Shown here piece after piece: positions 1-64,000 of a stretch of 64,000 nucleotides of DNA. The stretch comes from Colwellia sp. (GTDB taxonomy: Bacteria; Pseudomonadota; Gammaproteobacteria; Enterobacterales; Alteromonadaceae): the NCBI GenBank assembly GCA_013215385.1, contig JABSOY010000024.1:1-64000 (forward strand), given 5' to 3'. The notes beneath the pieces were generated by a model, which did no database searches, had not been told where the DNA came from, and saw nothing but the letters and a program-made list of their open reading frames with translations. Every line of letters starts with the position of its first letter. Within the stretch, counting starts at the first letter, position 1. The translations under genes and the position numbers were made by a program.

Positions 1-126
1 TACACACCCAATAAATAAAGATACACACCCAATAAATAAAGATACACACCCAATAAATAAAGATACACACCCAATAAATAAAGATACACACCCAATAAGC
101 ATAGATACACACCAAATAAGTAAAGA
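1..126 (+). repeat. Six tandem copies of a 21-bp repeat
   Basis: Six head-to-tail 21-bp units begin at 1, 22, 43, 64, 85 and 106. The first four are identical and the last two carry substitutions. Twenty-one is a multiple of three, and the repeat is open in the frame of the downstream peptidase, where each unit reads Asp-Thr-His-Pro-Ile-Asn-Lys. The array continues to the window edge, so the full copy number is unknown. Confidence 0.95.
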
Positions 127-1354
127 CTATACTTTCACTGCAAAAGAATTGACTAAGTTAGAGCAGTCGAGTGTGATGATATTAAGTAATGATCAATTTG
201 TTTTTAATAATGAGCTTATTGCACTTGACTGGGATAACGTTTTTGACAGTTATTTTCCTCACTTAAAAGACTATCAAGATACTATCATGCATTATGCAGG
301 TTATTACAGTATAAACCCCAAGCTTTTAATTTCTTTAATTGAATCTAAAAGCAAATTAGTATCTTCACCTTCAAAAAAAGCTTTTATGTCACCGTTTGGT
401 GAACTGTCTACTCAGCAAGGATTTAAAGCACAAACAAAAGACGTTGCCAGTAAATTAACGAAACGCTTTTATGCTTACAGAAAGCTTGTACTAAATATTG
501 AACCATCAAAAAATATATTGTTGAAAGAGCGTAGACCTACTTCAGCAGCGACAGTGGCTTTAACTAGTTTGTTGGCCTCTTTGGATCAGGAAACTCAAAC
601 GGCGAAAGATGATGGGTTCTTAGATAGAACTAAAACGAAAAGAAAACAAAGAGCACCCAATGAAATTCGAATAGAAAAAACTAAAGTAAATGACGTGCTT
701 AGTGCCTATGAAAATATATTTTTTGAGCAAAGAAACAAATTGCTTAAGGAGTCTTCAACAGGCTTATTTGAAAAAGTATCTAGTAAAGATAAAGTTCAGA
801 AAGTTAGTAAAGTGGCTGCCAATGAGCCATATTTATACTTGCCTTGGAGCAGTGGTTGGAGTTGGGCTGTTACAGGAGGAGCTCATGGTTTTGATGGTAG
901 TTCGTGGCCATTATCTTCTCTAGATTTTGCTTATACAGCAGGAAGCTCTTGGTGGGGAGGAGATAAACCACCTGTATACGCCGCCCATGGAGGCGTAGTA
1001 ACTTGGCTATCAAGTTGTCAAATGCGAATTACTCATTCATCGGGTATTGCGACGAGCTATTATCATATGGATAATTTGCAATATGCTTCAGGAAGTTATA
1101 TTTACGCTGGTACCTATATTGGTCGCTATGCTAATGATAAAAGTCAGGCTTTATGTGAAGGAGGTCAATCAACTGGTCCACATTTACATGTCTCATTGCT
1201 TAAAAATGGCTATTACCAATCTTTGCAAGGTCGTTCTTTAAGTGGTTATTGGATTCAAACAGGTAACTATAGCTACGATTCTGATTGTACGAGAAGCTTC
1301 TTATGGAAAAACGGCTATACATATTGTCCAGGAACCAATATTTACAAGCCATAA
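2..1354 (+). CDS. M23 family (LasA/beta-lytic type) metallopeptidase, 5' end outside window
   Basis: This is a probable secreted zinc endopeptidase that cuts peptidoglycan cross-bridges or glycine-rich proteins. The C-terminal half has the M23A signature: GGAHGFDG with a zinc His, SSLDF with a zinc Asp, YYHM and GPHLH with the catalytic and zinc His residues, in LasA order. The frame is open to the left edge and includes four DTHPINK heptads, then DTHPISI and DTHQISK. The first usable codon inside the frame after the repeats is TTG at 149, which has no ribosome-binding site, so the real start probably lies upstream of the window. The stretch before the catalytic domain (about codons 50-270) is lysine-rich and could be a propeptide. 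The domain call is firm; the repeat being translated is inferred from frame alone. Confidence 0.8.
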   Translation, partial: THPINKDTHPINKDTHPINKDTHPINKDTHPISIDTHQISKDYTFTAKELTKLEQSSVMILSNDQFVFNNELIALDWDNVFDSYFPHLKDYQDTIMHYAGYYSINPKLLISLIESKSKLVSSPSKKAFMSPFGELSTQQGFKAQTKDVASKLTKRFYAYRKLVLNIEPSKNILLKERRPTSAATVALTSLLASLDQETQTAKDDGFLDRTKTKRKQRAPNEIRIEKTKVNDVLSAYENIFFEQRNKLLKESSTGLFEKVSSKDKVQKVSKVAANEPYLYLPWSSGWSWAVTGGAHGFDGSSWPLSSLDFAYTAGSSWWGGDKPPVYAAHGGVVTWLSSCQMRITHSSGIATSYYHMDNLQYASGSYIYAGTYIGRYANDKSQALCEGGQSTGPHLHVSLLKNGYYQSLQGRSLSGYWIQTGNYSYDSDCTRSFLWKNGYTYCPGTNIYKP

Positions 1355-1415
1355 AAAGCGTTAAGGGTTGCATTAAATATGCTGAGTAATATAACTCATT
1401 CTTAAGTTTGAATTA

Positions 1416-1449
1416 AAGGTTTATAGCGAAGTTATAAACCTTGTTTTCT
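1416..1449 (+). terminator. Probable rho-independent terminator of the M23 peptidase gene
   Basis: A perfect 10-bp stem (AAGGTTTATA paired with TATAAACCTT, 7-base loop) is followed by TGTTTTCTT, about 60 bases after the peptidase stop codon. Confidence 0.6.
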
Positions 1450-1492
1450 TGCATTGCGATAAAAGATGACAACTTTGGATTTATTATTATAA

Positions 1493-1542
1493 ATTGCATT
1501 GCTCGGGGAAAATGCAATATTTGGCCACAAATCATTGTGGCC
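1493..1542. other. Two adjacent hairpins in a 376-bp gap
   Basis: In the gap 1355-1730, ATTGCATT (1493-1500) pairs with AATGCAAT (1511-1518). Four bases later GGCCACAA (1523-1530) pairs perfectly with TTGTGGCC (1535-1542) over an ATCA loop, followed by a T-rich stretch. They could be a second terminator, a small RNA end, or protein-binding palindromes upstream of the CadC-like regulator. The rest of the gap is very AT-rich with no ORF. Confidence 0.45.
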
Positions 1543-1730
1543 TATATTTTAATTTCGCATTGAAATAGGCTTATAACTATTTTTATTATATATTTCCTTT
1601 TAATTATTAGTTCCTCAAACAATATTTCCTATATATTCTTATATATATCTATTTTTATATGCTGGTATTTATGAGCAGAATAACTTTCCCACTTTTTTTA
1701 GTAACGAAATTTCAAGTGGCGGCTGTTTAG

Positions 1731-3371
1731 GTGAACTCTAACTGTTATCAGATTGGAGCGTTTCTAGTTGACCTTGATGTAGGGTTATTACAGTCTAAAG
1801 GCATAGAACAAAAATTACCGACACTTTCACGAGAGGTATTACTTTGTTTAGTTAACAGTGCCCCAAAGATTGTTACACAAGATGAATTGATCTCAACTGT
1901 ATGGAAAGGTGTCGTTGTAACAGATGAAAACTTGCAGCAACGAATTCGTCTTATTAGAAAGGCTTTAGGAGATGATAGTAAGAACCCTGAGTATATAGAA
2001 ACAATTCGAGGCGTTGGCTACCAGCTCATCGCAGAGACTCAAAAAATTGAGTGCATCGATGAAAATAAACTTGATATTAGCTTGGTGCCTCAATTACTAA
2101 ATAGAGTTACAGCTTCTTGTCATAATATTATGCCAAAGAATAAAAAAAACAGAATTCGCCTTTATTTAGGCATTACTTTTTTTATATTCATCGCTGTAGT
2201 TTTGATAAGCTATTTTACCAAAGGCATTGCTCCCTTAGTCGATATTAAAAATCATTCAAATGATGTTAAGGAAAATAGCTTTTATGCGCAAGGAATGACA
2301 TATTATAAAAGATATCGAAAGAATGATAATCAAATAGCTATTCAACTTTTTAAACAATCCATTGATGATGACCCTGAATATGCTCCAGCTTATGCAGGAC
2401 TTGCTAATTCAATATTACAAGGGGTTTATCAGTATGATTTTTCTATTGATAAGTTAGAAGAGGCGCTATCTATTATTGATGAAGGGTTAACTAAAGATCC
2501 GATGGTTGCTCAATTGTATAAAGCAAGAGGCTTTGCAATGGCATTAAAAGGACATTACGGAAAAACAATTGAAGCATACCATCAGGCAATAAATATTGAT
2601 CCTACATTACATGACGCTATTACCAATTTGGCCTTTACTTATCGAGAGATCGGTCAACTCAACCAGGCACTTAAATGGCATAAACAAGCTATTTACCTTG
2701 TCCCTGACTCTGCTGGTGGTTATCAACACCTAGCGCAAACATATGCAGCTCTTAATATGCCTGAAGAGGCAGAATATTGGTTCAATAAGTCAATTTCTTT
2801 AAAGCCTGACTATTCCCTTGGTCGAGTATTCTACGGAAACTACTTAAATGGCGTTGGTGAATATGGTAAGGCGATAGAGCAAGCCCAAGAAATACTAAGG
2901 TTGACACCAAGCTATATCAGAGCAAAGAATGTTATTGGTGATGCTTATTATTATTCCAGTAGTTTTGATAAGGCTATTCCGTATTACCAAGAGGTCGAAG
3001 CATCAGTGGGTCGTAATAAAGAGTATGCGGCTTTGCGTTTGGGGGTTCTGTATGCTTTGATAGGCGAAGATAAAGCATCACTTGTTCGATTGGAACCTAT
3101 TTCTAAGTCGTTGAATTTGAAAATTGAGCGTGGAGCTCAAGATCCTGATATCATGCTTGATTTAGCTCGTGTTTATGCAGTAAGAGGTGAAGATAAAATT
3201 GCTAATTATTGGTTGAAAGCTGCCTTTGATGCAGGGGAAATCAAATATCACCTAATAATTAGAGAACCTGCTTTTATGGTGCTTTCAGCCACTCCTGAGT
3301 TTCAAATAATTATAAAAGAGATGAAACTCAAACTTTTTCATCTTCGTCAAAATACACCGTTTTATAGATAA
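1731..3371 (+). CDS. CadC/ToxR-like transmembrane regulator with TPR repeats
   Basis: This is a one-component regulator of 546 residues. Residues 1-105 form an OmpR/ToxR-type winged helix (LSREVLLCLV, QDELISTVWKG, LQQRIRLIRKALGDD, IETIRGVGYQL). One membrane helix follows at about 147-165. The rest is a periplasmic part of roughly eight TPR-like repeats (for example PEYAPAYAGLANS). DNA-binding and sensing are therefore joined across the inner membrane, as in CadC, but the input domain is TPR-like rather than CadC's own sensor. The start is GTG with little Shine-Dalgarno signal; the winged helix begins soon after it, which supports the start. No target gene is identifiable. The downstream region holds gene debris only. 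Confidence 0.85.
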   Translation: MNSNCYQIGAFLVDLDVGLLQSKGIEQKLPTLSREVLLCLVNSAPKIVTQDELISTVWKGVVVTDENLQQRIRLIRKALGDDSKNPEYIETIRGVGYQLIAETQKIECIDENKLDISLVPQLLNRVTASCHNIMPKNKKNRIRLYLGITFFIFIAVVLISYFTKGIAPLVDIKNHSNDVKENSFYAQGMTYYKRYRKNDNQIAIQLFKQSIDDDPEYAPAYAGLANSILQGVYQYDFSIDKLEEALSIIDEGLTKDPMVAQLYKARGFAMALKGHYGKTIEAYHQAINIDPTLHDAITNLAFTYREIGQLNQALKWHKQAIYLVPDSAGGYQHLAQTYAALNMPEEAEYWFNKSISLKPDYSLGRVFYGNYLNGVGEYGKAIEQAQEILRLTPSYIRAKNVIGDAYYYSSSFDKAIPYYQEVEASVGRNKEYAALRLGVLYALIGEDKASLVRLEPISKSLNLKIERGAQDPDIMLDLARVYAVRGEDKIANYWLKAAFDAGEIKYHLIIREPAFMVLSATPEFQIIIKEMKLKLFHLRQNTPFYR

Positions 3372-3407
3372 AAGTAAATCGAACTTATCTATGAAATAGA
3401 GAAAGAT

Positions 3408-3716
3408 ATGAAAGCACTAATTCCAAGAAGCTTTTTTGATATTCATTCTATTTTTACCCTAATAATAAACGCCTGTGATGATATCAAGGGAATGACTAGA
3501 ACTGATTCTGCATTCTATAAAAGGCAACTGCAAAATAAATACTTTTTATATGATGATTTTAAAGATCCATTGTTTAAAATTTAATGGATGTTTCTCCATA
3601 TATTACAAATTGATAGTAATGCGCATAAAGCTAAAGCTGACACGATAAAGGGCAAATTGAAAAGGTATTTGATAAACGGAGAAAGGAGTTTGCTGAAAGT
3701 AAATAATTTGTCCTAA
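3408..3716 (+). pseudogene. Possible small gene interrupted by an in-frame stop
   Basis: An ATG at 3408, after a weak GAG-type ribosome-binding site, opens a 58-codon frame (MKALIPRSFFDIHS...) ending in TAA at 3582-3584. The same frame continues immediately for another 43 codons (WMFLHILQIDSNAHKAKA...) to TAA at 3714-3716. Both halves look protein-like, which suggests one gene of about 101 residues broken by a nonsense codon, or two short ORFs in register by chance. No family is recognised. The final stop lies inside the interspersed palindromic repeat. This and the neighbouring repeat and terminator fill most of the 3372-3969 gap. Confidence 0.35.
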
Positions 3717-3754
3717 AGTGAACATACCATTAATATGGTCTCATTAACTGATTA
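3707..3754 (+). repeat. Interspersed palindromic repeat, copy 1
   Basis: First of three related intergenic copies (others near 11838 and 22898). The shared pattern is TCCTAAAGTGAAC, two bases, then the palindrome ACCAT-TAAT-ATGGT, then a looser ATTAAC/GATTA tail. It lies just before a bidirectional terminator. Confidence 0.6.
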
Positions 3755-3773
3755 CTGAAGTCATTTCGTAAAA

Positions 3774-3807
3774 GGGTAATAACACGCAAGTGTAATTACC
3801 CTTTTTT
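3774..3807. terminator. Bidirectional rho-independent terminator
   Basis: GGGTAATAACAC pairs with GTGTAATTACCC (11 of 12 positions) over a GCAA tetraloop, with six T residues after it on the + strand and TTTT after it on the - strand. It separates the forward-strand debris from the reverse-strand kinase operon. Confidence 0.85.
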
Positions 3808-3952
3808 ATGTCTTACTATGTCTAAGAAAACGAGTTTGATCTTTCATAGCCTCCGGATAAAAATTATCAGATGGAACAAGGCCTTTATATAGTGTATGGC
3901 AGCCGTATTTATTATTAACAGAGAAGTAAACTTTCGTATCTTTCAAAAACAC
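3806..3952 (-). CDS. Small hypothetical ORF after the hybrid kinase
   Basis: A 48-codon frame reads VFLKDTKVYFSVNNKYGCHT and ends ...RFLRHSKT. GTG at 3952 and a TTG two codons on are possible starts, with AGAAG just upstream. Composition looks protein-like and the frame ends exactly at the terminator, so it could be a real last gene of the kinase operon or the C-terminal remnant of a lost gene. There is no ATG start and no family is recognised. Confidence 0.3.
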   Translation of the reverse strand: MFLKDTKVYFSVNNKYGCHTLYKGLVPSDNFYPEAMKDQTRFLRHSKT

Positions 3953-3969
3953 TTTCTTCTGTGTAAAAC

Positions 3970-6900
3970 TTATTCAGGTTTTAAATGTTTTTCCAACATT
4001 TTACTCAATTGCTCAATATTTACTGGTTTGGCGATATATCCATTTGCTCCTGCTTGAAGACATTTTTTGTCATCTCCGGGCATAGCGTTCGCAGTGACTG
4101 CAATAATGGCTAACGAAGAAAATTTTTCTTGTTGTCTTATGCGCTCCATCGTTTCATAGCCATCCATTTCAGGCATCATTATATCCATTAAGACCAAATC
4201 AATATCATTATCTTCTGCTAACATTGATAAACATTGTGCACCACTTGAGGCAATACGTACTTCAAGTTGGTACCTACGAAGAACTTTAGCCAGTGCAAAA
4301 GTATTTCGCATATCATCATCAACAAGTAATACCGAAAACCCTTTTAAATTCAGCCCTGCTTCACTCGTTTGATTACTTACCTCCGTTATTTCATTTGCCT
4401 CAGTCGACGCTACTTCTGGGGAAGGTGCGCTTGAGTTATCAGTAACTGCCGAAGAGTCTTTAACTGTTTCTACTTTTTTTGGCGATAACGTTTTAGCTGA
4501 CTGTTGCGGTTCTTGGTTAACTGGTGCCGATATCGGCCTGATTTGCGCAGCTGAGTTCATTTCTCCATCATCATCTTCGACCACATGTTCGACAAATGAG
4601 TGCACTGCCGTTAGTAGTTTTTCGTTAGAATGGCTAGATTTAATGACAATACGATCGGTGAACAGTGCAAGGTGTATTTTCTCTTGCTCTGAGAGATCTT
4701 TACCGGTATGAATAATCACTTTGGGTGGGTCAATTAATTCATCTTTAACTAAAATATCAAGTAAGTCTATGCCTGATAAATCGGGTAACCCCAAGTCTAA
4801 TATCAATACTTCATAGACTTGGTGGCGCAAAGCTATTAAGGCTGCTTGTGCACTGCGAACCCCTTCAGTAGTAACACTTTCACGTCTGAGTAAACGTTTG
4901 ATGGCAAATAAGCTGGCAGAATCATCTTCGACGATTAAGACATTAATAGGTTTCAACCTATTATTCGTCATTGACTGGATAATGTTGGTCATTTTCGCAT
5001 GACTTATTGGTTTTGTTGCCTGATCCATAGCGCCAAGTTCACGTAAATCTCCAAGAGTATCTAATGCACTAACTATATGTACCGGAATATGCTGTGTTTT
5101 AGGGTCTTCCTTTAAATTAACTAATATATCGATGCCATTTAAACCAGGAAGCATATAGTCTAAAATTATGCCGCTGAAGTTATATTGGTGTACCAAGGTT
5201 AAGCCCGACTCTCCATCGTAGGCAATAATGGCTTGGCAATTTTGTTTGTGGCATTCATCAAGGACAATTTTTGCAAAATTAACATCATCTTCAATAATTA
5301 ACAGCAGGGACTTCTTTTTATCCAGAGCCGAGCGATCATCAAAAGCGGGTAGAGCATTGCTTGATGTTTTTGCCATAGTTAATGATTTTGAAGAAGCTAG
5401 ATTTGATGAATTTATATTTGCAGAAAAAAGATTTGGAACCCCGTTATCTTGCAATGCTTTCTTGAGTGGCAGGTATAAAGTAAAACTACTGCCTTTGCCC
5501 AACTCACTTTCAACCTGTAAATCTCCTCCTAATAAATGAGCAAAACTTAAGGATATAGATAAACCAAGACCAGTACCGCCATGGGTTCTGCTGGTTGAAC
5601 CATCAGCCTGCTGAAATGCTTCAAAGATTGCACCATACTTATCATCAGCAATGCCAATGCCAGTATCCTTAATGGTAAATGCAATAACATCACTGGTACC
5701 AGCAAGTATGCCAGACTCTGTTTTGGCGTTGATAAGTATTTGTACCAAACCTTGGTTAGTAAACTTAATTGCATTACTAACCAAATTATTGATGATCTGA
5801 TTTAGTTTGATAATGTCGCTAACAAAGTGCTCAGGTAAGTTGCTATTCATGTGCACTTCAAATGCGATGGATTTATCTTGTGCCATATGTTGAAAACGGT
5901 GGGTGAACTCACGTTCAAAATTAGCAATAATAATTTCGTCATCGATGACCGTCATTTGTCCGGATTCTATTTTTGATAAATCGAGTATCTCATTGATTAA
6001 TTGCAATAACTGTCGTCCACTGTCCTGAATGACTTGGGCAGAAATAACGTCATCTTCGGTAAGGTTGCCTTCGTCATTGTCCGCCAATATGCCAGATAAA
6101 ATAAGCAGACTATTTAATGGCGTGCGTAATTCATGGGACATATTTGCCAGGAATTCTGATTTATATCGGCTTGCTTCCTCTAGTGCCTCGGCTTTTTCTT
6201 CTGTTTCTTTTTGAGCACTTACTAAAGATAATTTTTGTTTTTCTAATACTTTGCTTTTAATGGTTAATTCATTATTGATAGTTGATAATGCTTCAGACTT
6301 ATCCTTTAATTTTTGCTCTGAAATTTTTAATTGCTGAGTTTGCTGTTGCAAGGTATCATTTGAGGTTTGTAATTCGGTTTGTTGTTCTTGGGTTGTTTGT
6401 AGTAACTCTCTGGTTTGTCTTAAGTTATAAGCGAAATCAAATGCTATGGCGATAGCATCGGAAGATAGCCTAAGTATTTCCAGATACTCAGGACTTATTT
6501 GTTTGAAACCACCAATTTCTATCACCCCTTTAACTTTATTATTGGTAATAAAAGGGGCGACAATCACTTGGCTAACTTCGGATCTTCCTAATGCCGAATT
6601 AACATAAAAACAATCATTGAGGTTATCGTCTATCACCAAAATCTTTTGTTCAACCGCACATTGGCCTAGGAGACTTTCACCAAAATTTAATTGGTGTTTT
6701 AATTTATCGATATTAGGGTAGGCATAGCCACCACTAAAATTAAGTAAGTCTTCATTTTTAGTGGCATCGATGGTGAATAAAACTGCGACATTGGCGTTAA
6801 AAATCCTAGTGAAATAGCTGGATATTTTGTTCGCTAACGGCTCTATTTCATTGTCACCATTGGTAATTTCGGCAATTTCCGCCAAAGAGGTATTAAGCCA

Positions 6901-8430
6901 ATTTTGACGCTCACTTGATAATTTAGTATTACGCAAGTTAAGGGTCATACTTTGTAGGGATTTGCCTAATATATCTTTGTCTGAGCGTGGGTGAATATTT
7001 GCGTCATAGTTACCCTCGGCAATATCTTCTGACTGATTTACTACGTCTTGCATTGCTGAATTTAACTGGATCAGGCTTTGCACTAAAACATCATTGTCGC
7101 TTCTCTGGCTTATTGTTCGAGTTAGATCACCGACCGAAAGTGCCTTTATTATATCTGTCACATCTTGAAAAGAATCGACTAGTTCGTGAAAGGTTGCGTT
7201 TAACATGCCTATTTCATTATCTGGAAATTTGATGTCACTTTTAGTTAAGCGTCCTTCAGCAATTTGACCTGCCCAGCGGGTTAATTTTATTACCGGGTTA
7301 ACAATAGCCCGGGTGCTGTGAATTGATAATAAAATGACTATCACCATAGTAGATAGCAGTACCATGGCTACTTGCCATATTAATGTATGTAATGGCATTA
7401 ATGCTTCACTCTCCTCTATTTCTGCAATGAGCATCATGGGCACGCTGGCAAATGAAATAGGTATTTGCACACTATAAACGGCTTGACCTCGATAGCCTTG
7501 ATAAAGTTCTAGTTGCTCTAGGGTGTCTTCTTTAATAATGTCTTGTGCTTGTGCTTGCCATAATTTCGTGTTTTGTGTTTCGACTTTTGTTATTAAAAGG
7601 CTAGGCTCTACATCAAAGCGCGAGTTAGAGCGCATTAATAAGTCATCACCCAATAAAAATGCTTCTCCGCTAGTACCTAGGCCAGTATTTTCCTGCATAA
7701 TATTATTGATTGGTGACAGGGATAAATGAATGGCTAGCAGGCCAAGTTTATCACCATACTCATCAACGACAGCCTGCACCAGAAAACTGGCGACATTATT
7801 ATTGTAGGGTGGGTAAACTTCCATATCGCTGTATACCGGAAAGCCAGTTTTAAGTGCTTTTTGGGCAGCCAAGCTAAAAGCACTTATTTTAGCTTGGTTG
7901 CTGAAAATGTTAGACCCTAAATCATGGTCTTTTCGAATGCTGTACAGCACATTGCCTTGATCATCTAATAACAAAATATCAACATAATCGTAAGTGGTTA
8001 AAAAACGGGAAAAATCACCGCCGTATTCTTCTTCAAGTGTTACCCACTGATATCCTTTGGTTAATTCAGCTAAAGATTTCTTTTTGCTTTTATTCCTTAA
8101 GGCATTATTATCTTGATGAGCACTTTTCATCGCTTCCAGAAAACTGACGGTATTTTCAAGTTCTGCTTGTAGCCTTAAGTTGGTTATGGTCGATTTAAAA
8201 TAGGCGGCTAACTGATCGTGTTTCGCTTGGGCAATGGCATCGAGTTTATTGGTTTGATTATTAGTAATTGTTTGTACACTATTTTGGATACTCATCCAGA
8301 CGATAAAAGCCATAGGTAAAATAGAGATAAGTAGAAAACGTATGAGCAAACTTCTGCCTAATCCAGCCGAAAATAAACCACCAAAAAATTTCGGCAACTG
8401 TTTACCTTTAAAAGAATCATCCTTATTCAT
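3970..8430 (-). CDS. Hybrid sensor histidine kinase with GAF and three receiver domains
   Basis: This is an inner-membrane phosphorelay kinase of about 1486 residues. Order: TM1 (about 27-48), periplasmic Cache-like sensor (50-340), TM2 (350-370), HAMP (372-425) and a second HAMP-like segment, GAF (510-665), coiled coil (670-755), HisKA with the phosphoacceptor in SHELRTPLNS (His766), HATPase with NLVSNAIKFT and GTGLGLS, then three receivers with Asp1091 (ILDYMLPG), Asp1212 (LILDLGLP) and Asp1416 (LVLMDIMMP). No Hpt domain is visible, so an Hpt partner may lie elsewhere. The frame extends to 8541 but would then overlap the upstream gene by 83 bp; the ATG at 8430 (MNKDD) leaves a 28-bp gap and keeps TM1 near the N-terminus. 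It is probably co-transcribed with the binding protein and GGDEF-EAL genes upstream. Confidence 0.9.
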   Translation of the reverse strand: MNKDDSFKGKQLPKFFGGLFSAGLGRSLLIRFLLISILPMAFIVWMSIQNSVQTITNNQTNKLDAIAQAKHDQLAAYFKSTITNLRLQAELENTVSFLEAMKSAHQDNNALRNKSKKKSLAELTKGYQWVTLEEEYGGDFSRFLTTYDYVDILLLDDQGNVLYSIRKDHDLGSNIFSNQAKISAFSLAAQKALKTGFPVYSDMEVYPPYNNNVASFLVQAVVDEYGDKLGLLAIHLSLSPINNIMQENTGLGTSGEAFLLGDDLLMRSNSRFDVEPSLLITKVETQNTKLWQAQAQDIIKEDTLEQLELYQGYRGQAVYSVQIPISFASVPMMLIAEIEESEALMPLHTLIWQVAMVLLSTMVIVILLSIHSTRAIVNPVIKLTRWAGQIAEGRLTKSDIKFPDNEIGMLNATFHELVDSFQDVTDIIKALSVGDLTRTISQRSDNDVLVQSLIQLNSAMQDVVNQSEDIAEGNYDANIHPRSDKDILGKSLQSMTLNLRNTKLSSERQNWLNTSLAEIAEITNGDNEIEPLANKISSYFTRIFNANVAVLFTIDATKNEDLLNFSGGYAYPNIDKLKHQLNFGESLLGQCAVEQKILVIDDNLNDCFYVNSALGRSEVSQVIVAPFITNNKVKGVIEIGGFKQISPEYLEILRLSSDAIAIAFDFAYNLRQTRELLQTTQEQQTELQTSNDTLQQQTQQLKISEQKLKDKSEALSTINNELTIKSKVLEKQKLSLVSAQKETEEKAEALEEASRYKSEFLANMSHELRTPLNSLLILSGILADNDEGNLTEDDVISAQVIQDSGRQLLQLINEILDLSKIESGQMTVIDDEIIIANFEREFTHRFQHMAQDKSIAFEVHMNSNLPEHFVSDIIKLNQIINNLVSNAIKFTNQGLVQILINAKTESGILAGTSDVIAFTIKDTGIGIADDKYGAIFEAFQQADGSTSRTHGGTGLGLSISLSFAHLLGGDLQVESELGKGSSFTLYLPLKKALQDNGVPNLFSANINSSNLASSKSLTMAKTSSNALPAFDDRSALDKKKSLLLIIEDDVNFAKIVLDECHKQNCQAIIAYDGESGLTLVHQYNFSGIILDYMLPGLNGIDILVNLKEDPKTQHIPVHIVSALDTLGDLRELGAMDQATKPISHAKMTNIIQSMTNNRLKPINVLIVEDDSASLFAIKRLLRRESVTTEGVRSAQAALIALRHQVYEVLILDLGLPDLSGIDLLDILVKDELIDPPKVIIHTGKDLSEQEKIHLALFTDRIVIKSSHSNEKLLTAVHSFVEHVVEDDDGEMNSAAQIRPISAPVNQEPQQSAKTLSPKKVETVKDSSAVTDNSSAPSPEVASTEANEITEVSNQTSEAGLNLKGFSVLLVDDDMRNTFALAKVLRRYQLEVRIASSGAQCLSMLAEDNDIDLVLMDIMMPEMDGYETMERIRQQEKFSSLAIIAVTANAMPGDDKKCLQAGANGYIAKPVNIEQLSKMLEKHLKPE

Positions 8431-8458
8431 TTGAGAGCTAGCCTTTATTTTATGGTCA

Positions 8459-9640
8459 TTATTGAATGGTAATAGCGGTTGCGAAACTTTCATCGGTAAA
8501 TGCATCCAGATCAATGGGCGAACGTAAAATCCCTCCTTCAACCGCTAAATCCATTATCATTTTCATGCCCGGCTTTTCTGTATTTAAATTTTGGTAGTTA
8601 ATAACATTGAGATCTATTCTAAGACTTTGAATAATGGCTTGTTCATTGTGCTCTGGAATATGTTTGCGCACCATAGTAGCGATATCTATTATAGCTTGAC
8701 CGCCTTCATTCCTGGCGGCTTCAATGTCTAAACCTGCCTGATGAATGTAATATATCACTTCGTTAATCGCCGCTCGCTTGTCTTTAATCGCTTGATCTGA
8801 GGCTAAAGCAATACATTCAACATGCCCTTTTGGCCAAGGTAATACATCTTTGGAGTACCAGGCAACGTGGCCAAAATTTTGTGTTTCTACGACATCGGCC
8901 CAGGGCAAGGATTGTTCAAATGAAGCTGCGATACCTTTGCTGTTTTGACGCTTAATAAAGGCAGGCGCTTTAGGTGGTGCTACTGCGATGGCGATAACGT
9001 CTTTGTCGTTACCTCGACCAATACCCAAGGTTTTTCCATGGTCTTTTAAATATTTATAGAGTACCACCATATGGGTGGAAAATAATGAAGGAACACCTAC
9101 TTGACTGGGGCGACCCATTTGTTGCTTGACCTTGGTATAGGCATTTGCTACTTTTTCATCAGGATGGCGGTCTTCTCGTTTTTTCGGAAGATTAACATGT
9201 TGATTAATTAAATCGTTAATCGCCAGAGCATTGCCATCACGATGCATTTGCCCGATCCACTTAAATGTTGGACTTACTCGGTACATGTCCATGGCGAGTG
9301 GACTCATCACAAATGCCATATCGGCTTGGCCATCGAGAAAGTATGCTCTTAACAAGGGCCAGCTTTTCATTCTTGATAGGGTAAAGTCGGCATGTTTCAT
9401 TTTGCTGCGATACTTTTCAAAAGCAATAAGTGCGGCATAATGATCAGCAAGGGGAATATAGGCTGCGTTAACCGATTGTTTTAGTGAAACATCAGATGAT
9501 TGATCAGCGGCTATGGCCATATGGCTTAATATACTGGTCAAAAAAATTATTAACACTCTAGGTATTAATTGTTTTATTACAGCGCTCATTCCAGAAAACA
9601 TAAATATGACTGCTTTGCTAATACTAGAGGTGTTTTTCAT
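8459..9640 (-). CDS. NMT1/NrtA-like periplasmic substrate-binding protein
   Basis: This 393-residue protein has an N-terminal signal segment (about residues 20-44, ending near MAIAADQSS). It resembles the nitrate/sulfonate/thiamine-precursor binding family (NrtA/CmpA/SsuA): an early AAYIPLADHYAA strand, a DGQADMAFVMSPLA turn, and GVPSLFSTHMVV at the second lobe. No ABC permease or ATPase is adjacent. It sits between a GGDEF-EAL regulator and a hybrid kinase, so I infer that it feeds ligand information to the kinase's periplasmic domain rather than to a transporter. AAGGA lies upstream of the ATG, and the gap to the upstream gene is 44 bp. The ligand cannot be told from sequence. Confidence 0.8.
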   Translation of the reverse strand: MKNTSSISKAVIFMFSGMSAVIKQLIPRVLIIFLTSILSHMAIAADQSSDVSLKQSVNAAYIPLADHYAALIAFEKYRSKMKHADFTLSRMKSWPLLRAYFLDGQADMAFVMSPLAMDMYRVSPTFKWIGQMHRDGNALAINDLINQHVNLPKKREDRHPDEKVANAYTKVKQQMGRPSQVGVPSLFSTHMVVLYKYLKDHGKTLGIGRGNDKDVIAIAVAPPKAPAFIKRQNSKGIAASFEQSLPWADVVETQNFGHVAWYSKDVLPWPKGHVECIALASDQAIKDKRAAINEVIYYIHQAGLDIEAARNEGGQAIIDIATMVRKHIPEHNEQAIIQSLRIDLNVINYQNLNTEKPGMKMIMDLAVEGGILRSPIDLDAFTDESFATAITIQ

Positions 9641-9684
9641 TAAACGGTATCCTTACTATTTTCTTCAATTAATATTTAGATTTT

Positions 9685-11565
9685 TTACTTAGGTGCTTTT
9701 TCTGAATCGAGTTTGTCACTCAACCATTTTTTGAAATCGTTATAAGGCAAAGGTCTACTGAAATAATAGCCCTGTGCGTAATCACAACCTTCTTGTTGTA
9801 AATATTGCCATTGTGCTTTTGTTTCAATTCCTTCGGCGATAACTTTTAAACCTAAGCCATGTGCCATGGCGATTATTGCCCGTATCAAGACCATATCTTC
9901 TTTATCATCAGGTACACCACTTACAAAACTGCGATCAATTTTTACGGTATTTATCGGGCAGCGTTTAAGGTAGCTTAAGGCCGAATAACCTGTGCCAAAA
10001 TCATCAACAGATAGATGGATACCCAGATCTGACATTGATTTTAAATGTCGGTTAATTTCTTCAGAATCTTCCAATAACAGGCTTTCGGTTATCTCTATTT
10101 CTAAATCCTCTGCCTTGATTATACCGCTGTCGATTTTGTCTTTTACTTGGTGATATAAATCAGCATTTTTAAACTGCAAGGTAGAGGCATTAATAGCTAC
10201 AACGAGCTTTAATTTTGGCACTTGCTTAAATTGACTTCTAATTTCTTCTAATTGGGTAATGGCTGAATCTAAAACCCAAGCACCAATATCATGTATAGAG
10301 CCATTGGCTTCAGCTATAGGGATAAAATAGTCAGGTGGTATCATGCCTAACTCTTTATTGTTCCATCTTAATAACGCTTCAGCGCCATAGACATCAGCAG
10401 TTTTGACCTCGACAATCGGTTGAAAATATACCTCCATTTCTTGTTTTTGAATAGCGAGACGTAATTGCTGTTCTACTTGTTGTCGCTTGTGGGCCGCAGC
10501 ATCCATTTCTTCAGAAAAAAAGCAAAAGCTATTTCTTCCTTGAGATTTTGCTTTATACATAGCGATATCGGCAAAATCGATTAATTTATCAGGGTTGTCA
10601 ATTTGATCGGGGTAGACACAAACTCCGATACTGGCACTTAGTTGGATTTCTTCGTGTTGAAATTTCATTGGTTTATGTGCCGACAACAATACTTCATTGA
10701 TCCGCCCGGTTAAATGTTGTGCATTATTGACATCAGTCAAGAGAATAATAAACTCATCGCCGCCATAACGGGCGACGGTGTCAGTTTTTCGTACTAAGTA
10801 TTCAAAACGTTCAGCAATAGTTTTTAACACTTGATCGCCAATTTTGTGACCTAGGCTATCGTTAACCGCTTTAAAACCATCGAGGTCAACAAATAATAAA
10901 GCGAATTCACTCCCTTGTCGGTCCGCTCTGAACGCAGCTTTTTCTATATCAATCACTAATTGTCGCCGGTTCGGCAGTCCGGTCAATAAATCATGATAAG
11001 CTAAGTAGAGGTTTTTCTCTTCTAAGTCAATACGGGCTTTTACTTCAAGCTCTAGCCCATTTTTTAATCGCCACAGCACCATAAATAAAGATATTTTAGC
11101 CGTTAATATTTCCGGTTGAATAGGCTTGGTAATGTAATCAATAGCACCAGAGGAATAACCTTTTAAGATATGTTGTTCATCGCGATGGACCGCAGTTATA
11201 AATATAATGGGTATATTCAGAGTTTGTGGTTCTTCACGTAGTAATTCTGCCGTTTCGTAGCCATCCATTACTGGCATTTGTACATCAAGGAGGATTAATG
11301 ATAAATTTGGCAGGGAGATCGCCTTTGCTAGGGCTTCTTGACCATCTTCAGCCTCAATTAAATCCGCCTCGACATGGCGAAGCAATCGGACCAAAGCCAA
11401 CCGATTCGCTTTTAAGTCGTCGACAATTAAAATGATAGGTCGATCTAGTTTCATCATAACAATAGGTAATCTGAGGTTACTCAACAGAAGTATAAGTGTT
11501 ATTTTGAATTTATCCTGTAATTTATCCTGTAATTTATCCTGTAATTTATTGTTCATACTACTCAT
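9685..11565 (-). CDS. Response regulator with GGDEF and EAL domains (c-di-GMP turnover)
   Basis: This 626-residue protein has a receiver (about 43-165, phosphoacceptor Asp94 in ILLDVQMP, Lys in TKPI), then GGDEF (RYGGDEF, 268-272) with an inhibitory I-site RKTD five residues before it, then EAL (EALLRW, 396-401; EITESLL; DDFGTGYS; KIDRSFV). Both catalytic motifs look intact, so it could make and break c-di-GMP, with the balance set by phosphorylation, probably from the kinase two genes downstream. The N-terminus is odd: a KLQD repeat and a short hydrophobic stretch precede the receiver. Met37 or Met38 (MMKLDRP) may be the true start. No candidate start has a strong ribosome-binding site. Confidence 0.9.
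   Translation of the reverse strand: MSSMNNKLQDKLQDKLQDKFKITLILLLSNLRLPIVMMKLDRPIILIVDDLKANRLALVRLLRHVEADLIEAEDGQEALAKAISLPNLSLILLDVQMPVMDGYETAELLREEPQTLNIPIIFITAVHRDEQHILKGYSSGAIDYITKPIQPEILTAKISLFMVLWRLKNGLELEVKARIDLEEKNLYLAYHDLLTGLPNRRQLVIDIEKAAFRADRQGSEFALLFVDLDGFKAVNDSLGHKIGDQVLKTIAERFEYLVRKTDTVARYGGDEFIILLTDVNNAQHLTGRINEVLLSAHKPMKFQHEEIQLSASIGVCVYPDQIDNPDKLIDFADIAMYKAKSQGRNSFCFFSEEMDAAAHKRQQVEQQLRLAIQKQEMEVYFQPIVEVKTADVYGAEALLRWNNKELGMIPPDYFIPIAEANGSIHDIGAWVLDSAITQLEEIRSQFKQVPKLKLVVAINASTLQFKNADLYHQVKDKIDSGIIKAEDLEIEITESLLLEDSEEINRHLKSMSDLGIHLSVDDFGTGYSALSYLKRCPINTVKIDRSFVSGVPDDKEDMVLIRAIIAMAHGLGLKVIAEGIETKAQWQYLQQEGCDYAQGYYFSRPLPYNDFKKWLSDKLDSEKAPK
11507..11551. repeat. 12-bp tandem repeat at the start of the GGDEF-EAL gene
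   Basis: Three exact copies of AATTTATCCTGT (11507-11542) and a partial fourth encode Lys-Leu-Gln-Asp repeats on the reverse strand. Twelve is a multiple of three, so copy-number change would not shift the frame. Confidence 0.9.
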
Positions 11566-11911
11566 AAGTTAAGCCGTTGTTTGCAAAAACCGCTGACATT
11601 TATTAAATGTTCCCTGTGGATATCACTAGTTTGATGTGAATAAAATATTATTTCTGAAGCAGGCTTTTCGGTGTTGTAAATATCGGTGTCAGCAATAATT
11701 AGTTCGGTCTCTAATAAAAGTAAACAGATGTTGAAAACGTATTCAACTATATTGATGTTGTTGCATGATTATTACAGCAAAGCTGCATTTATTGATTTTT
11801 AGCTTCAAGTCTCAGATGTGGCTTCATTCAGTAATAATTTGTGTCCTAAAATGAACAAACCATGAACATGGTGTCTTAAAATCATTAATCTATAAAATTT
11901 TAACGTTATTA
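11566..11911. other. 346-bp gap between the signalling and polysaccharide operons
   Basis: No convincing gene. It must hold the promoter of the GGDEF-EAL/binding protein/kinase operon (reverse strand) and the 3' flank of the glycosyltransferase operon. It contains the second copy of the interspersed palindromic repeat. A short reverse frame overlapping the glycosyltransferase end (11805-11999) appears to be a shadow. Confidence 0.5.
11838..11885 (+). repeat. Interspersed palindromic repeat, copy 2
   Basis: GTGTCCTAAAATGAAC is followed by the perfect palindrome ACCATG-AA-CATGGT and a TCTTAAAATCATTAATC tail. It aligns with copies at 3707 and 22898. It lies 3' of the glycosyltransferase gene. 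Confidence 0.6.
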
Positions 11912-13264
11912 CTAATCGCGCTTTTGACCAAATATCATGTTTTTTTGTGTATTTTTCTTTGAGTACAGTTGTTTTTGTGAAACCTTCCACGGATTCCAAG
12001 CGTCAAAATAACTCACTTTATGAATTAACTCCATCATATGAGCATAGGTGCGAACCGGACGCATTAAAAAAGTACTGTACAATGGCATTAGGACCAAAAG
12101 TAATGAGATCTGTAGTTCTTCTTTCTTGATGGTATCTCCTAATATCAATAATGCGTATATGTATTGCAGTACATTAGAAATAAGGTATAAAACATAATTA
12201 ACCAATAAAATAATATGTAATGAATCAGTATGAAAAACAACAATGTAAAAAAAATACACCCACCATTTTATGTTCATGGCAAAGTTAAAAACGACATTTT
12301 CCATAATGGTAATAAAATTTAAAAATGAAAAATTACGATTAAATATATTGAGTAAATCTCTGTGGCGACGCAAACGAAAACGAACTAAAGAACGATCCCA
12401 GCGAAAACGTTGTTTTGCTAATTTGGTAAACTTTACCGGTACATTTGTATAACAAATTGCATTGGGTTCATGGACAACTTTGTAGCCAAGTTTACGAAAG
12501 CGAATAGTGATATCGCCATCCAGTCCAGGACCTACATCCCATCCTTTAACTCGATTTAGTGCATCAGTACGAAAAGCGCCAAAGGCACCAGAAATAATTC
12601 GCAATATGCCAAATGCACTCGCAATAGTGCGTGCCGTCGTTATCGTTTTTATGTATTCCAGGCTTTGCAATGAAGCACAAACCGACGCTTGTAGATTATT
12701 TACTCTGACATCTCCGCCAACCGCAGCAATATTATCGTCCAGATAAAAGTGAATCAACATTTTTTCCAATGCATCATTTCTCGCTAATGTATCAGCATCT
12801 AAGTGAACAACAAACTTACCTTTACAAAAACGTAAAGCTAGATTTGCAGCAGAGGCTTTGCCTCCGCGTTGTTCATTACGGAAAAAGTTAGTAATCAAGC
12901 CACGCTTCAATAGGTGCCTTGCAATGGTTGGCGTATCATCATTTGAGCCATCGTCTACTACTATAAGTTCAAGGTTTTTATAGGATTGCTTTTTTAATGA
13001 ACGTGCTAATTTATATAGATTTTTTCCTTCATTTTTTCCTGGAACTAAGACGCTTACTAACGGACTTTCCATAAAAAGCTGTTGCCGCGCCAATACCTTT
13101 CGATCTTTGAGTCTATAGCTATCAATAAAGTACTTTATTAAACCAATACCGTTAATCACGATATAGCGTAAAGAGTCTACAAAGAAAAAATACCAAAATG
13201 TTACTATTATCTCGAAAAGTGATAAACGGCTGATGAAGTTTAATGCATCATTTAATAACTCCAT
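11912..13264 (-). CDS. Processive family 2 glycosyltransferase (polysaccharide synthase)
   Basis: This membrane synthase of 450 residues resembles PgaC/HasA-type enzymes. An N-terminal membrane segment (about 15-45) precedes the GT2 domain, which has VSVLVPGKNEG, VVDDGSND (Asp104/105), HLDADTL (DxD, 156-158), GPGLDGD (249-251) and QRFRW (285-289), the QxxRW signature of processive enzymes. C-terminal membrane helices (about 310-420) would form the translocation channel. It is the last gene of a four-gene operon; its ATG overlaps the upstream stop (TAATG at 13262-13266), implying coupled translation. Sugar specificity cannot be assigned: poly-N-acetylglucosamine, hyaluronan-like or another beta-linked polymer are possible. 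No PgaB-type deacetylase is present, and the outer-membrane partner is TolC-like. Confidence 0.85.
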   Translation of the reverse strand: MELLNDALNFISRLSLFEIIVTFWYFFFVDSLRYIVINGIGLIKYFIDSYRLKDRKVLARQQLFMESPLVSVLVPGKNEGKNLYKLARSLKKQSYKNLELIVVDDGSNDDTPTIARHLLKRGLITNFFRNEQRGGKASAANLALRFCKGKFVVHLDADTLARNDALEKMLIHFYLDDNIAAVGGDVRVNNLQASVCASLQSLEYIKTITTARTIASAFGILRIISGAFGAFRTDALNRVKGWDVGPGLDGDITIRFRKLGYKVVHEPNAICYTNVPVKFTKLAKQRFRWDRSLVRFRLRRHRDLLNIFNRNFSFLNFITIMENVVFNFAMNIKWWVYFFYIVVFHTDSLHIILLVNYVLYLISNVLQYIYALLILGDTIKKEELQISLLLVLMPLYSTFLMRPVRTYAHMMELIHKVSYFDAWNPWKVSQKQLYSKKNTQKNMIFGQKRD

Positions 13265-14415
13265 TACAGAAGAAGCCCCATGAGCTCATTAGCATCAATA
13301 CTTTTAGTAATAGGCTGTAGTTTTGATGAGATTGGCACATGAAAATTAATGCTCGATTTTAATAGTTGATCAACGTCATTTAACAGGCGCTCCATTACTA
13401 TTTTTGAATTCTGCTCTGGTGTTTCTATCAGTAAACCAACAATAGTACTTTCATTACTTGCTGAAACTAAGTCGCTACTACGTAAACGTATTTTAATGAG
13501 TTGAGTTAATTCGATAAAAAAACCTTTTGCTTTTTCTCCAAGCTCTAAGTATAGAGATTCAAGATCACTGATTTCGATCTTAAATAAACAACTGTTACTT
13601 ACTTGATAGCGGTGAATACGGGCACTCTCTATATGAACAAAACGGTCAAAAGTGCTGAAATCTACTGCGTTAAAAACTTCTTTTACAACAGCCTGCAACA
13701 TATTCTCTAAGCCATATAAAGCCGCATGTTTTGACAATGCACTTAACTCGAAGCTTTTTATTTTACGATGCACGAGATCATCGGGAACGCTTTTACTATG
13801 GCAGTTGTAACAAGTGGTTGTTATTTGTGCATCTTGAAAGTCATGGTGACAGTCGTTGCAATGATAAACTATTGAAGGTTTATCATAGTCAGCACCAATG
13901 TGTTTCAGTGTCTTTTCACATTTGGGGCAAACCATTTCACCATTTCCCTGTAAAAAGGCGTCTTTGTTATCTACATAAGCACAATAAAAATGATGGATAA
14001 GTTCATTCATTTTTAAATTACTACTTTGGCAGTGAGAACAAGTTTCCTGGAAATTTAAAAAAGCAGATTCACAACTATTACATTGATAACTCTTCTCTAT
14101 TTCTTTACTTAGTAACAGATTGTGTGATTCAAGAAATTCTAAGGTATTAAGCAAAGAATGGTCTTGGCTGTCAAAAAAAGGTTCTAATATGGGGTATCTA
14201 TAGCCGTATTGACTGGTAATTGTTCTGATCGGTTCGATATTTTTTTGATGAATATATAAATACCTGAGTATTTTAAAGGCTATTTGAATATCTTCAGCTT
14301 GAGGTTTTATTAACTCTTTTATTCGTGTTGTGCACGTAATAAACTGGTTTCTAATTTGCTGAATACTATAGGCGTCGAGCTTATCGGTTAATAGTAATGC
14401 ATCAGCTAAATTCAT
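13264..14415 (-). CDS. Zinc-ribbon regulator (TackOD1-like) with degenerate GGDEF-like C-terminus
   Basis: The intact part is 383 residues and has five CxxC pairs (112/115, 126/129, 163/166, 186/189, 202/205), enough for two zinc ribbons, in a layout like TackOD1 proteins. Residues about 225-365 resemble a GGDEF fold (FDRFVHIESARIHRY, SNSCLFKIEISDLESL) but have no GGDEF motif, so any nucleotide role would be sensory or structural. It probably regulates the adjacent glycosyltransferase. The ATG at 14415 is the first usable start after an in-frame stop; the same frame continues upstream for 78 codons with protein-like sequence, so the gene is either N-terminally truncated or damaged. The TackOD1 assignment is from memory of the family pattern and is moderate. 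Confidence 0.65.
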   Translation of the reverse strand: MNLADALLLTDKLDAYSIQQIRNQFITCTTRIKELIKPQAEDIQIAFKILRYLYIHQKNIEPIRTITSQYGYRYPILEPFFDSQDHSLLNTLEFLESHNLLLSKEIEKSYQCNSCESAFLNFQETCSHCQSSNLKMNELIHHFYCAYVDNKDAFLQGNGEMVCPKCEKTLKHIGADYDKPSIVYHCNDCHHDFQDAQITTTCYNCHSKSVPDDLVHRKIKSFELSALSKHAALYGLENMLQAVVKEVFNAVDFSTFDRFVHIESARIHRYQVSNSCLFKIEISDLESLYLELGEKAKGFFIELTQLIKIRLRSSDLVSASNESTIVGLLIETPEQNSKIVMERLLNDVDQLLKSSINFHVPISSKLQPITKSIDANELMGLLL

Positions 14416-14649
14416 TGCCGGAGCTATATTTTGTAACGGCGAACAAATAAATATAATAGGTGTTAAATAAACCGCGGGTGAAGGCTGTTGACGAATACTT
14501 CTTAAGTACTTATTTGCTATGGCTAAATCACTTGCATCAATATAGATAATATCCGCAATGGTGACATCACATTCATCTTCAAAAGAATATAACTTGGCAT
14601 TTTTTAGTTATTCAGGGATAACTGATTGTTTAGAAAGATAAAATTCCAT
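14416..14649 (-). pseudogene. Receiver-like N-terminus cut off by an in-frame TAA
   Basis: ATG at 14649 begins MEFYLSKQSVIPE, then TAA at 14608-14610, then the frame continues without break (LKNAKLYSFEDECD, ADIIYIDASDLAIANKYLR, YLTPIIFICS) into the Met at 14415. The strand/helix pattern and the Asp in IYIDASD suit a receiver or pseudo-receiver fold. The ATG sits one base after the upstream gene's stop, exactly where an operon start is expected, so this is very probably the original N-terminus. A single base change (CAA, GAA or AAA to TAA) would explain it. No ATG, GTG or TTG codon lies in frame between the stop and 14415. Confidence 0.75.
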
Positions 14650-14650
14650 A

Positions 14651-15622
14651 TTACAACTCGAATGTTAGGTTGACCGAAAAATTTGCAGATCGTTTAAGTA
14701 GGGAATCATATTGATGTGTTTCGGGTATTAAGCGAATTACCACTGCACTGGCTACATCAGAACTAACCGCCTGAAATTGACTGTTTTCCGGGTTTACTTG
14801 TACTACCTTTGCAGTGAAGTTAACGTTGGAAGTGCCATTATCGAAGGTAACTTTAGCGATCGAGCCTGGTTTCAAGTGGGAGAATGTATCAACAGGCACT
14901 AAAGCATCAATCCAAATTTGTGCATCATTTGGGATAAAGGTCAGTAAAATGCTACCGGCGAGAACAAATAGCCCTGGTTGAACATGTATTTTTTCAATTT
15001 TACCTGTATGTTGATTAAATACATCAACGTGTTTTTTTTTATTTTTCTCAATGACAATACTGTCCAACTCTTTCAGGTGAATCACTTCTGCTTCATTTTG
15101 TTTATTTAAGTTAAACAAGCTATCGTCGATGATATGAATACTCTCAGTTTTCAAGCGGATTTTATCTTCAAGGTTTAATCGTGTTTCAAACATAGCTGAT
15201 TTTTCAAAGTTAATTAACTCCTGCTTCAATCGTTCCTTTCGAGCTTGTAAACTGGTTTTTTTTGCGAGCATTGCAACAAGTTGCTTTTCTACTCTAAGTT
15301 TTTCATTGAGAAAAAATGCTGTTGGCATTTGAATATGACTAATAGTGAATACTTTTTCATCTTTGGAAATAGTATCAAAAGCCTGTTTGTTTATTTTTTC
15401 GACGATACCAGCAACCGGTGCGGTAATACTGTGAGTTTGAATATTTATCATGCCATCCAATTTAGCGAAATACATGCGTTGATATGCATAATTACTAAGA
15501 TAGGCGACAACAAACACTAAAAAACCATAATAGAAAAAACGGGTCAGACGATACGCCAACGTTATACTTGGGGGTTGAGCGCTACTTGCATTGATATAGT
15601 TTAATTTTTTACGTAGTTTCAC
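14651..15622 (-). CDS. HlyD-like periplasmic adaptor (membrane fusion protein)
   Basis: This 323-residue inner-membrane anchored adaptor has one TM helix (about 27-47), a split lipoyl/barrel-sandwich region (SITAPVAGIVEKI early; HTGKIEKIHVQPGLFVLAG late), an intervening coiled-coil hairpin (about 95-195), and a C-terminal beta-barrel (WIDALVPVDTFSHLKPG). It would bridge the inner-membrane glycosyltransferase and the TolC-like outer-membrane protein. Start is GTG at 15622, overlapping the upstream TGA (GTGA); its stop is one base before the old start of the zinc-ribbon gene. There is no ABC transporter in the operon, so it probably serves polysaccharide export in the manner of Alg44-type adaptors; that role is inferred. 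Confidence 0.8.
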   Translation of the reverse strand: MKLRKKLNYINASSAQPPSITLAYRLTRFFYYGFLVFVVAYLSNYAYQRMYFAKLDGMINIQTHSITAPVAGIVEKINKQAFDTISKDEKVFTISHIQMPTAFFLNEKLRVEKQLVAMLAKKTSLQARKERLKQELINFEKSAMFETRLNLEDKIRLKTESIHIIDDSLFNLNKQNEAEVIHLKELDSIVIEKNKKKHVDVFNQHTGKIEKIHVQPGLFVLAGSILLTFIPNDAQIWIDALVPVDTFSHLKPGSIAKVTFDNGTSNVNFTAKVVQVNPENSQFQAVSSDVASAVVIRLIPETHQYDSLLKRSANFSVNLTFEL

Positions 15623-17583
15623 AGTGGATTTCCAGTATAGGAGAATAAGGTCATAAGCTGTCGAAGGTTCTTTAAGAAAACAGTATTTTTAGGTTGATTA
15701 GCAAGTTGACGATTAATGTGCTCTTCCAGTGCTTGCTCAGAATTAATCTTGCTTAAATCGATCAAAGTGACAGGTTCTTTTTTCAAGTGTGATATTTCGC
15801 TTATATTGTCTAACAAGGCTAACCATTGAGTCAGTTCAATATTGATAACCTGCAATGAGGGGCTGGTTAAAACAAATTGCAACGAAATTCTCGATATGGA
15901 TTCGAGACTAAAAGATAAAAATAACGTCTTAATTACATGCTCAATTACCTGTTCATTTTCTATTGGACCTATGGTCAACGATAGGTTTTTATGATTTTTT
16001 AATAACTCAGGGAGTGCTTTAAGCTGTTGGTTAATGTCGGGAATCCTTATCGCTAAAGAATGTTTAATTTTATAACGACCAAGTTTTTGTACCAGCTCTT
16101 GATATTTAGGCTGTTTAATGATGTCGATATTAAATACTGCGGTATCAATGTTTTTGGTGAAAAAAAGTTTAGTTATTGCATCAATATCATTAATGAATAT
16201 TGAATTCTTTTCAATTAAGATACTTCTTTTACCATGCCGTGCTCGGTTATCCAGCGGCGAAGGAATATTAACTTTAATCAGCTGCGATTTATCATAGGGC
16301 GCTTTATTATATAGCTGGATATTAACAAAGTTACGATATAGCAACTCCGTAGTATTTACTAAAGCCAACTTTGAATAAAAATATTCCAGTAGTTGTTTAT
16401 TTAACAAATTCTGGCTAGCTAAGTTATTTTGTTCTTGGTACTCAAATAATGCTCGTCTAAGTCGTTCTCGGCTAAGTGATAAATTGAATTGAATATCTAT
16501 TGCAGCAGTGAGCTTATTTTGATGCTCAACGTATGAACTACGGAGTTGTTTTTCAATATCAGCTTGGGTTATTGCAAAATCCAATGCTTTTTTGTCAACT
16601 TGATAATTTTTGAAGTGCTTCTTTCCTGAGAATAAAGGTAAGCTATATCTAAGTCCAAGAGTCCATTCATCTTTAAGGTTATTAAATGAATTGTCGTCAG
16701 CCAAATTAGTGCTAGTACCGTATCTGACATAGAGTTTTAGCTTTTGCTGGATTAATGAATCGCGTTCTTTATTAAGTAATGTTTCTTGAAGTTTTTTTAG
16801 TTTAGCTTGTTGTTGACTTGATTGATGTTGATATAAAATTTCGTTAATATCTAAATCAAATAGAGGTAGTAGGTTTGATGATTTTTTTACATGTTTTTTC
16901 TGTGATATTGTTGCATATTGACGCTCATTCATTGCCTTAAGCAAGGTGATTTCTTGAACTCTCTTTTCTTCTTTGATAATCTCATCAATAAATATTTGTT
17001 TTGAAAAATAGGATTTTTTTAATGTGCGGATATAATCTGAACTATAGGAAAGAATGTCTTCTATTGCTTGTATTCTATATTGACTAAATATTTTACTAAG
17101 AGCTGCTTGTTGGCAAAGAGCTTGATTTTTTTTCTGTTTATCTACAGCCTTTAGTTGAAAAAGGTCATATTCAGCAGCCATAATTTTTTGTGTCAATTTA
17201 TTTTCGTAATATCCACCACCTAATAAGTGAAATGCGAGTCCAATATAGGCCGAACTATTACTATCATGTGAAATACGCAAGCCTGATTCCAGATCCATTT
17301 CAAGTAATTTGATATCTTTATTTGCTTGATATTTAATTTTTTTTAATAGCGCGTCAATGTCTTTATTTTTACATGGTATGTTTAAAATTTTTTGTATGGC
17401 CAAATCTGGCTGATCGTAGCTTTCCTCTGTTTGCATTATTTTTAAAGCTTGTTCGATAAAGTCGCTGTTAGGCAATGTTGCCTGCGCTTTAGTAATTAAG
17501 CTGGCAACAACAAACAAGCTTATAAAAATGCCAAATACTACTATGCAATTGAGCACTCTATCCTTCCTGATCATTGTCGTCAT
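15619..17583 (-). CDS. TolC-like outer-membrane efflux protein with extra C-terminal domain
   Basis: This protein has 654 residues; usual TolC-family length is about 420-490. A signal segment (about 10-35) is followed by two long helical repeats with short strands typical of outer-membrane efflux proteins (YIGLAFHLLGGGYYENK; WTLGLRYSLPLFSGKKH; helices around 140-235 and 340-430). Residues about 445-654 form an added alpha/beta region (RSILIEKNSIFINDIDAITK, LSLTIGPIENE, ISRISLQFVL) that I cannot assign; it would be periplasmic. It is the first gene of the export operon, about 100 bp downstream of aceF, with AAAGGA upstream of its ATG. Confidence 0.75.
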   Translation of the reverse strand: MTTMIRKDRVLNCIVVFGIFISLFVVASLITKAQATLPNSDFIEQALKIMQTEESYDQPDLAIQKILNIPCKNKDIDALLKKIKYQANKDIKLLEMDLESGLRISHDSNSSAYIGLAFHLLGGGYYENKLTQKIMAAEYDLFQLKAVDKQKKNQALCQQAALSKIFSQYRIQAIEDILSYSSDYIRTLKKSYFSKQIFIDEIIKEEKRVQEITLLKAMNERQYATISQKKHVKKSSNLLPLFDLDINEILYQHQSSQQQAKLKKLQETLLNKERDSLIQQKLKLYVRYGTSTNLADDNSFNNLKDEWTLGLRYSLPLFSGKKHFKNYQVDKKALDFAITQADIEKQLRSSYVEHQNKLTAAIDIQFNLSLSRERLRRALFEYQEQNNLASQNLLNKQLLEYFYSKLALVNTTELLYRNFVNIQLYNKAPYDKSQLIKVNIPSPLDNRARHGKRSILIEKNSIFINDIDAITKLFFTKNIDTAVFNIDIIKQPKYQELVQKLGRYKIKHSLAIRIPDINQQLKALPELLKNHKNLSLTIGPIENEQVIEHVIKTLFLSFSLESISRISLQFVLTSPSLQVINIELTQWLALLDNISEISHLKKEPVTLIDLSKINSEQALEEHINRQLANQPKNTVFLKNLRQLMTLFSYTGNPL

Positions 17584-17683
17584 ACTAGTACGCTTTTCCT
17601 TTAAAATAATTTGTAATAAATATCATTGTTGACCTTTGATTCGCTTTAAATATTTTTGTTGAGATATTTTAAATTTCGACGTC

Positions 17684-19390
17684 TTACAAATTAAACGCTA
17701 GCAATGCCGGGTCTTCACAATAACTTTTTAAACGTGCTAAAAATCGAGCTGCATCGGCGCCATTGATTATTCTATGGTCAAAACCCAGTGATACATTCAT
17801 CATCAAACGTGGCACAAAACTGCCTTGCTCTGGCGCAACGCCTTTATCTTGCGCTAAACGTGGTAACCATTGTGCGGCAGTCACACCTAAAATAGCTGCT
17901 TCAGGCCAATTAATGACTGGCATTATGCCCGTGACACCTAAGCCACCCAAGTTAGAAATAGTCATTACTGAACCTTGCATATCAGCCGGTTTCAACTTGC
18001 CATCACGTGCTTTAATACTGATTTGTGTTAGATCTTGGGCAAGCTCTACAATAGACTTAGTATTAACATCTTTAATGACAGGAACCACTAGACCTCTTGG
18101 TGTATCTACTGCAACACCGATATGGCGATAATCGCGGAAGACAAATTCTTTATTATTTTCATCATAAGCTGCTGAGAATACAGGGAACTCATTGATCACT
18201 TGTGCTAACAATTTGGTCAAAATAGCAGTGATAGTTAATGAGCCACCTTGAGATTTAACTTGGTCTTTATGACGTTTACGGGCATTTTCAAGGTCGGTAA
18301 TATCAATTTCTTGTTGGATCCAAGCATGTGGAATGCGTTGACAACTATGCGACATATTTTCAGCAGTAACTTGTTGGATGCGCGTAGCTGCTTCACGTCG
18401 TATTTCACCAAAGGTTGAAAAGTCAGGTAAAGGTTTTTGCACCATACTTGCGTTATTATTATTGATGCCAGCATCAGAGGTTTGCATCTTTTTCTTAGTA
18501 TAGGCTTTAACATCATTGCGACTAATTCGTCCGCGAACACCGCTACCTTTGAGCTGTGCTAGTTCAATGCCCAATTGACGCGCCAAGCGGCGTGCCGATG
18601 GACCGGCGCTAACCGACTGGTTATTATCATTAACTTCAAGCGTTGCTAACGTAGCATTTGGCATATTTGTGGCCAGTTTTTCTACCTTCTGCTTTTTCGC
18701 TTCAGCTTTAATTTCTGGGCTTGTTACTGGGGCGCTTACTTGATTAACTGCGCCTTGCTCAGCTTTACTCTCATTTGTCATGGTTAATTTAGCAAACTTG
18801 TCGCCCATTTCGACCTTTTCGCCAACGTTTAGCAAAAAGTCGTCAATAATGCCTTCATATTCACTGGGTACTTCCATCACCACTTTATCGGTTTCGACTT
18901 CCAAGAGGTTGTCACCAATACTGACTTTGCTGCCCGGTTCTACTAAGAGTGATAAAACGATACCGGTTGTAGTGCTATCGCCCAATTCAGGAATAGTTAG
19001 TTCAATTTGTTTTACTGGTGTGGTATCACAAGCACCAATACTCTTTTCTACCTGCGTAATAGCTTCTTCACTAGTTACTGCTTGGCCTGATTGCTCCGTA
19101 CTCTCATCAAAAATATCAGCGGAAATACCATCTTGAACAACTGGGCTCAACTCTGCAGGGCTCAGCAGGGCAAATTCCGTACCCATTGCAACGGTATCGC
19201 CAACGTTAATCTCAAAACTGTTAATAATACCGGCTTGTTCGGTCGGCACTTCCATCACAACTTTGTCGGTTTCTACTTCTAATAAGTTATCACCGATATT
19301 GACTTTACTGCCCGGCTCAACCAAAAGTGATAACACAATACCCGTTGTGGTGCTGTCTCCCAATTCAGGGATAGTTAATTTAATTGTCAT
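17684..19390 (-). CDS. aceF: Pyruvate dehydrogenase E2, dihydrolipoamide acetyltransferase
   Basis: E2 core of the pyruvate dehydrogenase complex: it transfers acetyl groups from lipoamide to CoA. Order: lipoyl domain 1 (Lys43 in ETDKVVMEVP), lipoyl domain 2 (Lys170 in the same motif), E1/E3-binding domain (AGPSARRLARQLGI, about 258-295), catalytic domain ending in DHRIINGADAARF. His539 is present; the usual Asp is Asn543, as I recall for Azotobacter-type E2p, so the enzyme is probably active. It has two lipoyl domains, against three in E. coli. The first 45 residues of each lipoyl domain are nearly identical, but the DNA differs at many synonymous positions, which points to selection rather than recent duplication. 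It lies 9 bp after aceE. Confidence 0.97.
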   Translation of the reverse strand: MTIKLTIPELGDSTTTGIVLSLLVEPGSKVNIGDNLLEVETDKVVMEVPTEQAGIINSFEINVGDTVAMGTEFALLSPAELSPVVQDGISADIFDESTEQSGQAVTSEEAITQVEKSIGACDTTPVKQIELTIPELGDSTTTGIVLSLLVEPGSKVSIGDNLLEVETDKVVMEVPSEYEGIIDDFLLNVGEKVEMGDKFAKLTMTNESKAEQGAVNQVSAPVTSPEIKAEAKKQKVEKLATNMPNATLATLEVNDNNQSVSAGPSARRLARQLGIELAQLKGSGVRGRISRNDVKAYTKKKMQTSDAGINNNNASMVQKPLPDFSTFGEIRREAATRIQQVTAENMSHSCQRIPHAWIQQEIDITDLENARKRHKDQVKSQGGSLTITAILTKLLAQVINEFPVFSAAYDENNKEFVFRDYRHIGVAVDTPRGLVVPVIKDVNTKSIVELAQDLTQISIKARDGKLKPADMQGSVMTISNLGGLGVTGIMPVINWPEAAILGVTAAQWLPRLAQDKGVAPEQGSFVPRLMMNVSLGFDHRIINGADAARFLARLKSYCEDPALLAFNL

Positions 19391-19399
19391 TTTTATCCC

Positions 19400-22084
19400 T
19401 TAGATACTAGTTGGATTTATTTTGTCACTGTTAATGTTTAGCTTGGTCATGGCGTTTTGTAGTTCAGTCAAACTTAAATGATTATTTTTGTGGAGAGCAT
19501 ATAAAGCGGCATGAGAAATATATGCTGCACTTACTTCAAAGTGGTCGCGTAATTCAGGACGCGCTTCACTTAAACCGTAACCGTCGGTACCTAAGGCGAG
19601 ATAATCTTTCGGCATCCAACGAGCAATGCCTTCTGCCAATGATTTCATGTAATCAGTAGCGGCAATGAAAACACCTTGTTCATCTTTGAAAAGTTGCTCT
19701 AAGTAGGGAACTTTAGCGGTTTTATCTGGATTTAAACGATTCCAGCGGTCACAACTTTCCGCTTCTCGGGCGAGTTCAATAAAGCTTGGCATGCTCCAAA
19801 TATCGACACTATATCCATCGTCTTCGAGCTGTTTTGCGGCCATAAGTGCTTGTTGCATAATAGAGCCACTCGATAATAAGTGAATTTTCTGTTCAGCATT
19901 AGCATCTTGCTGCTCAGAACGATGATAGCAATAGCCACCTTTAATAATGCCTTCTAGTACGCCTTCACTCTGTGGTAAAGCGGGCATCGAGTGATTCTCG
20001 TTATAAAGTGTTAGGTAGTAAAAAATGTCTTCTTGTTTTTCATACATGCGTTCTATGCCATCACGCACAATGACCGCCACTTCATAACCAAAGGCGGGAT
20101 CATAACTTTTCATATTAGGTATAGTACTGGCCATAATATGGCTGTGACCGTCTTGATGCTGTAAACCTTCACCGTTAAGCGTTGTTCTACCAGCGGTGCC
20201 ACCTAGCAAAAAACCACGACAAAGCATATCGCCACCACTGAAGATCATATCGCCAACACGTTGAAAGCCAAACATCGAGTAGAAAATATAAAACGGAATG
20301 GTCGGTATACCGTGCATAGCATAAGCAGTACCAGCTGCCAAGAATGATGCAAGGCCACCTGTTTCACAGATACCCTCCTGTAAAATTTGTCCATCGGTCG
20401 TTTCTTTATAAGGCATTAAACTTTCCGCATCTACTGGGGTATATTTTTGCCCTTCATGAGAATAAATACCGGCGACTTTGAATAATCCATCCATACCAAA
20501 TGTTCGCGCTTCATCGGGAACAATTGGCACAACATATTTTCCAATTTCTTTATCTTTCATTAATTTAGATAATAAACGTACCATTGACGAGGTTGTTGAT
20601 ATTTGACGTTTGCCACTGTCTTGTAAAAACTCACTGAGTTTTTCTAATGATGGTGTATTGAGGTTCGGGCAATTGACTTTTCTTTCCGGTAAATAACCAC
20701 CTAACTCTTTACGGTGCGTATGGAGATAGCGAATAATATCACTGTCTTCTGCTGGTCGATAAAAATCGGCACGCACTATTGCATCATCGGCTAGCGGAAT
20801 TTGATAATCACGGGCACATTTTAAACGCTCTTCTGGTGATAAGTTTTTCTTCTGATGGGCGGTATTTCGTCCCTGAGCAGAAGTACCCATGCTATCGCCC
20901 TTAACGGTTTTAACTAAGATAACCGTCGGTTTTCCACTGTTTTTATTGGCTTTAGCAAAGGCGGCATAGACTTTTTTAGGATCTTGACCACCGCGTTTAA
21001 TTTCTTTGATTTCTTCATCGGTTAATGAATTCATCATTTTTTCGAGTTCAGGGTTATTTTCGACCCACAGCTCTCGTTGGCGACCACCTTCGGAAACCGA
21101 AAAGTATTGATAATCACCATCAACCGCTTCATCCATTCGCTTGCGCAGTATACCTTCACTGTCTTGTGCTAATAACGTGTCCCAACCAGAGCCCCAAATG
21201 ACTTTTTCAACATTCCAGTCGGCGCCACGGAAACTACGCTCTAATTCTTGAATGATCTTACCGTTACCTCGCACGGGGCCATCAAGACGCTGTAAATTAC
21301 AGTTGACTACTAAGACCAAGTTATCAAGGTTTTCTCGAGCCGCAATATTAATGGTACCTAGCACTTCAGGTTCATCAGATTCACCATCACCAATAAAACA
21401 CCAAATTTTGCCACCATCTTTAGGTTTTAAACCGCGGTTTTCTAAATACTTGGCGAAACGCGCCTGATAAATAGCGGTTGGCGTTGATAAGCCCATAGAC
21501 GCATTTGGCATTTGCCAAAAATCAGGCATTAATCTGGGGTGAGGGTAAGAGCTTAAACCACCATCAGAACTTTTTTGACGGCGAAAATTTTTCAGTTGTG
21601 ATTCGCTTAGTCGACCTTCAAGAAATGCCCGAGCATAAACACCAGGGGCCGCATGAGGTTGAACCATCACTAAGTCGCCACCATAGTTACTGCTCTTGTT
21701 GCGGAAAAAATGATTAAAGCCAACTTCGAGCATGGTCGCTGCTGATGCATAGGTAGCAATATGACCACCGACGCCACTACCATTATCAGCCGCTTGCAAA
21801 ACCATCGCCATTGCATTCCAGCGATTAATATTTTCAATGCGCTTTTCCATTTCGATATCACCGGGATATCTTGGCTGGTCATGGACAGCAATGGTATTAA
21901 TGTAGGGAGTATTTAATGTCGCTTCTTCAATAGCAATACCGTTATTTAGCGCGTGCTCTTGAACCACACGCAATATTTCTCTGACTCCTGCGTTGCCATA
22001 CTCCCTGTTAATATAATCTAAAGAGTCTTTCCATTCTTTTTTATCTAGGGATAATTCATCTAATGCTAAATAGTCAGTTGTCAT
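19400..22084 (-). CDS. aceE: Pyruvate dehydrogenase E1, homodimeric type
   Basis: This thiamine-diphosphate enzyme of about 894 residues decarboxylates pyruvate and acetylates lipoyl groups on AceF. Full length for the homodimeric class. GDGESDEPEVLG starts the ThDP/Mg motif, and NNLVLVVNCNLQRLDGPV-like sequence follows. The transketolase-type pyrimidine and C-terminal domains are present (GGDMLCRGFLLGGTAGRTTL; YLALGTDGYGLSEARPELRD). The frame can start at GTG 22087, but ATG 22084 is adjacent and better placed after AGAGAA. No lpd gene follows aceF, so E3 must be encoded elsewhere. The divergent upstream gene is an Lrp/AsnC regulator, not a GntR-type PdhR. Confidence 0.97.
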   Translation of the reverse strand: MTTDYLALDELSLDKKEWKDSLDYINREYGNAGVREILRVVQEHALNNGIAIEEATLNTPYINTIAVHDQPRYPGDIEMEKRIENINRWNAMAMVLQAADNGSGVGGHIATYASAATMLEVGFNHFFRNKSSNYGGDLVMVQPHAAPGVYARAFLEGRLSESQLKNFRRQKSSDGGLSSYPHPRLMPDFWQMPNASMGLSTPTAIYQARFAKYLENRGLKPKDGGKIWCFIGDGESDEPEVLGTINIAARENLDNLVLVVNCNLQRLDGPVRGNGKIIQELERSFRGADWNVEKVIWGSGWDTLLAQDSEGILRKRMDEAVDGDYQYFSVSEGGRQRELWVENNPELEKMMNSLTDEEIKEIKRGGQDPKKVYAAFAKANKNSGKPTVILVKTVKGDSMGTSAQGRNTAHQKKNLSPEERLKCARDYQIPLADDAIVRADFYRPAEDSDIIRYLHTHRKELGGYLPERKVNCPNLNTPSLEKLSEFLQDSGKRQISTTSSMVRLLSKLMKDKEIGKYVVPIVPDEARTFGMDGLFKVAGIYSHEGQKYTPVDAESLMPYKETTDGQILQEGICETGGLASFLAAGTAYAMHGIPTIPFYIFYSMFGFQRVGDMIFSGGDMLCRGFLLGGTAGRTTLNGEGLQHQDGHSHIMASTIPNMKSYDPAFGYEVAVIVRDGIERMYEKQEDIFYYLTLYNENHSMPALPQSEGVLEGIIKGGYCYHRSEQQDANAEQKIHLLSSGSIMQQALMAAKQLEDDGYSVDIWSMPSFIELAREAESCDRWNRLNPDKTAKVPYLEQLFKDEQGVFIAATDYMKSLAEGIARWMPKDYLALGTDGYGLSEARPELRDHFEVSAAYISHAALYALHKNNHLSLTELQNAMTKLNINSDKINPTSI

Positions 22085-22230
22085 CACGATTCTCTGTTTT
22101 AATCATTTTTTTAGGTCTTATATCTTTTATTATTTTATGATATTTCGACAAATAGATGATTGCTTTTAATAGTGTCTTTTTGTCTGTTTTTGAAATATTA
22201 TGTCCCAAACTTGATTGATATGAGTAAATT

Positions 22231-22707
22231 GTGCCGAAAAATGAATTAGATAAAGTTGATTACGAAATTTTGCATCATTTGCAAAATGATGCCCGCATAA
22301 CGAATGCTGAATTAGCCGATAGGGTTTGTTTGTCACCATCTCCTTGTTTACGTCGTGTTAAAAACTTAGAAGAGGCCAATATAATCCAACGTTATACGGC
22401 GATAGTTGACCCTAAAGCGGTTGGCTTGCCGATCAGTGTTGTGGTTAATGTTTCGATGACTAATCAGGAGCGTTCACATTTAAATTTTTTTGAGCAACGT
22501 TTAGCTGAATGTGAGGAAGTTATGGAAGCCTATCTAATGTCAGGAAATACTGACTATATGTTACGGATTGTGGTGCCAGATATAGAAGCCTACGAAAGGT
22601 TTTTATTTGACAAATTAACACCTATCCCTGGTGTCACTGACATAAAAAGCAGTTTTGCTCTCAAACAATTGATTGGTCGTACAGAGTTGCCTTTAACCAG
22701 AAGTTAA
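22231..22707 (+). CDS. Lrp/AsnC family transcriptional regulator
   Basis: This 158-residue regulator has an N-terminal helix-turn-helix (residues about 5-60; ITNAELADRVCLSPSPCLRRVKN split around residue 25) and a C-terminal ligand-binding RAM domain (GNTDYMLRIVVPDIEAYERF). Start is GTG at 22231; an ATG at 22220 is in another frame. It is divergent from aceE across about 146 bp, so it may regulate aceEF and itself, sensing an amino acid or keto acid. That is inference from position; no operator was identified. Confidence 0.88.
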   Translation: MPKNELDKVDYEILHHLQNDARITNAELADRVCLSPSPCLRRVKNLEEANIIQRYTAIVDPKAVGLPISVVVNVSMTNQERSHLNFFEQRLAECEEVMEAYLMSGNTDYMLRIVVPDIEAYERFLFDKLTPIPGVTDIKSSFALKQLIGRTELPLTRS

Positions 22708-22897
22708 TCAGCGGCTTGCCTTGGTTTTTCGATTTTAGTGTCGAAGTTTGGCTAAGTTAGTTCTTATTTCTCTGCATGATAATTACTCATAAAAATTAAA
22801 TTAGTTCTGAATAATTTTAAATACCTGGTTAGTAATAACTATCTTTGCGAACAATTAAAAATCTGCAGACTTTAAGGTAATGTTGGCAATTTAAAAA
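22708..22897. other. Gap after the Lrp-like gene, first part
   Basis: The 317-bp gap 22708-23024 holds no ORF I can support. Its second half carries the third palindromic repeat copy and a convergent terminator, listed separately; the first 190 bases are plain AT-rich sequence. Confidence 0.5.
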
Positions 22898-22950
22898 TTT
22901 ATCTTAAAGTGAACTGACCATCAATATGCTTTCTGATAATGACTAATCAT
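22898..22950 (+). repeat. Interspersed palindromic repeat, copy 3
   Basis: ATCTTAAAGTGAAC, then GACCAT-CAAT-ATGCTT (imperfect palindrome), then a GATAATGACTAATCATTAAC tail. It is the most diverged of three copies, again between a gene end and a terminator. Confidence 0.5.
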
Positions 22951-22976
22951 TAACTATTACGACTTAAATAAAGAGT

Positions 22977-23004
22977 AAGAGCATAAATAATATTGCTCTT
23001 TTCT
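22977..23004. terminator. Terminator between convergent genes
   Basis: AAGAGCA (22977-22983) pairs with TGCTCTT (22994-23000), followed by TTCTC. It lies between the forward Lrp-like gene and the reverse DUF1801 gene. Confidence 0.5.
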
Positions 23005-23024
23005 CATATTATAGACTTGTATTA

Positions 23025-23483
23025 TTATCTCTGCTTTGATGCGCTTTCATAAATATTGACCCATTGTTCTACTGTCATTTTTTTAGCAAGTTGGCCGATT
23101 AATTGATAAGGTATTTTCTTTATATTTTTAAAGCGAATGCACGACTTACCCATATCTAGTTTATTAGTGCAATGCTTCGGGTATTCTTCTTTAAACCATG
23201 CTAATAAATCTTCATTGCTATATATGCCCATATGATAGATCGCGATAAAGTTCTTTTGAGAAGCAATGTTTATAAAAGGTAAAGGTAATTTAGGATCACA
23301 GTGATAGCCTTTTGGATAAATACTATGCGGAACAACATAACCTATCATCTTATAAGAATATACCTCGTCAAAGCCGGTAGGTAAATTATCAATAATAACT
23401 TCGCGGAGTCTATTGAAGACGACTCTTCTTTCTTGCGTGAGTGCATCTATATATGAGCTTATATCTTCTGGCTTGTTTTCCAT
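23025..23483 (-). CDS. DUF1801 domain protein
   Basis: This 152-residue soluble protein has the DUF1801 (YdhG/YdeI-like) pattern: an N-terminal helix with LTQERRVVFNRLREVI, the strand-rich core PFINIASQKNFIAIYHMG, and CIRFKNIKKIPYQLIGQLA. The fold is shared with iron-chaperone and frataxin-like proteins, but function in bacteria is unclear. It is a single-gene unit on the reverse strand. Confidence 0.75.
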   Translation of the reverse strand: MENKPEDISSYIDALTQERRVVFNRLREVIIDNLPTGFDEVYSYKMIGYVVPHSIYPKGYHCDPKLPLPFINIASQKNFIAIYHMGIYSNEDLLAWFKEEYPKHCTNKLDMGKSCIRFKNIKKIPYQLIGQLAKKMTVEQWVNIYESASKQR

Positions 23484-23632
23484 ATGACAAAATTGTTAAA
23501 GCAAATCATCCTTATAATTTAGCATACTTATTATTACATTCCATATGGAAACAATTAATAGTCATTTAACCACTTAATTTTTCTATAAGACTGCGATAGA
23601 ATTACCTGAATAAATAGCTTTCAGGAATACAA

Positions 23633-24181
23633 ATGAAGAACACCATAAACCACTACGGGTGGATAACTATTAGTGTACATTGGCTGGTTGCTATTACGGT
23701 CATTGGCTTATTTGCTTTAGGTTATTGGATGGTTGATCTTGGCTATTATGATCCTTGGTATAAACAAGGCCCTGATCTTCATAAAAGTATTGGCGTGCTT
23801 TTGTTTATTGTCATGGTAATACGTATTTTTTGGCGATACTTTCAAATCAAACCCGAAGCGCTAGATAGCCATACACCCATCGAAAAAAAAGCTGGGAGCA
23901 TAGTACATGTTTTCCTTTATTGCGCACTTTTTGTTTTGATGAGCAGCGGTTATTTAATCTCAACCGCAGACGGTCGAGCCATCGATATTTTTAATCTTGC
24001 ATCTGTAGCCAGTTTGGGTGAGCTATTTGCTGATCAAGAAGATCTCTCTGGCCTAATACATAAATACCTTGCTTATGCTCTGATGTTTACTGTTGTTTTA
24101 CATGCGTTGGCGGCATTAAAACATCACTTTATCGATAAAGATAACACCTTATTAAGAATGTTAGGTAACAGAAAACTCTAA
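23633..24181 (+). CDS. Cytochrome b561 family protein
   Basis: This 182-residue inner-membrane di-heme cytochrome has four membrane helices. Likely heme ligands are His in VHWLVA (about 17), DLHKSIG (about 50), and HKYLAYALMFTVVLHALAAL split across about 143-157. The family moves electrons between quinols and periplasmic partners. It is followed 61 bp later by a YceI-family gene, a pairing common in proteobacteria and consistent with YceI binding an isoprenoid quinone. Co-transcription is inferred. Confidence 0.9.
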   Translation: MKNTINHYGWITISVHWLVAITVIGLFALGYWMVDLGYYDPWYKQGPDLHKSIGVLLFIVMVIRIFWRYFQIKPEALDSHTPIEKKAGSIVHVFLYCALFVLMSSGYLISTADGRAIDIFNLASVASLGELFADQEDLSGLIHKYLAYALMFTVVLHALAALKHHFIDKDNTLLRMLGNRKL

Positions 24182-24242
24182 ATAAAACCATATTAGAGAT
24201 AATATGATAAAAAATTAATGATTAAACGACAGAAGGAACAAC

Positions 24243-24815
24243 ATGAAAAAATTATTATTAGCTTCAACACTAACCGCGCTTTTATTAGCTCCATTAAGCC
24301 AAGCAGCAGACTATACCGTTGATTACAAAGGCGCACATGCTTCAGTAAACTTTAAAATTAAGCATTTAGGCTATAGTTGGTTAACAGGTCGTTTTGACAA
24401 ATTCAGTGGTGAATTTAGTTATGATGAAAAAAATGTTTCAGCATCAAAAATTGAAATTTTGATTGATACTACTAGCTTGAATTCTAATCACGCAGAGCGA
24501 GATAAACATTTACGTAGTGGTGATTACCTTGATGTAAACGCATTTAGTACAGCTAAATTTTCTAGTTCTAAAGTGACGGACAAAGGTAATGGAAACTTAG
24601 AGATTAAAGGTTTATTAACGTTGCATGGTGTTAGTAAAGAGATCATTATTGATGCGGTTAAAATTGGTGAAGGTAAAGACCCATGGGGTGGGTACCGTGC
24701 TGGATTTAGTGGTACAACTAAAATTGGTTTAGCTGATTTTGGTATATCAGCAAATTTAGGACCAGCTTCAACGCATGTTGAGTTAGAATTTCATCTTGAA
24801 GGTGTTCGAAAGTAA
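24243..24815 (+). CDS. YceI family periplasmic lipid-binding protein
   Basis: This 190-residue protein has a clear signal peptide with cleavage at SQA-AD (about residue 21). The mature part is the YceI lipocalin-like barrel (YTVDYKGAHASVNFKIKH begins it; GYSWLTGRFDKFSGEF; LTLHGVSKEIIIDA; FGISANLG). YceI relatives bind isoprenoid chains such as ubiquinone. AGAAGGA precedes the ATG. It is probably co-transcribed with the cytochrome b561 gene and ends at a strong terminator. Confidence 0.92.
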   Translation: MKKLLLASTLTALLLAPLSQAADYTVDYKGAHASVNFKIKHLGYSWLTGRFDKFSGEFSYDEKNVSASKIEILIDTTSLNSNHAERDKHLRSGDYLDVNAFSTAKFSSSKVTDKGNGNLEIKGLLTLHGVSKEIIIDAVKIGEGKDPWGGYRAGFSGTTKIGLADFGISANLGPASTHVELEFHLEGVRK

Positions 24816-24826
24816 TATAAAGCTCA

Positions 24827-24873
24827 ATTGAGCTTGAACATTGAATGTTGCAAGCTCAATATCTTTATTTTTT
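24827..24873 (+). terminator. Rho-independent terminator of the cytochrome b561-yceI unit
   Basis: ATTGAGCTTG plus AACATT pairs with AATGTT plus CAAGCTCAAT, with one bulged G, followed by ATCTTTATTTTTT. It starts 12 bases after the yceI stop. Confidence 0.85.
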
Positions 24874-24883
24874 AAACCGTCTT

Positions 24884-25558
24884 CTATAAAAAAGTAGCGA
24901 TTTCTTCAAGAGGTTTTTTCACTTGTGCATGATGAGGAACTGTTGCATCTTTACTTGGGTAACCTGCAATAAGTAACATATAAGCGCGATCATTTTCTGG
25001 GCGTCCGCACACTTTACTTAGAAACGACATAGGTTTTGGTGTATGAGTTAATGTCACTAAGCCTGATGTATGCAAGGCGTTAATGAGAAAACCTGTCGCA
25101 ATACCTACAGACTCATGTACGTAATAATTAGTGTTCTTATCGTCTGAACTTATCCCACCTTTCTTTTGACTAAAAATAGCAATTAGCCATGGCGCGTCTT
25201 CTAAATACGGTTTGTTAGCATCTGTGCCTAACGCCTTTAAAGCCCCAAGCCATTCTTCACCAGCACGGCCTTCATAAAAGCCACGTTCATGAAACTCAGC
25301 CTGTTCACGAATTTGCTTCTTAATATCACTACTGTGTACCGCAACAAAATGCCACGGCTGATGATTAGCTCCACTAGGAGCCGTTGCAGCCGCTTTTATA
25401 CAGTTTTCAATAATTTCTTTTGGTACAGGTCTATCACTAAAACTACGAATAGTATGACGTCGTTTAATATCCAGATAAAAATTTTCTGAACGTGAAAGCA
25501 TTTCTTCTACAGGATATTCAATATAGTCATTGAGTGGTGTTGCATCGTGTGCTTGCAT
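24884..25558 (-). CDS. Nitroreductase family flavoprotein
   Basis: This 224-residue FMN-dependent NAD(P)H oxidoreductase has the family signatures RRHTIRSFSDRPVP at about 34-47 (FMN-phosphate binding Arg residues), AAATAPSGANHQPWHF at about 72-87, and GIATGFLINALHTSGL before the C-terminal GYPSKDATVP. The substrate is unknown. A long palindrome containing AGATATTGCA lies 42-85 bp upstream of the ATG; the same half-site occurs in the MarR/AhpD intergenic region, suggesting control by that MarR regulator. Confidence 0.9.
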   Translation of the reverse strand: MQAHDATPLNDYIEYPVEEMLSRSENFYLDIKRRHTIRSFSDRPVPKEIIENCIKAAATAPSGANHQPWHFVAVHSSDIKKQIREQAEFHERGFYEGRAGEEWLGALKALGTDANKPYLEDAPWLIAIFSQKKGGISSDDKNTNYYVHESVGIATGFLINALHTSGLVTLTHTPKPMSFLSKVCGRPENDRAYMLLIAGYPSKDATVPHHAQVKKPLEEIATFL

Positions 25559-25599
25559 GATAGTTAAGCCTTATTCCATTATATAATGGTCAGAGGATA

Positions 25600-25643
25600 T
25601 AACATTACCGAGATATTGCAACTGCAACATATCGGTAATGTTA
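25600..25643. promoter_or_regulatory. Long palindrome, probable operator of the nitroreductase gene
   Basis: The left arm (25600-25620) and the right arm (25623-25643) are inverted copies at 19 of 21 positions around a 2-base centre. The outer arms read TAACATTACCGA. The inner part is AGATATTGCA, AC, TGCAACATATC, and its left half matches exactly the perfect palindrome at 34974. As a transcribed hairpin it could also act as a terminator or attenuator, but its lack of a U-tract and its position favour protein binding. Confidence 0.65.
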
Positions 25644-25856
25644 AAAATCATCAGGTTTTTCGTAATTATTATTTTACATTATCCACTATTAAATAAATTT
25701 TAAGTCTTCATCTATACGTTGCTGTAAGGGCAGCAAATATTTTCATATTGAGCTAACTCGTTAATTTTAAACAAACTAAAAAACTATTAAATTAGCTATA
25801 TAAAACGTTGAAAGTTGTATGATTATTTTAGTCTAAATTATTCGTTTTAGGGTTAA

Positions 25857-25934
25857 ATGAATCTTGTGGTTATTGATAATCTTTTGATAACTAAACTAGA
25901 GTTAAATTTGTCGATATCGAATAAAGAGAGGTAA
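25857..25934 (+). CDS. Possible 25-residue leader ORF upstream of the stress protein
   Basis: ATG at 25857 follows TTAGGGTTAA, a fair ribosome-binding site. The frame (MNLVVIDNLLITKLELNLSI..) ends in TAA six bases before the downstream ATG, and its last codons contain that gene's AGAGAGG site. This layout suits translational coupling. It is short enough to be chance. Confidence 0.3.
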   Translation: MNLVVIDNLLITKLELNLSISNKER

Positions 25935-25940
25935 CGATTC

Positions 25941-26813
25941 ATGAGTAGTTTTTCAAATATATTAACTTTAGCTGAATCGAGAACGAGTGATTTAATTGCA
26001 ATTAAGAAATCAATAATTCTAGCGAAAAAAAGTAACGGCCACGTTACTGTTTTATCAACGAGACAAAAACCTTCCTCCTATCATCGATGGCTTAATAAAA
26101 CGAAACATAATATCGGTGAGCATAGTGAACAAATTGAAAGATTAGTGAGTTTTGCTAAACAGCAAGGTGTTGCGATAGATTATGAAATAAGAGATGAGAA
26201 AGATCAGGTTAGCGCTCTTAAAAAACAACTTGAGCATGATCAATATGATTTGGTTATTGCAGAGCACCGAAAAGAAGAATCAAGGCTTTGGTCATTCGAT
26301 GGTGCAGAATATTCTCGGTTGTTAAATGCATCTAATACCTCAGTTTTATTTGTCGGAGAACATAAGTGGCGTAATAATGGCAATATATTGGCCGCGATAG
26401 AAACAGAAGAAAACAGCTTAAATCATCATACATTCAATGACGAAATTATTCTTAAGTCGAGTGATATTGCAAAATTATTAATGAGTAATATTCATCTGTT
26501 TAATTGTTATTTAGAAAACTGCAGTATTTCATTTAGAGAAAATATGCCAACGCTTGAATTTACTCAGCATTTAGATAATTTAACTTCCTTAGTTAAAGCT
26601 TATCATTTAGAGGATAAATACTTGCACGTAGAAGAGGGGTTAGCCGATGATGTTATCCCTATTCAAGCTGATAAGTTTGATGCGAATGTCGTTGTAATAG
26701 GCTGTGGAGAGCACAAAGGATGGCTAGCTAAAGTTAAAGGGCATACCATTGATTATGTTTTAGATAATCTAGATTGTGACTTATTAGCTTTAAAGCAATC
26801 TAACCTACATTAG
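25941..26813 (+). CDS. Universal stress protein, two Usp domains (UspE-like)
   Basis: This 290-residue protein has tandem Usp domains (about 1-140 and 150-288). The end, VVVIGCGEHKGWLAKVKGHT then YVLDNLDCDLLALK, matches the UspE pattern of a degenerate nucleotide-binding loop and terminal strand. AGAGAGG precedes the ATG. Family members bind ATP or lipids and aid stress survival and motility. The N-terminal domain is divergent, so the gene name is withheld. It converges on purL, with a terminator between. Confidence 0.85.
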   Translation: MSSFSNILTLAESRTSDLIAIKKSIILAKKSNGHVTVLSTRQKPSSYHRWLNKTKHNIGEHSEQIERLVSFAKQQGVAIDYEIRDEKDQVSALKKQLEHDQYDLVIAEHRKEESRLWSFDGAEYSRLLNASNTSVLFVGEHKWRNNGNILAAIETEENSLNHHTFNDEIILKSSDIAKLLMSNIHLFNCYLENCSISFRENMPTLEFTQHLDNLTSLVKAYHLEDKYLHVEEGLADDVIPIQADKFDANVVVIGCGEHKGWLAKVKGHTIDYVLDNLDCDLLALKQSNLH

Positions 26814-26840
26814 TTAAAATACATTAGCGATATAAAGGTA

Positions 26841-26881
26841 AAAAAAAAGCACCCATAATAATATGAGGTGCTTTATTTTTT
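26841..26881. terminator. Bidirectional terminator between usp and purL
   Basis: AAAGCACC (26846-26853) pairs with GGTGCTTT (26867-26874), with A-runs before and ATTTTTT after, so it works in both directions. Confidence 0.85.
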
Positions 26882-26899
26882 CTAGTGCATTAGCAGTGC

Positions 26900-29800
26900 T
26901 TAACCAATAAAGGCACGAGCATTACGGAACATGCGGACCCATGGTGAATCTTCTTGCCATTCGTCTGGGTGCCAAGAGTTAGCTACAGTTCTAAATACAC
27001 GTTCTGGATGAGGCATCATAATAGTAACGCGACCATCAGTAGTCGTTAGTGCTGTAATGCCGTCTGGAGAGCCATTCGGGTTAGCTGGGTATGTTTCAGT
27101 AACTTGTCCATAATTATCAACATAACGCATTGATACTGTGCCTGAATCATTGGCTGCGCCAATTGCATCTTCAGAGCTAAATTCTGCATGGCCTTCACCG
27201 TGAGAAACAGCGATAGGCATACGTGAACCTGCCATTCCCTTGAACAATACTGATGGGCTTTCTTGAATTTCAACTAATGAAAAACGGGCTTCAAAGCGTT
27301 CAGATTTATTTTGAACAAAGTGTGGCCAAGCATCAGAGCCAGGAATAATTTCTTTTAGGTTTGATAACATCTGACAACCGTTACAAACACCTAAAGTAAA
27401 CGTATCTTCACGTTCAAAGAAAGCTTTGAACATTATTTTTGCGTCTTTGTTGAATAAAATTGATTTTGCCCAACCTTCACCAGCACCTAATACGTCACCG
27501 TAAGAAAAACCACCACAAGCGACTAAACCATTAAAATCAGCTAAGTCAGCACGGCCAGATAAAATATCAGACATATGTACGTCAATGGCAACAAAACCAG
27601 CTCGGTCAAATGCCGCTGCCATTTCTACATGAGAATTAACACCTTGCTCACGTAAAATAGCAATCTTAGGGTTCGTTTGCTTTTGTGTGTCTTGCGCGAT
27701 TAACTTAGCGACAATATCTTCATTAATATCAAAAGTAAGTTCGGTATTTAAGCCCGGATCTTCAGTATCAAATTTCACGTCATGCTCTTGTTGAGCACAT
27801 TCAGGGTTATCACGCATTGACTGCATTTTATAGGTGGTTTGTGCCCATGTTGTACGATAGTAAGTACGAGAGTTTTCTAGTACAACTTTTCCATCGCGGC
27901 TAAAACGAAGGGTATCTTCGTTATTAATGCGACCGATATCAGTACAACAATCTAAAATACCATGCTCAGCTAAAACGGCGTGAATTGCATCAACATCGCT
28001 TTCTCGTATTTGAATTACCGCGCCAAGCTCTTCACTAAATAAAACATCGACGTCGTTACCTGATTGTGAGGTTAATTTAGTTAAATCAATATCAACACCG
28101 GTATGACCTGCAAAAGCCATTTCTACAACAGAGGTGAATAAACCGCCATCAGAAATATCGTGATAAGCAATAAGTTTTTCATCACGTACCAATGTTTGCA
28201 TGGCATTGAAGAAACCCTTTAAAGTTTCTGGGCTATCAACATCTGGCGTTTCGTTGCCAAGGTGTTTATAAACTTGTGCTAAACAAGAACCACCTAAACG
28301 ATTTTTACCTTTTGATAAGTCAATGGCAATAATGCGCGTTTCGCCTTGATCGGTTCTTAATTCAGGAGTTACCGTTTTACGGATATCTTCAACAACACCA
28401 AAAGCTGTGATGATTAATGACATTGGCGAGGTAACCGCTTTTTGTTCGCCATTATCTTCCCATTTCGTTTTCATCGACATTGAGTCTTTGCCAACAGGAA
28501 TAGTTAAGCCTAATGCCGGACAAAGTTCTTCACCAATGGCTTTAACTGCTTCATACAAACCAGCATCTTCACCAGGGTGACCCGCTGGAGACATCCAGTT
28601 AGCAGATAATTTGATACGGTTTAAATCACCAATATCTGTACCTGCAATGTTGGTTAATGACTCAGCTACGGCTAAACGAGCAGAAGCGCCAAAGTTTAAT
28701 AAAGCAACCGGTGTACGTTCACCTAAAGACATTGCTTCGCCGTGGTAAGAGTCAAGAGCAGAAGCGGTAACACCACAATCGGCGACAGGTACTTGCCAAG
28801 GACCCACCATTTGATCACGATTAACCATACCGGTTACCGAGCGATCGCCAATGGTAATTAAGAAGGTTTTTTCAGCAACAGTTGGTAATGATAAAATACG
28901 CTCTGCAGCGTCTTCTAAGGTGATATCAGTTACTGAGAACTCATCACCTTTCGCGGTCGCGGTTTTAACGTCTTTGTATATTTTTGGTGTCTTACCTAAT
29001 AAAACATCCAATGGTAAATCGATCGGCGTATCTAACTTCTCATTTCCTGCAAAGTGAGCATCAGTAACCGTTAAGTGCAGTTCTTCAGTTGCACGACCAA
29101 CCAAAGCATATGGCGCACGTTCACGGGCACAAATTTGTTCAAAAACCGCTAAGTTTTCATCTGATACGGCAATGACATAACGCTCTTGAGACTCGTTACA
29201 CCAAATCTCGTGTGGCGCCATGCTACGTTCGTCGTTAGGTACATTGCGAAGTTCAAAAACACCGCCGCGTCCGCCGTCAGAAACCAATTCAGGGAAAGCG
29301 TTTGATAAACCACCGGCACCGACATCATGAATAAAGGCGATAGGGTTTTCTTCACCTAATTGCCAACACTTATCAATAACTTCTTGGCAACGACGCTCCA
29401 TTTCTGGGTTTTCACGTTGCACAGAAGCAAAGTCTAAACTTTCAGCAGATTGACCTGATGCCATTGAAGAAGCGGCACCACCACCTAAACCAATGTTCAT
29501 TGCTGGGCCACCAAGGGCTATTAAATGAGCGCCAACAATAATTTCGCGTTTTTGCACGTGTTCATCACGAATGTTACCTAAACCACCAGCCAGCATAATC
29601 GGCTTATGGTAACCACGAACTTCTTTACCATTAAACGAGTTAACTTCTTCTTCGTAAGTACGGAAATAACCTAAAATAGCAGGACGACCAAATTCGTTGT
29701 TGAATGCCGCGCCACCTAAAGGGCCTTCCATCATAATATCTAATGCCGAAACGATACGACTTGGCTTGCCAAAGTCGGTTTCCCAAGGCTGTTCGAAATT

Positions 29801-30850
29801 AGGAATACGTAAGTTTGATACAGAAAAACCAACTAAACCCGCTTTTGGCTTAGAACCAATACCCGTTGCGCCTTCGTCGCGAATTTCGCCACCTGAACCT
29901 GTCGCAGCACCAGGGTAAGGAGAAATTGCTGTAGGGTGATTGTGTGTTTCAACCTTCATTAAAATTTGAATGTCTTCATGGTGGTAACCATAAACATTGG
30001 TTTGCGGGTTCGGGAAGAAACGACCGCCTTTATTACCGACCATAACCGCTGCGTTATCTTTATAAGCACTTAATACGTAGTCAGGATTAATTTCATGGGT
30101 ATTACGGATCATTTTAAATAATGACTTTGGCTGTTTTACACCATCGATAGTCCAGTCAGCATTAAATATTTTATGACGACAATGCTCTGAGTTTGCTTGT
30201 GCGAACATGTAAAGTTCGATGTCGTGAGGATTACGACCTAATTTTGTGAAGTTTTCGAATAAATAATTAACTTCGTCTTCAGCTAATGCTAAACCGAGTT
30301 CAATATTCGCTTGTACTAACGCATTCTTACCGCCATTTTCGATATCAATGACGGTTAATTTACCTGGTTCAGCTGTAGCAAATAGAGATGTTGCTTGTGC
30401 CATTTCAGTAAATACCGCTTCCATCATGCGATCTGAAATTAGGTTATTAAGTTGAACTTGTTGTTCAGCACTTAATTCGCTATCAGCTTTTGATAAGGTG
30501 ATGTAATAAGCAATACCACGTTCTAAACGAGATACTTTAGCTAGACCACAGTTATGCGCAATATCTGTTGATTTTGAAGACCAAGGAGAAATAGTACCCG
30601 GACGTGGGGTTACCAATATCAATTGACCAACAGGTTCGTGTTCTTCGATGGTTGGACCATACTTAAGAAGTTGTTGTAAAACTTGAAACTCTTCATTATT
30701 AAGATCTGATGAGATATGTGCAAAATGTGTGAATTCAGCATAAATATCTGTCACAGGAAGTTGTAATTCAGCACATTGAGCTAATAATTTTTTAACTCGA
30801 AAGTCTGAAAGTGCCGGAGCGCCGCGAAGGGTTTTCATCAACATCGTCAT
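26900..30850 (-). CDS. purL: Phosphoribosylformylglycinamidine synthase
   Basis: Large single-chain PurL of about 1316 residues: makes FGAM from FGAR, glutamine and ATP in purine synthesis. It has an N-terminal domain ([16 protein letters not shown]), duplicated AIRS-type synthetase domains ([41 protein letters not shown]), and a C-terminal glutaminase with the nucleophile in [10 protein letters not shown] and PHPERVFR near the end. The frame can begin at GTG 30862, but ATG 30850 follows GGTGA by 8 bases and is preferred; ATG 30838 would match E. coli PurL most closely. The divergent neighbour is mltF, a common arrangement in gammaproteobacteria. Confidence 0.97.
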
Positions 30851-31040
30851 AAACGTATTCACCAGTTTAGTTTTATTTTAACCACTTTTTGCAGTTAGAA
30901 TAATGTAAGAAAAATCGCGCATATTATAGTTTATATATAACGTTTTGATAAGCACTAAAGGTCGCTCAAATTCACTTTAATGATAAATCAAAGAAAAAAG
31001 TCCTTTGATAAATAATGAAATCACGCCACAATGATGGACT

Positions 31041-32471
31041 ATGATGAAAAAACATTTAAAAATATCTAAAAAAATCAGCAAGTTTGTCAGCTTATTACTG
31101 ATGAGTACTTTGTTATTGTTGGGCTGCCAACCAGCAGAAAAAAAGGCGAGCTTGCAACGAGTTATTGACCGAGGTTATGTAACTGTAGGAACTATCTTTG
31201 GCCTGACAAGTTATTACCTCGAAGCTGAAGGGCCAACAGGTTACGAATATGAGCTGGCAAAAAAGTATGCCGATTCTCTTGGCGTTGAATTAAGGGTTAT
31301 ACCAAGTTACAGCCTTGCTGAACTTTTTGAAAAACTAGATAGCGGACAAGTTGATCTTTTGGCTGCGGGTTTAGCGGTAACCGAAAAAAGACGTCAGCAA
31401 TATAATTTCTCACCAAGCTACAATCAAATCAGCCAAAAATTAGTCTTTAAGCAAGGCGCTATTCGACCACGTGAATTGAAAGATTTAACCGGTGAACTCT
31501 TAATCATGGCTCACTCTAGCCATGAAGAAAATCTTATTCAATTGAAAGAAAACCATAGTGGGCTGGTATGGCAAACTAGTAATGAATTCGATAGTGAAGA
31601 ATTACTATTAAAAGTTTTATCAGAAGAAATAGATTATACCGTTATCGACAGTAATACCCTTGCCGTGAATCGTCGCTATTATCCTGAAATCAGCATTGGC
31701 TTTACCATTAAGAAGCCACAATCACTTGCTTGGGCGGTAACAAAAAATAATGATCAGTCCATTTATGCCAGCCTGGTTGAGTTTTTTGGTAAGGTCCATC
31801 ACGACGGTACATTACTAGCACTTGATGATAGGTATTACGGACATGTTGAAGAATTCAATTATGTTGATACCCGCATGTTTATTAAAGCAGTAGAGAAAAA
31901 GCTCCCGAAATTTCAACCGTTATTTGAAAAGTATAGTCAAGAATTAGATTGGCGACTATTAGCAGCAATAAGTTATCAAGAGTCTCATTGGGACCCACAT
32001 GCTCGCTCTTATACCGGTGTGCGAGGCATGATGATGCTAACACTTCCTACGGCGAAACAAATGGGTATTAAGAGCCGTTTAGATGCTGAGCAAAGCATTC
32101 GTGGTGGCGCAAAATATTTTAAACAAATGATCGACAGAATGCCTGATCGTGTGCAATATCCTGACAGATTATGGTTTGCTTTAGCGTCATACAACGTCGG
32201 TTTAGGTCATTTGAATGACGCAAGAAAAATCACCCAAAAGCAAGGTGGAGACCCCGACCGGTGGGTTGAAGTTAAGGACCGTTTACCTTTACTGAAACAG
32301 AAAAAATATTATAAACCCACTAAATATGGCTATGCCCGTGGTGATGAAGCGGTAAACTATGTTGAAAACATTAGACGTTATTACGATACGTTAACGTGGA
32401 TGGATGACAAGGTTAAAGAACAAGAGTTACTGAAACCTATTGAAGATAAAACAGTAACAATTACAGAATAA
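31041..32471 (+). CDS. mltF: Membrane-bound lytic murein transglycosylase F
   Basis: This 476-residue outer-membrane lipoprotein-type enzyme cleaves the glycan strand to anhydro-MurNAc. The N-terminus has a signal with a lipobox-like LLLGC (about residue 29). Then comes a solute-binding-protein-like regulatory domain (about 40-270; [20 protein letters not shown]). The SLT domain (about 290-450) has the catalytic Glu in [10 protein letters not shown], plus [11 protein letters not shown] and [10 protein letters not shown]. It is divergent from purL. Confidence 0.96.
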
Positions 32472-32654
32472 GTTTTCATATTGCTCAATAAATTAAGCAT
32501 GCTAGCTCTTTAGGCAGTATTTTTATTTTATTGAGCCATTAGGTTTATTTATATAAATTTATCTTTTGTCATAAAACAGTCATGTTGTTAAATGATACTC
32601 AAATAATAGTAATGAGCATATTAACAACAACTAAGTTTAAACAAGTGAGAAATA

Positions 32655-32774
32655 ATGATGAATCAGAGAATTAAACGACAAGTGCAAAGCACACAAAGAA
32701 AAAGACAGTTACAACATCAAAAAAATAAAATAAATTCGCGACGATTAGCAAGATTTTTAACTGAAAATCAATAG
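32655..32774 (+). CDS. Small highly basic protein, 39 residues
   Basis: ATG at 32655 follows GTGAGAAATA, a fair ribosome-binding site. The product (MMNQRIKRQVQSTQRKRQLQ...ARFLTENQ) has about a dozen Arg and Lys residues, many Gln, and no Cys. It ends inside the stem of a hairpin terminator, as a real short gene would. It could bind RNA or ribosomes; no family is recognised. It occupies most of the 341-bp gap between mltF and the permease gene. Confidence 0.55.
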   Translation: MMNQRIKRQVQSTQRKRQLQHQKNKINSRRLARFLTENQ

Positions 32775-32809
32775 ATTGACCTTACATCAATCTATTGTTC
32801 GTGTTTTTT
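32770..32809 (+). terminator. Terminator after the small basic protein
   Basis: AATAGATTGA (32770-32779) pairs perfectly with TCAATCTATT (32787-32796) over a 7-base loop, followed by GTTCGTG and six T residues. The stem includes the stop codon of the small gene. Confidence 0.7.
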
Positions 32810-32812
32810 ACA

Positions 32813-34021
32813 TTAACCAATGGCTGGAACAAACCCTGTCATCTGCATAATTTGTGCACCAATAATACCGACACCAAGAATAGCGGCAATCGCTAAAGCA
32901 GGAACTCCACCTTTTACACGGTAATCATCTAATAAGTGTTCACGTTGCTTACGTTGAACCCAAACCATAGTCACAGGTAAAAATATCGCTAGAACAACTA
33001 GTGCAATAGCAGCATAGCCTAATGCTGCAATAAAGCCTTGCGGATAAAATAAAGCAAAACCTAAAGGAGGGAAAAAAGTAATAATAGCAGTGATCATTCG
33101 ATCACGACCAGAATCACTTCGCTTGAGTACGTCACTAAAGAAATCAAATAAGCCTAAACTAACCCCTAAAAAAGAAGTCGCTAAAGCTAAATCAGCAAAA
33201 ATAGTTACCGCACTGCTGATGGTTGGGTTTGCCAATAAAGTACTTAAACTATTGATAAATCCTCCAAGACCGTCACTCTCAAGTAAATGACTCTGGCTCA
33301 TTACGCCTTGGCTAATCACTTGCCAAAATAGATAAATTCCTAACGGCAAAGTGGCACCAAAAATCATAACTTTACGCAACGACTTAATTTCCATGCCCAT
33401 GTATTTAACTATAGAGGGAATAGAGCCATGGAAGCCAAATGAAGTGAATATTACCGGTATGGCTGAAATGATTAACCCTTGCTCTAACGGCATTTCAAGT
33501 AAATGTTTACCTTGAACATAAGGAGTTAACATGTAGAACATAATAGTAAGCACAATTATTTTAATGGTAAAAAGCACGCGATTTACTTTATCAACCGTGC
33601 CAGCACCTAAGGTAATAATCGAGCCAAAAATTACTGCAAAAATAATCGAACCCACCTGTGGAGCGATATCAATTTGACTCCATTGCATAACGTTAACTTG
33701 CAGTTGCGATCCGCCGCCGGCAATGTAAGCCGCGCATAACGCATAAAAAAGAAAAATCATCGAGAAATTTGCTAACCATTGGCCTTTTTTTCCCAATAAT
33801 GTTTTTGCTAGGGTATTTAGTGTCGCCGTTTGTTTGGCATGCTGGTGAAGCTCTAACATGAGTAATGCTGTGTAGGTCATTAATAACCAAGCACCTAGCA
33901 GAATTACCACCGCGGTTGAAAACCCTAATCCGGCTGAAACAATGGGCAAAGCTAACATACCTGCGCCAATTGTTGTTCCCGCTATAATTAGCATGCTGCC
34001 AAGTGTTTTATTTATGTTCAC
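32813..34021 (-). CDS. Aromatic amino acid permease (HAAAP family, TyrP/Mtr-like)
   Basis: This proton-coupled inner-membrane importer of tyrosine or tryptophan has about 402 residues and about 11 membrane helices. The signature GSMLIIAGTTIGAGMLALPI is at the N-terminus, and GFHGSIPSIVKYMG lies mid-protein. The frame is open to 34105, but the extra 28 residues are unlike the family. GTG at 34021 (VNINKTLGS) follows AAAGGCG by 6-7 bases and matches where TyrP proteins begin. It is a single-gene unit. Substrate choice between Tyr and Trp is not resolved. Confidence 0.9.
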   Translation of the reverse strand: MNINKTLGSMLIIAGTTIGAGMLALPIVSAGLGFSTAVVILLGAWLLMTYTALLMLELHQHAKQTATLNTLAKTLLGKKGQWLANFSMIFLFYALCAAYIAGGGSQLQVNVMQWSQIDIAPQVGSIIFAVIFGSIITLGAGTVDKVNRVLFTIKIIVLTIMFYMLTPYVQGKHLLEMPLEQGLIISAIPVIFTSFGFHGSIPSIVKYMGMEIKSLRKVMIFGATLPLGIYLFWQVISQGVMSQSHLLESDGLGGFINSLSTLLANPTISSAVTIFADLALATSFLGVSLGLFDFFSDVLKRSDSGRDRMITAIITFFPPLGFALFYPQGFIAALGYAAIALVVLAIFLPVTMVWVQRKQREHLLDDYRVKGGVPALAIAAILGVGIIGAQIMQMTGFVPAIG

Positions 34022-34251
34022 AAAGTGCGCCTTTATTGTTAGATGTGTTTGTAGCTGTATTGTTAATAACCCAAAAATGGTCTGATAAAATAAAAGTATC
34101 GGCATGTAATTGGAATAGCAGCTAGGCAGAGATTATTTGTTAGCTTGTAAGTTTATATTTACGCGAGAAAAGTGCTGTTGTTATTTTTTTAATAACATAT
34201 TTTTACTAAATTTTTATTATTACTTGTTTTTAAAGACTTTTTGTCTATTTT

Positions 34252-34285
34252 AAAAGCTTACTAGGGAAATAGCTTAGTAAGCTTT
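34252..34285 (-). terminator. Terminator of the AhpD-like gene
   Basis: AAAGCTTACTA (34253-34263) pairs perfectly with TAGTAAGCTTT (34275-34285). Read on the reverse strand it lies 36 bases after the stop and is followed by TTAAAATAG. Confidence 0.6.
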
Positions 34286-34320
34286 ATTGCACACTTAATA
34301 CTTTATAGGAAGTTTTAAGG

Positions 34321-34911
34321 CTAAATATGCTTGCCACGGATCCATGTTGAACCGGTTAATAATCGCTCACCTGCATCAACCGCGCCTGTTTCCATTGTCG
34401 TGCCCATTGAATCATTCCAACGATTCAAAAAGCCGAACAAAGAAATAACGCCTAAAATTTCTACTATCTCGCCATCATTCCAATATTTATGGAGTTCTGC
34501 CGAAATATTATCGTCTACGGCATTTGGCACACTTGACGCGGCCAGGGCAAATTCAAAGGCCGCTTTTTCACCAGCACTGTAGATGTCGCTGTCACGAAAT
34601 GACCAAATGTTTTCTAAACGTTCATCACTGCCACCATAACGCTCGGCGGCTAAAATAGTATGTGCTTCACAATAACGACAACCTGTGTTTGCACTGGTAA
34701 TGTAACCAATCAACCTTTTTTGTTCAGCGGTTACCTTGCCTTCATTCGCCATAACGGCCATGTTCAAAGCAATAAAAGCTTTAGCAATTCCAGGGCGAAG
34801 TTGCATCGTTAAAACACTGTTAGGGCAAAAACCGAGTGTTTCATTAAAAAATCGAGCAAGCTCGGCAACTTCTTCATTTTCATCAATAGGAAGTGGGGCA
34901 ACTAGCGCCAT
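34321..34911 (-). CDS. AhpD/carboxymuconolactone decarboxylase-like peroxidase-related protein
   Basis: This 196-residue helical protein has the AhpD motif CRYCEAH (Cys-x-x-Cys then His, about residues 78-84), the redox centre of alkylhydroperoxidase-like enzymes. The C-terminal WNDSMGTTMETGA fits the peroxidase-related subfamily. Likely a thiol-dependent peroxide-scavenging enzyme. CTGGAG precedes the ATG. The promoter probably overlaps a perfect palindrome (34974-34995): on the reverse strand TTGCAT and TATATT are 18 bases apart. The divergent MarR gene is the obvious regulator. Confidence 0.88.
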   Translation of the reverse strand: MALVAPLPIDENEEVAELARFFNETLGFCPNSVLTMQLRPGIAKAFIALNMAVMANEGKVTAEQKRLIGYITSANTGCRYCEAHTILAAERYGGSDERLENIWSFRDSDIYSAGEKAAFEFALAASSVPNAVDDNISAELHKYWNDGEIVEILGVISLFGFLNRWNDSMGTTMETGAVDAGERLLTGSTWIRGKHI

Positions 34912-34973
34912 AGTTTTCTCCAGTTTTGTTATGTTGATAATTAATAGCTAATTTAAAGGTAATATAAAATGGA

Positions 34974-34995
34974 AGATATTGCAAATGCAATATCT
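34974..34995. promoter_or_regulatory. Perfect palindromic operator between AhpD-like and MarR genes
   Basis: AGATATTGCA, spacer AA, then its exact reverse complement. It overlaps candidate -35 elements on both strands (reverse TTGCAT; forward TTGCAA with a TTTATA box 17 bases on). Size and symmetry suit a MarR dimer. The half-site recurs exactly upstream of the nitroreductase gene. Confidence 0.7.
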
Positions 34996-35177
34996 GATAA
35001 TTTTATATATTTACATTCAAACGTTGAGTCGTGTTATTTATTTTTGATTAATGATAAAGTGACGAAATCAACGAGAACCTCAGGTATATCATTATTAACT
35101 CTGCCAGAAATAAAGCATTTACGCTGACTCAAGAAATTACCGAACCACTCGACTTAACCACACATTTACCATTTCGC

Positions 35178-35678
35178 GTGGCGGTTGTGAGTAACTTACT
35201 TGCCTTGAATCGTGATTGGCATATTCGTGAATTATGCGACCTAGAGCCGAGAGAAATGCGAGTGTTACTTAATATTGGCTCATATATGCCAATTAATTCT
35301 GCAGATATTGCTTATCAGTCACGTATCGATTCATATAACGTCAGTCGAGCGGTGAAAGCACTCGATAAGAAAAACTTACTTGATATTCGACGAGATGAAA
35401 AAAGCAAAAATATAAAAATATTGGCTTTAAACGAACAAGGTAAAGCGCTTTATCGTCAACTAACTCGCGCTATGGAAATAAGATCGACCGAGCTTGAGAG
35501 TGTTTTAACACCAGATGAAACGACTGCCTTCTATACTATGCTCAGTAAGATTGAAGAAAAAGCTGAGCATCTATTAGCGAAGCAGGCATTAGCAAAAATA
35601 GCAGAAGGTCAAGAAGCGCCTGCGGATCAAAAAGAACTAGTGCGCTGGTATAAAAAAAGTTTGAACGGAGAACTTTAA
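35178..35678 (+). CDS. MarR family transcriptional regulator, start uncertain
   Basis: This winged-helix repressor of at least 166 residues has the recognition region INSADIAYQSRIDSYNVSRA and the wing DIRRDEKSKNIKI. It is probably a redox- or small-ligand-responsive repressor of the divergent AhpD-like gene and of itself. GTG at 35178 lacks a ribosome-binding site and falls inside a conserved stretch: the frame is open back to 35058 and encodes ITEPLDLTTHLPFR, typical of MarR N-termini. No ATG, GTG or TTG lies in that extension. AGG at 35082 is spaced well for an ATT at 35091 (I/M-INSARNK), so an ATT start or a mutated ATG is possible. Confidence 0.82.
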   Translation: MAVVSNLLALNRDWHIRELCDLEPREMRVLLNIGSYMPINSADIAYQSRIDSYNVSRAVKALDKKNLLDIRRDEKSKNIKILALNEQGKALYRQLTRAMEIRSTELESVLTPDETTAFYTMLSKIEEKAEHLLAKQALAKIAEGQEAPADQKELVRWYKKSLNGEL

Positions 35679-35694
35679 AATTTTCTTTACTAAC

Positions 35695-35725
35695 TCTGAG
35701 CTAAGTCTGAGCTAAGTCTGAGCTA
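35695..35725. repeat. 11-bp tandem repeat, 2.8 copies
   Basis: TCTGAGCTAAG at 35695 and 35706, then TCTGAGCTA at 35717. It fills the 44-bp space between convergent genes and runs into the transglycosylase stop codon, so slippage would alter only the 3' end region. Confidence 0.9.
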
Positions 35726-36388
35726 GATTTCAGTTAAATATCGTTGATGTAATATTTTAACTCGCTCCACATACATTTTAGTTTCAGGGTAGGGCGGTAC
35801 ACCATTGTACTTTTTAACAGCCCCTTCTCCCGCATTATAAGCGGCTGAAACTAAAGTTATATTCCCGCCGTATTTCCTTATTAATCGCGCTAAATGTCTA
35901 CTGCCTGCCTTAATATTTTGTCGAGCATCAAATGAATTTTTCAAACCTAGCTCTTTTGCTGTTTCAGGCATAAGTTGCATCAGCCCTTGCGCGCCAGTTT
36001 TTGATAATGCTCGTGGATCAAAATGTGATTCTGCATGGATAACAGCGCGAATAAGTGCATGATCTATATTATAAAGTCTCGCTTGCTGATTAATCGTTTT
36101 GTTAAAGTGGCGAGGGAAAAGTCGGGTATTATGCCAATTAACTAATGAATTTAGCTGACAAGCAAAACAGCCGACCCGTATTTGTTGGTAATGAATGTCG
36201 ACAGGAGCAATATCAGAAAAAGAACTGATGCCTTTTGCTGATTTATATTGGTAAACGGACACACCATCTTCGGAAGTTTTCCCTTGTACAACAAGAGAGC
36301 TAGAGATAAACAGCACTAAAACAATATAAAGTGACAGCGTTAGCTTCAATGCCTTTTCTCCTATATTTTGCGATGAAACGCTATGCAT
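35723..36388 (-). CDS. Periplasmic lytic transglycosylase (SLT domain)
   Basis: This 221-residue protein has a hydrophobic signal (about 15-36). A short DUF4124-like segment (VYQYKSAKGISSFSDIAP) precedes the SLT domain (about 95-215), which has the catalytic Glu in VIHAESHFDP, TGAQGLMQLMPETA, and AAYNAGEGAVKKY. It cleaves murein strands; small single-domain members often work in envelope machine assembly or turnover. It is the last gene of a reverse-strand run after tadA, about 95 bp away. Confidence 0.92.
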   Translation of the reverse strand: MHSVSSQNIGEKALKLTLSLYIVLVLFISSSLVVQGKTSEDGVSVYQYKSAKGISSFSDIAPVDIHYQQIRVGCFACQLNSLVNWHNTRLFPRHFNKTINQQARLYNIDHALIRAVIHAESHFDPRALSKTGAQGLMQLMPETAKELGLKNSFDARQNIKAGSRHLARLIRKYGGNITLVSAAYNAGEGAVKKYNGVPPYPETKMYVERVKILHQRYLTEI

Positions 36389-36482
36389 TATATTTTTTGG
36401 TAGGGTGTAAGTACTAATATAAATTCTAAACTATCCAATCAAGACTGGATTGAAGAAAAATTAGTGTTTAGCATTAAGGTAA

Positions 36483-36995
36483 TTATAGTGCGAGTTTACT
36501 TTTTTTCTTTAATGCTTTTTTCTCTGCTCTGCGGCGTTTAAAAAAAGCAGACAATAACTGGCTACTTTCTTCCGCCATCACACCAGAGTGTACTTCAATT
36601 TGATGATTATGTTTATCGTCACAAAGTAAGTTAAAAGCACTACCTGCCGCGCCCGTTTTTAAATCGGTTGTCGCGTAAACAACACGTTTTATTCGACTGT
36701 GTACTAATAAACCCGCGCACATCGGGCAGGGCTCTAAAGTTACGTAAAGTGTACAGTCAAGTAAACGGTAGTTCTGTAACACTGTGCCTGCCTGGCGAAC
36801 CGCAACCATTTCAGCATGGGCTGACGGGTCGTTCAAGCTAATAGATTGATTATAGCCTTCGCTAATTATTATATTATTGGCGACCACTACAGCGCCAACG
36901 GGAATTTCGTCAATCGTTTCAGCCTGCTGAGCAAGTTCATAAGCACGTTGCATAAACTGTAGATCTAATGCTTGTTGCTCTTCACTGACCGTCAT
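36483..36995 (-). CDS. tadA: tRNA-specific adenosine deaminase
   Basis: This 170-residue zinc enzyme converts A34 to inosine in tRNA-Arg. The deaminase motifs are intact: HAEM (zinc His and catalytic Glu, about residues 60-63) and PCPMCAG (two zinc Cys, about 90-96). A basic C-terminal tail (KRRRAEKKALKKKSK) is longer than in E. coli. The ATG overlaps the hemW stop (TAATG), so translation is probably coupled. Confidence 0.95.
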   Translation of the reverse strand: MTVSEEQQALDLQFMQRAYELAQQAETIDEIPVGAVVVANNIIISEGYNQSISLNDPSAHAEMVAVRQAGTVLQNYRLLDCTLYVTLEPCPMCAGLLVHSRIKRVVYATTDLKTGAAGSAFNLLCDDKHNHQIEVHSGVMAEESSQLLSAFFKRRRAEKKALKKKSKLAL

Positions 36996-38143
36996 TATAA
37001 AAACATCTCTAATAAATCATTCAAATAACGATGGCCAAGTTTAGAAACCTGCCAGCTGCCGTCTGCGTTTTCGGTCATTAGTTCTTTTTGCTTAGCTATG
37101 GTTAAATTTGGCAAAATAGTATCGACAGACAGTCCAGTACGGCTTTGATAGTCAGCTAAGGTAAAACTGCTGAATAAACGTAGTCTATTCATCATGTATT
37201 CAAAGGGCAGCTCGTCTTTGCTTACTTCGTTAAGGTGATCTAAATGGACACGACTATTATCTAAATAGCCCTTTGGATGCTTAACTTTTACTGTACGATA
37301 AACCTTCTGGTTAATGGGGTCAGTAATTTTTCCGTGGGAGCCACAACCTATGCCTAAGTAGTCACCGAATTGCCAATAGTTGATATTGTGCTGGCATTCA
37401 AAGCCGGGTTTACAGTAAGCAGAAATTTCATATTGTTGATAACCTGCATCCGCCAATAAGGCAATGCCTTGGTCTTGAATATCCCATAATACTTCGTCTT
37501 CAGGCAACTTTGGCGGACGTGAATGAAAAGCCGTATTAGGCTCTATGGTTAATTGATACCAAGACAAATGTGTCGGATTAAGTGAAACTGCTGTAGTTAA
37601 ATCGTCAAGGGCATTAGCGATATTCTGCTGAGGTAAACCGTGCATCAAATCAAGATTAAAAGTTTCTATGCCACATGAATAGGCAAGCTCAGCCGCTTTT
37701 TTAGCTTGATTGCTATCATGAATTCGACCCAGTTTAATTAACTTGTCTGATTCGAAGCTTTGTACCCCAATTGATAGCCTTGAAACGCCGCCGTTGAAAA
37801 AGCCAATAAACTTCTCGGCTTCTACCGTGCCGGGATTGGCTTCTAAGGTAATTTCAATATCGTCTTTGTGTTCAAAGCGTGCAAGTACTTGCGTTAATAA
37901 CTTTTCAATGGCCGGAGCTGAAAACAAACTAGGCGTACCGCCACCTATAAAAATACTGTGTAATGGGCGATCACTTAAAGCAAACTTAGCAATATCGGTA
38001 TCTAAATCTTCAATAAGATTTTTTACGTATTCCTGCTCAGGTATCTCGGCTTTTAGCGCATGAGAATTAAAATCACAGTACGGACACTTTTCCACACACC
38101 AAGGTATGTGGATATATAGAGAGAGTGGGGGAGCTTGTAACAC
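36995..38143 (-). CDS. hemW: Radical SAM family heme chaperone HemW
   Basis: This 382-residue protein has the radical-SAM cluster motif CVEKCPYCDF near residue 16, a GGGTPSL strand, and the HemW/HemN-like C-terminal domain (FEYMMNRLRLF). HemW lacks coproporphyrinogen oxidase activity in studied species and binds heme for delivery to respiratory enzymes. Start is GTG at 38143, two bases after the rdgB stop, within the conserved rdgB-hemW-tadA run. Confidence 0.95.
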   Translation of the reverse strand: MLQAPPLSLYIHIPWCVEKCPYCDFNSHALKAEIPEQEYVKNLIEDLDTDIAKFALSDRPLHSIFIGGGTPSLFSAPAIEKLLTQVLARFEHKDDIEITLEANPGTVEAEKFIGFFNGGVSRLSIGVQSFESDKLIKLGRIHDSNQAKKAAELAYSCGIETFNLDLMHGLPQQNIANALDDLTTAVSLNPTHLSWYQLTIEPNTAFHSRPPKLPEDEVLWDIQDQGIALLADAGYQQYEISAYCKPGFECQHNINYWQFGDYLGIGCGSHGKITDPINQKVYRTVKVKHPKGYLDNSRVHLDHLNEVSKDELPFEYMMNRLRLFSSFTLADYQSRTGLSVDTILPNLTIAKQKELMTENADGSWQVSKLGHRYLNDLLEMFL

Positions 38144-38145
38144 GA

Positions 38146-38739
38146 TTATTTAACACCAAAATGTTGCACAAGTTTTGCCAGTGCTTGACCGCGATGACTT
38201 AAACTATTTTTTAAATCGCGTGGTAATTGCGCCGAGGTCATTTGCTGTTGTTCTTGCCAAAAAACAGGGTCATAGCCAAATCCTTGGTCTCCTATTTTCT
38301 CGCGAGTAATACTGCCTTCCCAAACGCCATGACAAATAATAGGCGTTGGATCGTTTTCGTGCTTCATATAAACCAAAACACAATGAAAGCGTGCCGTGCG
38401 TTGTTTGTCTGGCGTATTTTCTAAAGCCTGTAATAGTTTATTGGTATTATCTTCATCTGTGGCATTTTCACCGGCATAACGGGCAGAGTAAACGCCAGGT
38501 GTGCCATCTAAGGCATCAACTTCTAAGCCTGAATCGTCAGCGATTGCCGGTAAACCGGTGATCTTTGCTGCATGACGCGCTTTAATAATGGCATTTTCAA
38601 CAAAGGTAGTGCCTGTTTCTGCAACTTCACAAACATTGAATTCGCTTTGTGGTTTTATTTCAATATTGTGTGCGGCCAATAAATGGCTAAGCTCTTTTAC
38701 TTTACCTTTGTTGCCTGTGGCTAATACTATGGTTGACAT
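38146..38739 (-). CDS. rdgB: XTP/dITP diphosphatase
   Basis: This 197-residue house-cleaning nucleotidase of the HAM1 family hydrolyses XTP, ITP and dITP. Signatures: VLATGNKGKVKEL at the N-terminus, DDSGLEVDALDGTPGVYSAR split about residues 68-86, GFGYDPVFW and SHRGQAL. It is preceded by a terminator-like hairpin after the DUF4426 gene, so it may have its own promoter. Confidence 0.96.
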   Translation of the reverse strand: MSTIVLATGNKGKVKELSHLLAAHNIEIKPQSEFNVCEVAETGTTFVENAIIKARHAAKITGLPAIADDSGLEVDALDGTPGVYSARYAGENATDEDNTNKLLQALENTPDKQRTARFHCVLVYMKHENDPTPIICHGVWEGSITREKIGDQGFGYDPVFWQEQQQMTSAQLPRDLKNSLSHRGQALAKLVQHFGVK

Positions 38740-38761
38740 TTTTATACCTGAAAATTTAGAT

Positions 38762-38794
38762 GAAAAAATAAAATCAGGGATCAGCCTGATTTTA
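38762..38794 (-). terminator. Terminator or attenuator between DUF4426 gene and rdgB
   Basis: AAAATCAGG (38770-38778) pairs perfectly with CCTGATTTT (38785-38793) over a 6-base loop. On the reverse strand it is followed by a T-rich tract (ATTTTTTC). It sits inside an otherwise continuous gene run. Confidence 0.75.
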
Positions 38795-38823
38795 TAGAAA
38801 GCGTTAAGAATACTTAGTAATGA

Positions 38824-39264
38824 TTAATCAACATAAAACTTTTGTTTAAATTTTAGTTGCTGAGTTTCTTTGCCGTCGTTGATAGTGATATCAAAGTAGA
38901 AAGTTTCTTCATTGCTGTAATTGATTTGGGCTAAATAATAAATTGCGTCGCCTTCTTTTACTTCGTCAAACGATAGCGTTTTTATTTGGCCAAGATCATT
39001 ACGCGCGGTACCACGAATGGCTACAGTTTTAGCCGGTTTTGATTTTTGGCTGTCATCTAATACCGAAATATTAATTAAGCCATTAAAACGGCTGCGTTCA
39101 ATATTATAAGCTTTTGCTATTGCAGGTGTTAAAAATGTAGCATTTATTGCCATATAATGAATTTGCATTGACCCCATTTTTTTCATGTTTTCAGCAAAAA
39201 CGTTACTGACTAACGTTAGTGAAACTAAAAGGGTGAAAATTGCGGTTTGTAATAATTTCTTCAT
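38824..39264 (-). CDS. DUF4426 domain protein, exported
   Basis: This 146-residue protein has a signal peptide ending near VFA-EN (about 24) and a beta-rich DUF4426 domain (MGSMQIHYMAINATFLTP; YNIERSRFNGLINISVLD; FYFDITINDGK). Function is unknown. Its place between yggT and rdgB is conserved in marine gammaproteobacteria. Confidence 0.85.
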   Translation of the reverse strand: MKKLLQTAIFTLLVSLTLVSNVFAENMKKMGSMQIHYMAINATFLTPAIAKAYNIERSRFNGLINISVLDDSQKSKPAKTVAIRGTARNDLGQIKTLSFDEVKEGDAIYYLAQINYSNEETFYFDITINDGKETQQLKFKQKFYVD

Positions 39265-39307
39265 AATGAGTTCCTTATTGATCTCAATTATTCATACATT
39301 TAATAAG

Positions 39308-39341
39308 ACAGGTTTTATGGACAAATGATTACAAAACCTGT
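39308..39341 (-). terminator. Weak hairpin between yggT and DUF4426 gene
   Basis: ACAGGTTTT (39308-39316) pairs with AAAACCTGT (39333-39341) over a 16-base loop. On the reverse strand it is followed by CTTATT only, so it may be a weak terminator or processing site. Confidence 0.35.
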
Positions 39342-39358
39342 TTATGATGCACTAGGTC

Positions 39359-39907
39359 TTATAGTATAGCCCAACCAGGCACTGCACCTGATAAGAAAAT
39401 ATTAACCACGTTAAGTAATAAAAATGCGATGATTATCGATAAATCTAAACCACCAATACTTGGTATTATGCGTCTTATTGGTTTTAAAAAAGGTTCAGTT
39501 AATTGGTTTAGTATTGCTTGTGTTGGGTTATAACCTTGTACTACCCAGCTCATTAACGCCATAACTAACATCAACATAAACAACAACACACCGCTTTGTT
39601 TGATTAAGTAAATAAACCCTAAATAAAGCGCAGTAATAATATTTATATCGCCACCGTTAAGCAGTGGCACAATAATAAATTTTAATGAAGCAACTGCAAA
39701 TGCTAATAACAAGGTTGGCACATCAATCCCACCAAAGCCGGGAATAACTCGACGCAACGGAATAACTGCTGGGTTGGTCACTTTTACAATAAATTGACTG
39801 AGTGGGTTATAAAAATCAGCTCGTACTACTTGTAACCATACACGTAAAACTAACAACATTAATAATGCATCAAAGGCAAAACTCAGCAAATAATTAATGG
39901 CTTCCAT
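39359..39907 (-). CDS. YggT family membrane protein
   Basis: This membrane protein of about 182 residues has two repeated YGGT units (LRVWLQVVRADFYNPLSQFI...PLRRVIPGFGGIDV and LTEPFLKPIRRIIPSIGGLDL, each shown in part) and about four or five membrane helices. It is linked to osmotic tolerance and envelope or division functions in other bacteria. The frame reaches TTG 39919, but GGAGA lies 5 bases before ATG 39907, which decides the start. It follows proC. Confidence 0.9.
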   Translation of the reverse strand: MEAINYLLSFAFDALLMLLVLRVWLQVVRADFYNPLSQFIVKVTNPAVIPLRRVIPGFGGIDVPTLLLAFAVASLKFIIVPLLNGGDINIITALYLGFIYLIKQSGVLLFMLMLVMALMSWVVQGYNPTQAILNQLTEPFLKPIRRIIPSIGGLDLSIIIAFLLLNVVNIFLSGAVPGWAIL

Positions 39908-39950
39908 CGACTTCTCCAAAACTTAATAATTGATAAAAATTCAAATTTGT

Positions 39951-40766
39951 TTAAACGTTATTTTGCGCCATTTCTTTAGCGCGATGCAATGCACTATTCA
40001 TCGCATTTGTTACTATTTGTTCCAAGCCGTCATCAATAAAGGAATTAATGGCTGCGTTCGTAGTGCCACCCTTTGACGTAACGTTAGCGCGCAGTTCACT
40101 GATAGGAATATCATTGTTGGCTACCATTTGAGTTGCTCCTAATGCGGTTTGTTGTACTAACTCTCGGCTTTCTTTTTCCGTAAAACCAAATGCTAAAGCC
40201 TGTTTTTCCATAGCTTCCATGAATAAGAAAAAGTACGCTGGACCTGAACCGGAAATGGCAGTTATCTGGTCAATCTCATCTTCTGTAGTTAACCATTTTA
40301 CAATACCCACCGAGCTCATTAACGCATCGGCAACTTGTTTTTGCTGGTCACTTACTTTTTCAGCAGCATAAAGACCAGTAACGCCAAGTCCTAATTGTGA
40401 AGGCGTATTTGGCATGGTGCGAATAATTGCACATGGATTTACTAACGCATTTTGCATTTGAGCGACAGTGCAACCAGCTGCAACAGAGATAAAGCACTTG
40501 TTGCTAATATTAATAGTTTCGCTAATCTTTTGACAAACACTGGTAATTAAATGAGGTTTAACACCCAGTACAATAAAGTCAGCAAAGTTAGCCGCTGCAA
40601 TGTTATTGTCGGTCTCTAGAATGCCAAGTTGTTCTTTTAACGCTAGGCGTTTTTCAGGAGAAGGATTCGACACCATAATATCTTTAGCGCTAAAACCCGT
40701 TTTTACTAAGCCAGAAATAATAGCGCCATTCATATTACCTGCGCCAATAAAAGCTATTTTTGTCAT
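39951..40766 (-). CDS. proC: Pyrroline-5-carboxylate reductase
   Basis: This 271-residue enzyme carries out the last step of proline synthesis. It has an N-terminal Rossmann motif (IAFIGAGNMNGAIISGL), VAAGCTV and IIRTMPNTPSQLG mid-domain, and the dimer/substrate helix region with AISGSGPAYFFLFMEAM and TSKGGTTNAAI. It lies between yggS and yggT, the usual order. Confidence 0.96.
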   Translation of the reverse strand: MTKIAFIGAGNMNGAIISGLVKTGFSAKDIMVSNPSPEKRLALKEQLGILETDNNIAAANFADFIVLGVKPHLITSVCQKISETINISNKCFISVAAGCTVAQMQNALVNPCAIIRTMPNTPSQLGLGVTGLYAAEKVSDQQKQVADALMSSVGIVKWLTTEDEIDQITAISGSGPAYFFLFMEAMEKQALAFGFTEKESRELVQQTALGATQMVANNDIPISELRANVTSKGGTTNAAINSFIDDGLEQIVTNAMNSALHRAKEMAQNNV

Positions 40767-40853
40767 TATATACCTGTAAATAATATCGATCGAAATGGAT
40801 TTAATAATTTCGCTATTGTAACGAATAAAGCGTTAATAAAGTGAAATAGATTG

Positions 40854-41534
40854 TTATTTATCTTCTCTTGCACCAAAAATAGCTGAGCCTACTCTTACCA
40901 TGGTTGAACCGGCATTAATCGCGGCAACTAAATCGCCAGACATACCCATTGATAATGTATCAACACTAGGATGAAGTTTTTGTAGTTCAATGAAAAGTTG
41001 TTGCATCTTTTCAAAGCTCTGGCTTGAAGCATTTTTTTCAGGAATCGCCATTAAGCCACGCAAAGTTAAATGTTCGCATTCTTGTATAACGTTAACGAGG
41101 TCATAAAGTTCACCAACCGTTACTCCAGACTTACTTTTCTCACCACTAATATTGACTTGTAAACAAACGTTGAGGGGAGTATCTTTGCTAGACCTATGAT
41201 CATTAAGACGTTTTGCTATTTTTATTCGGTCAATACTGTGTACCCATGAAAAATTTTCAGCAATAAGCTTGGTTTTATTTGACTGAATAGGGCCGATGAA
41301 ATGCCAAATGATATCGGTGAATTTCTGTAGCTTATTTATTTTTTCTACCGCTTCTTGAGTGTAACTTTCACCGAATGCGCGTTGACCTGATAAGTAGGCC
41401 TGTTCTATCATTTGGCTTGTTTTAGTTTTACTCACCGCAAGTAATGTTACTTGTTTTGCTGAGCGCATTGCCTGTTGGCAGGCATTAAAAATTTGCAGAT
41501 TTATGTTAGCAATATTATCTTTAATGGATGTCAT
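40854..41534 (-). CDS. PLP homeostasis protein (YggS/PROSC family)
   Basis: This pyridoxal-phosphate binding protein of about 226 residues has the PLP lysine in LLAVSKTK. Other motifs are FGESYTQE, WHFIGPIQSNK, and LSMGMSGDL near the C-terminus. It buffers PLP and affects amino acid pools rather than acting as an enzyme. The frame begins at TTG 41549; ATG 41534 (MTSIKDNI) matches family length better. It is divergent from pilT across about 54 bp. Confidence 0.93.
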   Translation of the reverse strand: MTSIKDNIANINLQIFNACQQAMRSAKQVTLLAVSKTKTSQMIEQAYLSGQRAFGESYTQEAVEKINKLQKFTDIIWHFIGPIQSNKTKLIAENFSWVHSIDRIKIAKRLNDHRSSKDTPLNVCLQVNISGEKSKSGVTVGELYDLVNVIQECEHLTLRGLMAIPEKNASSQSFEKMQQLFIELQKLHPSVDTLSMGMSGDLVAAINAGSTMVRVGSAIFGAREDK

Positions 41535-41588
41535 ATCGTTTTTTGTCAACTTACTTTCAATTTTAAAATGAATTTTTAAGAGGTTCTT

Positions 41589-42632
41589 ATGGATATTACC
41601 GAATTACTGGCCTTTAGTGTGGAAAATAATGCATCAGATTTGCATTTGTCAGCGGGTACTCCGCCATCGATTCGTGTTGATGGCGATGTGCGTAGACTTA
41701 ATATTCCTGCATTTGACGAGAAAGACGTTAATGCTTTGGTCTATGATATTATGAATGATCGCCAACGCAAAGAGTATGAAGAAAAATTAGAAGTCGATTT
41801 TTCTTTTGAAGTACCTAATTTAGCCCGTTTTCGTGTTAATGCTTTCAACCAAAACCGTGGTCCTGCTGCTGTATTTCGTACCATACCCAGTAAAATATTA
41901 TCATTAGACGACTTAGGTTGTCCTGATATTTTCCGTGATATTGCTGATACCCCCCGTGGTTTAGTTTTAGTCACCGGACCGACAGGTTCTGGTAAATCGA
42001 CAACCTTAGCGGCAATGGTCGATTATATTAATAGCACTAAACATGATCATATTCTCACCATAGAAGATCCGATAGAATTTGTTCATGAGAATAAACAGTG
42101 CCTAATTAATCAACGTGAAGTTCATCGCGACACGCTAAGTTTTGGAGCCGCTCTGCGTAGTGCATTACGTGAAGATCCCGATGTTATTCTTGTTGGTGAA
42201 ATGCGAGATTTAGAAACTATTCGTTTGGCAATGACTGCGGCCGAAACAGGTCACTTAGTGTTTGGTACTTTACATACCACGTCAGCACCGAAAACAATTG
42301 ATCGTATTATTGATGTTTTCCCTGGTGAAGAAAAATCAATGGTACGTTCAATGTTGTCTGAGTCCCTTCGAGCAGTTATTTCTCAAACCTTGATTAAAAA
42401 AGTAGGCGGTGGTCGCGTTGCCGCTCATGAAATTATGCTGGGTGTTCCTGCGATTCGAAATTTAATTCGTGAAGACAAAATTGCGCAAATGTATAGTGCG
42501 ATTCAAACAGGTATGTCTAATGGCATGCAAACGATGGATCAATGCTTACAGGGCTTAGTGAATAGAGGATTAATTACCAAGCAACATGCGATGGAAAAAG
42601 CGGTAGATAAAAACCAATTTCGTGGTTATTAA
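41589..42632 (+). CDS. pilT: Type IV pilus retraction ATPase PilT
   Basis: This 347-residue hexameric ATPase depolymerises type IV pili. Walker A GPTGSGKSTT, Asp box (TIEDPIEFVH), Walker B ILVGEMRD, His box (HLVFGTLHTT) and the retraction motif AIRNLIRE are all present. AAGAGG precedes the ATG. The divergent yggS and downstream pilU give the usual pilTU locus. Confidence 0.97.
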   Translation: MDITELLAFSVENNASDLHLSAGTPPSIRVDGDVRRLNIPAFDEKDVNALVYDIMNDRQRKEYEEKLEVDFSFEVPNLARFRVNAFNQNRGPAAVFRTIPSKILSLDDLGCPDIFRDIADTPRGLVLVTGPTGSGKSTTLAAMVDYINSTKHDHILTIEDPIEFVHENKQCLINQREVHRDTLSFGAALRSALREDPDVILVGEMRDLETIRLAMTAAETGHLVFGTLHTTSAPKTIDRIIDVFPGEEKSMVRSMLSESLRAVISQTLIKKVGGGRVAAHEIMLGVPAIRNLIREDKIAQMYSAIQTGMSNGMQTMDQCLQGLVNRGLITKQHAMEKAVDKNQFRGY

Positions 42633-42723
42633 AAGTAAATAGTATTTAGCCTTATCTATTTTATTTAAGGCTTTAATTCTACTTATATCTCCATATTAGG
42701 CTACAAAGATAAGAGAAATAATA

Positions 42724-43851
42724 ATGAATTTTCATAATTTATTACAGAAAATGGTACAAGAAGAAGCATCAGATATGTTTGTTACCGCCAAACTCGCAGT
42801 AAGTGCAAAAGTGAATGGCGAGTTACAAGCGATTGATGATCATCTTTTAACAAGCGATGAATCGTTAGCGCTCGTTCATAATGCTATGAATGACAAACAG
42901 ATAAAACAATTCGAAGAAGAAAAAGAATGTAATTTTGCTATTTCAATTGATGGTATTGGTCGTTTTCGTATTTCTGCTTTTTGGCAACGTGATATGGCTG
43001 GCATGGTTGTTCGACGTATCGTGACTGAAATTCCTGATGTTGATGATTTAGGTTTACCGTCGGTTTTAAAAGATGTAGTGATGTCGAAACGCGGTCTAGT
43101 ACTTTTTGTTGGTGGTACCGGTACCGGTAAGTCAACCTCAATGGCTTCATTGATTGGCTACCGAAATAAAAATTCGCGGGGTCATATTCTTACTATTGAA
43201 GATCCGATCGAATTTGTTCATGAACATGGCCGTTGTATGGTGACACAACGTGAGGTTGGCTTAGATACTGAAAGTTTTGATGCGGCATTAAAAAGTTCAT
43301 TACGACAAGCGCCAGACGTTATTTTAATTGGTGAAATTCGTAATCAAGAGACCATGGAACATGCCTTAAGTTTTGCTGAAACCGGGCATTTATGTATTGC
43401 TACCTTGCATGCTAATAATGCTAACCAAGCCATCGACCGTATTATGCATTTAGTACCGGCAAATCAACACGGCAAGTTATTGTTTGATTTAGCGTTAAAT
43501 TTACGGGGTATTATTGCTCAGCAGTTGATACCAACACGTGATGGTAATGGTCGTGTCGCAGCGATTGAAGTATTACTTAATTCACCTTTTGTCGCAGAAC
43601 TGATTAAAAAAGGTGATATTGGTAGTATTAAAGAAGTCATGAAAAAATCAAAAGAGCAGGGCATGCAAACGTTTGATGGTGCTTTGTTTGAATTGTATCA
43701 AAAAGGCTTGATTAATTATGCTGATGCGCTTCATCATGCGGATTCGCCCAATGATTTACGCTTGATGATCAAATTACGCAGTAACGACCAAGGTGGGACG
43801 GGAGCATTAAGTGGTGTTACCCTTGATGGTTTAGAACCGAAAGACGACTAG
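42724..43851 (+). CDS. pilU: PilT-dependent retraction ATPase PilU
   Basis: This 375-residue paralogue of PilT has Walker A GGTGTGKSTS, TIEDPIEFVHE, LIGEIRN and HLCIATLHANN. The C-terminal tail beyond the PilT length is typical of PilU. It assists force generation during retraction. It starts 91 bp after pilT and ends at a bidirectional terminator. Confidence 0.95.
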   Translation: MNFHNLLQKMVQEEASDMFVTAKLAVSAKVNGELQAIDDHLLTSDESLALVHNAMNDKQIKQFEEEKECNFAISIDGIGRFRISAFWQRDMAGMVVRRIVTEIPDVDDLGLPSVLKDVVMSKRGLVLFVGGTGTGKSTSMASLIGYRNKNSRGHILTIEDPIEFVHEHGRCMVTQREVGLDTESFDAALKSSLRQAPDVILIGEIRNQETMEHALSFAETGHLCIATLHANNANQAIDRIMHLVPANQHGKLLFDLALNLRGIIAQQLIPTRDGNGRVAAIEVLLNSPFVAELIKKGDIGSIKEVMKKSKEQGMQTFDGALFELYQKGLINYADALHHADSPNDLRLMIKLRSNDQGGTGALSGVTLDGLEPKDD

Positions 43852-43895
43852 CCTTACTTAATCTTTAACACTTAATACGAATAAAGACAAAAAAA

Positions 43896-43949
43896 TGTCG
43901 GTTACCATAGCTAATAATTAATTAGTTTGGCAACCGACAATTTATTTTA
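43896..43949. terminator. Bidirectional terminator between pilU and ruvX
   Basis: TGTCGGTTACCA pairs with TGGCAACCGACA (11 of 12 positions), the loop can extend pairing through CTAAT and ATTAG, and A and T runs flank it on both sides. Confidence 0.8.
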
Positions 43950-44381
43950 TCAGTACTGAGCTTCAAAATAGCTTTCTATAATCAACCTTGCCGATTCCGC
44001 ATCAATATTGTCTTTTTTCAAATTACGATAACCACCCTCTGCAAACAATCGCTCTTTTGCATCTGCTGTCGTTAAACGCTCATCTTGAAACTCTACCTTT
44101 AGAGAAAACTTATTAGATAAGCGATTACCAAATTTCTTAGCATCACGGGTGAGTTGTTGTTCACTACCATCCATATTTAAGGGTAAACCGACGACTAAAT
44201 AGTCCGGTAACCATTCTTTGATAAACTTGGTTAATTCCATTTCGTTAGGAATACCATCTTTTGCTTTAATCGAGCCTAAAGGTGAGGCACTGCCGGTAAG
44301 TTCTTGTCCGACAGCAACACCAATATATTTTTTACCAAAATCAAAGCCTAAGATAGTGCGTTGGCCTACTTTATTTACCAC
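43950..44381 (-). CDS. ruvX: RuvX/YqgF family Holliday junction resolvase
   Basis: This 143-residue RNase H-like nuclease has the first catalytic Asp in [26 protein letters not shown], and [11 protein letters not shown]. It acts in DNA recombination or in pre-16S rRNA 5' end processing. It follows yqgE in the conserved gshB-yqgE-ruvX order. Confidence 0.95.
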
Positions 44382-44427
44382 TTAATTTCCTTAACGTAAA
44401 ATAAACATAAACATAAACATTCTGATT

Positions 44428-44982
44428 TTAAGCATGGCCAATATCTGCTGATAAATGCCGGATATCAATGCCTAGCTTTTCGGTCGCCTTTTGCCAGCGT
44501 TGTTCAATAGGTGTATCAAAGACTATATCGCCATCAGCAGGGGTTAACAGCCAAGAATTAGTTTTTATTTCTTCTTCAAGTTGGCCTGGTCCCCAACCTG
44601 CATATCCTAAAGTAACTACATATTTTTCTGGTGCATCTTCGGTACCTAGCGCCATTAAAATATCTTTAGAAGTAGTGATCATAACGTCTTTACTTAACGA
44701 CAAAGATTGTTGCCAACAATCTTGTGGGCTATGTAAAACAAACCCTCGGTCTTGCGAAACTGGGCCGCCTTTTAGCACTTGCTGGCTTAATTCAGGGGTT
44801 TCCTCTTTGTCAGCATCTATTTGGGTGAGTAACTCATTTACAGTAACGTTAACGGGTAAGTTAATAATAAGCCCCATCGCACCTTGTTCGTTGTGTTCAC
44901 AAATATAGGTAACGGTTTTATTAAAACATAAATCATCTAATGCGGGCATTGCGATTAAAAATTGATTTTCTAAGCTTTCCAT
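44428..44982 (-). CDS. YqgE/AlgH family protein
   Basis: This 184-residue protein matches the family: MESLENQFLIAMPALDD start, EQGAMGLIINLP, GGPVSQDRGFVLH, and GYAGWGPGQLEEEI. Function is unclear (AlgH in Pseudomonas was linked to alginate control). The gap to the upstream gshB is 146 bp. Confidence 0.95.
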   Translation of the reverse strand: MESLENQFLIAMPALDDLCFNKTVTYICEHNEQGAMGLIINLPVNVTVNELLTQIDADKEETPELSQQVLKGGPVSQDRGFVLHSPQDCWQQSLSLSKDVMITTSKDILMALGTEDAPEKYVVTLGYAGWGPGQLEEEIKTNSWLLTPADGDIVFDTPIEQRWQKATEKLGIDIRHLSADIGHA

Positions 44983-45128
44983 ACCTTCACCTTTTTACAT
45001 CTTTAGTTTTTAAAACTATATGCATGATTGTTTTATAGAGGTATTGTGACCCTATATTTACCTAAGGATCACTGCTAATAAGAGACTCAATAACTTTATT
45101 TTATGATAAAAAATAATATCTAAAGTTA

Positions 45129-46085
45129 TTAAACTCTAGGACGAATATTTTCTTCGATTGCATCCATTAATTTACCGCAGATGTTAATAGGATAGGCGGC
45201 TTCAATTTCTCTAATACAGGTAGGACTGGTTACATTAATTTCGGTAACTTTGTCACCAATAACATCTAACCCTACAAAGTATAGACCACGTTTCTTCAAT
45301 TCAGGGGCTATTGTTTCAGCAATTAATTTATCGGTCGCACTAAGGGGACGTGCTTCACCTCGCCCACCGGCAGCTAAATTGCCACGCGTCTCGCCTTGTG
45401 CAGGAATACGCGCTAAGCAATACGGCATAGGTTCACCATTGACAATAAGAATACGCTTGTCGCCATCTTTAATGGCTGGCAAGAACTCTTGCACCATAGC
45501 ATATTGATTACCATGGTTAGTTAATGTCTCTAAAATAACCCCCACGTTGGCATCGTTTTCTTTGATACGGAAAATGGATGCTCCACCCATGCCATCTAGC
45601 GGTTTGATAATAATGTCTTTTTCTTGTTGGTGAAATTCACGAATTTTATCGTTATTACGCGTTACTAAAGTACGTGGTGTTAGCTCTGGAAACCAAGCAG
45701 TGAATAGCTTTTCGTTACAGTCTCGTAAACTTTGCGGTTTGTTGACAATTAAGGTGCCTTCAATTTCAGCACGTTCCAGCATATAAGTGGCGTAAATAAA
45801 TTCGGTATCAAAAGGAGGATCTTTACGCATGAGTACTGCGTCAAGCTCCGACACCGCAATGTCGTTTACTTCGTCAAGTTCATACCAATGTTCAGTATCG
45901 TCAAACACTTTTAATTTTTGAGCTGTTGCCCGACATTGCCCTTGGTCAAGGTACAAGTCTTTCATTTCCATATAATAAATTTCATAACCACGTTTTTGAG
46001 CTTCGAACATCATCGCCATAGATGAATCTTTCTTTACATTGACCTGTGAAATAGGGTCCATTACTACGCCAAGTTTAATTGTCAT
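45129..46085 (-). CDS. gshB: Glutathione synthetase
   Basis: This 318-residue ATP-grasp enzyme joins glycine to gamma-glutamylcysteine. MDPISQVNVKKDSSMAM is at the N-terminus; KPLDGMGGASIFRI and VQEFLPAIKDGDKRILI (ATP site) and NVTSPTCIREIE (Mg and substrate) follow. Start lies 24 bp after rsmE. A long-loop inverted repeat (AATAACTTTA at 45089, TAAAGTTATT at 45121) overlaps its 3' end and may be a weak terminator. Confidence 0.97.
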   Translation of the reverse strand: MTIKLGVVMDPISQVNVKKDSSMAMMFEAQKRGYEIYYMEMKDLYLDQGQCRATAQKLKVFDDTEHWYELDEVNDIAVSELDAVLMRKDPPFDTEFIYATYMLERAEIEGTLIVNKPQSLRDCNEKLFTAWFPELTPRTLVTRNNDKIREFHQQEKDIIIKPLDGMGGASIFRIKENDANVGVILETLTNHGNQYAMVQEFLPAIKDGDKRILIVNGEPMPYCLARIPAQGETRGNLAAGGRGEARPLSATDKLIAETIAPELKKRGLYFVGLDVIGDKVTEINVTSPTCIREIEAAYPINICGKLMDAIEENIRPRV

Positions 46086-46109
46086 TTTTTTTCCTATATA
46101 TGTTCGTTG

Positions 46110-46871
46110 CTATTTAATGTCGCCAAAACGGCATTGTAATGCGGTAATTGCAGTTAATGCCGCTGTTTCTGTTCTTAATACTCTAGGTCCTAATAAAACA
46201 TCGACAAAAGATGCTTCATTGGCTTTTTTAATTTCACCATCATTTAAACCACCTTCTGGACCTATCAGTAAGCGGACGCGTTGTTTTGAATTAGTCTGGT
46301 TATTTTCAGGCAGATTCATAATAGAATATTGTGCTTTCGGGTGTAAATTTAGTTTTAACGCCAAGCTCTCTTGAGCGAGCCATTCATCTAAGTAAATGGC
46401 AGGCATAACAGTAGGGACCGTACAACGGCCACTTTGTTCACAAGCACCAATAACTATTTTTTGCCATTGGTCTATTTTCTTCTGTAAACGTTCGCCCGTT
46501 AACTTAACACCGCATCGTTCAGTGAACAGTGGCGTTATGGTATTAACACCTAATTCTACTGACTTTTGTAAAGTGAAATCCATTCTATCGCCTCGAGAAA
46601 TACCTTGGCCTAAATGAATATTTAACGGCGATTCAACATATCGTTCGGCAAAGCTTTTAATCACCACTTGTGCTTGCTTTTTACTGACGTTTGTTAGCTC
46701 TGCTTGATATTCACCTAATGAATTATTAAACAATTCGCCATTAAATATGGTGAGGGTATCGCCATCTTTTAAGCGTAAAACACGTACCGTATGACCAAAA
46801 GCATCATCAGTTAATGTAAGCGTACTTCCAATCGTTAGCGATTGATTTTGATAAATTCTAGGATTGCTCAT
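46110..46871 (-). CDS. rsmE: 16S rRNA (uracil-1498-N3)-methyltransferase
   Basis: This 253-residue SPOUT methyltransferase has an N-terminal PUA-like domain, the knot region with LLIGPEGGLNDGEI, and LGPRVLRTETAALTAI. It methylates U1498 of 16S rRNA. It heads the reverse-strand rsmE-gshB-yqgE-ruvX run. Confidence 0.95.
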   Translation of the reverse strand: MSNPRIYQNQSLTIGSTLTLTDDAFGHTVRVLRLKDGDTLTIFNGELFNNSLGEYQAELTNVSKKQAQVVIKSFAERYVESPLNIHLGQGISRGDRMDFTLQKSVELGVNTITPLFTERCGVKLTGERLQKKIDQWQKIVIGACEQSGRCTVPTVMPAIYLDEWLAQESLALKLNLHPKAQYSIMNLPENNQTNSKQRVRLLIGPEGGLNDGEIKKANEASFVDVLLGPRVLRTETAALTAITALQCRFGDIK

Positions 46872-47115
46872 TTTTATCTGTTTTTTTATGACCTTGTGAA
46901 GAAATATATGGGCGAAAGTCGATTATTTCAATTCTCATTTTATAAAATCAAAAGAAAAAATGCTTTTATCTAAAAATAATAACAAATTAAGAGTCTTTGA
47001 TTACATTTAACCACTGAATTAACTATGATCTAATGCAATAATAAATTTTTTAGCAGCTTTATCATTGATTAGCTGTTTTAGTTACGTGCTGTTACATCCT
47101 AAACGGAGAACATAG

Positions 47116-48300
47116 ATGTTCACAAAACACCTAAAATCTTTTCAACCTGCTTTATCTCGCGTTAGTTTTTTGTCAGTCATTGTATTTGTTGTTGCCAGTT
47201 GTGGTAAAGCAGAGCAAATAAAAAAAGCGCCTCCAGCTCCGGCTGTTTCTGTTTATGACATAACCGTAAATGAAATTGGTAGTTATCGTGAATTTGTTGC
47301 TCGTACCGTTGCTTCGAAAGAAGTTGATTTACGCGCTCGAATTGAAGGTGAGTTAATCGAACGGCAGTTCGAAGAAGGTTCTAGCGTTGAAAAAAATCAA
47401 ATACTCTTAAAGATTGACCCCGCAGCTTACCAAGCTTCTTTAGAATCGGCTAAAGCTGATTTAACCAGTAAAATTGCAGGCGCAGGTGGTGCCTCGCGAG
47501 ATTTAAAGCGTGGCCGTGAAGTTGCAGGTCAAGGGTATATTTCGCAATCTGATCTCGATAAATTAATTACCAATGACTCACAAGCTAAAGCCGCCGTTAA
47601 GGTCGCCGAATCTACCTTAGCAAAAGCAGAGTTGAGTTTAAGTTACACCATTATTAAAGCGCCATTCTCAGGTCGTATCGGTAAGGTCAATTATAATGTT
47701 GGTACTGTTGTTAGCCCGACCAGTAATACACTGGCAACATTAACGGCCACTGACCCCATGTATGTGAGCTTTCAAGTTGAAGAAAGTGATTATGTTTCTT
47801 ATTTACAAAAACATAAAAACACTCAAAAACCTGAAGATTTATCAATTGATATCTCTTTACGTTTACCCAATAACACCAAATATAGCGAACCTGGATTGTT
47901 AACGTTCGCCGATACAAAAATCGATGAAGGTATGGGAACTGTAGAATTACGTGCGAAATTTAATAACCCTGACGGCATTATTTTACCGGGTTTGTTCGTT
48001 ACGTTAATCATTGAAGGTAAGAAGAAAGAAAGCATGGCATTAGTACCTCAGGCTGCAGTGCAAGAAAATCAACAAGGAAAGTTTGTGCTTGTTGTTAGCG
48101 AAGATAATAAAGTCACTCAACGCTTAGTTACGCTAGGAAGAAGAATAAACGCAATGTGGGTCGTTAAGTCAGGTGTTAAAGCCAACGAACGAGTGATTGT
48201 CGAAGGCTTACAAAAAGTAAGAAATGGCATTGAAGTTAAACCTGTCGGTAAACGTGTTGATCCGCTTACTGGTACAATTTCTGACTTTTTAGCGCAATAA
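47116..48300 (+). CDS. RND efflux periplasmic adaptor (lipoprotein)
   Basis: This 394-residue membrane fusion protein has a signal with a lipobox-like VVASC-G (about residue 29). Lipoyl halves (ASKEVDLRARIEGELIE; IIKAPFSGRIGKVNYNVG) flank a helical hairpin, then beta-barrel and membrane-proximal domains (LVPQAAVQENQQGKFVLVV). It partners the RND pump 10 bp downstream. CGGAGAA precedes the ATG. There is no outer-membrane channel gene here, so a TolC encoded elsewhere is needed. Confidence 0.94.
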   Translation: MFTKHLKSFQPALSRVSFLSVIVFVVASCGKAEQIKKAPPAPAVSVYDITVNEIGSYREFVARTVASKEVDLRARIEGELIERQFEEGSSVEKNQILLKIDPAAYQASLESAKADLTSKIAGAGGASRDLKRGREVAGQGYISQSDLDKLITNDSQAKAAVKVAESTLAKAELSLSYTIIKAPFSGRIGKVNYNVGTVVSPTSNTLATLTATDPMYVSFQVEESDYVSYLQKHKNTQKPEDLSIDISLRLPNNTKYSEPGLLTFADTKIDEGMGTVELRAKFNNPDGIILPGLFVTLIIEGKKKESMALVPQAAVQENQQGKFVLVVSEDNKVTQRLVTLGRRINAMWVVKSGVKANERVIVEGLQKVRNGIEVKPVGKRVDPLTGTISDFLAQ

Positions 48301-48310
48301 GGGTACATTT

Positions 48311-51300
48311 ATGATCAGTAAAACGTTTATTCAAAGGCCTAAGTTTGCCTTTGTTATTTCTATTGTTATCACCTTAGCCGGTTTAATTGCTATGGGGTTA
48401 CTACCGGTAAATATGTACCCAGAAATAACGCCACCGCAAGTTCAAATATCAGCCGTTTATCCCGGCGCTAGCGCACAAGTTGTCGAAGAGTCTGTTATTC
48501 GTCCCATTGAAGAGAAAATCAATGGTGTTGAAAATATGATGTATATTGAGTCAACGGCATCAAATAATGGCACTGCAACCATTACGGTGTTTTTTAAAGT
48601 GGGCACAGATGACGATATGGCACAAGTGAACGTGCAAAATAGAGTGGCACTCGCTCAAAGCTCTTTACCTTCAGAAGTAACCCGCCAAGGCGTAACGGTT
48701 AAGAAAAAATCTAGCTCGATGTTAATGGCGATTAATTTATTTTCAGAGCAAGAAGGCATCGACCAACTATTTTTAAGTAACTATGCAACCAATTCATTAA
48801 CTGAACCGCTAGGGCGTATTCCTGGTGTTGCAGAAGCTAGTGTAATGGGTGAAATGACTTATAGCATGCGTGCATGGCTTAGACCTGACCGTATGGCATC
48901 ATTAGGTGTTACGGTTACCGAAGTCAAACAAGCACTGCAAGAACAAAACCTAATTGTTGCCGCAGGTAAATTAGGTGCGAGTCCATCATTGCCTAACCAG
49001 CAGTTTGAGTATTCAATACAAGCGAAAGGACGATTAAAAACGGTTGAAGAATTTGGTGCAACGATCATTCGCGCTCGTTCAAACGGTAACTTTGTCCGTT
49101 TATCTGATATTGCCCGTTTAGAATTAGGCGCGCAAGACTACGGCACTAAAGCGCGCTTAAATGGTAAAGAAACCGCATTTTTAGTTATATACCAATTGCC
49201 TGGCGCAAATGCTACTGAAGTTGCTCGGTTAGTGAAATTAGAAATGAAAAAGTTATCAGAGCGCTTTCCTGATGGACTTGAATATGTCATTCCTTACGAT
49301 ACCACTAAGTTTATTATTCGTTCCATTGAAGAAGTTAAAACGACACTATTTCAAGCGGTAGGTTTGGTCATTTTAGTGGTTTTCTTATTTTTACAAAATT
49401 GGCGTGCAACACTCATCCCGACTATTGCTATACCTGTTTCATTAATTGGTACCTTCGCTTTTATGTTAGTGATGGGATACACCATTAATACGATTACCTT
49501 ATTTGGTTTGGTACTGGCAATAGGCATTGTGGTCGATGACGCCATTATTGTTATTGAAAATGTCGAACGAATTCTTAAAGAAGAACAACTCGAGATAAAA
49601 GAAGCGGTAACCAAAGCCATGGAACAAGTTTCTGGCCCCATCATAGCAACTACCTTAGTGTTACTTGCTGTATTTGTTCCTGTTGCTTTTATGCCGGGAA
49701 TTACCGGTGAACTCTATAAACAGTTTTCAGTAACCATATCGTTTGCCGTTATTATCTCTTCTATCAATGCCTTAACCTTGAGCCCCGCGCTTTGTACTGT
49801 TTTATTAAATAAAGATAATATGAAACCGATTAAATGGTTAGCACCCTTTGAACGCGGTATTAAAAAGATGACAGGCAGTTATACTACAGGTGTTAACTTC
49901 TTATTAAAACGTGCTGCTCGTGTTGGCATTGTTGTTGGACTATTGTTTTTAGCAACGGGGTGGTTAACCACTTCTGTACCGACCGGCTTTGTTCCTGGCG
50001 AAGATCAAGGTTATGTTTTCCTTGATATTCAGTTACCAGATGCTGCTTCAAGTAATAGAACACAGGCCCTTATTGATAAAATAACGCCGATGATAAAAGC
50101 AGATCCTGCGGTTTCGGATATTATTACCGTGTCAGGTTTTTCATTATTAGGTGGTGCGGGTTCTAATAATGGCTTGGGCATTATCATGTTAAAAGATTGG
50201 GAGGAGAGAACTGATAAAGAACTGCAATTACGACAGGTTATTCGTCGCTTAATGGGACAACTTTGGACCATGCCTGATGCACAAATTATGATTTTTAATC
50301 CGCCACCTATTCCTGGTTTAGGGACAAGTTCGGGCTTTGAATTTAAATTGCAAGACAGTGAAGGGCGAAGCCCAACTGATTTGGCACAAGTGATGAATGG
50401 ACTGATATACGAAGCGAATCAGCGCCCTGAGTTAAACCGAGTTTTCAGTACTTATCGTGCTAATGTTCCGCAATACTTTTTAGAAGTTGACCGTAACAAA
50501 GCCAAAGCTCAAGGTGTCGCTTTATCAGATATATTTATCACGCTTCAGGCTCAGTTAGGTTCAATGTATATTAATGACTTCAGTCAGTTTGGTCGTACCT
50601 ATAAAGTTACCATACAAGCGGAAACAGAATTTAGAAAAGATCCTTCTGATTTGCGTCATTATTTTGTTCGTAACCAAGATGGAGAAATGGTGCCATTAAC
50701 GACACTGGCGAAGTTAGAACCTATTTTGGGTCCAACAAGCATCAGCCATTTTAACTTATATCGTAGTGCGAGTATTACCGGGCAAGCAACCGCTGGTCAT
50801 TCGTCAGGTGAGGCGATAGCTATCATGGAGGAATTGGCTGAGAACTTACCGCAAGGTTATATTTTTGAATGGGCTGGTCAGTCTAAACAAGAGATAGAGG
50901 CTGGCAATCTAGCGCCGATTTTATTTGGCTTAGCTTTGCTGTTTGTTTACTTGTTTTTAGTAGCACAATACGAAAGTTGGACCATACCATTCTCAGTACT
51001 AGCGGCGGTACCTTTGGCGTTATTCGGTTCAATGCTGACACTTTATATTCTTGGTATGGAAAATAATATTTATGCACAAGTTGGCTTAGTATTACTGATA
51101 GGTTTGTCCACTAAAACAGCGATTCTAATTGTTGAATTTGCCATGGAACTGCGAGCCGCAGGCAAAAGTATCATGGAAGCTGCGCTTGATGCCGCAAGAT
51201 TAAGGTTTAGAGCGGTATTGATGACCGCTCTTTCTTTTATCTTAGGCGTTATTCCATTAGTGATGTCGTCAGGTGCTGGCGCGAGTAGCCGGATATTCCT

Positions 51301-51418
51301 TGGTGTCACTGTACTTTCTGGTATGTTAGCAGCCACTATATTGGGGACCTTATTAGTACCTTACTTCTTTATGGTGATTCAGCGTATGCGTGAAAAAATC
51401 AAAGGTACGGCGAGCTAA
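48311..51418 (+). CDS. RND multidrug efflux permease (AcrB/HAE1 family)
   Basis: This 1035-residue proton-driven inner-membrane pump has 12 membrane helices and two large periplasmic loops. HAE1 signatures are GLVLAIGIVVDDAIIVIENV (with the proton-relay Asp pair), the N-terminal ITPPQVQISAVYPGAS, and GLVLLIGLSTKTAILIVEFA in the second half. Length is normal for the family. It is co-transcribed with its adaptor and ends at a strong terminator. Confidence 0.97.
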   Translation: MISKTFIQRPKFAFVISIVITLAGLIAMGLLPVNMYPEITPPQVQISAVYPGASAQVVEESVIRPIEEKINGVENMMYIESTASNNGTATITVFFKVGTDDDMAQVNVQNRVALAQSSLPSEVTRQGVTVKKKSSSMLMAINLFSEQEGIDQLFLSNYATNSLTEPLGRIPGVAEASVMGEMTYSMRAWLRPDRMASLGVTVTEVKQALQEQNLIVAAGKLGASPSLPNQQFEYSIQAKGRLKTVEEFGATIIRARSNGNFVRLSDIARLELGAQDYGTKARLNGKETAFLVIYQLPGANATEVARLVKLEMKKLSERFPDGLEYVIPYDTTKFIIRSIEEVKTTLFQAVGLVILVVFLFLQNWRATLIPTIAIPVSLIGTFAFMLVMGYTINTITLFGLVLAIGIVVDDAIIVIENVERILKEEQLEIKEAVTKAMEQVSGPIIATTLVLLAVFVPVAFMPGITGELYKQFSVTISFAVIISSINALTLSPALCTVLLNKDNMKPIKWLAPFERGIKKMTGSYTTGVNFLLKRAARVGIVVGLLFLATGWLTTSVPTGFVPGEDQGYVFLDIQLPDAASSNRTQALIDKITPMIKADPAVSDIITVSGFSLLGGAGSNNGLGIIMLKDWEERTDKELQLRQVIRRLMGQLWTMPDAQIMIFNPPPIPGLGTSSGFEFKLQDSEGRSPTDLAQVMNGLIYEANQRPELNRVFSTYRANVPQYFLEVDRNKAKAQGVALSDIFITLQAQLGSMYINDFSQFGRTYKVTIQAETEFRKDPSDLRHYFVRNQDGEMVPLTTLAKLEPILGPTSISHFNLYRSASITGQATAGHSSGEAIAIMEELAENLPQGYIFEWAGQSKQEIEAGNLAPILFGLALLFVYLFLVAQYESWTIPFSVLAAVPLALFGSMLTLYILGMENNIYAQVGLVLLIGLSTKTAILIVEFAMELRAAGKSIMEAALDAARLRFRAVLMTALSFILGVIPLVMSSGAGASSRIFLGVTVLSGMLAATILGTLLVPYFFMVIQRMREKIKGTAS

Positions 51419-51460
51419 TTTTTCTAAGGTAAATATTAGTTAAGTTATGTTCTCGATTAT

Positions 51461-51502
51461 AAAATGACTTTTCATGAAGATGAAAAGTCATTTTTTTTGC
51501 TC
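51461..51502 (+). terminator. Rho-independent terminator of the RND operon
   Basis: AAAATGACTTTTCAT pairs perfectly with ATGAAAAGTCATTTT (15 bp) over a GAAG loop, followed by further T residues. Confidence 0.92.
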
Positions 51503-51619
51503 TCAATTCTTACAGTTACTGACATTTTCCTCACAATTATTAGACATTAAGGTTACTGAATTAAACAGGTGTTGTTGATGATAATACCGTTCTACTCTAT
51601 TTCATTAAATGGTTAAAAC

Positions 51620-53725
51620 ATGTCGACAACAAGGAATATCAAGCACGGACGTTTATCGCAAACGAAAATAGCTTTAACACTCATTTCACTTTTTTCAATA
51701 TCAGTTTCATCTTATGCTTTTTCAAGTGAATCCCTTCAACAACTACAGATAAAAACAGTAAACATTAATGATGAACCGATAGAGATTATTGAAGTTAAAT
51801 CTCGTCGTAATCAGGCAAACTCAGAAGTTTCCCATGAAACGCAAAAGCTTTTTAAAATTGCTGGTCTTGATCATGACCCCTTGAGTGCAGTTTATAGTAT
51901 GCCTGGTGTTGTTTATGCCGGAGGTGATGATGGTGGCGAGCCGGCAATTCGTGGTTCATCACCCGACGATAATGCTTTTTATATTGATGATATGCCCGTG
52001 GGATATATTTTTCACTTGTTCGGCGATAGTATTTTTAATGAAAATGTAGTCGGCGACTTTTCTCTTCACCCTGCTGCTTTTGGCAGTCAATACGGCAATG
52101 CGACGGGAGGTGTTTTTGATGTAAAACTCCGCGACCCTCGTAATCAAGACTTCAAAACTATTGTTGATGCGAGTTTAATGAAAACAGGCGTGATGATCGA
52201 AAGCGGTGTTAATGACGATCAGGCCTTTTATTTATCATATCGCCGCAGCTTGATTCATTTATTTTTACCTGAGGGTGAAGAAGAAGATGGCTATACGATT
52301 TTTAAAGCGCCAGTAAGTGACGATTATCAAGGAAAATACCAATGGCTTATTGGTGATGAACATAAATTAACTTTTACCTTAACGGGAGCAACTGATGTCG
52401 GTGGTATAAATATATCGAAAGCTTCAGAAGAAGGCCGAATAGATCCCGATGTTATTGGCGATTTAAAAATAAAAAGTCAATTTGATAGTCAAGGTATTTC
52501 ATGGCAATACTATGGCGATAATGGCCGATTAATGCACTTAACTTTAGGGCATACCATAGAAAAGTCAGAAGAGTCGTATGGTGAAGGGCAGTTCATTAAT
52601 CTTGAAACTGAATCTTATAACGCTAGGTTTTTGTATCAAATAGACTGGTTTGAATCGCATAAGCTGATCACAGGTATCGATTTAAGTAATGAAGAAAGTA
52701 GCTATAGCTTTGATGCAATTCCTTATTATTGTACTGATCACGATCCTGACTGTGAAAGTAAAAAAGGCGAACGAATTCAAGACAAAGACAGTTTAACGAA
52801 TAACAATAGCGCCGTTTATTTTAATGATATTTGGTCGTTTGATGAAAACTGGTCTTTAGAAATGGGCTTGCGCGCCGAGCATAATGATTTCACAAAGCAG
52901 GATTTTATTCATCCGCGAATATCATTGAATTGGTATGTAAATAATGATTTAACCATTAAAGCTAAAACGGGCACTTATAATCAATTTCCAGAACTTGAAA
53001 CGGTATTGAAGTCAGTTGGTAACCCGCAACTAAAATCACCTAAGGCGACCCACTACGCCTTGAGTTTTTCTTATCAAGTAAATGACTTATGGCAAAGCTC
53101 TATTGATTTATATTATAAGGATTTAGGCGATTTAGCGCGTTCACTCGACGAAGATGATGTTAATGCTCACTTACATTACAGTAATGACTTGTCAGGTACC
53201 GCGAAAGGCTTAGAGTGGGTCGTTAGGCGAGAGGAAGCTGACGGTTGGTATGGTTGGGCATCACTGAGCTGGTCGAAGAGCGATAGAACAGATGATTTCA
53301 CTCGCGTGACCACCGAATACTATTTAGATACACCTTTACTGGCGAATATGGTGGCAAATTATAAGTTGAATGACCGATGGGATTTCGGCATCAAACTTAG
53401 TGTCAGGAGTGGCGCAAAATATACCCCTATCGTTGCTTTACACGATAACCCTGCTCACCAAGGGTATTACTTACCTACTTATGGCGATTTAAACTCGAAA
53501 ACGTTGCCGACCTACCAGCGCTTAGATATTCAAGCGAATTATAAAACAACGATGTGGGGTAATAAAGCCGAGTGGACATTTGCTTTATTAAACGCAACGG
53601 GCAGTAAGAACATTTCTGGTTATTATTATGCGCCAGATGGTACTGAAACCAAAACCGATTATATCATTGAAGGTGAAGAGGGCATGGAGCCGTTTCCTTC
53701 TATTGGATTAAAAGTTCAGTTCTAG
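51620..53725 (+). CDS. TonB-dependent outer-membrane receptor
   Basis: This 701-residue outer-membrane transporter has a signal peptide ending near SYA-FSSE (about 34). A TonB-box-like IEIIEVKSRR is followed by a plug domain with VYSMPGVVYAGGDDGGEPAI and RGSSPDDNAFYIDDMPVG, then a 22-strand-type barrel ending in Phe (GLKVQF). It is on the small side for the class. Substrate is unknown; no Fur-like box or partner transporter is seen nearby. It has its own promoter after the RND terminator. Confidence 0.92.
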   Translation: MSTTRNIKHGRLSQTKIALTLISLFSISVSSYAFSSESLQQLQIKTVNINDEPIEIIEVKSRRNQANSEVSHETQKLFKIAGLDHDPLSAVYSMPGVVYAGGDDGGEPAIRGSSPDDNAFYIDDMPVGYIFHLFGDSIFNENVVGDFSLHPAAFGSQYGNATGGVFDVKLRDPRNQDFKTIVDASLMKTGVMIESGVNDDQAFYLSYRRSLIHLFLPEGEEEDGYTIFKAPVSDDYQGKYQWLIGDEHKLTFTLTGATDVGGINISKASEEGRIDPDVIGDLKIKSQFDSQGISWQYYGDNGRLMHLTLGHTIEKSEESYGEGQFINLETESYNARFLYQIDWFESHKLITGIDLSNEESSYSFDAIPYYCTDHDPDCESKKGERIQDKDSLTNNNSAVYFNDIWSFDENWSLEMGLRAEHNDFTKQDFIHPRISLNWYVNNDLTIKAKTGTYNQFPELETVLKSVGNPQLKSPKATHYALSFSYQVNDLWQSSIDLYYKDLGDLARSLDEDDVNAHLHYSNDLSGTAKGLEWVVRREEADGWYGWASLSWSKSDRTDDFTRVTTEYYLDTPLLANMVANYKLNDRWDFGIKLSVRSGAKYTPIVALHDNPAHQGYYLPTYGDLNSKTLPTYQRLDIQANYKTTMWGNKAEWTFALLNATGSKNISGYYYAPDGTETKTDYIIEGEEGMEPFPSIGLKVQF

Positions 53726-53790
53726 TGATGGAGAAAAGTACCGACCTGCTTTATCTATATAAGCGCTTTTGTTAGAATGCGCGTCTTTTG

Positions 53791-53824
53791 GCCAACACCG
53801 ATGTTAATTTGTGTTGGCTTTATA
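53791..53824 (+). terminator. Hairpin between the TonB receptor gene and trhO
   Basis: GCCAACAC (53791-53798) pairs perfectly with GTGTTGGC (53811-53818), followed by TTTATATT. It may terminate the receptor gene. A TAGAAT box at 53773-53778 just upstream could instead make it the 5' leader hairpin of the trhO mRNA. Confidence 0.5.
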
Positions 53825-53874
53825 TTAATCTACAGCTCCGGATTTACGTTCTGGCTGGCTCAATGGGTAACATC

Positions 53875-54852
53875 ATGCAAAATATCACCGTCTGCGCACT
53901 TTATAAATTTGTCCGCTTAGAAAACTTCGAACAACTCAAAACTCCTTTATTAACTGTAATGTTAGATAACGACGTTAAAGGGACATTGTTACTAGCTAAT
54001 GAAGGAATTAACGGCACGGTTGCTGGACGACAATCAGGTATTGATGCGGTATTAGCTCATTTAGAAAATGATCAGCGTTTAAGCAATGTTTCTTACAAAT
54101 ACTCATATGCCGATGAAAACCCTTTTCAACGCAGCAAAGTTAAATTGAAAAAAGAAATCGTGACCATGGGCGTTGAAGGTATTGACCCATTATTAACGGT
54201 TGGTACTTATGTAAAACCAAAAGATTGGAATGCCCTTATTTCTGATCCCGAAGTATTATTAATTGATACCCGTAACGATTATGAAATTGAAATTGGCACT
54301 TTTAAAAACGCAGTGAATCCAAAGACTGAAACTTTTCGTGAATTTCCAGAATACGTAGCCAAAAATTTAGACAAAAATAAGCACAAAAAAGTTGCCATGT
54401 ATTGTACCGGCGGTATCCGTTGTGAAAAATCAACTGCTTACCTAAAAGAGCAAGGCTTTGAAGATGTCTATCACCTTGAAGGTGGTGTCCTTAAATATTT
54501 AGAGGAAGTTGAACAAGACAATTCAATGTGGCAAGGAGAGTGTTTTGTTTTCGATGGTCGCGTTGCCGTAGGACATGGTTTAGAGCAAGGACAATACGAC
54601 CAATGTTTTGCTTGTCGTTACCCGATAACTGAAGAAGAAAAACAAGGCGAACATTATGTTAAAGGCGTAAGTTGTCATCGTTGTTATGATAAATACTCCG
54701 ATGAACAGCGCAGTGGTTTTGCTGAACGAGAGCGCCAAATTAATTTAGCTAACCAACGTGGTGAAAAACATATTGGCGGAAATGTTAAAGACGTTATTGA
54801 TCAGCGACGGGAAAAAAAAGTAGCGACTAAAAAGGCTCAATCAACTCAGTAA
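53875..54852 (+). CDS. trhO: tRNA uridine-34 hydroxylase (rhodanese family)
   Basis: This protein of about 325 residues, formerly YceA, forms 5-hydroxyuridine at position 34 of tRNAs with oxygen. An N-terminal acylphosphatase-like domain ([16 protein letters not shown]) precedes the rhodanese domain with the catalytic Cys in [12 protein letters not shown], and a zinc-like CFACRYPI and CHRCYDKY follow. The frame opens at 53788, but family members begin at [10 protein letters not shown] (53875); ATG 53863 is the alternative. Confidence 0.94.
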
Positions 54853-54901
54853 TAAATGACTCTAGTTATTTATGCTACTAAAGAGCCAATAAACAGCCAA
54901 T

Positions 54902-54930
54902 AAAAAAGCGACTCACTGAGTCGCTTTTTT
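54902..54930. terminator. Bidirectional terminator between trhO and metK
   Basis: Six A residues, a GCGACTCA / TGAGTCGC inverted repeat, and six T residues, between two convergent genes. Confidence 0.93.
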
Positions 54931-54954
54931 ATGTGTCTTAATAGACTAAAGGTT

Positions 54955-56142
54955 CTACAAACCCGCTGATTTACGAAGCGCGTCTACTTTGTCGGTTCTT
55001 TCCCAAGTGAAGGCAGTAAAAGTATCATCACCTACAGTTACTTCAACAGGCTCACGACCAAAATGTCCATAAGCTGCTGTCATCTGGTACATAGGGTGTA
55101 ACAGATCAAGCATCTTCGTTATTCCGTATGGACGTAGGTCGAAATGCTCACGTACTAACTCAATCAATTTTTCTTCAGATACTTTACCGGTACCGAATGT
55201 TTCAATTGCTATCGAAGTCGGCTCAGCAACACCTATGGCATACGATATTTGAATCTCACAGCGTTCAGCTAACTCTGCGGCAACAATATTTTTTGCTACA
55301 TAGCGGCCTGCATAAGCGGCACTACGATCAACTTTTGATGGATCTTTACCTGAGAAAGCACCACCACCATGACGTGCCATACCACCGTAGGTATCAACAA
55401 TGATTTTACGGCCGGTTAAACCACAATCACCAACGGGACCGCCAATGACAAAGCGGCCAGTTGGATTGATAAAATACTTTGTATCTTTAGTTAATAACTC
55501 AGCAGGTAACACAGCTTTAATGATATTTTCCATTACCGCTTCGTGTAAATCGCTTTGTGATATTTCAGGATTATGCTGTGTCGATAATACTACGGCATCA
55601 ATCGCTACTGGCTTATTATCTTCATAAATAAAGGTCACTTGAGATTTTGCGTCTGGACGTAACCAAGGTAATACCCCTGATTTTCGCATTTCGGCTTGAC
55701 GCTCAACTAAACGGTGAGAATAAAATATGGGGGCCGGCATTAATGTTTCAGTTTCATTGGTCGCATAACCAAACATTAAACCTTGATCACCTGCGCCTTG
55801 ATCTTCAGGCTTTACGCGATCAACACCTTGAGCAATTTCAGGAGACTGTTGGCCAATTAAATTCATAATGCCACACGTTTCACCGTCAAATCCTACGTCT
55901 GAAGAGGTATAACCAATATCGCTGATAACATTACGAGTGATCGTTTCTAAATCAACCCATGCTGTTGTAGATACTTCACCTGAAATAATAGCTACACCTG
56001 TTTTCACCATAGTTTCACAGGCAACACGAGCATTTTTGTCTTTAGCGATAATCGCATCAAGTACCGCATCAGAAATTTGATCGGCGATTTTATCCGGATG
56101 ACCTTCAGAAACTGATTCAGAAGTGAAAAATTGAGTAGACAT
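54955..56142 (-). CDS. metK: S-adenosylmethionine synthetase
   Basis: This 395-residue tetrameric enzyme makes SAM from methionine and ATP. Start motif [20 protein letters not shown], hexapeptide GAGDQG, the GGGAFSGKD loop and the C-terminal GHFGRE are all present. Full length. Possible MetJ boxes lie 84-107 bp upstream. Confidence 0.98.
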
Positions 56143-56225
56143 ATAACCTCAGGAAAATGTAATTGTTTAAGATTTTTTCGTAATGAAGTTATTCTAACTG
56201 CAAGATTAACTATTTTCTAGTTTTT

Positions 56226-56249
56226 TTACGCCTAGATGGCTAAACGGCC
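56226..56249. promoter_or_regulatory. Possible tandem MetJ boxes upstream of metK
   Basis: Three contiguous 8-mers, TTACGCCT, AGATGGCT and AAACGGCC, match the MetJ consensus AGACGTCT at 5, 6 and 5 of 8 positions. MetJ binds such tandem repeats and represses metK in enteric bacteria. Position fits; the match is moderate. Confidence 0.45.
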
Positions 56250-56272
56250 AAAAATAGTTGAAAATTCTTGCT

Positions 56273-57121
56273 CTAAAGTAGAGGAAGTGACTGTAGGGAG
56301 CTATTTTTGCCAAATAAGGTCGACATTAATTTTTCCAAATGGGGAGATACTTTCGAACTAAAAAAACTTTGTTCGAAAACATGATCACCATTGGCTAATA
56401 AATTATTATGGCTGAGTTGCCTTATAAGTTGCTCGGTAACCGGTAGCGCAGTTTCCATAATGGTAACCTCTTTGCCAACTATTTCTTTTATCATTGTGCT
56501 AACAAAGGGGTAATGCGTACAGCCGAGCACGAGCTTATCAATATTATTTTTCAGTAAAGGCTGTAAAAAACCGTTAACTAATTGATGACACTGCTCACTT
56601 TCATGTAAGCCTTGTTCAATGAGTTCAACCAGCCCAGCACAAGGCTGAATAAAAGCTTCTGCCCCATTTTTATGTTTATTAACCAAGGCTAAAAAACGAT
56701 GGTTAACAGCTGTTGCCTCAGTTACAAGTAAAGCAATCTTTTGAGTCGCACTGTGCAGTGCTGCAGGTTTTATCGCCGGTTCTACACCAATAATAGGAAT
56801 GTTAACTCTTGCACGTAATTGGTCAATAGCAATTACGGTCGCGGTATTACAAGCAACAACTATCGCTTTGACATGCTGGCTAATTAGCCAATCAGCAAGC
56901 TTATTCACTCGTTCAATAATTACATTTGAAGATTTATCACCGTATGGGGAAAATAAACTATCAGCAACATAAATAAGACTCTCATTAGGTAAATGTTGAT
57001 GAATACATTTTGCTATCGACAAACCGCCAACACCAGAGTCGAAAATACCAATAGCTTGGCTATTTACCTTACTTTCATTTGTAGCGACTTTAGTTGAAAA
57101 AAGCGCGCTAGTTTGTGTCAT
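56273..57121 (-). CDS. murI: Glutamate racemase
   Basis: This 282-residue cofactor-independent racemase supplies D-glutamate for peptidoglycan. GIFDSGVGGLSIAKCIHQ is at the start; the two catalytic Cys are in VVACNTAT and LGCTHYPF. A 30-residue N-terminal extension precedes the conserved core, so a later start is possible, though no other start stands out. It is upstream of metK on the same strand with 130 bp between. Confidence 0.94.
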   Translation of the reverse strand: MTQTSALFSTKVATNESKVNSQAIGIFDSGVGGLSIAKCIHQHLPNESLIYVADSLFSPYGDKSSNVIIERVNKLADWLISQHVKAIVVACNTATVIAIDQLRARVNIPIIGVEPAIKPAALHSATQKIALLVTEATAVNHRFLALVNKHKNGAEAFIQPCAGLVELIEQGLHESEQCHQLVNGFLQPLLKNNIDKLVLGCTHYPFVSTMIKEIVGKEVTIMETALPVTEQLIRQLSHNNLLANGDHVFEQSFFSSKVSPHLEKLMSTLFGKNSSLQSLPLL

Positions 57122-57279
57122 TATTCATTACATCTAGACTCATATTTAAAGATTGAAGTTGTTATATTGATTTATAGGCATAAAAGTAAAGTTTATCCTG
57201 TTGTTTTCCCCACTATAATATCAGCAATAACTTGATTCATCCTTACTAAATAACCAGCAGTAGCTAAAAGAGAAGATAA

Positions 57280-58563
57280 ATGCAAAGCGATGTGTCATTA
57301 AAACGAATAAAGCAATTTCCACCTTTGTTGTGGATTATATTATTTGGCGCCTTTATTACTCGTGGTAGTTTTTACATGGTATGGCCATTCCTCTCAATTA
57401 TTTTATATAAACGTTTTGGTATTTCGGCAACAGAAGTCGGCATGATTTTGTCTTTTGCTGCTTTAATCTCGGTGTTTATTGGTTTTATTGGCGGTACCCT
57501 ATCCGACAAGATTGGACGACATCAATTAATGTACACCAGTGGTGTTTTATACGTTTTTGCCTTTTCTTATTTAGCGCAAGCAAACACCTTATCTGAGTAC
57601 GTTATTGTTATTACCTTATGCTCTATTGCTAAAGCTTTATGGGAGCCGCCCACATCTGCGTTAATTGGCGATATAGTGCCGGATCCACAAACCCGAGAAT
57701 TGGCTATGCAAATGCGATATTTCGTTGTTAATGCCGGAGCAGCAATTGGCCCTATGGCTGGCGTTTGGTTTGGTTTAACGGGAGAGCAGTCAAGTTTTTA
57801 TATAACGGCAGGAGCTTTTGCTGGTTTACTCGTCGTGCTTCACTTTGGTTTTAAAGCGCACGGCAAAGTTGAGCTGGGGAAAAGTCACAGTAAAGGTGAT
57901 GAAAGTCAGCCCAAAATCGTAAAATCATCAGACAATAGTTTTAAAAGTACGCTTAATATCTTAAAGCAAGACAAGTTATTACAATGCTTAATTGTCGCGA
58001 ACATTATATGTATGTTCATTTATGCACAAATGGACTCGTCGCTTATTCAGTACTTAACGCGTGCTGAAGTGCCTGACCTTATTTTTCTAATTTCGTCGAT
58101 GATCGTTGCAAACTCATTACTAATTATTTGTTGCCAGTTTATTTTATTGAAAATGATGGCATCGATGGCATTGGAAAATCGTATTCAAATCGGCTTATTG
58201 TTACTTGCTGCTTCACAAGTTTGGTTTGCGGTTAACCCGCTCGATTTTTTCTGGGGTTGGATAGGTGCTGTGTTAGTGATGAGCATTGCTGAAGCCATTT
58301 TGTTTCCAACAATGAATGTCCATATTGACCGACTAGCACCGCCTCATTTACGCGGTGCTTATTTTGGTGCGGCATCCTTTTATTCTTTAGGCTTTGCTAT
58401 TGCACCATTAATCGGTGGTTTTGTGCTTGATCATTTTGGCGGGTTTTGGTTATTTATGGTGGCTTCAATGCTGTGTTTTGTTGTTATTTACTTATACCGA
58501 ATATTACCTAACTTTAAACGACCTGATTTTGAGCAGATAGCGGAGCATAAACTTAAGGCTTAA
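57280..58563 (+). CDS. MFS transporter (MdtH-like)
   Basis: This 427-residue inner-membrane transporter has 12 membrane helices. The loop 2-3 motif GGTLSDKIGRHQLMY is the MFS signature, and a central hydrophilic loop (about 200-225) separates the halves. Layout resembles MdtH-type drug exporters; substrate is not known. A perfect 31-bp palindrome spans its stop codon. Confidence 0.88.
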   Translation: MQSDVSLKRIKQFPPLLWIILFGAFITRGSFYMVWPFLSIILYKRFGISATEVGMILSFAALISVFIGFIGGTLSDKIGRHQLMYTSGVLYVFAFSYLAQANTLSEYVIVITLCSIAKALWEPPTSALIGDIVPDPQTRELAMQMRYFVVNAGAAIGPMAGVWFGLTGEQSSFYITAGAFAGLLVVLHFGFKAHGKVELGKSHSKGDESQPKIVKSSDNSFKSTLNILKQDKLLQCLIVANIICMFIYAQMDSSLIQYLTRAEVPDLIFLISSMIVANSLLIICCQFILLKMMASMALENRIQIGLLLLAASQVWFAVNPLDFFWGWIGAVLVMSIAEAILFPTMNVHIDRLAPPHLRGAYFGAASFYSLGFAIAPLIGGFVLDHFGGFWLFMVASMLCFVVIYLYRILPNFKRPDFEQIAEHKLKA

Positions 58564-58573
58564 GTTTATGCTC
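58543..58573. repeat. Perfect 31-bp palindrome across the MFS gene stop
   Basis: GAGCATAAACTTAAG (58543-58557), a single G, then its exact reverse complement (58559-58573). The stop codon TAA is at 58561-58563. No T-run follows, so it is not a classic terminator. Confidence 0.9.
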
Positions 58574-59047
58574 GACCACGTATATTGCTTTCTAAATAGT
58601 CACTGTTATTACTTAAGATCCCGACCTCTTTCTCTGTTGAGGTAATTTGTGCCAGCTGTGGTTCTAATTACCTATATCGCTACAAATGCTTGCTAGTAAA
58701 TTTTGCATTCAATTTAAAAAATCCTAATGTCTTTCTAAATTAACCTGCTTATTTATTGGACGCTAAACGGCCTGATTAACGAACAAATAGAGGTTTTAGA
58801 TCAAGGCTGAAAAATCATCTTTTTTCCTGATATTAAAACAATGTTTAACACGTTACTGTGCCGCGATTAATAATATGACACTTTTATTAATTTTCTGAAG
58901 AAAATAGTTATATCTATATATAAAAATGGTCTCAACTTATTGTTAATCTCATTCGATATTTATAAATCTTATACTAGTATTTTACATGTTTGATTAACTT
59001 TATTGCCGTTTGACAGGGTGTCATTAGGTAAAGGATAAGGATGTAAA
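58574..59047. other. Long 5' region of the glycogen operon
   Basis: There is no ORF I can support in 474 bases. It presumably contains the promoter of the glycogen operon; TATACT at 58970-58975 is a candidate -10, with no good -35. A short TGACA-GGG-TGTCA inverted repeat lies about 30 bases before the first gene. The length leaves room for a leader RNA. Confidence 0.4.
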
Positions 59048-59347
59048 ATGTTAAAAAAGCGTATTTTTAAAACTAAAAACGAAGTAGAAATCACCTTTGA
59101 GCACGTTAGTGAAAGCCATAATAAAGTAGAATTAGTTGCCGACTTTAATAGTTGGCAGCCAGTTAAAATGGTTTATAGCAAAAAATTTAAAGTTTTCAGG
59201 GCTTCAATTAGACTTCCTAAAAATGGTCAATTTCAGTTTAGGTACTTGGTTAATAAAGTTCAGTGGCAAAATGAGCATATGGCAGATAGTTATTTAAATA
59301 ATGACTTTGGCAGCGATAACTCTGTCGTTTCAACTTTCGTTAACTAG
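59048..59347 (+). CDS. Small stand-alone CBM48/isoamylase-N domain protein
   Basis: This 99-residue protein consists of one early-set (AMPK-glycogen-binding-like, CBM48) domain: VTFEHVSESHNKVELVADFN split about 12-32, NSWQPVKM, and GQFQFRYLVNK. Conserved aromatic residues (Trp in NSWQP, Trp in VQWQNE) could bind glucan. No enzyme domain is attached. AAGGATG precedes the ATG. It ends two bases before malQ, so the two are surely co-transcribed; a role in glycogen binding or operon feedback is inferred. Confidence 0.85.
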   Translation: MLKKRIFKTKNEVEITFEHVSESHNKVELVADFNSWQPVKMVYSKKFKVFRASIRLPKNGQFQFRYLVNKVQWQNEHMADSYLNNDFGSDNSVVSTFVN

Positions 59348-59349
59348 AA

Positions 59350-61293
59350 ATGACGCCGACAGAGCAATTATGCTACCTACAAGGAGTAGGGCATAACTAC
59401 ATTGACTTTTATGGTCAAAATAAAATAACTCCTCTTCCGGTACGAGAAGCCATTCTTAAAGCTTGTGGCCATAAGCTTGATCCGTTATCAATTGAAGCTG
59501 CCAATGCTAAAATTGATGGCCAGCCATGGAAAAAAATTGTAGCAAACTTCCAAACAACAAAATCTAGTAACCTTTCTATCCAATTGCGGTTCCCCCAAAC
59601 GATTCTAGGGCAGAAGTTTTGCTGGACAATAACTGATAGTAAATCTGATGAGCATGCCTCGGGGAGGAGTAATATAGATGACCTTGCTGAGTCTGGTAAT
59701 TATGTTTATCAAAATAATTATTATACGCAGCGTACTCTCGAATTACCTAAATTAGCACCCGACTATTATACCTTTACTCTTACAATAGCGAAGCAACACT
59801 TTACTGGGACATTAGCGGTATGTCCTCAGCATTGTTATCAACAAGCCATAGAAAAAAAAATCTGGGGACTTTCTGTGCAACTTTATAGTTATACCGCAGG
59901 AAATAATTTTGGTGTGGGTGATTTCCACGACTTGAACGAGATAATTGATTACAGTGCGAAAGCAGGCGCTGATTACATTTTACTGAATCCATTACATAAA
60001 TTATTTTCTGACAACCCTGATGACGCAAGTCCGTATAGCCCAAGTGACCGCCATCAGCTTAATCCGCTTTATATTTCGCCGCTAATGTCTAGCGACTTTT
60101 CTGATCAAACCATAGGTTTAGACGATAACAGTGATTTCATTAATTATAAAAAAGTTACCGAGCGAAAATATATAGTTTTTTCGAAAATGTTTGAAAATTT
60201 TCTTCGTAATGAGTTGTCATGTAACAGTTTGCGTTATCGAGAATTTTTAAAATTTTCTGACGATAATGAGCATTGGCGTTTATCGCGTTTTGAGTATTAC
60301 TTGCAATGGATCGCAATTCAACAGCTTGAACAGTCACAGCAACGTTGCAAAAGTCTCGGGATGCAGATTGGACTTATCTTAGACTTAGCGGTTGGTTGTG
60401 CTGCTAATGGAGAGGAATACCAACGTAATCAATCTTTATTTGCTCAAGGCGTTTCTATTGGAGCCCCAGCAGATAATCATGCTGAGCAAGGACAAAATTG
60501 GGGATTACCACCACTTGAGCCATTAAGATTAAAAGAAAATAACTATCAATTCTTTATCCAATTACTTAGAGCCAACATGAAAATTGCCGGAGCGCTAAGA
60601 ATTGACCATATTATGGGGATGTTTCGCTTATGGTGGTGCATAGAAAATCAAGGTAGCGAGCAGGGAAGTTATGTTTATTATGGCTACCAAGATTTATTTG
60701 CAATTTTAGCGTTAGAAAGTCATAAAAATCGATGCATGTTGATCGGAGAAGATTTAGGCATAGTACCCGAAGAAATTAAAGTAACGATGGCTGACTTTAA
60801 AATCATAGGTAACGATATTTTCTATTTTGAACGTGAACAAAATGGCGAGTTTAAAAATATCGAAGCATTCAGGGGGGATGCGCTATTAATGATCGCCAAT
60901 CATGACGTTGCGCCTTTTATCGGTTGGTGGAAGTACCAAGATCTCAATATTCAACATTCATTAGACCTTATAACATCTCAGCAAAATTATCAGCAAGCGA
61001 TAGAAGAGCGTACTCGTGCTAAATCCCACTTATTAAAATGGCTAGATCTCGAACAAGAACCTATTGACTTAAATCATCTTTATCATGCACTTGTTATTAA
61101 ACTTGCGGGGAGCTCAGCTAGGATTTTATGTCTTCAATTGGATGATCTAGCCGGTTATGAAACGCCAATAAATATACCCGGCACCCACCTTGAATACCCT
61201 AATTGGCGAAGAAAAATTACGGTGCCGTTAATAGACATATTTAATCAACCTTTTCTTTTTGAAAAAATTAATCATGGTAGGAATAATGGCTAA
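59350..61293 (+). CDS. malQ: 4-alpha-glucanotransferase
   Basis: This 647-residue GH77 amylomaltase transfers maltodextrin segments. Catalytic nucleophile Asp in LRIDHIMGMFRLWW, acid/base Glu in LIGEDLGIVP, and transition-state Asp in IANHDVAPF. An N-terminal domain of about 150 residues precedes the barrel, as in E. coli MalQ. The C-terminus overlaps glgB by 8 bases. Confidence 0.96.
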   Translation: MTPTEQLCYLQGVGHNYIDFYGQNKITPLPVREAILKACGHKLDPLSIEAANAKIDGQPWKKIVANFQTTKSSNLSIQLRFPQTILGQKFCWTITDSKSDEHASGRSNIDDLAESGNYVYQNNYYTQRTLELPKLAPDYYTFTLTIAKQHFTGTLAVCPQHCYQQAIEKKIWGLSVQLYSYTAGNNFGVGDFHDLNEIIDYSAKAGADYILLNPLHKLFSDNPDDASPYSPSDRHQLNPLYISPLMSSDFSDQTIGLDDNSDFINYKKVTERKYIVFSKMFENFLRNELSCNSLRYREFLKFSDDNEHWRLSRFEYYLQWIAIQQLEQSQQRCKSLGMQIGLILDLAVGCAANGEEYQRNQSLFAQGVSIGAPADNHAEQGQNWGLPPLEPLRLKENNYQFFIQLLRANMKIAGALRIDHIMGMFRLWWCIENQGSEQGSYVYYGYQDLFAILALESHKNRCMLIGEDLGIVPEEIKVTMADFKIIGNDIFYFEREQNGEFKNIEAFRGDALLMIANHDVAPFIGWWKYQDLNIQHSLDLITSQQNYQQAIEERTRAKSHLLKWLDLEQEPIDLNHLYHALVIKLAGSSARILCLQLDDLAGYETPINIPGTHLEYPNWRRKITVPLIDIFNQPFLFEKINHGRNNG

Positions 61294-63496
61294 TACTGAA
61301 TGTTTACAGCAAGGTAGGTTTGCAGGTTATCAGCAAAAGGTAATAGAAATAGAGCAGGGAAGCTGCGATGACATCTTTAGCTTTTTAGGTTGTCACCTAG
61401 AAAAAGAAAACCAAGTTAGCTATAGAGTTTATTTGCCCAATGCACAATATGTTCAATTGATGCTGGCTAATGAGAGTCAGCGTTTTAATCGATATAAAAA
61501 CAGTGATTTGTTTTACTTAGAAATACCCAAAATAAACGACTTTAATCAATATCAACTGAATATCCAATATGCTGAACAGCAAATAAAACAATATGATTGT
61601 TACTCATTTCCTTCCGCGTTAGATGAAGAAGCAATGTATTTGTTCAGTGAAGGGACCTTAGCTCATGCGCATAGGCATTTTGGTTGTCAAAAAAGAGTAA
61701 TCAATGGCATTGAAGGTATTCAGTTTAGTTTATGGGCGCCTAATGTTCTTGCTGCCTCTTTAATTACTGACGCCAATCATTGGGACCCTAGAGTACACTT
61801 AATGAGGAAGCACCCTGCATCAGGTGTCTGGGATATTTTTATTCCACAGCTAACTTGTGGCCTGAACTATAAGTATAGCTTGTTGCTTAAATCGGGGGAA
61901 CGAATTGAGAAAGCTGATCCTTTTGCTTTTCAAATGCAGCAAGCTCCCAATACTTCTTCGGTAGTTTGTACGCCGCAGAAAATCTATCAATCTGCGGCAA
62001 GTCAGCAGCAAGACAAAAACAAAATTGACCAAGCGATAACTATTTATGAAGTTCACTTAGGTTCATGGCGAAGAAAAGGAGCAGAAGGTCAGCAGTATTT
62101 GTCATATCGCGAATTAGCTGCAGAGTTAGTTGAATATGTTATTGACTTAGCGTTCACCCATGTTCAATTAATGCCGATTAGTGAATATCCATTTGATGGC
62201 TCTTGGGGATATCAACCAGTTGGTTTGTTTTCGCCAACCAGTAGATTCGGTAACTTTGATGATTTTTGTTACTTAATCTCTGCGATTAAGTCTGCAGGTT
62301 TAGGCGTCATTATTGATTGGGTGCCTGCTCATTTTCCGGCCGACGAACATGGCTTAGCCAAATTCGATGGTACCCATTTATATGAACATGCTGATACTCG
62401 TCAAGGTTTTCATCCTGATTGGAAAACGCTCATTTTTAATTATGAACGGCCAGAAGTAAGGAGTTATTTGTTATCAAACGCGACGTATTGGTTGGAATTT
62501 TTTGAAATTGATGGTCTGAGAGTAGATGCAGTTGCTTCTATGCTTTATCTCGATTACAGCCGTGAAAATGGTAGTTGGGTACCTAATTGTTATGGTGGTC
62601 GAGAAAACTTATCTGCTGTGAGTTTAATTCAGCAAATTAACCAAGCGGTATATCAACAAAATCCTAACATCATGATGGTGGCAGAAGAATCTACTGCTTG
62701 GCAGGGCGTTACTAATTTCACCGCTAATGGCGGCTTGGGTTTTGGTTATAAGTGGAATATGGGATGGATGAATGATTCACTTTCTTATATGAGTAAAGCG
62801 ACCATCCACAGAAAACACCATCACCATGAGATGACTTTCTCTATGGTTTACGCTCACTCTGAAAATTTCATTTTACCGTTAAGTCATGATGAAGTTGTTC
62901 ATGGTAAAGGCTCTTTGATCAATAAAATGCCAGGTGATGATTGGCAAAAGTTTGCTAATTTACGTTGTTATTTTGGTTATATGTGGGCACACCCAGGAAA
63001 AAAGTTACTTTTCATGGGTGGTGAGTTTGCGCAATACCATGAATGGTCCCATCAAAAGTCTCTTGATTGGCATTTATTAAATGAATCGAAACATCTTGGA
63101 GTACAAAACTTAATACGTGAGTTAAACCTTATTTACCGTAAGACACCTGCTCTATATCAAGATCATTTACGTGCAGAGGGATTTCGTTGGATTGACAGTG
63201 AAAATTGCCAGCAGAGTATTTTTAGCTTTATTCGCTTTGATGCTAATAAATCTCAAGGTGTTATTTGTATCAGTAATATGACTCCCCAAGTATACGAAAA
63301 TTATCAATTAGGGGTTATTAGCGCTAAAAAATATCAACTTATTTTGAATACAGATGAGAAAGAGTTTGGCGGTAGCGGTGTCTCTCCTGGCGTTGAATTT
63401 ACTGTTGAAAATAAAGCTTCACATGGTTTTGAGCAAAGCATTAGGATCACGATTGCTCCTTTAGCCAGTTATTATTTATTGGCAGACATTAGTTAA
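61286..63496 (+). CDS. glgB: 1,4-alpha-glucan branching enzyme
   Basis: This GH13 enzyme of about 736 residues forms alpha-1,6 branches in glycogen. Two N-terminal beta domains (about 20-110 and CBM48 at 130-220, FSLWAPNVLAAS) precede the barrel: DGLRVDAVASMLYLDYSR (nucleophile Asp), MVAEEST (acid/base Glu), LSHDEVVHGKGSL. The frame opens at 61259, but GGTAGGA before ATG 61286 fixes the start, inside the malQ end. Its stop overlaps the glgX start (TAATG). Confidence 0.96.
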   Translation: MANTECLQQGRFAGYQQKVIEIEQGSCDDIFSFLGCHLEKENQVSYRVYLPNAQYVQLMLANESQRFNRYKNSDLFYLEIPKINDFNQYQLNIQYAEQQIKQYDCYSFPSALDEEAMYLFSEGTLAHAHRHFGCQKRVINGIEGIQFSLWAPNVLAASLITDANHWDPRVHLMRKHPASGVWDIFIPQLTCGLNYKYSLLLKSGERIEKADPFAFQMQQAPNTSSVVCTPQKIYQSAASQQQDKNKIDQAITIYEVHLGSWRRKGAEGQQYLSYRELAAELVEYVIDLAFTHVQLMPISEYPFDGSWGYQPVGLFSPTSRFGNFDDFCYLISAIKSAGLGVIIDWVPAHFPADEHGLAKFDGTHLYEHADTRQGFHPDWKTLIFNYERPEVRSYLLSNATYWLEFFEIDGLRVDAVASMLYLDYSRENGSWVPNCYGGRENLSAVSLIQQINQAVYQQNPNIMMVAEESTAWQGVTNFTANGGLGFGYKWNMGWMNDSLSYMSKATIHRKHHHHEMTFSMVYAHSENFILPLSHDEVVHGKGSLINKMPGDDWQKFANLRCYFGYMWAHPGKKLLFMGGEFAQYHEWSHQKSLDWHLLNESKHLGVQNLIRELNLIYRKTPALYQDHLRAEGFRWIDSENCQQSIFSFIRFDANKSQGVICISNMTPQVYENYQLGVISAKKYQLILNTDEKEFGGSGVSPGVEFTVENKASHGFEQSIRITIAPLASYYLLADIS

Positions 63497-64000
63497 TGAA
63501 AAATATCGAGCAAAGCCGTGGTTATGGCAATACTTTAGGGGCGTTCTATGATGGTTTAGGAACAAATTTTGCTATCTATACATCTACTGCTGAACATGTA
63601 GTTTTAAATTTGTTTTTTACTGATAACCACGAAGAACGAGGATGCTACCCACTCATTAAAGGGGAGAATAATATTTGGCATTGCTATTTAAGTAATGTTG
63701 AGCCAGGCGACTTATACCACTACTACATTGATGGTGCATTTGAACCCAAACAGGGCTTGTGGCATAAATCTGATCTTCCTTTAATAGATCCATATGCTCG
63801 TCAATTTAATGGTCAGTTTTCCTGGTTAAATAAACAAGGTATTTCATATAAATCATTAAAACAACAACCTAAAATCCCTAAGAATGAAGTGGTAAATATT
63901 AATTTATACGAGGGGAGAAAACCCCAAACACCTTGGAATAAAACGGTTATTTATGAGTGTAATGTTAAAGGCGCCACGCAAGAATTTCCTGATATCGATG
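63496..64000 (+). CDS. glgX: Glycogen debranching enzyme GlgX, 3' end outside window
   Basis: ATG at 63496 overlaps the glgB stop. The 168 codons present match the GlgX/isoamylase N-terminus: GYGNTLGAFYDGLGTNFAIY, a CBM48 sandwich with GDLYHYYIDGAFEPKQGLWH, LIDPYARQ, and VIYECNVKGATQ leading to the GH13 barrel. It hydrolyses alpha-1,6 branches left by phosphorylase. More glycogen genes (glgC, glgA, glgP) are expected beyond the edge. Confidence 0.92.
   Translation, partial: MKNIEQSRGYGNTLGAFYDGLGTNFAIYTSTAEHVVLNLFFTDNHEERGCYPLIKGENNIWHCYLSNVEPGDLYHYYIDGAFEPKQGLWHKSDLPLIDPYARQFNGQFSWLNKQGISYKSLKQQPKIPKNEVVNINLYEGRKPQTPWNKTVIYECNVKGATQEFPDID

Follow-up and report, generated by a model that had tools for sequence, protein, structure and literature searches.

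Can a polysaccharide synthase stand in for the pump in a TolC-type export route? The question is raised by a compact operon in Colwellia sp. (contig JABSOY010000024.1), here analysed within a 64,000-nucleotide stretch that we call the window. The initial annotation had read four genes in it, for a TolC-like protein, an HlyD-like adaptor, a zinc-ribbon regulator and a glycosyltransferase family 2 (GT2) synthase; all of these ORFs are present where it placed them, with GT2, TackOD1 and HlyD_3 named by Pfam and the TolC-like protein recognised by a profile of its relatives. The features are the following.

15619..17583, minus strand: predicted TolC-like outer-membrane channel protein, 654 aa, first gene; recognised by the N-terminal profile of relatives and found in the same place in the ten loci of window order
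15619..16245, minus strand: residues 447-654, the C-terminal extension of the TolC-like protein; in relatives this position is occupied by a glycosidase-like (beta/alpha)8 domain
14651..15622, minus strand: HlyD-like periplasmic adaptor, 323 aa, GTG start; Pfam HlyD_3 at 7.8e-12
13264..14649, minus strand: MxdA-like regulator, full frame from the ATG at 14649, broken by a stop; drawn from the frame, the junctions and the alignment with relatives
14608..14610, minus strand: in-frame TAA at codon 14 of the regulator, from the reading frame
13264..14415, minus strand: longest intact regulator ORF (ATG at 14415), 383 aa, with TackOD1 zinc ribbons (Pfam TackOD1 at 2.7e-52) and a degenerate GGDEF domain (profile match to 3ign) with RxxD at R312-D315 (alignment row)
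11912..13264, minus strand: MxdB-like GT2 synthase, 450 aa, with D-x-D and QxxRW motifs; Pfam Glycos_transf_2 at 3e-27, invariant motifs and clade membership

All four genes lie on the minus strand in the order TolC-HlyD-TackOD1-GT2, and the TolC-like, HlyD-like and GT2 frames are unbroken. Coupling by overlaps or gaps of 1-4 bp had been proposed throughout, and this holds where the TolC and HlyD genes overlap by 4 bp and where the TackOD1 and GT2 genes overlap by 1 bp. It fails between HlyD and TackOD1, where a 1-bp gap is obtained by counting from the ATG at 14649, whereas the TAA at codon 14 leaves the longest intact ORF 235 bp away. The stretch after this stop matches the N-termini of 24 relatives, closely for loci L037 and L001 and loosely for the rest, and because it aligns in this way the regulator gene itself is interrupted, by a mutation or an assembly error. 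No RNA element such as a c-di-GMP riboswitch matched Rfam at gathering score anywhere in the window, and a scan for promoters and terminators returned fewer hits than shuffled sequence (17 vs 28.0 and 2 vs 3.6, respectively).

Genes of this kind were then compared across genomes. TackOD1 above cut-off occurs in 17 of 295 genomes of the order and 15 of 398 of the phylum, two samples that overlap and from which weaker matches in four and three genomes, respectively, were left out. Together with Shewanella oneidensis and eight of nine loci found by synthase similarity, the carriers make up 35 loci; L009 was dropped, since its synthase match covered part of the protein at 26% identity, and L001-L008 were not chosen independently of the synthase. 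A GT2 gene follows the TackOD1 gene in all 35 (with 570 bases and a small ORF between them in L007). An HlyD gene is present in 33, as a fragment at the contig edge in L066, while the other two loci (L001 and L007) are cut by contig ends. A clustered TolC gene was found at 13 of the 35, the same 13 by gene reading and by the TolC profile: ten in window order (the window, L002-L006, L008, L037, L067 and L075) and three in a second order, TackOD1-GT2-TolC-HlyD (L063-L065). Three loci (L001, L007 and L066) end before the TolC place. Among the 32 where this place is visible, 19, that of S. oneidensis among them, gave no TolC with a profile that a divergent or unlinked TolC would escape; a linked TolC is thus not essential to loci of this type. 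The search for the same four-gene order elsewhere, which the initial annotation had suggested, therefore succeeded in distant genomes, both Bacteroidota and other Pseudomonadota. Recurrence of the gene set at such distances argues that the grouping is not chance, and the idea that an HlyD/TolC pair is coupled to a processive-type synthase, in an operon without a pump gene, gains from an arrangement that recurs across phyla.

Three of the four proteins have homologues in a biofilm system that has been studied before. The mxd locus of S. oneidensis was located by an exact published promoter primer (given in the accessible text of PMC3691769), on which its identity rests; the primer matches once in 129 genomes of its genus and not at all in two other genera (196 and 7 genomes, respectively). 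The locus encodes a TackOD1 protein (462 aa), a GT2 (442 aa), an HlyD (362 aa) and a 122-aa protein, and its MxdA matches TackOD1 at 4.7e-71 and GGDEF at 1.1e-04, the latter under cut-off. By sequence comparison, MxdA, MxdB and MxdC are homologous to the window regulator, synthase and adaptor, respectively. The parts of the mxd literature available to us describe a putative exopolysaccharide cluster that is required for three-dimensional biofilm (PMC3691769, PMC7666153) and needed for biofilm structure (PMC7666153, PMC11395469, PMC3691769). The 122-aa protein, MxdD by its position, has no homologue in the 34 other loci, the window included (best 0.51), and MxdD is consequently a poor criterion of membership.

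The synthase retains the residues expected of its motifs, with D156, D158 and Q285-R286-x-R288-W289 invariant across nine aligned relatives. Its nearest named family is the PNAG synthase PgaC/IcaA (TIGR03937), the best NCBIfam match, but the score of 164.2 bits lies far under the equivalog cut-off of 422.3 and none of the four operon genes matches the PgaA, PgaB or PgaD models. With all scores far under their cut-offs, PNAG (Pga), cellulose and other named synthases were rejected. In a midpoint-rooted tree with two long outgroup rows, the 13 window-type synthases group in one clade (98/92) across Pseudomonadota, Bacteroidota and Gemmatimonadota, three of whose members (L001, L007 and L066) have no visible TolC place; MxdB lies apart, in a branch of 19 rows (100/100). 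A TviB-like UDP-GlcNAc dehydrogenase gene adjoins the window-type loci L004-L007 and also L037, there on the opposite strand, and another lies near the TolC gene of genome G518 (L076); two of these dehydrogenases score 481 and 466 bits against a TviB cut-off of 592. No such gene stands beside the window operon, and one that is 54% identical lies on another contig of the same genome. Since the PgaC match is under cut-off and the dehydrogenase is linked in relatives, not at the window operon, an amino-sugar or aminouronic polymer is our guess. The adaptor family, in turn, has a solved relative in EmrA (8zar, profile match at 1.9e-19), from which it differs in that the window adaptor scores far under the EmrA cut-off (37.7 vs 390.8 bits) and the operon contains no MFS pump.

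The channel protein required a less direct identification, as it has no Pfam OEP match up to E = 1. A profile built from the N-terminal parts of eight relatives picks it out of the 105 window ORFs at 4.1e-27, with the runner-up at 0.14. OEP itself was sought in six relatives, passing the cut-off in L065 (7.1e-09) and L003 (5e-05), falling below it in L005 (0.005) and giving no match in L037, L067 and L002. We therefore regard the window protein as TolC-like, homologous by sequence in its N-terminal part to the OEP-passing proteins of L065 and L003. An extension of about 200 residues or more follows in nine of 12 complete TolC proteins, the window's included, and is absent from three Bacteroidales proteins of 458-479 aa (L005, L006 and L008). 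A profile of the extensions (seven relatives and the window) reaches 10yv, labelled a putative GH97, at 1e-07; a designed protein (0.006) and GH18 relatives and chitinases (0.05-0.1) are not significant. Eight strands alternating with helices appear in two low-confidence models, of the window protein (mean pLDDT 37) and of the Roseivirga protein of L002 (45). Among the Foldseek matches listed for the latter, the top one was a GH18 chitinase (7.3e-05) and the fifth the PgaB C-terminal domain, while unrelated TIM-barrel enzymes took ranks 2-4 and made up most of the 50 rows, so that this comparison supports a barrel at most. Most relatives' TolC proteins are thus predicted, from low-confidence models, to end in a glycosidase-like barrel. 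A D-x-E motif (D-[IVL]-E) is kept in eight of eight relatives' extensions and absent from the window's, which reads T537-I-G at that place. The relatives' domain profile misses the window extension, and its kinship is consequently suggested by position and by the secondary structure predicted in a very low-confidence model.

Regulation by c-di-GMP is suggested by the C-terminal part of the regulator, whose family profile reaches the solved GGDEF domain 3ign at 3.3e-12 and which has a GGDEF fold without the GGDEF motif, with RxxD five residues before the motif's place. RxxD is present in 26 of 28 non-Bacteroidota regulators, the window's among them together with its zinc-ribbon cysteines, and in none of seven from Bacteroidota, five of which align uncertainly in this region. 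GGDEF domains, sought in 16 of the 34 genomes that carry the loci, occur in nine of nine non-Bacteroidota genomes (6 to 82 each) vs none of seven from Bacteroidota, genomes without stated completeness in a search whose controls were positive in eight of 14 named genomes. The I-site thus co-occurs with diguanylate cyclases across carrier genomes. Gambari 2019 is reportedly the primary paper on c-di-GMP binding by MxdA. The pattern fits that binding as it is reported in the accessible portions of PMC7666153 and PMC11395469, and RxxD is a candidate c-di-GMP I-site of TackOD1/degenerate-GGDEF proteins, with binding predicted. This offers a concrete candidate site for a family that, in the part of PMC5847659 available, is described from archaeal response regulators and some bacteria as obscure in function.

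We propose as probable that the operon encodes a c-di-GMP-gated synthase that exports its polymer through an HlyD-TolC conduit. The MxdB-like GT2 would polymerise a sugar, perhaps N-acetylated, and push the chain through the inner membrane, while the HlyD-like adaptor would link the synthase to its dedicated TolC-like channel; polymerisation would thereby replace an ABC, RND or MFS pump. The TackOD1/degenerate-GGDEF protein would be the c-di-GMP receptor, through its RxxD I-site, and would license the synthase in the way known from PelD of the Pel system. Where the TolC of relatives ends in a glycosidase-like barrel, this domain may shorten the polymer in the periplasm or steer it. Several findings weigh against the proposal: the broken regulator frame and lost D-x-E of this copy, the 19 loci that showed no linked TolC, and the lack of an OEP match for the window protein and three of six relatives. 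A broader reading, tentative and in our view somewhat short of an even chance, is that these loci constitute a distinct cross-phylum secretion class, in which a c-di-GMP-gated GT2 acts as the pump of a TolC conduit, the channel brings its own glycosidase-like barrel, a linked TviB-like dehydrogenase makes the polymer aminouronic, and the Bacteroidota, with no diguanylate cyclase in the genomes searched, kept the machine and lost the c-di-GMP site.

Two alternatives concern the parts of this mechanism. The TolC/HlyD pair could serve another transporter, such as the RND pump at 48311-51418, its place next to the synthase being a coincidence; the window does contain an adaptor-RND pair, at 47116-51418, that lacks an adjoining TolC gene, and 19 Mxd-type loci do without a linked TolC. 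However, every one of the 33 uncut loci has HlyD alongside the synthase, and 13 have TolC as well, spread over several phyla and two gene orders; the RND pump, moreover, comes with an adaptor of its own. The initial annotation had named service to a distant transporter as a finding that would overturn its proposal; on this recurrence such service is very improbable, and we rejected it. Gating of the synthase by protein contact, or by the metal or redox state of the zinc ribbons, instead of by c-di-GMP would accord with the lack of a known function for TackOD1 (available text of PMC5847659), with the contact between MxdA and CheY3 (likewise PMC7666153) and with the missing arginine in two non-Bacteroidota proteins (L035 and L069). 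We consider it improbable, though less so than the distant pump, given the reported c-di-GMP binding of MxdA and the loss of RxxD from all seven proteins of the seven GGDEF-less genomes, uncertain as the alignment is in five.

A further alternative accepts the mechanism in relatives and denies it to this copy, which would have been acquired, be degenerating and no longer make polymer under c-di-GMP control. A close synthase (E <= 1e-60) occurs in two of 59 genomes, the window's own included, and in none of five other genomes of the genus; the flanking aceF is found in three of six genomes of the genus (the window's own and two others), in the latter two without the operon beside it; and, with 44 window ORFs ordered by rising G+C, the four genes take places 1, 4, 6 and 9. 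These observations fit horizontal acquisition. Moreover, the stop at codon 14 of the regulator and the loss of D-x-E, in an extension unrecognisable to the domain profile, mean that the copy may be damaged and may not work. Against this stand the three intact frames, the synthase's catalytic motifs, and the RxxD and zinc-ribbon cysteines of the regulator; the stop could also be an assembly error, or translation from 14415 could yield a shorter protein that works. We judge a relic unlikely, while giving it more weight than either alternative above. Under the preferred reading of a gated synthase and conduit, the genes downstream on the same strand, for a REC-GGDEF-EAL protein, a solute-binding-like protein and a hybrid kinase, could set the local c-di-GMP level.

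Two consequences follow for export more generally. We found no statement on the outer-membrane passage of the Mxd polymer in the accessible parts of the mxd papers, and the TolC-encoding version supplies a candidate exit. In addition, the idea of a synthase acting as its own pump, an unvalidated proposal for cyanobacterial cellulose, becomes testable in one operon.

The locus had been put forward as an undescribed system, a claim that goes too far: homologues of MxdABC have already been studied, so a wholly new system was rejected, and a synthase-HlyD-TolC route is in print for cyanobacteria. A literature search that covered full texts in part, with subscription papers mostly outside it, found no prior description of the operon-encoded TolC, the glycosidase-like extension or the separate synthase clade. 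PelD of the Pel system has a degenerate GGDEF domain, binds c-di-GMP at its I-site, licenses the Pel synthase and carries a GAF domain. The window regulator resembles it in the degenerate GGDEF domain with an I-site and differs in having TackOD1 zinc ribbons instead of GAF; neither Pfam nor NCBIfam names a Pel gene in the window operon. The cyanobacterial XcsA-XcsB-TolC system, proposed by Maeda 2018 for cellulose without experimental validation (as recounted in the accessible text of PMC12430437), shares the combination of synthase, HlyD-like adaptor and TolC as a putative tripartite route. There, however, the synthase has its own PilZ domain and the genes are scattered in T. vulcanus (PMC12430437, same text), whereas the window holds one operon with a TackOD1-GGDEF regulator. 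Closest of all is mxdABCD, with a TackOD1/degenerate-GGDEF protein adjoining a GT2 and an HlyD-like MxdC in the cluster. The S. oneidensis order is A-B-C without TolC, in contrast to TolC-HlyD-TackOD1-GT2 in the window, and the window synthase falls in another clade than MxdB, to which it is 26% identical; gene order and synthase clade thus reject identity with mxd proper. The operon is a variant of the Mxd system, most likely a synthase-dependent sugar-polymer machine with a TolC-type exit.

Downstream of the probable polysaccharide operon, 346 bp beyond its end and on the same strand, lie three genes:

3970-11565, minus strand: REC-GGDEF-EAL response regulator, NMT1-like solute-binding protein and hybrid histidine kinase

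The hybrid histidine kinase is 1523 aa long, and together the three products may make up a sensory module controlling c-di-GMP levels locally. Elsewhere in the window lies an RND system, where the gene directly downstream of the pump encodes a TonB-dependent receptor instead of TolC:

47116-51418, plus strand: HlyD-type adaptor and AcrB-type RND pump

Among loci compared with the operon, the TolC-like proteins of two Roseivirga loci begin with a LysM domain and thus unite LysM, TolC-like and barrel-like (C-terminal, glycosidase-like) parts in one protein, and that of genome G451, at 936 aa as called, far exceeds its relatives in length:

L002, 4222-6486: Roseivirga TolC-like protein with LysM start
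L003, 4166-6478: Roseivirga TolC-like protein with LysM start
L075, 5960-8770, minus strand: G451 TolC-like protein

A single genome, G555, carries two TackOD1-GT2-HlyD loci (L068 and L069), whose GT2 proteins are unusually long (603 and 724 aa as called). In a further locus, L045, with a GT2 fragment at its edge, the Mxd-type cluster adjoins an ORF whose start seems to resemble that of PgaB:

L045, 274-2247, minus strand: ORF with putative PgaB deacetylase-like start

Here, a Pga locus possibly adjoins an Mxd-like one.
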